Origin: a virus
Reading direction: 5' to 3' (one strand)
Length of the DNA: 30,635 bases
Virus record (IMG/VR): IMGVR_UViG_3300007516_000087
Coordinates: 1-30,635 of that record
Below the pieces are notes generated by a model. The model was not told where the DNA came from. It did no database searches and was given only the letters and a program-made list of their open reading frames with translations. Positions within the stretch are counted from its first letter, which is position 1. The number at the start of each line of letters is the position of its first letter. The position numbers and the translations under genes were made by a program. Below are positions 1 through 30,635 of the stretch, piece after piece.

Positions 1-3000
1 ACGATATAATCCGTCTTCTTTAAATACAAAAAGAGAATCACGCATTGGAAAAATACGTAAAATAGCTTTATCCTGAGCACCGACGTCGAAGTAATTTGTT
101 ATAGGCACAGCTTCAGGTTGTTGATATTTAGAGAAGTATACACGGTTTGACTTTTCTTCGTTCTCAGAGTATAAAGCATTGGTTGCTTTTATAAAAGAAC
201 CAGAAGTTCCAGCAACACTAACTGTAAAAGGTATACTAAAAGTAGTTGGAGTTAATACTGTAACAGTCCAAAGACCATCTGCGAGTGGAGTTGAATTAGT
301 AGCCGCAAGCATAACTTGATCGCCAGTTAACATTCCATGTGCTACTAAAGTAGTAATTACAGTAGGATTTGCAGCAGTAATACTAGTTATAGTTCCTGTA
401 GGACTAACATCAGGATTAAATGAAATCCCTGTGTTATTATTGTTTCCTAAAATATAGAACGCATCTTTATCTTGAAGACTTCTAGCTTGGAGAAACATTT
501 TCCCCGGAACATCAAAAGCCCCGGATAAATAATATCCATAAATCGACTCACCCAAGTTCTTATTGATAACGCGAATAAAGCTACGGGCAGTATCATCAAC
601 AGCCCTAGCAGGAGAAGCAAGGGGACTAAGAAGTACCTCAAGAGCACCAACTTGGGTCGTCGTGACAGTGAACCCTGCATTGACAACCGATTCTGTTGCA
701 TTTGATGTAGTTCCATTTTGAATATTTGTAATAGTTACAATAGATGTACTTACTCCAGTCACAAACTGATCTGAAGGTAAAGCTGCAGCAATAAGCACAG
801 CAACTTGAGAAGCAGTTTCTCCGCCTCCAAGGGTAATCTGAATTCCGACTCTACCAGAAACAACAGGATCAGTAGCAGAGCCTACAGCAAACCATACATA
901 ATATCTAGTTCTATCTAGAGTTGTGTTAATTGTAAAATAATCCGCAGGTCCTACAGAAACAAACCCAACTGCAGAAATAGCTTGGATTTTAGTAATTTGA
1001 GGTTGAACTCTTTCTCCGCGACCTTGTTGAGTATTTGTAATAGTAAACGTAGTGTTAAAGTCTACAGCATTTGGAGCTTCTCCAACATTAACATTTATAA
1101 CTTCTACAACATTAGCAAGAACAGTAGTCGTAAAATTGTTTAGATATGTTGAGAGTTTATCTTTGAGCTTTTGTGCAACTGTATTTGCTGAGTCTCCTGT
1201 TGTGAGGCTGACCTTAATTCCTGTGCGATTTGGAACAGCAGGGTCAATAGCAGTAGTTGTTTCAAAATATACATAATATGCTGTATCCACAGAGTTAATT
1301 AAAAAATATGTAGAATTAAGAGAATCTGCAACGTCTGCGACTGTTGTAATACTAGTTATTTCTTGTTGCCCGGTTATGAAAGAATACGTATTAGTTACTG
1401 TTCCATTTGAAATAGTAATTTTAGGAATATTCCCAAGATCGTAATCATTAATCATTTGTTGAACGCCAAGTAAACTTAAAGCACTACTTTGGTTTGTTCT
1501 AGTATTAGCATAAAATACACTATTTCTATAGCGATTTATATCTTTAGCAAAAGGAGGAGGTTCATTGGCTTGAAGAATTCCTTCTCCAGTTGACGCATTT
1601 GTATATAAATTAGCCCCTCGAAATGCATCCGGAGTAATATCTTCAAAGGAAACTTGTCCAGTAGATATATCAGTTGCAGTAGGAAAAGATTCATATACTA
1701 ATTGTAATTCATCACTTGGAACCAAGTCTTCAAACGAATTTACTCCAGTAGCTTGAGCTATAGGAGAACGATATACTTGGTAGAAATAATCAGATGTAAT
1801 CCCATCTGGAACTGTTATATCTATCTCAACTGTTGAAGTTGTAGTAACATCTAACTCGTTTGTTATAACTTTATCGGTTGATGAAATAATAGTAGTTGGA
1901 GTTAGTGACATTATTTGTAAAATGTCGCTGATATAATCTTGTTGTTCTTGAAGTTCATCGTTTGTAGCTGGAGTGCTAGTTATAGAAGGTTGAACTAAAG
2001 ACCTGAATTCATTATAATGAATTTGAGCTGAGGCTAATGTCACAGCGCCAGTTGCAGTTGTATTAAATGTAATTTGTGTAGCATTTACTGTAGTTACAGT
2101 TTGAGCACCATTAAGAATCCCGGTTACCGGAGCAAACCCAGTTAAAGATATTTTAGAGCCTGCGCTTAAATATAAACTAGGATTACCAGAAGAGAACGTA
2201 ACTGTACAAATTCCAGCAGTAATTACCGCTGTAGATATTTGTAAAGGAGTTACAGCCCCTTGATCTGCTAAAAATATATCATTATCTAGTTTAGAAGTTA
2301 GAGCTATAAGATTTGTACGTAAATCTGAAGCACCGGCTGTAAGAGGTAAACCTAAAGTTGATACATAATTTTTATCATTAATACGAGCAGAAGTTAATGG
2401 TGTATTCTGTAAGCTATCAAAAGCACTTAAAATACTCATATAATCTTGTAATAAAAGTTTAATCATTGAATTACCAACGATAAATCTTTGAGAAGGAGCA
2501 CCTTGGACTAAATTACCATTTATATCCTTATAAGCCCAAACAACTCTATATGCAATAACTGAATCTTGTGGAAGAAATGCAGACTGTGAGTTAGCTGTGT
2601 ATATAACCTGTCCATCTGAGTCTACAGCTTTTATTGCCCCAGCGGATACAACAAGTCCATCTACAACAGAGAAGTCATTTGAAGTTCTAGCAGAAAGCTT
2701 TTTAACCCCATCTGAGGTTGTAAAATATAGGTTACCATTTGATTCAATGAATTTCATTCTAAGACCCGGCTCTGTCTCTAAAAAAGACCCGGCGAAATCT
2801 AAAAATGTTCCCATTGCATTAGAATCATAAGATAATTTATTTGAATAATGACGAATAATTGTATTACGATATGTAGTGAGTTGCTTAACTCTTTCATTAG
2901 TTTCTGGGAGTTGAGAACCATAAAGACTATAACCACGACGCTGTTCAATTATTCCATCTCTACGGATTAATACGTTAGAAGCTTCAATTAAAGCCCCAGC

Positions 3001-3072
3001 ATCTCTAGCGAGTTCATTTGGTGAAGTAATTAGACCAGAAGCTTCTAATACTACGGTTTGACTAGCAGCCAT
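1..3072 (-). CDS. Tail nozzle-like protein (tail tubular protein B type), C-terminus cut by window edge
   Basis: The frame is open from ATG at 3072 to the left edge, giving at least 1024 codons with no stop, so the C-terminus is missing. An AAAGG ribosome site overlaps the stop region of the adaptor-like gene just upstream. The N-terminus (MAASQTVVLEASGLITS, then NELARDAGALIEASNVLIRR and a following EQRRGY) has the pattern of podovirus nozzle proteins, which begin with a segment selecting sites and the phrase D-G-x-I-E-x-R-R-G. The last visible residues (LFVFKEDGLYR) fit the repeated blades of the propeller-like nozzle fold. The middle is rich in Thr, Val and Ser, as in beta-sandwich virion proteins. 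In podoviruses the nozzle follows the adaptor and forms the distal short tail, which agrees with the gene order here. The family assignment is from remembered pattern and position, not from a search. Confidence 0.6.
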   Translation of the reverse strand, partial: MAASQTVVLEASGLITSPNELARDAGALIEASNVLIRRDGIIEQRRGYSLYGSQLPETNERVKQLTTYRNTIIRHYSNKLSYDSNAMGTFLDFAGSFLETEPGLRMKFIESNGNLYFTTSDGVKKLSARTSNDFSVVDGLVVSAGAIKAVDSDGQVIYTANSQSAFLPQDSVIAYRVVWAYKDINGNLVQGAPSQRFIVGNSMIKLLLQDYMSILSAFDSLQNTPLTSARINDKNYVSTLGLPLTAGASDLRTNLIALTSKLDNDIFLADQGAVTPLQISTAVITAGICTVTFSSGNPSLYLSAGSKISLTGFAPVTGILNGAQTVTTVNATQITFNTTATGAVTLASAQIHYNEFRSLVQPSITSTPATNDELQEQQDYISDILQIMSLTPTTIISSTDKVITNELDVTTTSTVEIDITVPDGITSDYFYQVYRSPIAQATGVNSFEDLVPSDELQLVYESFPTATDISTGQVSFEDITPDAFRGANLYTNASTGEGILQANEPPPFAKDINRYRNSVFYANTRTNQSSALSLLGVQQMINDYDLGNIPKITISNGTVTNTYSFITGQQEITSITTVADVADSLNSTYFLINSVDTAYYVYFETTTAIDPAVPNRTGIKVSLTTGDSANTVAQKLKDKLSTYLNNFTTTVLANVVEVINVNVGEAPNAVDFNTTFTITNTQQGRGERVQPQITKIQAISAVGFVSVGPADYFTINTTLDRTRYYVWFAVGSATDPVVSGRVGIQITLGGGETASQVAVLIAAALPSDQFVTGVSTSIVTITNIQNGTTSNATESVVNAGFTVTTTQVGALEVLLSPLASPARAVDDTARSFIRVINKNLGESIYGYYLSGAFDVPGKMFLQARSLQDKDAFYILGNNNNTGISFNPDVSPTGTITSITAANPTVITTLVAHGMLTGDQVMLAATNSTPLADGLWTVTVLTPTTFSIPFTVSVAGTSGSFIKATNALYSENEEKSNRVYFSKYQQPEAVPITNYFDVGAQDKAILRIFPMRDSLFVFKEDGLYR

Positions 3073-3081
3073 AACTTACCT

Positions 3082-4311
3082 TTAGGTTGTTGTTCGTCCG
3101 AAACCAACACGAGCAGAACGAAGAAGTCCATGTCTATTAATAACCTTCATTGGAGAACCTTCAACTCGACTATCAAGGATTGTTCCCTGTTTAAATTCAA
3201 GTCTATCAATTTTTGATGACCCTTCTTTGGCAGCATCTTTATCACCAAGAGCTTGAAGAACTCTAACTGAAGTTCTTTCTCCTAGTAACATATGTAGATC
3301 AGTGGGAATTTGGGGAATAATACATTCATATCTAGCACAAATATAATCCCCGATAGTGAAATCTAGGGGAAGTTGGGCATCTGTTAAAGTTAAACTTGTT
3401 AAAGATACCGAATTAGTACCTAATTTAACATCAATTGCTAAAGTTGTATGTCCACCTTCAGTTTGAAGGATATCAACTAGAGAACCAGAAATTATATCAG
3501 TAGGAACTCCTGATGTATTCAATGTAATAGTAGATTGAATAGAAAATGCTGAGGTATTTGTTGTAGTAAATTTAGTATTACGTTCCGTGTGAAGAATAGT
3601 AACTATATTACTATTAACAGTCGCACTAAATTGTGATCCAGTTAATGTAGAAATATATGTAACTAGGTTATTAGCTGTTGTTGCATCATTAACTCCAATA
3701 ACAAAATCAGTATTTGCAACAATTGTTGTAATACCTGAAGCTGTTTCAAATGTAATTTGATCCCCAGCAACTAAAGTTAGGTTAGAAATTGTAATAGCTC
3801 TAGATAAAGATTGAATAACACATGCTCTATCATCTGTAACTAGAGAGTTAGGACGTAGATAATATGAGAATTGTAATGATCCAATTGGAGTTGGGTTATA
3901 TTCGGTAGTCGGGCTGATTACAACGTTATTATTCTCTAAATAATAATATTTAGGAGTTGAAAAGCTATTACCTCTAGTTTGCATAAAACTTTTATCGTCA
4001 GGATTAATCCTAGACATCTCACTAAGCTGTCCTTGCTCATCTCGATAAAACAAGTCGCGCAACTTCATCCCGATTGCACGGTTAGGAATAGGATACTTAC
4101 TTTGATTTGCAGCAAGAGGAACGATTTGATTAAATACAAAATACTCTTCATGGAACTGAAGAATACTAGGTACTTGTTCAAGAAACATTTCTTCATCGGC
4201 GAATCTTAATAGATCGTCGTTAGAAAATGTAACTTGTGCTATTGGAAACGAAATATTGCGCTTTACTGCTTCAATTAAAGTATTTGAAGTGTAATATGGT
4301 AATTTACTCAA
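3082..4311 (-). CDS. Head-to-tail adaptor-like protein, 409 aa
   Basis: A 409-residue protein that starts at TTG (4311); the next in-frame Met is about residue 42, and AAGG lies about nine bases upstream, so the TTG start is accepted. The N-terminal part, beginning MSKLPYYTSNTLIEAVKRN, is helical. It is followed by a segment (VFNQIVPLAANQSKYPIPNR, then GMKLRDLFY) of the kind seen in podovirus adaptor or stopper proteins that dock under the portal. Residues of about 150-320 form a Thr/Ser/Ile-rich insertion resembling an immunoglobulin-like or decoration domain. The C-terminal third returns to a helical segment (LLGERTSVRVLQALGDKDAA). The gene sits directly upstream of the nozzle-like gene, with only nine bases between them. 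Function is inferred from order, size and sequence style. Confidence 0.5.
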   Translation of the reverse strand: MSKLPYYTSNTLIEAVKRNISFPIAQVTFSNDDLLRFADEEMFLEQVPSILQFHEEYFVFNQIVPLAANQSKYPIPNRAIGMKLRDLFYRDEQGQLSEMSRINPDDKSFMQTRGNSFSTPKYYYLENNNVVISPTTEYNPTPIGSLQFSYYLRPNSLVTDDRACVIQSLSRAITISNLTLVAGDQITFETASGITTIVANTDFVIGVNDATTANNLVTYISTLTGSQFSATVNSNIVTILHTERNTKFTTTNTSAFSIQSTITLNTSGVPTDIISGSLVDILQTEGGHTTLAIDVKLGTNSVSLTSLTLTDAQLPLDFTIGDYICARYECIIPQIPTDLHMLLGERTSVRVLQALGDKDAAKEGSSKIDRLEFKQGTILDSRVEGSPMKVINRHGLLRSARVGFGRTTT

Positions 4312-4331
4312 TTAGAACCGCCTTAGCAGTT

Positions 4332-4826
4332 TTATAGGTTATTTTTAATTTGCATGAGTCTTCTAATCTCTGCATCAATTTCTTCTTCTGACATATGTTG
4401 TACATCATTTTCTTCTTGTCCAACATCTTCAGATTGTTCTGGTGATTCCCTTTCATCTGTAGTTTCATCTGTCTTGTCTTTAGTGACATTTTTACCAGAA
4501 TCACTAGAATGAGAACCTTCTTTATTGCCTTTAATATTAACTGTAGTATTAGCTCCTGATCCTGCACCACCAGTTACAGTAACATTACCTTGAGTGGAAG
4601 CTTCAGTAGAAGTTGCAGTTCTAGTTGCTGTTCTGCTTGCTGTACGAGTTTTAGAATCGGTCGAAGTTTTGGCATCCGTTGAAGTTTTGGCACTATCACC
4701 AGATGATTTCTTAGCTCCGTCAAGTCCTTCTTTCATAGCATCAGAAGCCATACCATGAGCACCTTTAAGAGCTGCAAGTTTAGCTTTTTGTTCAGCGGGG
4801 GACATACCTTTTTTCTTACCAAACAT
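4332..4826 (-). CDS. Small charged Thr/Ser-rich protein, paralogue of the neighbouring gene, 164 aa
   Basis: I do not recognise the family. The N-terminus reads MFGKKKGMSPAEQKAKLAAL, continuing KGAHGMASDAM. This matches the upstream neighbour at 4828-5184 (KKAKLTALKGAHGEASKHM). Both proteins also end in a short helix of the same form: DAEIRRLMQIK here, EARIQQLMKRK there. Between the two ends lies a low-complexity stretch of alternating Thr, Ser, Lys and Ala (about residues 40-75), then an acidic region rich in Glu and Asp. The start lies one base after the neighbour's stop, and an AAAAGGA ribosome site is contained in the neighbour's last codons. The two therefore look like a tandem duplication translated as a coupled pair. 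They sit between fibre genes and the adaptor, so a minor virion role is possible but unproven. Confidence 0.8.
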   Translation of the reverse strand: MFGKKKGMSPAEQKAKLAALKGAHGMASDAMKEGLDGAKKSSGDSAKTSTDAKTSTDSKTRTASRTATRTATSTEASTQGNVTVTGGAGSGANTTVNIKGNKEGSHSSDSGKNVTKDKTDETTDERESPEQSEDVGQEENDVQHMSEEEIDAEIRRLMQIKNNL

Positions 4827-4827
4827 A

Positions 4828-5184
4828 TTATTTCCTTTTCATTAATTGCTGAATCCGAGCTTCAATTGAATCTGCATCTTCAGGATCATAGCCTGAATGA
4901 TCTGCACTTGTTTCAATATCATCGTTTTCATCACTAATATGACGACCAATAACGTTTCCTTCATGTTGAGGATCGACAATCTTATCAGAATCACCTTTGA
5001 AGTCAATTCCTGTATCTTCTGTCATTTCTTTTACATGATCTTTCAATGATTTAGAATCTTTACGATCATTATGAGCATAAAGACTTTGAGTCATATGTTT
5101 AGAAGCCTCGCCATGTGCCCCTTTCAAGGCAGTAAGTTTAGCTTTCTTTTCATTTTCAGTCATTGGTTTTTTCTGGAACGCCAT
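4828..5184 (-). CDS. Small charged protein, paralogue of the next gene, 118 aa
   Basis: The protein begins MAFQKKPMTENEKKAKLTAL and continues KGAHGEASKHM, sharing its N-terminal block and its C-terminal helix (EARIQQLMKRK) with the 164-residue protein encoded immediately downstream. The middle is hydrophilic, with acidic and His residues and no Cys or membrane segment. It is the first gene after a strong copy of the intergenic box (5207-5215), which lies about 23 bases upstream of its ATG, so this small gene probably heads a transcription unit that also carries the paralogue, the adaptor and the nozzle. The family is unknown to me. The conserved Lys-rich block at the front and short amphipathic helix at the back would suit a protein bound through its ends to the capsid or tail, but that is inference. 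Confidence 0.8.
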   Translation of the reverse strand: MAFQKKPMTENEKKAKLTALKGAHGEASKHMTQSLYAHNDRKDSKSLKDHVKEMTEDTGIDFKGDSDKIVDPQHEGNVIGRHISDENDDIETSADHSGYDPEDADSIEARIQQLMKRK

Positions 5185-5189
5185 TTTTT

Positions 5190-5215
5190 ATCCTATTGTT
5201 TCTATTAGTTGTTAA
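5190..5215 (-). promoter_or_regulatory. Intergenic promoter-like element (boxes TTAACAACT + ATAGAAAC)
   Basis: Read on the minus strand this is TTAACAACTAATAGAAACAA followed by TAGGAT. TTAACAACT (5215-5207) overlaps the TAA stop of the 446-residue fibre gene (5214-5212), and ATAGAAAC follows within a few bases. The first 20 bases are identical to the copy at 27819-27800. No -10 element occurs at a fixed distance in other copies, so a phage-specific promoter is preferred over a host sigma70 promoter. The GGAT next to the start of the 118-residue gene probably serves as its ribosome site. Confidence 0.6.
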
Positions 5216-6552
5216 ACTGATGTAGTTATTGCTCTAAATTTGATCAACCCGCTAACAAACCCTGCATATGCCGCTGAGGTATATTGTACTTGACCAGATG
5301 AAGTGATTGAGAATACAATTCCCGACGCATCTCCAGTAGAATCTACAGACATATTAAAAGAAACAGCCTTATTAATACCCTGAAGTGTAAATTGTTCATA
5401 TAAATCAGCAGTTGCGTCGATTTCTACGCTAGTTAAAGATGAAAAGCTTCTAACTGTTCCAACAGGAAATAAGAATCCAGTTACATTAGCAGGTGCAACT
5501 TGGTTATTAGCTAAAGAAAACGATGTCTCTACTATATCTCCAGCAGAAACTCCAGTAGCTGGGATAGTAAAAAAGCCTTTAGTGCCAGCTCCGTCTGTAC
5601 CATAGTACTTAGTATTACCCGGGCTTGCAGCATCACCTGAGAGCTTTAAACCACTCGCATCTGACGTAATAGACATTTGACTAATAACATCAGCAGATAT
5701 ATCTTGAGCAGTAAGAGTTAAATTTACTGTAGCTGTATCAGTTACAGTAACATCCCCAGAGTTTGTTCCAGAAGTGTTTCCCACAATAACTAATTGTGCG
5801 TCAGTTACATATCTAGCATTAGTACTATCTGCGACGTTAGCGGTAGTAAGTACTACTACCCCAGTCTGACTATTTACAGACGTAACAGCATCTGTCATGT
5901 CCCATTTATCCCAAGTAGTTCCATTATAGGCAACTTTATCACCTGCATTGAAAACTTGTGCCCCTGCTCCGAAATTCACAGTACCAGAATCAGTTACATA
6001 ATAAACAGAACCAGAGGTTCCAGCTCCGTCTGCAAGAGCAGGAGTATTTGTAGATGCTGCCCAAACTCCAGCATAGAAAAATGGACTTGGGATTGCTTCA
6101 ATAAATGTTTCAAGGGATTGTAAGGCAGCCTTAATAGTAGAACTATCTGGAATTGTTGTCCCAGTAAATGTTCCAAGGTTGGTAGAGTTAACTAAGACTC
6201 CAGTAAGAGTCACTAAATCAGCACCAATAGCACTGATACCATCGATATCACCCTGTAGTTCATCAAAAGCAGCTTGAACTTCAGTTGAAACTAAGTTACC
6301 TGATGGAGTTACAGAAATAGCAGTAGCAGCATGGGCTGCAGTTGCATTACTAATATGTGCAGTTAAATCAGCTTGTGAAGCTTTAGCATCTATTTGACCT
6401 TGGATTGCTGAAGTAACTCCAGAAACATGTCCAAGTTCAGTAGTTGTAACTGAACTGGAAGTAATTTCTTTATTAGAGTCAATTGTTGCAACCCTACTTG
6501 CGGTTTCTGTCTCTAACCGAACTTTACCTTTAAATTTACGTAGATCACTCAT
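5212..6552 (-). CDS. Tail fibre-like protein, 446 aa
   Basis: An ATG start with TAGGAG upstream. The N-terminal 60 residues are polar and probably carry the virion-attachment or trimerisation start. Residues of about 64-106 are a module (AHISNATAAHAATAISV, then SGNLVSTEVQAAFDELQ and DIDG) that recurs in the 1485-residue fibre at about residues 107-146. The middle contains repeated short phrases typical of trimeric fibre shafts, such as YYVTDSGTVNFGAGAQVF and VTSVNSQTGVVVLTTANV. The last 110 residues are a compact beta-rich domain that probably makes the tip. It is the last of four fibre-type genes transcribed together from about 12.7 kb. A receptor-binding or fibre role is likely; the receptor cannot be guessed. 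Confidence 0.7.
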   Translation of the reverse strand: MSDLRKFKGKVRLETETASRVATIDSNKEITSSSVTTTELGHVSGVTSAIQGQIDAKASQADLTAHISNATAAHAATAISVTPSGNLVSTEVQAAFDELQGDIDGISAIGADLVTLTGVLVNSTNLGTFTGTTIPDSSTIKAALQSLETFIEAIPSPFFYAGVWAASTNTPALADGAGTSGSVYYVTDSGTVNFGAGAQVFNAGDKVAYNGTTWDKWDMTDAVTSVNSQTGVVVLTTANVADSTNARYVTDAQLVIVGNTSGTNSGDVTVTDTATVNLTLTAQDISADVISQMSITSDASGLKLSGDAASPGNTKYYGTDGAGTKGFFTIPATGVSAGDIVETSFSLANNQVAPANVTGFLFPVGTVRSFSSLTSVEIDATADLYEQFTLQGINKAVSFNMSVDSTGDASGIVFSITSSGQVQYTSAAYAGFVSGLIKFRAITTSV

Positions 6553-6561
6553 TTATATCTC

Positions 6562-7257
6562 CTACGATATTACAATTTTCCCGACAAATCTTAAGTCAGG
6601 AGTTGAACTTACTGTTATTATTACATCATCACTAGAATCAATTTTGACCCCAGTATCTACTTCTAAATAATCCGACCCACTTAACTCATATATATGAATT
6701 GTAGGGTTTGTTTTGTTATGTGAACTTTGTAATACTGTAAAAGTATAACATCCACCTGACGGTCCAGCCCAATCACTAGTTACATTAAATATCTGAGAGT
6801 AGCTAGAGCTACCTCCGCCGCCACCCACAGCACTAAAATCAATAGTGCCAGTTGTAGGGTTTGTATTAAATACTATACTTGCATCAACAGATGTAAAAAC
6901 TACAGTATTTATATTATCTATATCTCCAGAAGGAGTAGAAATAGATATAACCGAGCCGTCAAAGCTCGAAGCTACAATATTTACCCCACCTTGAGCAGTA
7001 GTTGAGAACACTAAACATAAAACTTCAATTTCGTCATATGTAAAAACGTCTACTGCCTCATTAACATTCCCAGTAAAGTCAGCTAAAGTTGTCCAAGTTG
7101 GCTGATTTACAATTCTAGCTCGAACTCTAACAAGATTAGCTCCACCGGCGTCAGTAATTACAAAGCGAACCTTACCTTCGTTTTGAACAACTCCAATTCC
7201 TAATGAACCCGGAGCTATTATCTTCCTATTTAAAGCATATGTTAAGTCATTTGACAT
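6562..7257 (-). CDS. Fibre-associated beta-rich protein, 231 aa
   Basis: The protein starts MSNDLTYALNRKIIAPGSLG, with AAGGAA upstream. The first 130 residues form a beta-rich domain with short hydrophobic strands. A glycine-serine linker (GGGGGSSS, about residues 146-153) then joins a C-terminal domain containing HNKTNPTIHIYELSGSDYLE and, near the end, LRFVGKIVIS. This C-terminal pattern, in which a His-x-x-x-x-Pro strand is followed by an Arg-Phe-x-Gly-Lys-Ile end, is one I associate with the tip domains of phage fibre and baseplate proteins. It lies between the fibre-assembly candidate and the 446-residue fibre, with 9-10 bases to each neighbour. A structural role beside the fibres is likely, but the exact function is unknown. 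Confidence 0.6.
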   Translation of the reverse strand: MSNDLTYALNRKIIAPGSLGIGVVQNEGKVRFVITDAGGANLVRVRARIVNQPTWTTLADFTGNVNEAVDVFTYDEIEVLCLVFSTTAQGGVNIVASSFDGSVISISTPSGDIDNINTVVFTSVDASIVFNTNPTTGTIDFSAVGGGGGSSSYSQIFNVTSDWAGPSGGCYTFTVLQSSHNKTNPTIHIYELSGSDYLEVDTGVKIDSSDDVIITVSSTPDLRFVGKIVIS

Positions 7258-7267
7258 TTAATATTCC

Positions 7268-7756
7268 TTATCGGACAATACTTAATCGAGCAGCAGCTCT
7301 AGCATCTTTTATATTCTGAGGAATTGCTTCTGCAGAATCCACAAATCTAGTACAATACCAGTCTGTTGAAATTAAATAAGCCTCTGCCGCTGAATTTGTT
7401 GCTTCTTGATTTATTTGAGCTGTAATATCTGTAATTTCTACAGAATATTCAGCAGCTTGTGCTAAAACACTTTGAGTTTCATAAACCGCAGCAGAAATCA
7501 AGCCATTTTCATTGTGAGAATAAAGAGCAGGTTCAATTTCGTTTCCTTCAGCATCAAAAGTAGCAGCTTGCACTAATTCATCGACTGGACCTCTAACTTC
7601 AGGGGAGGTTAAAACTTGCTGATCTTGATAAATAGCTTCAGAGCCAAACGAACCCATTCCAAGGTGACTAGAGAGCCAAGAATCAGCTTCTTCTTGGGAG
7701 TTGAAGGACGCTTGGTTGGAGATTGTACCTGATTTTGTTATTGATACTTGTATCAT
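7268..7756 (-). CDS. Possible fibre assembly or accessory protein, 162 aa
   Basis: This hydrophilic, partly helical protein follows the long fibre gene after one base, so the two are translationally linked. The N-terminus (MIQVSITKSGTISNQASFNS, then QEEADSWLSSH) looks like a small alpha/beta domain. The C-terminus contains AYLISTDWYCTRFVDSAEAI followed by PQNIKDARAAARLSI. A terminal helix with the form T-D-W-Y-x-x-R-x-x-x-x-x-x-I-P-x-x-x-x-x-x-R is common in the small proteins encoded just downstream of phage fibres, including tail-fibre assembly chaperones. The position immediately after a giant fibre supports that idea. It could equally be a minor structural protein. Confidence 0.5.
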   Translation of the reverse strand: MIQVSITKSGTISNQASFNSQEEADSWLSSHLGMGSFGSEAIYQDQQVLTSPEVRGPVDELVQAATFDAEGNEIEPALYSHNENGLISAAVYETQSVLAQAAEYSVEITDITAQINQEATNSAAEAYLISTDWYCTRFVDSAEAIPQNIKDARAAARLSIVR

Positions 7757-7757
7757 A

Positions 7758-10700
7758 TTAGTTACTCACTTTTACTATTTCTAGATGGTGGGAAGTTGTT
7801 GATGAAGCCAATGTCATAGCCTGTCCCGTTCTAAGTGACACAATATCTCCTTTATTCAGTCTTCTATTTATTGAGAACGGATGAGTAGAGGCACTTTCGT
7901 TACCAGATAATAAATAAGATAAAGTAGAGTTCACATATATAGATATAGCTCTCGCCCCAGCGGCACTAGCGGCTATACAACCAGAAAATGAATATACCCC
8001 TGTTTCAGGAATTGTATATTGACTTCCATTCCATGACCCATGCGTATCAGATATATTTATAAAAGGAATATTAGTTACGTTAACTGTCATAACTTCAGCA
8101 GCATTACCAGCACTCTCTGAGTAAACTCGACCCACTCCAATTCCAACAAGCGCGGGATTTTTTGAAGCGTTGATTACGAGGTAGCCTGAAGTTTGTGCAG
8201 AAACGTCTGTGAACTGGAAGTTAGAAGCTGTTGTTGAAGAATTCCCTTTATGTCCTGCGTCAACAACTAATACTCCTGTAACTTCATTGTACCCTTTATT
8301 AAAAATACCGATTTCAATAGCGGAACTAATAACTGAAAAATCTAAATTCCCAGCAGTAACCTTCCCAGCACTCTTGTACAAGTCTAAGCTCTTCCCCTTC
8401 AGCCCTTTCCCAATCTGTATTGCAAAAGCCACTGGCTGAGCCGCAGAACTTAGTACGTTGTAAGCTCTAGTGTAAATCAGCATACCATTAGTATTCATAT
8501 CTGCAGTAGTCTGAGTAGGAGCTGTCGTAGTCTGTGTTCTAGTGTTGGTACTAGCAGCGTATGTATATGTAATGAAAGTTCCAACAGGAGCATTTGCTAA
8601 CGTAGCAAGTGTATAAGCAGCAGAACCTGCGTAAGCTAATGGAGCGGTGTCTGTGGAGAATGTTTCGGGAGCTGTTAGGATTTGGTCTGCTGATCCAGTG
8701 AAAGATATATTAAAGTTATTCTCTCCATCGGATGTTACTGCTCCAGAAGTACTGACTCTTAGGGTATCTCCAACTTCCACTGAAGTAGAAGCAGCTACTG
8801 TACATATAGCCGTTGCAGCATACGCTTGTGACGAAGATAGTGTCTCAGAGGCGGTAGGCGTAGCAGTTAATACTGCTTGGTTCTTACTAAGATATATCTG
8901 AGAGTTAGCTGTTGTTAAAGACAAGCTAGAACTAAAATATACTATACCGGCTCTCAACATTGTTATGAAAGTTCCATCATTTGCGGTATCTGTTATACTA
9001 AATGAGTCCCCTACATACCTAACCCTAGTTGTTAATTTTACAATAGCAGTGGCAACTGCCCCGCGAGATGAAGCCCCTTCATATCTTAAATAGGAGGTAG
9101 TAGGCTGCGGTACGTTTACAAAAGGCGTGACATTCACGCCGGTTACATTCGGCTTTCCAACTTTCGACATTGTGAAAATAGATTGAGCAGCAGTACCAGA
9201 TGCTACTCCTTGTGCATGAGGACGAATAGTATCCCCAGCTACTAAATATACTTGAGTGCAAGCATTATCGTTTACTGTATTGGCTGTTGTAGTTCCGTAA
9301 GCAACTCTTTCAGATGCAGATAAAGCATTAAAATTTGTAACTAAACTAGAAGCATTCTTACTAATACCCATATCTGAAGCCGAAACAAAGTTATCAGTAT
9401 ATGAGATGTTATATAAACCATCACTTTTCGCAGTAAAACTCGCTCCATTCGTTGCACTATCAACATACTCAACATCTACACCGATATTATCGCGAGTGTT
9501 ACTGAACCTACGAATCTTCGTACCAGTACTTCCATAGCCGTTAGCTGTGTCAACGCGAACTGAAGAGTCTGATTCAGAGAACTGTGGAAGTGTGTTTGAT
9601 ACTGATACGGAAATGTCTTGCTCTTGGAAGTATAGATTCAGTACGTTTGAGATATCCGCAACGATTACCGTTGGAGATGCTACTCTAATTATATCGCCAA
9701 TAACTACAGAACCAGACCAACTTGCGGATAATATATCATTAGTCCCTGTTGTATACTCAGCGGCTAAACTCTCTGATGCTGAGGGTACTCCAGTTCGTGT
9801 TACTTGGTTTCTAGATATGGATAACTGTCTAGAAGTAGCTGTTCCATAAATGTTTGTCCCAACATCAAGCTTACCAGCTTTCAACATCGTAATTACTGTA
9901 CCAACAGTTGCATCACTAACTACAGAAAAAGCATCTCCACGAATTATAGCTTGAGTGTCGAAGCGTACAATAGCCGTATTTGCTCCAGTTCCGCGAGTAG
10001 ACGCACCTTCGAAGCGGAGTTCGGAAGTGGGGATTGTGATTTTTGAATTTGGGTTTATGGAAACTTGAGAGAGTGAGCCTTGTTTTGTGATTGTAATCTG
10101 TGCTGCCGCAGTTGAAGCACCTGATGTTGTAGTATCCGCATGAGGACGAATTACATCTCCTGCGTTTAAATAACCAGTCCATGCAACTTGAGAACTTAAA
10201 TTTACAGCTGAAGCTGAAGCTTTTATAAGTCTATGCTCAGTAGTAATTGTATTAATACCAGTAGTCAGTTGATTTGAGTTTTTAGATAAACCAAAGTTAG
10301 CTGCGGAACTAAAGTTATCTGCATATGAGAATGAATAGGTTCCAGAGGTTACAATTGTAAAACTAGCACCTAAAGTAGCAGAGTCTACATACGTTACATC
10401 GGAACCTAAGTTCTGAGTAATATTTGTGAATCTACGAATAGTAGTATTTGTAGAGCCATATCCATTTGAAGTATCCAAACGGAGCATACTATCAGCACTC
10501 TGAATTAACCCACTCTGAGTTAACGGAATTGTGTTAACAGAAGTTGCTGAAAGTCCTGTAATTGGTATAGTAAATTCTACAGATATAACTCTACTTGCTC
10601 CGAATATTGCGGAAGCGTTGGTTGGGGTTAAGTTTGGAGCATTTGTCACCATCTGATTTCCAAAATAAACCAAAGATGTACTTGTAGCTGTTGCAGTTAC

Positions 10701-12215
10701 GATACGACCGACAACTCCTGCACTCGTCCAATCTTGTCCATACTCACCTACTATCTGTCCGGGATTTGCAGAGCTATTCGACACTCCAATTAAATCACTA
10801 TTAATAGAAGAAGAATTTGGTAAAGTTAATGATGCTAAAACCGCACTTACTGCGGACGGTGTGAAGGTTCCCATAACTTCATAGTTATTTCCAACTTGTC
10901 TAAACTTAAAGGCAACAGCACTTGGAGTTCCAAATCCTGTGAAAGTTGGAACGTAACTTGCCCAAGCTGTGAGGTTAGGAACTGTGTATGAAGTTGAAAG
11001 AAGTGCTGTAGAAGCACCCCCAGTTCCACCAACTACCATCCAACGAGCTTCAGTTCCGTCGTATTTTAGAATAATTGAAGCTTCATCGGCTAGAGTTAAG
11101 GATGCTTTTGTTCCAGTTAGGATTCTATTTGCAGCAGTTGCACCTGTATCATTATTTATAGTGATTGGGTTGCCTGTTGCGTTGATAACAGTAATAACTC
11201 TACCTGTAATAGGAGAGGCAAGTAAGTCAATAGAAGTCAGAGAAGCATTAGTTAAACGAACTACAGGAGTTGCAGGAGAAGAAACTGAAGCATTTGCTCC
11301 AGTTGTTGCAGCATCGGTTGATTGTCCTTCAACCCAGTTAGCAGAAGCGAGAAGAGTTGCTGTTGATTCTATAGTTCCAGATGAGGTTAATCCAGTAAGT
11401 CCAGTTAGAATACCTGCATCAGAAAGAATAGCCGGAGAACCACCTTGAATAATTTTTCCTGTGGTTCCATCAAAACGAACAACTTCATTATCAACCGAAG
11501 TACTAGAAGAAGAAACTTTTGCATCAAGTTGAGTTTGAGCATTTGAAGTTAAAGAATTAATAAATTGAAACTCGGCACTAGAAACAGAACCATCGGCTAT
11601 TTTAGAAGCATCAATAGCAGCGGACGCATTAATGTCAGCATTTACAATAGCACCGGCAGCAATCTGAATATCCCCTGTATTAGTGATTGTTACATCACCA
11701 GAAACTGGAACAATAGTAGCTACGTTTGAAGCATTTCCGACTAGAATATTAGCATTAGTTAAAGTAGAACTAGTTTTACCATCGATATCTAATTGTAACT
11801 CAACTAAAGCTGCCTGAACTTCAATTGAAGTTAGATTGCCAGAAGGAATTACAGAGATTGCAGATGCATCATGAGCATCTGTGGCATTGTTAATGTGTGC
11901 AGAAAGAGCCGCTGAGGCGCTTCCAGAAGATGCTGTAATATCTGAATCAAGTTCAGCTAAAGCTGCATTTAACTCAGTTGCTGAAAGATTTCCAGCGGCT
12001 GCGGTTGTAATTGTGTTATTAGAAACAACAATTGTCTTCGCAGTAATCGTTGCTGTCCCTGCTTCAGTGAGGAGGGGTTGATTTACTGTCCCATTATGAT
12101 AATATATTTTACTATCACTATCTAAGACTTCAAGATCACCTTTAGAATCAGATGTTGTAGCTGCTTTTGGAACAAGCTTTAGACCTACCCAAAATTTCTT
12201 CATATTGAAACTCAT
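7758..12215 (-). CDS. Giant tail fibre protein with duplicated C1q-like modules, 1485 aa
   Basis: The start MSFNMKKFWVGLKLVPKAAT is taken with GGAAG upstream. Residues 1-60 form the likely virion-anchoring head. Residues of about 104-147 carry the AHINNATDAHDASAISV module shared with the 446-residue fibre. A long Ala/Ser/Thr-rich shaft follows to about residue 570. Two different domains then alternate twice: A1 (about 575-712), B1 (728-866), A2 (883-1020) and B2 (1038-1173). A1 and A2 share an N-G-Y-G-S-T and I-R-R-F start and an A-G-D-x-I-R-P-H end. B1 and B2 share L-R-x-E-G-A-S-x-R-G and F-I/V-T-M-L-x-A-G phrases. The C-terminal 110 residues form a C1q/TNF-like jelly-roll (TGVYSFSGCIAASAAG). 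C1q-like beta-sandwich domains are known from receptor-binding proteins. The duplication probably lengthens the fibre or adds binding sites. Confidence 0.8.
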   Translation of the reverse strand: MSFNMKKFWVGLKLVPKAATTSDSKGDLEVLDSDSKIYYHNGTVNQPLLTEAGTATITAKTIVVSNNTITTAAAGNLSATELNAALAELDSDITASSGSASAALSAHINNATDAHDASAISVIPSGNLTSIEVQAALVELQLDIDGKTSSTLTNANILVGNASNVATIVPVSGDVTITNTGDIQIAAGAIVNADINASAAIDASKIADGSVSSAEFQFINSLTSNAQTQLDAKVSSSSTSVDNEVVRFDGTTGKIIQGGSPAILSDAGILTGLTGLTSSGTIESTATLLASANWVEGQSTDAATTGANASVSSPATPVVRLTNASLTSIDLLASPITGRVITVINATGNPITINNDTGATAANRILTGTKASLTLADEASIILKYDGTEARWMVVGGTGGASTALLSTSYTVPNLTAWASYVPTFTGFGTPSAVAFKFRQVGNNYEVMGTFTPSAVSAVLASLTLPNSSSINSDLIGVSNSSANPGQIVGEYGQDWTSAGVVGRIVTATATSTSLVYFGNQMVTNAPNLTPTNASAIFGASRVISVEFTIPITGLSATSVNTIPLTQSGLIQSADSMLRLDTSNGYGSTNTTIRRFTNITQNLGSDVTYVDSATLGASFTIVTSGTYSFSYADNFSSAANFGLSKNSNQLTTGINTITTEHRLIKASASAVNLSSQVAWTGYLNAGDVIRPHADTTTSGASTAAAQITITKQGSLSQVSINPNSKITIPTSELRFEGASTRGTGANTAIVRFDTQAIIRGDAFSVVSDATVGTVITMLKAGKLDVGTNIYGTATSRQLSISRNQVTRTGVPSASESLAAEYTTGTNDILSASWSGSVVIGDIIRVASPTVIVADISNVLNLYFQEQDISVSVSNTLPQFSESDSSVRVDTANGYGSTGTKIRRFSNTRDNIGVDVEYVDSATNGASFTAKSDGLYNISYTDNFVSASDMGISKNASSLVTNFNALSASERVAYGTTTANTVNDNACTQVYLVAGDTIRPHAQGVASGTAAQSIFTMSKVGKPNVTGVNVTPFVNVPQPTTSYLRYEGASSRGAVATAIVKLTTRVRYVGDSFSITDTANDGTFITMLRAGIVYFSSSLSLTTANSQIYLSKNQAVLTATPTASETLSSSQAYAATAICTVAASTSVEVGDTLRVSTSGAVTSDGENNFNISFTGSADQILTAPETFSTDTAPLAYAGSAAYTLATLANAPVGTFITYTYAASTNTRTQTTTAPTQTTADMNTNGMLIYTRAYNVLSSAAQPVAFAIQIGKGLKGKSLDLYKSAGKVTAGNLDFSVISSAIEIGIFNKGYNEVTGVLVVDAGHKGNSSTTASNFQFTDVSAQTSGYLVINASKNPALVGIGVGRVYSESAGNAAEVMTVNVTNIPFINISDTHGSWNGSQYTIPETGVYSFSGCIAASAAGARAISIYVNSTLSYLLSGNESASTHPFSINRRLNKGDIVSLRTGQAMTLASSTTSHHLEIVKVSN
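8697..10493 (-). repeat. In-frame tandem duplication (A-B-A-B modules) inside the long fibre gene
   Basis: The coding sequence of the 1485-residue fibre contains the same two-domain unit twice, with a period of about 308-310 codons (about 925 bp). A1 is near 10493-10080 and A2 near 9569-9156; B1 is near 10034-9618 and B2 near 9104-8697. At the protein level the copies are clearly related but well diverged: DSMLRLDTSNGYGST against DSSVRVDTANGYGST, and SELRFEGASTRG against SYLRYEGASSRG. The duplication is therefore old and probably selected, rather than a recent slippage or assembly artefact. Confidence 0.75.
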
Positions 12216-12227
12216 TATATACTTCCT

Positions 12228-12728
12228 TTACACATTTAAAATGGCTAGAGCCCTGAAACTAATAATACCAACGTGATTTATTCCTGTGAGTGCAGTAGTT
12301 GAAAATGTTATCTGCCCTAGGTCTGTTATACTAAATTCAATCTTAGCATCAGACTGTCCAGTTCTAACTAATTCCCATTTCTGAGTGACTGGTCTAGAAG
12401 CAAGGTAATTAATATCTAAAAGTCCAGATTCAACAACTTCTTGCCCGTCTGGAGGTCCAGAATCGCTAGTTTTACGATATACAGAGTAAAAAACTGTAGC
12501 AGCTCGAACGTCAGAGGCAGGAAAATTTAGATTGTTAATGTTTACGTTACTAGATGAGTTATTAGCGTCGATGTTTTGAACCTGTGGGGCAACATCATAT
12601 GTGGCTGTGATTGAGTTTACGGCATCAGCAAGAGCTTCTACAGCTTCAATTACCGCAGGTGCCCAGTTTGGAGCCTGTCCGGAATTTGGGAATTCAATTA
12701 AAGTACCCTTGATTATGATTTTAGGCAT
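12228..12728 (-). CDS. Small structural-type protein heading the fibre operon, 166 aa
   Basis: The start is placed at ATG 12728 (MPKIIIKGTLIEFPNSGQAP), which has AAAGG six bases upstream; a TTG one codon earlier would bring that site too close. The first 40 residues include a Pro/Asn segment and a helix (NWAPAVIEAVEALADAVNSI). A beta-rich region with an Asn/Ser run and a hydrophobic C-terminal strand (GIISFRALAILNV) follows. I do not recognise a named family. It is the first gene after the terminator that closes the capsid unit and lies just downstream of an intergenic box (12763-12771), so it leads the unit that encodes the fibres. A virion or fibre-attachment role fits this setting. Confidence 0.7.
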   Translation of the reverse strand: MPKIIIKGTLIEFPNSGQAPNWAPAVIEAVEALADAVNSITATYDVAPQVQNIDANNSSSNVNINNLNFPASDVRAATVFYSVYRKTSDSGPPDGQEVVESGLLDINYLASRPVTQKWELVRTGQSDAKIEFSITDLGQITFSTTALTGINHVGIISFRALAILNV

Positions 12729-12762
12729 CAATTACCTTTATAGATAGAGTAATACATACATA

Positions 12763-12771
12763 AGTTGTTAA
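12763..12771 (-). promoter_or_regulatory. Intergenic box TTAACAACT upstream of the fibre unit
   Basis: Minus-strand TTAACAACT lies between the capsid-gene terminator (12792-12818) and the 166-residue gene. A terminator followed directly by this box, followed by a new gene, is the arrangement expected of a promoter restarting transcription. The second box (ATAGAAAC) is not present here; a TATAAAG is seen further downstream. Confidence 0.55.
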
Positions 12772-12791
12772 TATGTAGCACCCGTAGAAAT

Positions 12792-12818
12792 AAAAAAGCC
12801 CCCGGAGAACCCGGAGGC
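12792..12818 (-). terminator. Rho-independent terminator after the major capsid gene
   Basis: On the minus strand the sequence is GCCTCCGGG-TTCT-CCGGGGGC followed by TTTTTT: an eight-pair stem (one G-U pair), a five-base loop and a run of six T. It begins about 30 bases after the capsid stop. A second, weaker hairpin (TCTGT/ACAGA, 12823-12838) lies between the capsid stop and this terminator. It is the clearest terminator in the window and isolates the heavily expressed capsid unit from the fibre unit. Confidence 0.9.
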
Positions 12819-12847
12819 TAAGTCTGTGATTTTACAGAGTGAGAAGA

Positions 12848-14089
12848 TTAAGCGTTGTTAACAATTCCAGAAACCAATACTGATTTACCCGGAGCCATAC
12901 AGAATACAGCTTGGTCAGTATAAAGTCTAAGTTCGTAAGCAGCAGCATTTTCAAGATCGCGGAAGAACTCGTCTCCATAACCCGGACGCTTAAAGCTAAT
13001 ATCACTAGAACCAACTCTCATGAACTCTTCAAGAGAAAGACCGTAAGCGTATCCTTCTTTGATATAGATAGATGGGATGATTTCAAGCTCACCATTCTGA
13101 GAATGGAACTTGAGTGATTTCGCACCGTTCTGAAGTTGAGAAGTTGTATACGATTGATCGTACATACGTAAAGCAGCTTGGTCATTCAATAGATCAGCCC
13201 AACCACGAGGGTTGACGAAGAAAGTCAATTTAGAATCCAAACCTTTTTCAACCGGACGAGAAGCAGCTTTTGTCAATTTATTGAAAGACAATGCTCCAGC
13301 CGCAGGATATGTGTTACCTTTCCATAGGTTATACTGAGTAGCGTTGATGTTGAATAGAGTACCAGTGTTTATTAGAATCTTGTGGATACCAGCAAACTCG
13401 TTACCGTAAGCACCTTTATGGTAAATTACGTCTGTAGCTACAACACCAGCTAACTGAGCTGAAGCATTAAGAGTAATTGTACGAGCGTCCATATCAACAG
13501 AAGCAATAGTGAACTCACCACGAGAAGTCGCGCCTGTTACATCACGAATTTCAATTGGCATACCTTCACCGCCAGCCCAAATACCCGGAGCCCATTCAGC
13601 AGTCGTAACAGTTATTGTAGTTGTAACTGCAGAAGCTACAGTTCCGTAACCAATTTGACCGTAAAGAAGGTGAATCTCAAGTTTTTTAGACATAGAGCGA
13701 AGCATGTTAGCAACGATATACTTCGTAGCGTCCATGAAAGCATTTTTTCCGCCAACAGAACGAGAAGCAGCAGAGTAACCGAGCAATGAACGCATAACCA
13801 TAGGGTTACCACGAACTTGAGCGTCTCTGATTTGTCCAGCAACAGCCGGGTTAAGGTTAAAAGCATCGTCATCAGAAGATGCGAAAGTAACACCGTGTTC
13901 AGCACCAAGAATTACTGGTTGGTGATACAGATTTCCGCCTTGTTTCTCTTTACCAATGAATTTAATCATGTTAACGAGTTTAAGACCTTCTGGGATAAGT
14001 TCTTGAAGTTTATCGGCATATACTTCTTTAAAAAAGCCGTTCAGATTGCCAACGGCGTTATCTGGAGTTGAAAATTTGTTAGTTGACAT
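12848..14089 (-). CDS. Major capsid protein, 413 aa
   Basis: The protein begins MSTNKFSTPDNAVGNLNGFF. It has the make-up of an HK97-fold capsid protein: an N-terminal helical arm, a glycine-rich loop (GAEHGVTFASSDDDAFNL), the long helix (KYIVANMLRSMSKKLEIHLL), a beta-rich middle, and a C-terminal part with FVNPRGWADLLNDQAALRMY, GYAYGLSLEEFMRVG and ENAAAYELRLYTDQAVFCMA. Residues of about 160-230 look like a small inserted beta domain (TITVTTAEWAPGIWAGGEGM onwards). It follows the decoration candidate and the scaffold-like gene, and a strong terminator follows it, as expected for the most abundant virion protein. The ribosome site is AGGAATAA. No separate capsid protease of the usual type is seen beside it. 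Confidence 0.85.
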   Translation of the reverse strand: MSTNKFSTPDNAVGNLNGFFKEVYADKLQELIPEGLKLVNMIKFIGKEKQGGNLYHQPVILGAEHGVTFASSDDDAFNLNPAVAGQIRDAQVRGNPMVMRSLLGYSAASRSVGGKNAFMDATKYIVANMLRSMSKKLEIHLLYGQIGYGTVASAVTTTITVTTAEWAPGIWAGGEGMPIEIRDVTGATSRGEFTIASVDMDARTITLNASAQLAGVVATDVIYHKGAYGNEFAGIHKILINTGTLFNINATQYNLWKGNTYPAAGALSFNKLTKAASRPVEKGLDSKLTFFVNPRGWADLLNDQAALRMYDQSYTTSQLQNGAKSLKFHSQNGELEIIPSIYIKEGYAYGLSLEEFMRVGSSDISFKRPGYGDEFFRDLENAAAYELRLYTDQAVFCMAPGKSVLVSGIVNNA

Positions 14090-14112
14090 AAGTTATTCCT
14101 TTATTGTTTTAT

Positions 14113-14451
14113 TTATTCTTGTACTTTGTACTTGAGACACACAGCAAGATCAGTTTGAGCCGTACCGTTACATGTTACAGAAATTTTTCCAGCAACAAGA
14201 AGCGATGGAGCAGCGGAGATAGCCACAACAGCACCAGTAATACGATTATGAACTTGAACACTGAACACTTTTTCAACTAATTCACCGACTGTAAGTGTAA
14301 TTACAGTAGCTGCGATTGAAGAGTTATCAATTGCTATAATACTTGGAGCATCAGAAGTTCCAGCAACTGCATTACAGACGACATTAATTTCTTGACAATC
14401 TAATTGTCTAGCGAGAACTTGAGAAACCTTCGCTTGGTAAGAAGTAGACAT
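14113..14451 (-). CDS. Probable capsid decoration or head protein, 112 aa
   Basis: A small beta-rich protein beginning MSTSYQAKVSQVLARQLDCQ, with short alternating Ala/Val/Thr strands throughout (SSIAATVITLTVGELVEKV, SLLVAGKISVTCNGTAQ) and four Cys residues. It lies immediately before the major capsid gene, with 23 bases between them, and downstream of a leader of about 145 bases carrying its own intergenic box. Small all-beta proteins in this position are commonly head decoration or cement proteins made in amounts similar to the capsid protein. The strong AAAAAAAAGGA ribosome site suggests high expression. The assignment rests on context and composition only. Confidence 0.5.
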   Translation of the reverse strand: MSTSYQAKVSQVLARQLDCQEINVVCNAVAGTSDAPSIIAIDNSSIAATVITLTVGELVEKVFSVQVHNRITGAVVAISAAPSLLVAGKISVTCNGTAQTDLAVCLKYKVQE

Positions 14452-14569
14452 ATTTTATCCTTTTTTTTATTAATATTTTAACTTTTCTACTATTTACTTA
14501 TTTTGAATAGAGGTACAACTTAATTATTCCTTGGTTTAGGTCAAATCGATGTTGATCTTATGTCATTTC

Positions 14570-14606
14570 AGCTAAATACAATAGCTTAGTTACCGTTAGT
14601 TGTTAA
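14570..14606 (-). promoter_or_regulatory. Intergenic box TTAACAACT and leader hairpin upstream of the capsid unit
   Basis: Minus-strand TTAACAACT lies at 14606-14598, 11 bases after the stop of the 116-residue gene and about 145 bases before the decoration candidate. It is followed by an AGCTA/TAGCT hairpin (14586-14570, loop of seven). This is the longest leader between a box and its gene within the leftward genes, and it serves the genes likely to need the highest expression. A TATTGT sits 17 bases after TTAACA here, but the other copies do not keep a -10-like sequence at that distance. Confidence 0.5.
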
Positions 14607-14617
14607 AATCTACGTAT

Positions 14618-14968
14618 TTATTTTGTTTTTTTATATCTTTCTAGTAAATTCCGACCCTTAGCTGCCAATCTAGCTGCATCTTCTGCATTTTGTGGCACAG
14701 GTTCGCCCCAAGCTGCTGCAGATAGTGCTAATCTAGTAGGTTTGCCGTCGTCACCCTTCATGGGACCAGATGGGTTCGTAAAGAACCGAGTCAAGAAAGA
14801 CCCTTTCCTCCGCATCTTCTCTGGAGTATTGGCAGCACCCTTAACTCCGGGCTTCAAATTACCGCCAGTTGCTTTGTTGTACTTAGAACGTCCAGAGGAA
14901 GTTAATCCTCCCTCTGGGTCCTTATCTTTCTTTGTCATTATAGTAGTTAACTTTTTAAATTTAACCAT
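14618..14968 (-). CDS. Small basic conserved phage protein (DUF6321-like), 116 aa
   Basis: The first ATG (14968) is used because GGAG lies just upstream, overlapping the end of the scaffold-like gene; a second Met at residue 11 is less well placed. The core reads GGLTSSGRSKYNKATGGNLK, then PGVKG and RRKGSFLTRFF, then GKPTRLALSAAAWGEPVP. The combination of a G-G-L-x-x-x-G-R-x-x-Y-x-K-A-T-G-G-N-L-K-P phrase with a Lys-rich stretch recalls the small basic proteins encoded near the capsid genes of many podoviruses. The second half (RLALSAAAWGEPVP, then ARLAAKGRNLLERY) is also a recurrent phage phrase. The role is unknown; a minor internal virion protein is possible. Confidence 0.6.
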   Translation of the reverse strand: MVKFKKLTTIMTKKDKDPEGGLTSSGRSKYNKATGGNLKPGVKGAANTPEKMRRKGSFLTRFFTNPSGPMKGDDGKPTRLALSAAAWGEPVPQNAEDAARLAAKGRNLLERYKKTK

Positions 14969-15865
14969 TTATACTCCGAAAAAATCTTTAATTGATTGTT
15001 TTTTCTCTACTGGACTCTTACTTTGAGTGCTTGTAGCGACATCTCTAACGCTAGACTTAAGAGGCACGGGCGGTTTACCAACGGCAGCCTTTCTATGGTT
15101 CTTAAGTTTACCTAGAGTATCCTTACCTATAATTTGTTCGACTAATTCTGCTGGCATTCCACCAAACATCTGAGAGATGTCTGAATGAATCTCTTGACGA
15201 ATTAAAGGAATTACATCTTTAGGATCAATGTCGATTCCATTTTCAACAGCCATAATCATATACTCAGTTAATTTCTTAACTACATACGGTGACTTAGGTA
15301 GGTCCGAACTTTCTAAAGCACTAGACATAAGGTTATCATAACGTTCATATTCACGTTCTGTAAGTCTTTCTAGTTCACTAGCTTCATTATCCTGCTTTTC
15401 TTTTTCTCTTTCAGACATAAGCTCTTGAAGTTTAAACTCTGCTTCTTCAGCTCTAATTTGTTCAGGAGACTTTTGTGATCTTTCAATCTCTTCTTGAAGA
15501 ATACTAGCAGCTAACTCTTTAATATCTAGCCCGATTGCTGGATTTTGTAGTGCTTTTTTAGGATTTTTACGTAATTCTTGAATAAAAGCGCCGACTTCTG
15601 ACTCAAGCTGAGCATACTCACGAGCTTTATGATCTGAAAGCATAGCCTTTTGACGTTGTTTTACATACCAATCTTGGTTTGCTTCATCAATTTCAAACGG
15701 AAGGTCTTCAGTAATGTCTTTACCGTTGAACTTAAGCTTGAGTTGCTTAATCATTTTCTTTTGGGCTGGGGTGGGGACTACGACTTCTTGTGCGGACTCT
15801 GAATCTAGAGCTTCTGATTCAACTTGTGCTCCAGAATCGACTGATCCTGTATTTTCTTCTGACAT
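14969..15865 (-). CDS. Scaffolding-like protein, 298 aa
   Basis: A very acidic N-terminus (MSEENTGSVDSGAQVESEAL) leads into KFNGKDITEDLPFEID, a long charged helical region from about residue 70 to 200 with heptad-like Glu/Lys/Arg and Leu spacing, and a basic, Ser/Lys-rich end (VEKKQSIKDFFGV). Extended, highly charged, coiled-coil proteins of about 250-320 residues encoded just before the capsid genes are the hallmark of phage scaffolding proteins, which guide capsid assembly and then leave the shell. The basic C-terminus would bind the capsid protein. Transcription probably starts at the box at 15938-15946, about 73 bases upstream. Identity is by composition, length and position; there is no sequence motif to prove it. 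Confidence 0.7.
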   Translation of the reverse strand: MSEENTGSVDSGAQVESEALDSESAQEVVVPTPAQKKMIKQLKLKFNGKDITEDLPFEIDEANQDWYVKQRQKAMLSDHKAREYAQLESEVGAFIQELRKNPKKALQNPAIGLDIKELAASILQEEIERSQKSPEQIRAEEAEFKLQELMSEREKEKQDNEASELERLTEREYERYDNLMSSALESSDLPKSPYVVKKLTEYMIMAVENGIDIDPKDVIPLIRQEIHSDISQMFGGMPAELVEQIIGKDTLGKLKNHRKAAVGKPPVPLKSSVRDVATSTQSKSPVEKKQSIKDFFGV

Positions 15866-15937
15866 ATATTCCTTTTTTCATCCAAAAATGGGTAGAAAAA
15901 TAGTTAACCGCCCATAATTGGGTAGGTTTATGTTGTA

Positions 15938-15946
15938 AGTTGTTAA
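15938..15946 (-). promoter_or_regulatory. Intergenic box TTAACAACT upstream of the scaffold-like gene
   Basis: The minus-strand box begins directly after the stop of the 62-residue gene (15947). It is followed by CATAAACC, a weak form of the second box, and then by two related pieces, CTACCCAATTATGGG and CTACCCATTTTTGG, before the AAGGAA ribosome site of the scaffold-like gene. Confidence 0.5.
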
Positions 15947-16135
15947 TTAAATAATACTTAGTAAGTTATCAAAGACTTCTATGATTTCTTTATTGTATGT
16001 AACTATTTCTCGCACAGACCAAAGACAAATAATTAACATATTAAAGCGTTTAGCCCGTTTAAGTCGAGCTTTCATCGTTTTAAACTTTTTAAACTGGTCA
16101 TCGGGCTTATTAGGATTTCTTAATCTTATTCGCAT
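15947..16135 (-). CDS. Small basic protein, 62 aa
   Basis: A short gene with a good GAGGATAG site before ATG 16135. The protein is strongly basic at its front (MRIRLRNPNKPDDQFKKFKT, then MKARLKRAKRF) and carries a hydrophobic stretch (MLIICLWSVREIVTY) and an amphipathic tail (EVFDNLLSII). It lies between the spike gene (25 bases upstream) and a box-type promoter that begins right after its stop, so it probably ends the spike unit. I do not recognise it. A basic helix followed by a hydrophobic segment could associate with membrane or with a larger virion protein. The small size leaves some doubt, but the ribosome site and tight spacing favour a real gene. Confidence 0.6.
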   Translation of the reverse strand: MRIRLRNPNKPDDQFKKFKTMKARLKRAKRFNMLIICLWSVREIVTYNKEIIEVFDNLLSII

Positions 16136-16160
16136 TTTGCTATCCTCATCTATAAAATTA

Positions 16161-19100
16161 TTATTTCAAGCCGATAAACTTAGCTACTGTTAATAATTTC
16201 TGAACAAACCAACCAAAAGAACCAGTTATTACGTTTTGACTGACTGGCTTATCCCATACTGCATTAGCATTTTCCGTAGAAGTAGGAGGAGTGACGGAAT
16301 TTCTAGTTGATGTAGCTACGTCAATTCTGGCTAATTCTACAGTTAAGTTAGTTCTAACAGCAGCAGCATTAGCTACGGCTGTAGGAGCGGCTACATAAGA
16401 GGCTGTTGATAATCTAGTCGAAGTTGCAACATCAATCCTCCCTAGTTCAGCAGTTAGCTCTGACCGAACAGCCAAAGCTACTACAGAAGGGCTTAGAGTT
16501 GATGATTCATCCAATGCAGCGCCCGTTGATCCGGCAGTTAAGTGTGCTGATAATGCTTCATCCCAAACGGCTTCAGCAATTGATCCTAATGTTAGAGATG
16601 ATCCACCCGCAGTTTCTAAAGCTTTAGTAGTGAATCTTAATCCAGTTGCGTCTTCAGTCAGCGTGTCAATCTTAGATAGAGTTGCGTCTTGAGCAGCAGA
16701 AAGTCCTGAAGCGTAAGGGATAACTAAATCAGGGCTTGAAAAGATTGTTCCACCAGTGATATCAATCATTGTAACAGTTAAGTCAGTTACAGAATCCCTG
16801 CCCCAGCCGCCCGTTATGCTTAAAGGAATAGAAGGAAAAGATACGTTCTTAATCTTGAAATCAGTGAATACGTAATTAGCTCTGTCTAAAGCTTCAACAA
16901 ATTGACCCTCATCTCTTATACCAGCAGCAGAGAATAACCATGCAACACCGTAGGCATAAATATTCCCCCATGAGATTGTTGGAGTATCTACTTCAACTAG
17001 AAAAAGGTTATCTACAATCGAAATGTCTGTGATAGAGAAACCATCTACACCATTTGCTACATAGACTGAATCAATCTCAGGAAAGATCATTCTAGATAAG
17101 CCTACGCTATCCACAAGATCAGAGAATTCGATAAATATATCCGCAGTGGCAGCAGTGGCATACATAACTCGTACTCTAGCCGTGTAGTCAGCGAAATACG
17201 GAGCAGCATAACTAAGAGTTGTCCCTGGAACTATTTCATTGAATATTTCTATTGAGTTAGTTATGTCGTAGATTTGAACTCTGCTACCAGCTCTTAATCC
17301 AGTCAAAGAAATTGTTGACGTATCTAAATTATATAACGCAGCTTCTTGTGCTACTGATGTTGAGTCAGTTGTTACTCGGATATAGGTAAGAGCATTTGCA
17401 GCATTGGCAGTTACAGTGGTTATTCTATATCTAAGCTTGAATCCTGTTGCTGGAACAAGAGTTTCAGTAATCAGATTTGCAGCGTTCAGGGTTTTATAAA
17501 CTGCACTAAATCCTGTACCAGTGTCTATGTCATATTCATAACTAAAGTTACCAGTGTTTGCTCCAGTTAAAACTGGTGCAGAGTTATCAAAAGCTGTATG
17601 CCCGATAGCAAAGTAGGGCATTGTGAAAATGATTTGGTCGCCGAGGTTGGGCATGGAGATTTGTCCAGCCGAGGTAAATCCTGCCGATGCTCCTAATGAT
17701 ACCGCTTCAAACTGAGAAGCCGTAAATGCTGTAGGCTCGTTAAATGCTAACCAAACTCTACCTTGTGTATCACTATCGAATAAATCAAACCAATGTGATC
17801 CGTAAACAGAAATACCGCCTATCGTCGAGTTAGAAGATGTTCTAACGCCTTTGACTGAACTGTTTGCAGAAAGAATCTGGGCCGCTCCCGTTGTCCCACT
17901 ACAATTCTCGATTGATATATTTTTAGAGGCAGAGCTTGTCAGGAAATTATTCGTCCTTGTCACTTCCAAGTAGCATCTCTGAACTCTGACCCCGTCATTG
18001 TTTCCACTATCGACTAAAATATAAGCTGGGGCAAAAGCAGCGTTAACATCAACTGGCACAGCGTAAGTACCTACATTTCTAAATGTTAAATTTGAACAGT
18101 TTGCAGCCTGAAAAACTCCAAGATACGGGCCAAGCTCTCCGACAAAGCTTAAAATAACTCCGTCTACCCTTATGTTGTCAGAAGATGTTGCACAAGCTAG
18201 CGCGTACTTAGGTGTTGTAGAATTTGTAACGCCAACAATACGATCAATATAATTAAAGTTTTGAACTAGTATATTTGAGCAAGTAGTGAAAGCTAAAGTT
18301 GCGCAATAAGAAATAAAGTCGTTAAAGATAATATTTCTACACTGATTGAATGATACTGAACCAGAGCTTCTTGCGTATGTAACAACGCCTGTTCTTGTTG
18401 ATGTAAAGGTATAGTTTGAGCATCCAGTAAGTGACATGCTGTGACCACTGGCAGCAGCATCTGGTCTAACAAAACGACAATTACTTACCGTTCCACCTAG
18501 AGAATTATTAGTACCAGTGAAAGTTTGTCCTGCAATATAAGCACCGCAAGCGTAGTTATCTAACTCGGTTGGACTTGCTTCGTTACTTGTTGAGTGAGCG
18601 TCAAATGTCGCTACGTTAATCATTCTAACTTTAAATGGAGAGACAAATAGATGATACCAGTCGTTCATGAAATATTCGAAGTCAATATCGCCAGCAGAGG
18701 TAGTTGTGAAATCTGGCCTTGCTCCTAAGCCTGTAGATGGAGTTTGGTTATTTGCATCACCCAAAGCGAGTGTTGATTGTCTACCTATTACGTTAGGTAT
18801 CCTTACTCTGCATCCTACAGGGGGAACGAATCCGGCGTTATTGGTTCCATCGAAGCCTATTCTTACTTGCCCTGTTCCGATTGTTTGGCAGAACTTGGAA
18901 CGTATATCAGTTGATAAGTTGGTATCGTTGTACCATGTATCTCTGATGCAAGGGTAGATTTCAAATTCATTTGATCCTGCTGCTGTTTCAATCCATACAG
19001 CAGGGACGTGAGTGCCTACGCCTCCACCATTAGTCGGAGTTTGGAGAACTTGATTTGCCGCTCCAGTTGTATTATCTAAGTAAAACCAATCACCACGAGT

Positions 19101-19613
19101 TCTATAGAAGCCTAAACGAGGAACTGTATTAGCTACTGCTTGTCTCTGAACTATTTCAATCCATGAGGTTGTGTCTGCTTGAGTAGCTGATGCGCCAATA
19201 CCTGCCAAAGCACCGACAGCAAAACTACCACCTGTTATCTCTCTGAATTTTATAAATCCAGTTACCGGCATTGCTGCTGCCACGGCAGTAGGGGCAGATG
19301 TTAGATCGACGTATACCCCAAGTAGGTATCCTGAGACTCCACCTTGATTGACGATTGTTCCAACCGCAGGGACTACTCCTGAGCCAGTGTTAAATAGGAC
19401 TTGACGAACATTTCTACCATCAAATAAAACACCGCCACCTAAAGTAGCAGAGATTGTCATTGAACCCACTGATCCAGTCATAGAAGCAGGTGAACCTGCG
19501 TGCCATCTTGTATCTGTGCGAACGGTTAGAACACCCCCGTTCATAGTCCAAACTTCGCCAGCGGTACGTGCTGTTCCATCATCTAAGAATGTATTAGTGG
19601 TAATTACTGCCAT
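16161..19613 (-). CDS. Tail spike-like protein with beta-helix, 1150 aa
   Basis: The N-terminus (MAVITTNTFLDDGTARTAGE, then WTMNGGVLTVRTDTRWHAG) is a beta-rich region that probably anchors the protein to the virion. From about residue 370 to 600 the sequence follows the rhythm of a right-handed parallel beta-helix, with short strands ending in Asn/Cys/Ser turns (CSNYTFTSTRTGVVTY, CRNIIFNDFISYCATL, CSNILVQNFNYIDR, CSNLTFRNVGTYAV). Beta-helices of this type form the body of many phage tailspikes, some of which cut surface polysaccharide; no catalytic residues can be assigned here. The C-terminal 130 residues repeat a phrase, L-T-A-E-L-G-R-I-D-V-A-T-S-T-R against L-T-V-E-L-A-R-I-D-V-A-T-S-T-R, and end in a hydrophobic helix. 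The start has a GGATAAAC site nine bases after the previous gene. Confidence 0.7.
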   Translation of the reverse strand: MAVITTNTFLDDGTARTAGEVWTMNGGVLTVRTDTRWHAGSPASMTGSVGSMTISATLGGGVLFDGRNVRQVLFNTGSGVVPAVGTIVNQGGVSGYLLGVYVDLTSAPTAVAAAMPVTGFIKFREITGGSFAVGALAGIGASATQADTTSWIEIVQRQAVANTVPRLGFYRTRGDWFYLDNTTGAANQVLQTPTNGGGVGTHVPAVWIETAAGSNEFEIYPCIRDTWYNDTNLSTDIRSKFCQTIGTGQVRIGFDGTNNAGFVPPVGCRVRIPNVIGRQSTLALGDANNQTPSTGLGARPDFTTTSAGDIDFEYFMNDWYHLFVSPFKVRMINVATFDAHSTSNEASPTELDNYACGAYIAGQTFTGTNNSLGGTVSNCRFVRPDAAASGHSMSLTGCSNYTFTSTRTGVVTYARSSGSVSFNQCRNIIFNDFISYCATLAFTTCSNILVQNFNYIDRIVGVTNSTTPKYALACATSSDNIRVDGVILSFVGELGPYLGVFQAANCSNLTFRNVGTYAVPVDVNAAFAPAYILVDSGNNDGVRVQRCYLEVTRTNNFLTSSASKNISIENCSGTTGAAQILSANSSVKGVRTSSNSTIGGISVYGSHWFDLFDSDTQGRVWLAFNEPTAFTASQFEAVSLGASAGFTSAGQISMPNLGDQIIFTMPYFAIGHTAFDNSAPVLTGANTGNFSYEYDIDTGTGFSAVYKTLNAANLITETLVPATGFKLRYRITTVTANAANALTYIRVTTDSTSVAQEAALYNLDTSTISLTGLRAGSRVQIYDITNSIEIFNEIVPGTTLSYAAPYFADYTARVRVMYATAATADIFIEFSDLVDSVGLSRMIFPEIDSVYVANGVDGFSITDISIVDNLFLVEVDTPTISWGNIYAYGVAWLFSAAGIRDEGQFVEALDRANYVFTDFKIKNVSFPSIPLSITGGWGRDSVTDLTVTMIDITGGTIFSSPDLVIPYASGLSAAQDATLSKIDTLTEDATGLRFTTKALETAGGSSLTLGSIAEAVWDEALSAHLTAGSTGAALDESSTLSPSVVALAVRSELTAELGRIDVATSTRLSTASYVAAPTAVANAAAVRTNLTVELARIDVATSTRNSVTPPTSTENANAVWDKPVSQNVITGSFGWFVQKLLTVAKFIGLK

Positions 19614-19621
19614 TGTTTATC

Positions 19622-20053
19622 CTATGAGTAAGAAAGTGTAGTTCTATCATCCCATGTATTGTTAAAATTTGAATTACCATTAGCCCATAATATTTCTAAT
19701 ACAGTACCAATTTGTGTTATCTTTTGTATTCTCCATGTAGAAGCTGATTCCGAGCTTCCAACTGCCGCCTCGCCAAGATAAATAGTTGCACCTATCTCAT
19801 CTAATCTTTTACTGTAGACTACCGTAATCACATTACTATCAATTGATCCATCTGGATTTATTTTTAACGTATCTCCAGTTGTAGAATCTCCAATAGCTAC
19901 ACTATCTTCGAGTGAATCTAAAGAAACATCAATATCTGCATTTACAATAGTGGCTTCAGCGTCTGTTCGCAATCTTTGAGTCGTCTCATTGAAAGCATGT
20001 TTAAGTACTTGATTGCCGTCAAGTCTAGATGCTGGATATAGTGGATCGCTCAT
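19622..20053 (-). CDS. Small protein upstream of the spike, 143 aa
   Basis: The protein begins MSDPLYPASRLDGNQVLKHA and continues FNETTQRLRTDAEATIV. A pattern of Y-x-x-S-x-L-x-x-x-x-V-L-K-x-x-x-x-x-x-x-x-x-L-R-T-x-A near the front is common in small structural proteins that adapt spikes or fibres to the tail. The middle is acidic; the C-terminus (STWRIQKITQIGTVLEILWA, then NGNSNFNNTWDDRTTL) is a beta-rich closing region. It lies eight bases before the spike and after a gap of 78 bases that shows no intergenic box. A structural or adaptor role is an inference. AAGGT lies before ATG 20053. Confidence 0.6.
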   Translation of the reverse strand: MSDPLYPASRLDGNQVLKHAFNETTQRLRTDAEATIVNADIDVSLDSLEDSVAIGDSTTGDTLKINPDGSIDSNVITVVYSKRLDEIGATIYLGEAAVGSSESASTWRIQKITQIGTVLEILWANGNSNFNNTWDDRTTLSYS

Positions 20054-20131
20054 GATAACCTTCGTTAATTATTCTATTTTGCATTTTAAATCTATATTTT
20101 TTATCAGTTATTTACACAAAAGTTACTTAAT

Positions 20132-20362
20132 TTATTTTCTAACCATCTCAGCCCGCTTATTTTTCCAAAAATTTAATGATTCTAGTGCATTAGGGTCTTC
20201 AGATTGTTCTAATTGAGCGATTTTTTGATCAATCATTGCAAGTTTATTATCCATTTCTAATCTTTTTGCAGTATTGTCATCAATTTGAGGATTAGCTAAT
20301 TGTTTAGGCTGACCCATTTGAGGCATTAGTTTAGCAAATCGTAGACTTTTATCACTATTCAT
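20132..20362 (-). CDS. Small helical protein, 76 aa
   Basis: An entirely helical, charged protein (MNSDKSLRFAKLMPQMGQPK, then AKRLEMDNKLAMIDQKIAQL) that ends in Lys/Arg. Its start overlaps the stop of the upstream 182-residue gene by one base, so the two are translated as a pair, and a GGGAAATAAATA site precedes the ATG. It is not recognised. Small coiled-coil proteins of this size in the block between portal and spike are often minor virion components. There is no membrane segment or signal peptide. Confidence 0.65.
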   Translation of the reverse strand: MNSDKSLRFAKLMPQMGQPKQLANPQIDDNTAKRLEMDNKLAMIDQKIAQLEQSEDPNALESLNFWKNKRAEMVRK

Positions 20363-20910
20363 TATTTATTTCCCATTAAAGCTTTTAATTTCGCAAGTTT
20401 AGCATTTTTAGCCGCCGGACTGTCTTTATAATTCTTTCTAGCTTTATCCTCAGCTAACATAATTCTCTCATCTTCAGAAGATTCTCCTGCTACATCCGGT
20501 TTTAAAGCTTCATATGCTTGTCCAACAACGGGAATATCTCCAGCTAACTCTTCAGCCGCCATTGCAGGATCACCCGATAGAGCAGCCATTCCAGCTCCAG
20601 CTAAAGGGATAACTCCGGCAGCCTTTTTACCTAACATACTAAGAGTGCGTTTAAACTTTCCTGCGCCCTCAGTTGCTGCATTTTTCGCAATTTTAATTCC
20701 GCCGCCAGAATTTAAAGTATCAAGTCCGTCGCCTAGTTCTGAAGTTGCGCGGGCTTTAGCTTGGTTCATCGTGTCACGTAGACTTTGTCTAAGTTCTGTG
20801 GTCTTTTGTGGAGAATATCCTTGTTCTTTTGCAAGCTTAGTAAGTTCTAAGTCTTTTTCTCGAAAAGCTTTATTTATAAAATTTTCTCTATCTTTTAAAT
20901 CTTTACTCAC
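20362..20910 (-). CDS. Possible internal virion (ejection) protein, 182 aa
   Basis: The start is GTG at 20910, directly after the stop of the transglycosylase, with AAAGGGGAC in that gene's last codons as ribosome site. The first 90 residues are helical and charged (MSKDLKDRENFINKAFREKD). Residues of about 95-135 form a Gly/Ala-rich hydrophobic segment (KKAAGVIPLAGAGMAALSGD, then PAMAAEELAGDIPVVGQAY). The C-terminus is basic (KLAKLKALMGNK). A helical protein with a Gly/Ala-rich hydrophobic patch, encoded beside a virion transglycosylase and downstream of the portal, resembles the ejection proteins that podoviruses send ahead of their DNA to make a channel. This is inferred from context. Confidence 0.5.
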   Translation of the reverse strand: MSKDLKDRENFINKAFREKDLELTKLAKEQGYSPQKTTELRQSLRDTMNQAKARATSELGDGLDTLNSGGGIKIAKNAATEGAGKFKRTLSMLGKKAAGVIPLAGAGMAALSGDPAMAAEELAGDIPVVGQAYEALKPDVAGESSEDERIMLAEDKARKNYKDSPAAKNAKLAKLKALMGNK

Positions 20911-21444
20911 TTACTTGTCCCCTTTAAATAAATCCAACATAGTTGGAACTATATCAGCAGATTCTTTCCCTGCTTCTAATTTCTTTTTAATTGCAGCTCG
21001 TGCTTCACCTACGGTTTTAAATTTATAAAGTCCGGGGTTGGCTCTGATAACTCGGTCAGGAATAACAGCAGATACTAAATCTTTATCATCTGCGGCTAAA
21101 AACTTTTTACCACGAGAAGGTCCTAGATTATGCATAGCATATGCACTCTCTGGAGTTGTCTGTTGATTTTTATTCAAATACGCCGTCATTAGGTCAGATT
21201 GAGTATTTCTGTCTAAAAGAGATTCAGAGCTTCCTTCTTTTAAATCTTCTGCTGTTGGGGGTTGAAACTGAAATATTCCAGTAGCAGTGCCGCCTTGTAA
21301 TGGTTTTAAGTATTTGCCGTGTTGAGATTCTACTCCACCTATTGAAGCAATTTCTTCTGGCGTTAGGGCGGTCTTTTCTCCAACTTCTCTATATACATCA
21401 TTAGGAGTTTTTTCTACGTATGTAGCTTTTCTTCCTTCCATCAT
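20911..21444 (-). CDS. Virion-associated lytic transglycosylase, about 177 aa
   Basis: The frame can be extended to 21588, but that would overlap the 91-residue gene almost entirely over its second half. ATG 21444 (MMEGRKATYV), just after that gene's stop, is preferred, with the following ATG and a GTG at about 21465 as alternatives. The domain is of the SLT/goose-lysozyme type. It carries a catalytic Glu in GVESQHGKYL (about residue 39), a glycine-aromatic segment TATGIFQFQPPTAEDL in the place of the usual G-L-M-Q-x-x-P-x-T-A, and AYAMHNLGPSRGKKFL in the place of A-Y-N-x-G-P-G. The form A-H-N-x-G-P-x-x-x-x-x-F-L is typical of the N-terminal domain of podovirus ejection proteins. It most likely opens the cell wall during DNA entry. 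Confidence 0.75.
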   Translation of the reverse strand: MMEGRKATYVEKTPNDVYREVGEKTALTPEEIASIGGVESQHGKYLKPLQGGTATGIFQFQPPTAEDLKEGSSESLLDRNTQSDLMTAYLNKNQQTTPESAYAMHNLGPSRGKKFLAADDKDLVSAVIPDRVIRANPGLYKFKTVGEARAAIKKKLEAGKESADIVPTMLDLFKGDK

Positions 21445-21454
21445 TCTTTTTAAT

Positions 21455-21730
21455 TTATCCACGTTGTCCCAATTCTTTTCGTAAAGCGTGTAATAGTTGT
21501 AACTTACCTTGAATTCTTGCTTCTGCTCCATCATCGGGCTTTGAATTAAAAGGATCAACGCCCATACTAACACTCTTGTCAATCCCATTTATATTTCCTT
21601 TGCTCTGGAACTGCTGTTGCACAGCTTGTTCTGATCGGGCAGGAATAACTCTGGGTGCCCTATTTTGCTCGCGGGGTTTAAACTCTCTTTCTGGAGTTCC
21701 CTCGAACATAGTTTTTAACTTATCAAACAT
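21455..21730 (-). CDS. Small protein of unknown function, 91 aa
   Basis: A hydrophilic, Gln/Arg/Pro-rich protein (MFDKLKTMFEGTPEREFKPR at the front) with a helical C-terminus (ARIQGKLQLLHALRKELG). Its start overlaps the portal stop by one base (TAATG), so its translation is coupled to the portal. It overlaps the longer but unlikely start of the transglycosylase frame. There is no family I recognise. Its position between portal and transglycosylase suggests a minor head or ejection component. Confidence 0.7.
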   Translation of the reverse strand: MFDKLKTMFEGTPEREFKPREQNRAPRVIPARSEQAVQQQFQSKGNINGIDKSVSMGVDPFNSKPDDGAEARIQGKLQLLHALRKELGQRG

Positions 21731-23811
21731 TACACAGCCCTAGGTTCTAAATTTGCGTTAGGTAAAAGTCCAGCATCAACTTCTGGTTGACCGGGTAGTT
21801 GAGCTTCAGGTGTAGCTTGAGGTCCCATTTGACTAGGGTCCATAGGTGCAATATTAGGAGCGCCTGCTGGAGGTGGAGAACTCGGAGGAGCGCCGCCATC
21901 ACCGGGACCCATTCCACCAACTCCCCCATTAGCCATAGGACCGGGAGGTAATGCTCCAGCACCTTGAGGGGCTTGAGCAGGTTGAAGAGGTTGCTCTCCA
22001 ATAATTTGTAATAAGTCAGGAGTTACAGTTCTAAGCATATCAATATGTTCTTGAATATGATCGTGTACCTTACGCATAAGTTCAGGATTACGACGAAGCT
22101 CAGGGTCAGAAATTACCGACCGGTGTTCTTTAATGTGTAGAGAATGTTGATCTAGAATATCTGCGTAGACTTCTTTTCCTTCCATTAGCCATTCATTTTC
22201 AGATTGGATTAGAAGCATGTCCATCATATCAGATTCAGTTAAGTTCTCGATATTACCAGTTTCTAATACCATATTATATTGACGAGGGTCTTTAATCATT
22301 CCTTGTTGTAACAAGTTATTTGCAATCTCAAGACGACCAGCAGTAGTCCGAGCCAACGGATTACCTACCGAAACTGAAACTCGTTTAATGTCGCCGATCA
22401 TATCCCCAGTAAATTCTTTTAGAAGGGGCTTCTTGTTCTTACCTACTAGGGTAATCATTTTAGGAGTTGTAGCGTAATCTTTTAAAATATCTAAAAGACT
22501 TGTTCCTATCTTTTCAAGGAACTTAACATACTGAGCTTGGAATGGGGATTGAAATTGTAGAGACATAGACTGAACTAAAGCAAGAGCATTACCAGAACGT
22601 AGAGAAGCTTCTGGAGCACCTTTAGTAACAGAACTAACTCCAACCTGTGTGTCGGCTAGGTGACTTAGTAACTCAGCGAATTGATATGTTTCTGGAGCTG
22701 TAGCAGTCAATTGTATTGCTTCAGGTTTTTCATTTCCTTCAACAACATTTAGTCCACCAGCTAACTGAGAAAGATTCAAATCAGACCCGCGCTTTACGAA
22801 TAGATTCTGAACCATGAATGCATTATTATTTGTCATGATAGCACTATACAAAGAGTTAATAGCTTCTTGCATAGGAAATACATCGTACATGTCGGTGTAA
22901 CCATATGGAGTTCCCATAATAGTTGCAGGACATAATCTGAAGACAGGAATTGATCTATAAGGTAACGGTAGGTCTAACAATACAACATCAGAAGAGATGA
23001 ATAACATATATCGACCATTCGGCATAGCCCCGGTCTTTTTATGAAAAAACTCGAATACAGCAATGTCGTCAGTGTCATCATTGGAGAATAAAGCAAGTCT
23101 ATAATTTGTAGTGACATTCTTTGTTTCAATCGCCATGATCTCTTCGGCTTTCTCTGGATACTTGGCTATAAGGTTATATCGATTAATATATGAACGAGTC
23201 ATTACCCATTCTTGAGAATTCCAATTTTCCTTAGTTCCGTCACACACAACATCAAGGGGACTTAACAAACTAAACTCGAGTTCACCTTCGTATTCAGTTT
23301 CTCCAGTATCAGAATCTACGTCATCGATTTCTCCTGACATAGCGTTCCATTCCATCTTAACGAAAGCACTACCTAAAACAACAGCCATCTCGGCTGCATC
23401 GGAAACGATCTCTTCAAGACCTTTCTGTCTCATATAGTAATCTAGAATACCGTTAGCTAGATAAGTTTGTGAAAGAGATTTATAATCTCCGTTCACTGAC
23501 TGAGCTTCAAGCATTGGTCGATTCGCAGTAATCATACTGTGGATATGTCGAGCTAAATTTCTAAAAACGTTAACTGGAAGACGAACAAGTTCTCCTTGCT
23601 CTCCAGTAAATGAAATCTCATGGGACTTAGAAGAATCATTGAAGTTACCATAATAGAAACGAAACATATCCCGAATCTTGTTGAGATATTTATTTGATTC
23701 TAATACGTTGAAATATGTACGACCTTTAGCCATGAGGTCTGCTGCAGTTTTTTCAGGACTACGAGCAGCGAAATACATCATAGTTTCGTCGCGTTTATTA
23801 TCTTCTGACAT
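21730..23811 (-). CDS. Portal protein, 693 aa
   Basis: The protein begins MSEDNKRDETMMYFAARSPE and has the length and design of a podovirus portal. It carries an N-terminal helical region with FRFYYGNFNDSSKSHEI, a wing with NRPMLEAQSVNGDYKSLSQT, a DVVCDGTKENWNSQEWVMTR segment of the kind seen in portals, a long stem-helix region around YGYTDMYDVFPMQEAINSL, and a crown with helices. The last roughly 85 residues are a Pro/Gly/Gln-rich low-complexity tail (for example GPMANGGVGGMGPGDGG) that may form a flexible extension in the capsid interior. It lies after the protease gene and directly before the 91-residue gene. AAGGAC is the ribosome site. Confidence 0.85.
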   Translation of the reverse strand: MSEDNKRDETMMYFAARSPEKTAADLMAKGRTYFNVLESNKYLNKIRDMFRFYYGNFNDSSKSHEISFTGEQGELVRLPVNVFRNLARHIHSMITANRPMLEAQSVNGDYKSLSQTYLANGILDYYMRQKGLEEIVSDAAEMAVVLGSAFVKMEWNAMSGEIDDVDSDTGETEYEGELEFSLLSPLDVVCDGTKENWNSQEWVMTRSYINRYNLIAKYPEKAEEIMAIETKNVTTNYRLALFSNDDTDDIAVFEFFHKKTGAMPNGRYMLFISSDVVLLDLPLPYRSIPVFRLCPATIMGTPYGYTDMYDVFPMQEAINSLYSAIMTNNNAFMVQNLFVKRGSDLNLSQLAGGLNVVEGNEKPEAIQLTATAPETYQFAELLSHLADTQVGVSSVTKGAPEASLRSGNALALVQSMSLQFQSPFQAQYVKFLEKIGTSLLDILKDYATTPKMITLVGKNKKPLLKEFTGDMIGDIKRVSVSVGNPLARTTAGRLEIANNLLQQGMIKDPRQYNMVLETGNIENLTESDMMDMLLIQSENEWLMEGKEVYADILDQHSLHIKEHRSVISDPELRRNPELMRKVHDHIQEHIDMLRTVTPDLLQIIGEQPLQPAQAPQGAGALPPGPMANGGVGGMGPGDGGAPPSSPPPAGAPNIAPMDPSQMGPQATPEAQLPGQPEVDAGLLPNANLEPRAV

Positions 23812-23820
23812 TATAAGTCC

Positions 23821-24555
23821 TTAGAATTTATTTAATACTTTTTTGATATAATAGAGAGGGATAACAAAATTATCTCTTTCTTGTGATGGGTTACCGGCGA
23901 AGGCTACTCCAATAAGATTTCCCCACACATTCACAACCGGAGAACCTGAGTTACCACCATAGATTACAGCACTAGTTGCAAGAGCTGGATATGACCTAAA
24001 ACAAACAAAATCGACTCCCATTAGAAACTGATACATAGGTGGAAGTTCCATTACTTTACCCGGACACTGCTGTCTTTTCTCAACATTGAATAAAAGTTCA
24101 ACAAACTCTCTACCGATATATTCACCAGAAGAAGTAGTTAACTTTCTTAAACCGGGGTGACCAACAACATACATAGTATCACCAATCGATTGATCTGATC
24201 CCATAGATAGGGGAGACAATCCTTTTAATCCTTCAATCAAACAAAGATCATGTACTGTATCTTTATAAAGAATACGTTTAATAAATTCACGGTTAGATGT
24301 TTTGATTCTAACAAATCCATTAACTCCGACTTCACAAACATGTCGGTTCGTCATAATGTATTCTTTACCTGATTTACCTTGAACAGCAAATCCTGTACCA
24401 CCGCCGAACTTTTCAGGATGGAGAACTTGAACAACCGATTCCCCAACTTCATACCTTAAATACTGATTATGAATCTGTGGGGCAGAAATAGCTCCGTACA
24501 GAATAGTGACAGTTAAGGCTAGTGATGTAGCTAGTGATTTAACGATTTTCTTCAT
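23821..24555 (-). CDS. Exported trypsin-like serine protease, 244 aa
   Basis: The protein has an N-terminal signal peptide (basic MKKIVK, then a hydrophobic stretch to about residue 23, with a likely cut after AISA). The chymotrypsin/DegP-type catalytic triad is complete: His72 in TNRHVCEV, Asp103 in VHDLCLIE, and Ser203 in YGGNSGSPVV. A glycine-rich GGGTGFAV strand precedes the His, as in DegP and related S1C proteases. Four Cys residues (74, 105, 164 and 185) agree with an oxidising, exported location. There is no PDZ domain. The gene stands between the large terminase and the portal, where many phages place a prohead protease, but a signal peptide is not expected of a capsid-maturation enzyme. 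It has its own box promoter (24581-24589) and an AGAGGA site. Its target is unknown. Confidence 0.8.
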   Translation of the reverse strand: MKKIVKSLATSLALTVTILYGAISAPQIHNQYLRYEVGESVVQVLHPEKFGGGTGFAVQGKSGKEYIMTNRHVCEVGVNGFVRIKTSNREFIKRILYKDTVHDLCLIEGLKGLSPLSMGSDQSIGDTMYVVGHPGLRKLTTSSGEYIGREFVELLFNVEKRQQCPGKVMELPPMYQFLMGVDFVCFRSYPALATSAVIYGGNSGSPVVNVWGNLIGVAFAGNPSQERDNFVIPLYYIKKVLNKF

Positions 24556-24560
24556 TTGTC

Positions 24561-24589
24561 CTCTTTTTGTTTCTATTTATAGTTGTTAA
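24561..24589 (-). promoter_or_regulatory. Intergenic promoter-like element (TTAACAACT + ATAGAAAC) before the protease
   Basis: Minus strand: TTAACAACT (24589-24581) one base after the terminase stop, then ATAAATAGAAACAAAAAGAG. Both boxes are present, with ATAGAAAC four bases after TTAACAACT instead of two fewer in the 5207 and 27811 copies. The element drives the protease and probably the portal gene. Confidence 0.6.
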
Positions 24590-24590
24590 T

Positions 24591-26054
24591 TTACCGACGT
24601 TTAGGTCTAGAACCAAATATAGACATATAGACTTGTTTAGGGTCTAACTTCTCGTGACCTGTAGGATTTTGAATATGTAAGTCCCTGAGATTATAGCCAT
24701 AACTTGCTGGGTAGGGATTCTTATTATAATTAACAGCGCGGGTAAAATAAAGCAAAGCATCTACTGCATCGTAATGTCCATCGTCTGGAGATCGAGCAAA
24801 GTCATCTTTATTAGACTTATCCTTCCATCTACAATTCTTAATATGTCTTATTAATGTAGGACAACTTGGGCTTATAATGATCTTATGGTTAGCTAACATA
24901 ACTCGAAGTTTATTCAAGTGGGTTAACTTATCATGTTTAGCTGGGACTCCAAAATCTAACTGATGTAGAGGGTTGTTCTTTTTAGAGTAGATACTTATCT
25001 CTTGAATAACAAAAGGGTTAGTATCTGAAACCCTAGATTCGGGCTTTATTAGTTCATGGGTTAAGTCATTAGTCCAGAGTTCTATTTCTTTATCTTGTAG
25101 TAACTTAGTAAAATCAGGTAGATGAATCTCTTTTCCAGTTTTAACAATCTCATCTTGGATAACTAATCTATTCTCTTTAAAATCATAGTAACCATATAGA
25201 ACTACTGTCAAATCTTTAAATCCAATATCCATAGCCACATATCGACTATAGAATGGGGGCAATAAAGGATCGTATACAATCTTAGATAGAAGCTCGTCGT
25301 CAACCTCAGGAAGAACTGAAAGCTCCTCATCCTTAATAAGTTCACACATGAACTCTCGACGGAATCCAATAGAGTTAACTCCACCTTGGTACTGATCTAT
25401 AATGTTCTGAATTTGTTCAGGTTTGAGCATTGGATTATCATATACAGTCTTCTTGGTTAGAAGACCATTCATTTCAGATCGTTCTATATAAGTTATAAAA
25501 TCATGATCTGGTTCTTTAGGAGGACTGCTTGCTAAAATACATCGACCGCCGGAATGAATCAAAGTCGGCAATAATATATCTTTCATAATATCATCTAGTT
25601 TACCGACAAATCCAGCCTCGTCAACTAGAACTAAGTCTGAAGTCTGACCTCGTAATCTTTCTGCCGAGTTACCATCGGAACCAGCCATTTGAAGCTGGGC
25701 ACCATTTTTAAATACATATAGATATTGAGAAGGAATATACTCAGGCTTCATATCTTCAGGGCAGTCTTCTAGAATTTTCCGCATCTGGGGTTCAGCTAAT
25801 GTTTTAGCATGGAGCTTTGTATCCGTTAGATATTTGACGATAGCATTAGGTTTAGATATACAAACTGCAACTCCCATAGTAAGGAGAGCAAATGTCTTCC
25901 CAGACTGACGAGCTAGCAACCATACTAAAATAGAGTTGGGTGCTGACTTTTGATAAATCTCATACATCTCTTTCTGTAGAGTATGGAACTTATAATGAAT
26001 AAGATGACGTCTCCATAGTTCATGCTTAAGAGCAATCTTATTAATTTCAGCCAT
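24591..26054 (-). CDS. terL: Terminase large subunit (packaging ATPase and nuclease), 487 aa
   Basis: This enzyme pumps DNA into the prohead through the portal and cuts the concatemer. The ATPase part has Walker A LARQSGKT (residues 47-54), Walker B LVLVDEAG (141-148, with Asp145 and Glu146) and the coupling motif ILASSPP (173-179). The RNase H-like nuclease part begins with the first acidic residue Asp276 in AMDIGFKD and closes with a D-D-G-H-Y-D-A-V-D-A-L region near residues 424-434. The length agrees with podovirus-type large terminases, which lie between about 450 and 600 residues. The start overlaps the stop of the small-terminase candidate by one base, giving coupled translation. The host protein is not needed to identify the family; the packaging strategy cannot be told from this window. 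Confidence 0.95.
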   Translation of the reverse strand: MAEINKIALKHELWRRHLIHYKFHTLQKEMYEIYQKSAPNSILVWLLARQSGKTFALLTMGVAVCISKPNAIVKYLTDTKLHAKTLAEPQMRKILEDCPEDMKPEYIPSQYLYVFKNGAQLQMAGSDGNSAERLRGQTSDLVLVDEAGFVGKLDDIMKDILLPTLIHSGGRCILASSPPKEPDHDFITYIERSEMNGLLTKKTVYDNPMLKPEQIQNIIDQYQGGVNSIGFRREFMCELIKDEELSVLPEVDDELLSKIVYDPLLPPFYSRYVAMDIGFKDLTVVLYGYYDFKENRLVIQDEIVKTGKEIHLPDFTKLLQDKEIELWTNDLTHELIKPESRVSDTNPFVIQEISIYSKKNNPLHQLDFGVPAKHDKLTHLNKLRVMLANHKIIISPSCPTLIRHIKNCRWKDKSNKDDFARSPDDGHYDAVDALLYFTRAVNYNKNPYPASYGYNLRDLHIQNPTGHEKLDPKQVYMSIFGSRPKRR

Positions 26055-26488
26055 TACAATGCCTTCATTGCTTCAATCAATTGTTCATTAGTTAGAGAGC
26101 CAACAACATTAACTTCTTTCTTATCTTGCTTCCCTCTAATTTGAAGGAGAGTCTTTGTGTAGATTTCTGCTTTTTTACATTCTTCTAAGCTAAGCTCTCT
26201 CTGCATAGAATAGTTATTAAGTAGTGCTAACTGGATAAGACAAATCTGCTCTGCATCTGAAACCTCTGGGTCTTTCTCTGCCCCGCTACCTAATGTTCTA
26301 TACTTAGTATTCTCAATAGTTAGCTTCTCTAGCTTTCCAGAGAGTTCTTCAATTTTCTTACGTAACTCATTGATAGTACGAGTTTGATTTACAACCACCG
26401 CACCTTGGGCTTTATGATACGCAGCGGTATCATCTTCGTCGGTAGAATAAGTTTCAGCCAGTTTATCTATTGTGTTATTATCTGACAT
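26054..26488 (-). CDS. terS: Probable terminase small subunit, 144 aa
   Basis: An acidic, helical protein beginning MSDNNTIDKLAETYSTDEDD. A heptad-rich stretch of about residues 35-65 (TINELRKKIEELSGKLEKLT) looks like a coiled coil, and a second helical part (ICLIQLALLNNYSM, then LEECKKAEIYTKTLLQI) follows. The gene directly precedes and overlaps the large terminase by one base, the usual place for the small subunit, which forms a ring that recognises the packaging site. No helix-turn-helix is obvious, as is common in the oligomer-only small terminases of podoviruses. Function is assigned by position and helical make-up. Confidence 0.65.
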   Translation of the reverse strand: MSDNNTIDKLAETYSTDEDDTAAYHKAQGAVVVNQTRTINELRKKIEELSGKLEKLTIENTKYRTLGSGAEKDPEVSDAEQICLIQLALLNNYSMQRELSLEECKKAEIYTKTLLQIRGKQDKKEVNVVGSLTNEQLIEAMKAL

Positions 26489-26490
26489 AC

Positions 26491-26775
26491 TTACTTCCTA
26501 AAGGTTGAGCCTAGCTTTGCTAGCCCGACATCATTTTTCATATCTTTAACATGTGCAGCAGTTTCATCATGTTGAACTTTAAGAGCTTCGATAGCCGGGG
26601 CGTAATCTACTTGAGTAGACTTACCTTTAAAGTAACAGACAATATCATACGCGATAACTCCAATTAAGGAGAGCGCGGCTGTCTTGAATACATGGGGATT
26701 GTAAAGGGAGTAGGTTCCTGCAACTGAAAACAAAGCGAGGCAAATACCTCGTTGTGACTTGTGGTATTTAGGCAT
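26491..26775 (-). CDS. Two-span membrane protein, holin candidate, 94 aa
   Basis: After a short basic start (MPKYHKSQR) there are two hydrophobic segments at about residues 10-26 (GICLALFSVAGTYSLY) and 31-48 (FKTAALSLIGVIAYDIVCYF), separated by an Asn-Pro turn. A soluble, charged C-terminal helix of about 45 residues follows. Size and topology fit a class II type holin, the membrane protein that releases endolysin at the end of infection. The gene follows the M15 endolysin after a gap with an intergenic box and precedes the terminase genes, so lysis and packaging genes share one block. A structural membrane protein cannot be excluded. AAGGA lies before the ATG. Confidence 0.5.
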   Translation of the reverse strand: MPKYHKSQRGICLALFSVAGTYSLYNPHVFKTAALSLIGVIAYDIVCYFKGKSTQVDYAPAIEALKVQHDETAAHVKDMKNDVGLAKLGSTFRK

Positions 26776-26866
26776 ATAATCCTTGCTTGTTAAAAATAAG
26801 AGATACGTTAGCTGCTTGTTTAAATTGGTCGCTCGACCTGATCAGACTTGTAATTCTCTTGTAAGT

Positions 26867-26875
26867 AGTTGTTAA
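26867..26875 (-). promoter_or_regulatory. Intergenic box TTAACAACT overlapping the endolysin stop
   Basis: The minus-strand box lies at 26875-26867 and overlaps the TAA stop (26874-26872) of the M15 gene. It is about 92 bases upstream of the holin candidate. The leader contains a small perfect inverted repeat (GGTC/GACC around 26827-26838). Like the 5207 copy, the stop codon supplies part of the box. Confidence 0.55.
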
Positions 26876-27405
26876 TATTTCCATCGTCTATATCCTACTC
26901 TTGTATCTAAATGTAAAAAATTAATAGCCACCCCAATACTAGTAAACTCACTAGAACATATACCTTCAAACGCTGAATTCATTCCAGACTTAGGTCTGCA
27001 GTCAACTGCGTCACCTAATTCGTGGGTTGACTTCTTAGCTACAACTGTCGACACTCCAGAGTTCCTTATGTCTTCTTGATGCTTAGTGCATCTATAAGCC
27101 GAAGTAATCACTAGGGGTTCGGCTACATCAATTCGGATCATTTCCAACTTATCTATTAAGTGACACGAAACCCTCTGCTCTACACAGTCTGTATATGAGC
27201 ACTGACAGGACAGTTCCTTTGTACTAAAGTGTTCAGACACCTTGAATACTTGTCCTTTATCCCAAAGGTAATAATTTTCTACTTCTCGTAACTGAGGTCT
27301 AATCTCCAAAGAGGGAGAAGTTACTTTCTTTGAGCTGGACTTGGATTCTGTGGTATGATAAGTCAACAGGCTCATTATTGTCTTTACAATTTCGCTTATA
27401 TTCAT
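26872..27405 (-). CDS. M15-type peptidase, probable endolysin, 177 aa
   Basis: The domain is a Zn-dependent peptidase of the M15A/VanY type: VSEHFSTKELSCQCS is the usual front of the family, and AEPLVITSAYRCTKHQ its core. His128 in STHELGDAVD with Asp135, and His165 in NFLHLD, are the expected Zn ligands. Such enzymes cut peptide cross-bridges in the cell wall. The ATG at 27405 has a very good GGAGAG site and is accepted even though it makes a 107-base overlap with the 101-residue gene in another frame. The first 30 residues (MNISEIVKTIMSLLTYHTTE) are not part of the enzyme domain. Seven or more Cys residues are unusual for a cytoplasmic enzyme. Confidence 0.8.
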   Translation of the reverse strand: MNISEIVKTIMSLLTYHTTESKSSSKKVTSPSLEIRPQLREVENYYLWDKGQVFKVSEHFSTKELSCQCSYTDCVEQRVSCHLIDKLEMIRIDVAEPLVITSAYRCTKHQEDIRNSGVSTVVAKKSTHELGDAVDCRPKSGMNSAFEGICSSEFTSIGVAINFLHLDTRVGYRRWKY

Positions 27406-27604
27406 CTAACTCTCCAAGTAGTATTTCTCTCATATCCTTAATAGCAGACAGGGTCTTAATGAACTCTTCCTCACATTCATCTTGATCGAACCCATGATCG
27501 ATAGGGTCTACATCATCACCGTCACATAGTTGATGCCAGTAATTAAGCTGCTCAACCAGGTTACCAAACAACTCTATCTTAAACGTTAAGTCTGGTCTTT
27601 GCAT
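27299..27604 (-). CDS. Small acidic protein, 101 aa
   Basis: The start is set at ATG 27604 (MQRPDLTFKIELFGNLVEQL), which has AAGAGG just before it; the frame stays open upstream to 27715, but that would run inside the zinc-ribbon gene. The protein is acidic (DGDDVDPIDHGFDQDECEEE) with a helical middle (FIKTLSAIKDMREILLGELD). It overlaps the 27579-27791 gene by 26 bases and the M15 gene by 107 bases. I do not recognise the family. It may be an early or accessory protein; no domain is seen. Confidence 0.6.
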   Translation of the reverse strand: MQRPDLTFKIELFGNLVEQLNYWHQLCDGDDVDPIDHGFDQDECEEEFIKTLSAIKDMREILLGELDEYKRNCKDNNEPVDLSYHRIQVQLKESNFSLFGD

Positions 27605-27791
27605 TCTGCCTCTTCTGTTTAACTTGTAATTTAACACGTTTACACACGCAGTCAGGACAAGCCCTGCCCGACCACAATTTACCCTCAACATTAATGAATC
27701 TCTTATTACGTCCATCTGGGTAATAGCCGTCCTGTTTACGAACTTCTAACCCACTACACTTTCTACACTGAACTACATCTGACTCTTCCAT
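27579..27791 (-). CDS. Small zinc-ribbon-like protein, 70 aa
   Basis: Two Cys pairs are visible, CRKC at residues 9-12 and CPDC at about 45-48, spaced as in zinc ribbons, with an intervening basic loop (DGYYPDGRNKRFINVEG) and a very basic end (CKRVKLQVKQKRQNAKTRL). Similar short Cys-pair proteins are common in phages and often bind nucleic acid. The gene has an intergenic box (27811-27819) only about 20 bases before its start and an AAAGG site. The actual role, such as transcriptional control, is not shown by the sequence. Confidence 0.6.
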   Translation of the reverse strand: MEESDVVQCRKCSGLEVRKQDGYYPDGRNKRFINVEGKLWSGRACPDCVCKRVKLQVKQKRQNAKTRLNV

Positions 27792-27799
27792 AACAACCT

Positions 27800-27830
27800 T
27801 TGTTTCTATTAGTTGTTAAATGTTTCTATT
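27800..27830 (-). promoter_or_regulatory. Intergenic promoter-like element with doubled AATAGAAACA
   Basis: On the minus strand, AATAGAAACA occurs at 27830-27821, followed by TTTAACAACT and again AATAGAAACA. The ten-base repeat is thus duplicated 20 bases apart around a TTAACAACT box (27819-27811). The second half is identical over 20 bases to the element at 5215-5196. It precedes the zinc-ribbon gene. Confidence 0.6.
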
Positions 27831-27860
27831 AATAGCGAAGCTCTCTTTTTATATAGGTCA

Positions 27861-28367
27861 TTATATAAGGTTAAGTAACTCTGTCTGATTATCTAGTATG
27901 AACGCCTTAGTGTCGGCGTTTAAAGCATAAACCGGCAGCTTGAACTGATTGACCGTCCCGTAGTATGTTTCTATAAATAACTTAGCTTCAGCCTTTGTTT
28001 TAAACTTCCCCACCACCTTACTAACATCTCCTCGGGCTGTAACCAACTCTACATCCACGAACTTAAAATCCTTATTTGGTATAGCCCTTACCCTATATTG
28101 GATAGCCTTTCTGTACCCTTTCTGGAGAGTAGCAAAACCCATCCCAGTATACATATCCTTATAATACTCAGTATGAATCTTCAGTGTTTCTATATCAGCT
28201 CCCGCTGAAACTACTTTTATAGTTATCTCTGTCTGCCCGCGAAACTGCTTATATATAGAGTCCAGACTAGCACCCATACTGGTAGTATAACTGATAAGGA
28301 ATGACCTATCCTTGAATAGTATAATAACCCCAGATTGAGGTAACCCAAGCATGTCATCTAATCTCAT
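27861..28367 (-). CDS. Unknown protein, 168 aa
   Basis: The start codon overlaps the upstream gene's stop (ATGA). The front (MRLDDMLGLPQSGVIILFKD, then RSFLISYTTSMGASLDSIYK) is arranged like a small alpha/beta domain with a strand-turn-strand-helix order. It resembles distantly the start of GIY-YIG-type domains, but the G-I-Y...Y-I-G residues are not present, so I make no such call. The middle (YKDMYTGMGFATLQKGYRKA) and end (FKTKAEAKLFIETYYGTVNQ) are basic and helical. It lies at the front of the leftward genes. Two copies of the ATAGAAAC box fall inside its reading frame, at 27974-27967 and 28193-28186. Confidence 0.65.
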   Translation of the reverse strand: MRLDDMLGLPQSGVIILFKDRSFLISYTTSMGASLDSIYKQFRGQTEITIKVVSAGADIETLKIHTEYYKDMYTGMGFATLQKGYRKAIQYRVRAIPNKDFKFVDVELVTARGDVSKVVGKFKTKAEAKLFIETYYGTVNQFKLPVYALNADTKAFILDNQTELLNLI

Positions 28368-28555
28368 ATCTTTTCCCGCTTCTCAACATGTCCAATCCTA
28401 GATCGACGCCTCTTATTAAGCTTATACCCAACCCAACTAATAGCCGTCTCCTCTATATCAGAGTCAGATACCCGACTGGGACGTAGATCAGTAGCATACT
28501 GACAGGACTTCAAAGCCTCGTATGTATCTCTATATCGTCTTTTCTTCCTAGCCAT
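28364..28555 (-). CDS. Small basic protein, first leftward gene, 63 aa
   Basis: ATG 28555 (MARKKRRYRDTYEALKSCQY) is chosen; the frame also runs to a TTG at 28576, but AGGA is better placed for the ATG. The product is strongly basic at both ends (KLNKRRRSRIGHVEKREK near the end) and would suit a nucleic-acid-binding protein. It overlaps the next gene by four bases. It is the first gene reached by the leftward sigma70-like promoter (28708-28679), and the first intergenic box (28620-28612) lies about 57 bases upstream. Confidence 0.6.
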   Translation of the reverse strand: MARKKRRYRDTYEALKSCQYATDLRPSRVSDSDIEETAISWVGYKLNKRRRSRIGHVEKREKI

Positions 28556-28610
28556 ATAAATAAATCCTGTTTGCAATTGTCACATTGTATTACTAAGTGA
28601 TATCCATGTA

Positions 28611-28635
28611 AAGTTGTTAACGTTATCGACAACTT
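28611..28635 (-). promoter_or_regulatory. First intergenic box, embedded in an inverted repeat
   Basis: TTAACAACT on the minus strand occurs at 28620-28612. Here AAGTTGT (28611-28617) is mirrored by ACAACTT (28629-28635), so the box sits in an imperfect palindrome with an 11-base centre. Only this copy shows the second arm. It lies in the leader of the leftward genes, 59 bases downstream of the sigma70-like promoter, and could be an operator as well as a promoter. Confidence 0.45.
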
Positions 28636-28678
28636 AGCTTATCCAAAAACACCATGTTTCTATACCCCACAATGATCT

Positions 28679-28708
28679 AATATACTGAAAACACACACAC
28701 CTTGTCAA
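28679..28708 (-). promoter_or_regulatory. Leftward sigma70-like promoter
   Basis: Minus strand TTGACA (28708-28703), an 18-base spacer that contains a GT run, and TATATT (28684-28679). The -35 is perfect and the -10 has five of six consensus bases. It would start a transcript near 28672, upstream of the first intergenic box and the 63-residue gene, and so could be the early promoter read by the host polymerase. Confidence 0.55.
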
Positions 28709-28846
28709 GCTAAATCTCTGTCCTTATATATGTAACATTTCCACCCATCCTAAAAAGGGGTCCCGACCATCCCAATTAACCGACCCACTCAGTACCCTAA
28801 CCCACCATCTGTAGATAACAGAACACCATATAGGAAGGATTTATAG

Positions 28847-28885
28847 CCCCCTCCCCTAATAACCCTAGCTCCCCCACCCCTACCC
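28847..28885 (-). repeat. Potential G-quadruplex tract
   Basis: The plus strand has CCCCCTCCCC (28847-28856) and then CCCTAGCTCCCCCACCCC with TACCC after it (28863-28885). On the minus strand this gives G-runs of 3, 4, 5 and 3 with loops of 2, 1 and 5 bases, plus two further G-runs, so it meets the usual four-run rule for a G-quadruplex. CCCTAGCT is itself repeated (28863-28870 and 28883-28890). Confidence 0.55.
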
Positions 28886-29132
28886 TAGCTTAAAACCCAT
28901 TTAAAGAAGTTAAGGGGAAACCTTTAGGAAGGGGATTCTTAACTAGCATATATAAAATATATATTAATACTAGCTACTACACGCGAGGAGAATAGTTTCT
29001 ATATTTGTAAGTATCTAAATTTGCATGTGTAGGTACTCGTAACATTGCACATACGTTTGTCCCATAGGGGGGTACTATATCCAAACAATCTAGCTACTTA
29101 GCCTACTGTTAGCCATACCTAACGACTGTAGG

Positions 29133-29186
29133 ATACCTATGCCTACCTTCGGGTATATATACCTATAGTTTGGGGACTATACCTAT
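29133..29186 (+). repeat. Three copies of ATACCTAT
   Basis: ATACCTAT occurs at 29133-29140, 29159-29166 and 29179-29186, spaced 26 and 20 bases. A TACC-TTCG-GGTA tetraloop and a TATAG/CTATA hairpin lie between or across the copies. They may be short protein-binding sites; the number and the regular arrangement are suggestive, but the local base bias reduces the weight. Confidence 0.4.
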
Positions 29187-29380
29187 GGCATGGGTTAGTG
29201 AATATACGTAGCAGACCTAACTAGTTGATAATACTTAAGTACATAGATACCTTACCTAATATCTATACCTTACATCATATCGTTCTGGTGGTATGTCATA
29301 TCAATAGCTTATATACACTATCCAATGTTATCATATACTTACATAGTTACTATACTACATATATAGATATATAGTGTTAT

Positions 29381-29444
29381 GGTGCCACTATGGCTCTATA
29401 TGGTGTCACTATGGCTCTAGTTTGGTGCCATTATGATACTGTCA
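29381..29444 (+). repeat. Iteron-like triplet 1 (21-22 bp direct repeats)
   Basis: Units start at 29381, 29402 and 29424: GGTGCCACTATGGCTCTATA, then GGTGTCACTATGGCTCTAG plus TTT, then GGTGCCATTATGATACTGTC. The period is 21-22 bases, or two helical turns, so a bound protein would meet all units on the same face of the DNA. Confidence 0.7.
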
Positions 29445-29452
29445 ATTATATG

Positions 29453-29468
29453 TTAGACAGTTGTCTAA
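29453..29468. promoter_or_regulatory. Palindrome TTAGACA-GT-TGTCTAA between the repeat triplets
   Basis: TTAGACAGTTGTCTAA has perfect seven-base arms around a two-base centre. It lies between the two iteron triplets (8 bases after the first, 50 before the second). Such a dyad fits the site of a dimeric repressor or initiator. Confidence 0.55.
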
Positions 29469-29518
29469 TATGTGTACAGTGGTGGTATTTTTGCTAAGCC
29501 CTTGATATTGCTATATGT

Positions 29519-29579
29519 AGTGTCGTATTGACTCTAGTTTGGTGCCATATTGACTCTAGATAGTGACATAATGCACCTA
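29519..29579 (+). repeat. Iteron-like triplet 2 (22 bp direct repeats)
   Basis: Units start at 29519 (AGTGTCGTATTGACTCTAG plus TTT), 29541 (GGTGCCATATTGACTCTAG plus ATA) and 29562 (AGTGACATAATGCACCTA, degenerate, 12 of 18 positions agreeing). They match the first triplet in the form R-GTG-Y-CA-x-x-x-TG-x-CTCTA. The same 22-base period is kept, so the two clusters are one family. Confidence 0.65.
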
Positions 29580-29621
29580 TGCACTAGTAGCCCGTTTACC
29601 TGATATCAGCTACTTAGATAC

Positions 29622-29638
29622 TTGGCACGGTTGATGCA
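29622..29638 (+). promoter_or_regulatory. Sigma54-like -24/-12 element, upstream copy
   Basis: TTGGCACGGTTGATGCA. GG and GC are separated by ten bases, as required for the -24 and -12 dinucleotides of RpoN promoters; TGGCACG is consensus, and TTGC is changed to ATGC. It lies about 45 bases after the last iteron and 64 bases before a better copy. Confidence 0.4.
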
Positions 29639-29685
29639 ACTACCCTTTCAACAACGACAAGCTGAATAAGTGAGTCGAACAAGCC

Positions 29686-29702
29686 TTGGCACAACGATTG
29701 CA
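29686..29702 (+). promoter_or_regulatory. Sigma54-like -24/-12 element, downstream copy
   Basis: TTGGCACAACGATTGCA fits the RpoN pattern TGGCAC-N5-TTGCA with the right GG to GC distance. A start near 29712-29714 would give a transcript covering the rightward genes, including the earlier ATG (29792) of the membrane peptide. No activator gene is visible in the window. Confidence 0.45.
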
Positions 29703-29780
29703 AGGTTAATAACATGAAGCTTGAATCGGTAAAACGAGTTAAGCATTTAAGTTAAATATAACATGATGTTATGCGAGAAG

Positions 29781-29809
29781 TTGACAGAAAAATGAATCGG
29801 TGTTATTAT
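29781..29809 (+). promoter_or_regulatory. Rightward sigma70 promoter
   Basis: TTGACA (29781-29786), a 17-base spacer and TATTAT (29804-29809). The -35 and the spacing are consensus and the -10 has five of six bases. The predicted start, near 29816, is followed by a TAAAAGC/GCTTTTA hairpin (29827-29846) in the leader and then by the small rightward genes. Confidence 0.7.
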
Positions 29810-29935
29810 CTTATTAAGCGAAACGGTAAAAGCAAAAACGCTTTTATCAAACAACGAAGGAAGGGTATGATTGTTGCAGTAATTGTTTTGTTCATTGCCG
29901 CCTTCTTATTAGATGCAATATCTGAATGGCTATAA
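29792..29935 (+). CDS. Small single-span membrane peptide (47 aa, or 22 aa from an inner start)
   Basis: The frame from ATG 29792 gives a basic N-terminus (NGKSKNAFIKQRRKG) and one strong membrane segment (MIVAVIVLFIAAFLLDAI) ending SEWL, a plausible N-in single-span protein. However, this ATG lies inside the spacer of the sigma70 promoter, so transcripts from that promoter would lack it. An inner ATG at 29867 has an excellent GAAGGAAGG site and would make only the 22-residue membrane segment. The longer form would need the sigma54-like or a more distant promoter. The stop is immediately followed by the ATG of the next gene, which supports real translation. The function is unknown; an early membrane-acting peptide is a possibility. 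Confidence 0.5.
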   Translation: MNRCYYLIKRNGKSKNAFIKQRRKGMIVAVIVLFIAAFLLDAISEWL

Positions 29936-30148
29936 ATGAGTAAAAACAGAAAACGAGTGTTCCCTAAAAAGCCTATACCTTTTCACTCTGGACTAGAGAA
30001 GGAACTAGGAAAAAACTCAAACAAAGTATGTTTTGAGGCTTCTCTTAAGGGTATATATAACGCTGAAAAGGTTATAATTCCCTTAACAGATAAACAAAAA
30101 AATCAGTTAGTGGCATTAAAAAGAATGCTACTGGAAAGGAAAGTGTAA
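29936..30148 (+). CDS. Small basic rightward protein, 70 aa
   Basis: A protein beginning MSKNRKRVFPKKPIPFHSGL, Lys/Arg-rich, with a C-terminal helix (LTDKQKNQLVALKRMLLERK). No ribosome site of note precedes the ATG, but it follows the membrane-peptide stop with no gap (TAA-ATG), so it is probably expressed by translational coupling. I do not recognise it. Its reading frame is in the same rightward operon as the next gene. Confidence 0.6.
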   Translation: MSKNRKRVFPKKPIPFHSGLEKELGKNSNKVCFEASLKGIYNAEKVIIPLTDKQKNQLVALKRMLLERKV

Positions 30149-30149
30149 A

Positions 30150-30422
30150 ATGCTAACAGTAAAAGAGCGTCAAGCCCAAAAAAGAATCGGGACTAGGCGC
30201 ACGCAACTAAGGAACGAAGAAAAAACGAAGAATGTTATCAAGTGCGGGCAACTGCCTTCACAATTCGGGCAAGTAGTGTTAAATGAACAAAGGTTAATTG
30301 ATAACGGTCACTTCATGAAGACCAGCGAAGGTGCGAGACTCGATTATATGCGGGATAAATATAAAAAAGCCAAAAAAGCGGCTAAAAAAGAGTTTGAAAT
30401 TGTTCTGGTGAAAAAAGTATAA
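30150..30422 (+). CDS. Very basic rightward protein, 90 aa
   Basis: Two bases separate the previous stop from this ATG, and GGAAAG is the ribosome site. The protein begins MLTVKERQAQKRIGTRRTQL, has a middle with GQLPSQFGQVVLNEQRLIDN, and ends in a run of Lys/Ala (KYKKAKKAAKKEFEIVLVKK). A DNA- or RNA-binding role would fit the charge, but no known domain is seen. It is the last complete gene before the structured segment. Confidence 0.6.
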   Translation: MLTVKERQAQKRIGTRRTQLRNEEKTKNVIKCGQLPSQFGQVVLNEQRLIDNGHFMKTSEGARLDYMRDKYKKAKKAAKKEFEIVLVKKV

Positions 30423-30606
30423 AAGGCGAAACGGTTTAGGTTCGATGACCTATTAAAGTGAGAAGTACGATTCTCACGCCGTATAAGGGTTAAGCCCTTA
30501 CTGACGAGCCTAAAGCATCAAACGGCTGAATTAATCCGTTAATGCGATAGAATGAAACGGCTATCTGTTTATAATCAAAATAAAGCCCTGAAAATATCAG
30601 GCGGCA
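30423..30606 (+). other. Structured intergenic segment with multiple hairpins
   Basis: No gene is seen here. Hairpins on the plus-strand RNA are TAGGT/ACCTA (30437-30452), GTGAGAA/TTCTCAC (30458-30477, seven pairs), TAAGGG/CCCTTA (30484-30500, six pairs) and CCTGA/TCAGG (30587-30601). GCCGT (30478-30482) can pair with ACGGC (30522-30526), which would enclose the third hairpin and the sequence CTGACGA (30501-30507). Alternatively, 30515-30543 can form GCAT/ATGC plus AACGG/CCGTT. No terminal T-run follows any of the stems. Confidence 0.5.
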
Positions 30607-30635
30607 ATGGGTAAAAAAGATACTATCGGTTTATA
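30607..30635 (+). CDS. Start of another small rightward gene, cut by the window edge
   Basis: ATG 30607 opens MGKKDTIGL and runs off the right edge. The CAGGCGG ribosome site lies right before it, and its AGG is within the CCTGA/TCAGG hairpin (30587-30601). The basic start is like those of the two preceding small genes. Only nine residues are visible, so this is tentative. Confidence 0.4.

Follow-up and report, generated by a model that had tools for sequence, protein, structure and literature searches.

The closest described arrangement is the NorR/norVW system. Three tandem NorR sites with the core GT-(N7)-AC lie upstream of a sigma-54 promoter (PMC1274295). NorR requires the three enhancer sites and forms a hexamer there (PMC2941729). 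The gap between norR and norV of E. coli K-12 holds the GTCA-N3-YGAC dyads GTCAATTTGAC, GTCATATCGAC, and GTCATTTTGAC at 21- and 24-bp steps, and these are followed by TGGCACGCAATCTGC (TGGCAC) 66 bp after the third core. Two broader systems are also pertinent. NtrC-class sigma-54 promoters combine a rigid -24/-12 element with tandem dyads upstream on one helical face, and the other system is the iteron arrays of lambda-O-like/HTH_36 phage initiators.

The DNA analyzed here, an IMG/VR virus record, is 30,635 bases long, and this whole stretch is termed the window. It shares with NorR/norVW three tandem inverted repeats with a GTCA-N3-TGAC-like core, a spacing of 21-24 bp, and, about 60 bp farther along, a TGGCAC-N5-(N)TGC element (its distance from the last dyad center is 61 bp in E. 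coli and 53 bp in the window). In contrast to NorR/norVW, the window belongs to a phage genome, has two triplets and two candidate promoters, and carries no norR gene. Of the six window units, just unit 4 (at 29518) retains the GT-N7-AC core, and the outer arms TRG...CYA of the window dyads are not a NorR feature. The window is thus not a proven NorR target, given a core in one of six units and no norR or enhancer-binding gene in 12 phage records, and we do not name NorR as the activator because its core is not kept. The locus resembles the general NtrC-class promoters, but here the arrangement occupies a divergent hub central to lytic-type phage genomes. The full texts searched, which take in only a minority of subscription journals, contained no report of a sigma-54 enhancer-promoter hub in lytic-type phages. 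The dyads have the same sequence and period as arrays at HTH_36 genes in the loci L089, L092, and L096; however, the window array sits in a gene-free hub beside -24/-12 elements, and there is no initiator gene in the window or common to its relatives.

The divergent hub

Virion and lysis proteins are encoded by the leftward genes of the window, and small rightward genes start to the right of the gene-free interval 28577-29770. A sequence-only reading of this DNA had placed the repeats in a gene-free hub between divergent genes, and that location was borne out, with leftward genes on one side and rightward genes on the other. The features of the hub and its surroundings are as follows, where L003 is the relative locus described below.

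12848-14089, leftward: major head protein
24591-26054, leftward: terminase
26872-27405, leftward: M15-type endolysin
27861-28367, minus strand: hub-flanking gene of 168 aa, conserved in L003
28577-29770, no strand: gene-free divergent hub holding all elements, with no listed open reading frame of at least 50 aa; syntenic in L003
28679-28708, minus strand: sigma-70-type promoter TTGACA-18-TATATT, facing the structural genes; inspection by eye shows the matching region of L003 to be conserved
29781-29809, plus strand: sigma-70-type promoter TTGACA-17-TATTAT, towards the early genes
29936-30148, plus strand: first of the conserved early genes read rightward (70 aa), lying beyond the promoters, with a homologue in L003

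The cumulative GC-skew minimum of the window falls at 29358, inside the hub, and the skew check that the sequence-only reading had proposed places the minimum at the hub in every near-complete genome. Skew cannot separate an activator array from a replication origin because gene direction also flips at the hub, and it was rejected as proof of an origin for this confounding.

Megablast and blastn returned no close relatives of the window among phage records, and a search of viral contigs found no relatives of the hub-flanking protein P0001. Among isolates, the best relative is a Silvanigrella phage, at 27-28% protein identity (portal 27%). As a clue to the host this phage was uninformative, having one strict -24/-12 match and no sign of an array. 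Two minor features recur in the hubs. A run of 6-10 G or C lies left of the array in the window (29067-29072) and in most hubs of both phage groups described below, judged by eye in L104, L106, and L108. The element TTTCTATA occurs twice in the window hub (28657 and 28996), in the L003 hub, and in many relatives; it is embedded in larger stretches of conserved non-coding DNA such as TTTCTATATTTGTAA...ATTTGCATGTGTAG.

A tandem array of dyads

Six 19-bp units span 29380-29579 in two triplets, with steps of 21, 22, 95, 22, and 21 bp.

29380-29398, plus strand: dyad unit 1, TGGTGCCACTATGGCTCTA
29401-29419, plus strand: dyad unit 2, TGGTGTCACTATGGCTCTA
29423-29441, plus strand: dyad unit 3, TGGTGCCATTATGATACTG
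29518-29536, plus strand: dyad unit 4, TAGTGTCGTATTGACTCTA
29540-29558, plus strand: dyad unit 5, TGGTGCCATATTGACTCTA
29561-29579, plus strand: dyad unit 6, TAGTGACATAATGCACCTA

The two repeat triplets with a 21-22-bp period noticed earlier are far above chance by pattern scan and by shuffling. The pattern TRGTGYCAYTATGRCTCTA with up to three mismatches has five matches in the whole window, all in the array, compared to 0.11 expected. Tandem Repeats Finder scores 88 at 29378-29435, and the period-21 self-similarity of the hub was matched by none of 300 dinucleotide shuffles. Each unit is itself an inverted repeat. When each left arm was compared with its reverse-complemented right arm, agreement over 24 units averaged 4.5 of 8 positions, the control mean being 2.0, and the observed symmetry was never equalled in 2000 permutations. 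The units are dyads of the form TRGWGYCA-N3-TGRCWCYA in tandem, not simple direct iterons. Units 3, 4, and 6 have diverged from units 1 and 2. Of the parts said to be shared by the repeats, CTCTA is present in only four of the six units.

An inverted repeat lies between the triplets.

29453-29468, no strand: inverted repeat TTAGACA-GT-TGTCTAA, probably unrelated to the array

Its description as a perfect palindrome did not hold, the 16 bp having a non-palindromic GT center. A shuffled hub is expected to contain about 1.3 palindromes whose arms measure 7 bp, which puts it at chance level. It is off-center, 28.5 and 66.5 bp from the nearest dyad centers, with no counterpart in L003 and no clear one in the relatives. 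A role as repressor operator was rejected on the grounds of chance level and lack of conservation.

Sigma-54-type elements beside the array

Two -24/-12 elements overlooked in the sequence-only reading lie to the right of the array.

29622-29639, plus strand: sigma-54-type (-24/-12) promoter element, TTGGCACGGTTGATGCAA, conserved in relatives
29686-29703, plus strand: second sigma-54-type element, TTGGCACAACGATTGCAA, following the first at a distance of 64 bp (L003 has 65 bp here)

Both are perfect matches to TTGGCAY-N6-TGCAA, about 43-44 and 107 bp past the array end, where 0.26 matches with up to one mismatch are expected in the whole window. The spacer is rigid. Among 13 phage hubs, TGGCAY-Nk-TTGC occurs 22 times at k=5 and not once at k=1-4 or 6-10, and TGGCAY-N5-TTGC is found only four times in 797 kb outside hubs. 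Three strict matches outside hubs were read in context, and all are inside genes. A looser -24/-12 pattern gave 32 matches in 9.0 kb of hub compared to 53 in 721 kb elsewhere, a density ratio that is flattered because some hub boundaries were set after the sites had been seen; the spacer test is unaffected. The sigma-54 consensus has a T before TGG and a G after TGGCAY. At these positions, which were left free in the search, T precedes TGG in 72% and G follows TGGCAY in 62% of cases.

The L003 hub has four strict matches, two of which correspond to the window pair in position and spacing. The elements are upstream of genes and point at them in the window, L003, G003, L104, L106, and L108. The exceptions are L018 and L021, which have mixed orientation, with five to seven -24/-12-like elements within about 150 bp. 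Such crowding in both orientations is unusual for promoters. The array-free G002, G009, G010, L018, and L021 still have -24/-12-like elements, and G011 and G012 have a -12 element of TTGA, not TTGC.

Array and element in relatives of the window

Terminase searches yielded 44 loci. L003 (in G001, 60,490 bases) has a terminase 67% identical to that of the window and a syntenic hub, which holds the 19-bp unit of the window at 21/22-bp steps. A position matrix detected unit clusters in G003, G004, G011, and G012 and, less regularly, in G005, and a separate pattern scan added L094/G013 to the array-bearing set. Unit spacing, whose conservation the sequence-only reading had put forward as a check, is kept in relatives. 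A symmetric matrix run on 14 phage records placed clusters of at least two dyads at hubs only, except for one module and one weak pair in G005. The G005 module joins three dyads to an element and precedes another gene.

In the window and in the six hub-containing relatives with dyad clusters (G001, G003, G004, G011, G012, and G013/L094), the array is followed after 34-66 bp by a -24/-12-like element that points away from it; G001 and L094 have such an element on each side of the array. A strict pattern that demands a pair of dyads and an element, correctly ordered and spaced, matched three times in the real genomes and never in 15 randomized sets. Helical phasing between array and element in this first group gave R 0.77 (Monte Carlo p about 0.001-0.003, post hoc), and adding three independent loci from the second group below gave R 0.53 (p 0.02). 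Phasing was downgraded from strong to suggestive evidence once these loci were included.

A second phage group with the same arrangement

Scans for a dyad plus an element identified L104, L106, and L108, which have 40-50% terminase and adaptor identity among themselves and no tblastn match to the window group at E 1e-4. Each has three to four dyads and then a -24/-12 element (TTGGCACGGCAATTGC, TTGGCACGCAGTTTGC, or TTGGCATTCTGTTTGC), located in the divergent hub between the terminase genes and the early genes. The scans also returned L105 and L107, each with only one dyad, and these may be chance finds. In L104, tandem GCGCGATAAGGAGCCGTGTAC repeats at about 8640-8820 adjoin the dyad array on the left. 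The presence of array plus element in two groups without detectable protein similarity is simply explained by a trans-acting factor shared through the host. More tentatively, and at slightly less than even odds, we suggest that phage groups without detectable protein similarity may each have acquired independently, or passed between them, a host-type module of enhancer and sigma-54 promoter as a genome master switch, with infection gated by a stress-sensing enhancer-binding protein of the host.

A proposed enhancer for sigma-54 promoters

The dyads, their periodicity and conservation, the rigid -24/-12 elements, and the constant place of these elements by the arrays in two phage groups suggest that the array is probably an upstream enhancer at which a host-encoded enhancer-binding protein would drive sigma-54 promoters. 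Each 19-bp dyad would be occupied by a dimer of an AAA+ activator from the NtrC/NorR class of bacterial enhancer-binding proteins, probably a host product. On a single helix face, three such dyads in tandem could seat one hexamer, and the two triplets possibly two. Host sigma-54 RNA polymerase would wait at 29622-29639 and 29686-29703 to be acted on by these hexamers, and switching on the activator would start rightward (early) transcription beside ordinary sigma-70 promoters. Good sigma-70 promoters are present on both sides, so sigma-54 would be an additional control and not the only one. From anatomy and conservation we infer the action of sigma-54 and an enhancer-binding protein at the hub, and the protein's identity, its signal, and the timing proposed here have the same basis.

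The activator is assigned to the host because none was detected in the phages. No match to the enhancer-binding protein family (PF00158) exceeded the cut-off in the 12 phage records, and no phage-encoded sigma-54 was found in the window or G001. The sole phage candidate for an activator is a ClpX-like AAA+ protein in G001, below cut-off; this 310-aa protein (27621-28553 of G001, in L007) was identified by eye from its sequence. A host search by terminase and portal among 84,980 bacterial genomes found none.

If the proposal is true, a phage genome is placed under ATP-dependent, signal-gated bacterial transcription, instead of or beside sigma-70 or a polymerase of its own. Phage success would then depend on a physiological signal of the host, and the module would offer a ready test of reading host state. 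Its recurrence in two groups would also be a handle on the host, whose sigma-54 operons should bear the same dyads.

Competing readings of the array

The sequence-only reading had left two explanations side by side, an array of activator sites for the promoters to its right and iterons plus an operator at a replication origin. The former is better supported, by sigma-54-type promoters and an enhancer-like build. The latter becomes less likely: the repeats turn out to be dyads, the array is not accompanied by a constant initiator gene across relatives, and the palindrome is nothing out of the ordinary.

The main rival reading has the dyads as sites of a phage winged-helix protein (HTH_36/lambda-O-like), forming an origin or regulator array separate from the sigma-54-like elements, and it holds this position because unrelated phages carry the same dyads at HTH_36 genes. 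Arrays of 19-bp dyads with a period of about 22 bp lie inside or just after HTH_36 genes in L089, L092/L090, and L096, all outside the window group, and show the same GYCA/TGRC variation; these phages were found by a two-tandem-unit pattern scan, and the pattern forced part of the resemblance. Their HTH_36 matches have E values of 4.5e-8 to 8.9e-8, and the dyads there are not accompanied by sigma-54 elements. The usual place of origin iterons is inside or after the initiator gene. The arrays are at 8788 in L089, 3242 in L092, and 2079 in L096, and those of L096 and L089 are read through as protein. Within the window group, HTH_36 proteins of 104-107 aa occur in G011 and G012 and an 85-aa weak match in G001, and none occurs in the array-free G002, G009, and G010. 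However, the array-bearing G004, G005, and G013 have no HTH_36 or Phage_rep_O match. No protein family was present in all array-bearing and in zero array-free genomes; the exceptions look unrelated, and each misses a member. The coincidence of the hub with the skew minimum in all near-complete genomes would suit an origin, but skew follows gene direction too. Since this reading also leaves unexplained the constant adjoining -24/-12 element, the second module of G005, and the pairing in the second group, we consider it unlikely, if the most serious of the alternatives.

A hub that is both an origin and a promoter hub is less probable still. Here a phage regulator would read the dyads for another type of promoter, and TTGGCAY-N5-TTGC would be a second protein-binding site that merely resembles -24/-12. 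The packing of elements in both orientations in L018 and L021 is what a binding-site array would look like, and the strict matches outside hubs, where examined, fall inside genes. Yet the spacer of exactly 5 bp fits the sigma-54 consensus, as do the T preceding and the G following TGGCAY, neither of which the search imposed. In the window, L003, G003, L104, L106, and L108, moreover, the array-proximal elements are directed at genes and away from the array. Chance or degenerate repeats without function, a reading to which only the divergence of units 3, 4, and 6 from units 1 and 2 lends itself, are very improbable in view of the shuffle tests and are already refuted, since relatives (50-67% protein identity) and the unrelated group alike conserve the unit, its period, and its position.

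Other sequence features

A candidate hammerhead-like RNA lies at 30476-30563 of the window on the plus strand, with CTGACGA and GAAAC boxes and a helix III of GCCG/CGGC; its Hammerhead_3 match is sub-threshold (16.9 bits, cut-off 48.5). The early arm of the relative L015 has a Hammerhead_II match above cut-off at 5870-5938, and type III hammerhead-like sequences were seen by eye in L003 (about 5140-5190) and G005 (about 59050-59150). Repeats at uneven steps, GTTACAATATT in L025 (200-900) and GTTACTATATT in L021 (3600-4300), are present many-fold and lie largely within the gene adjoining the hub.
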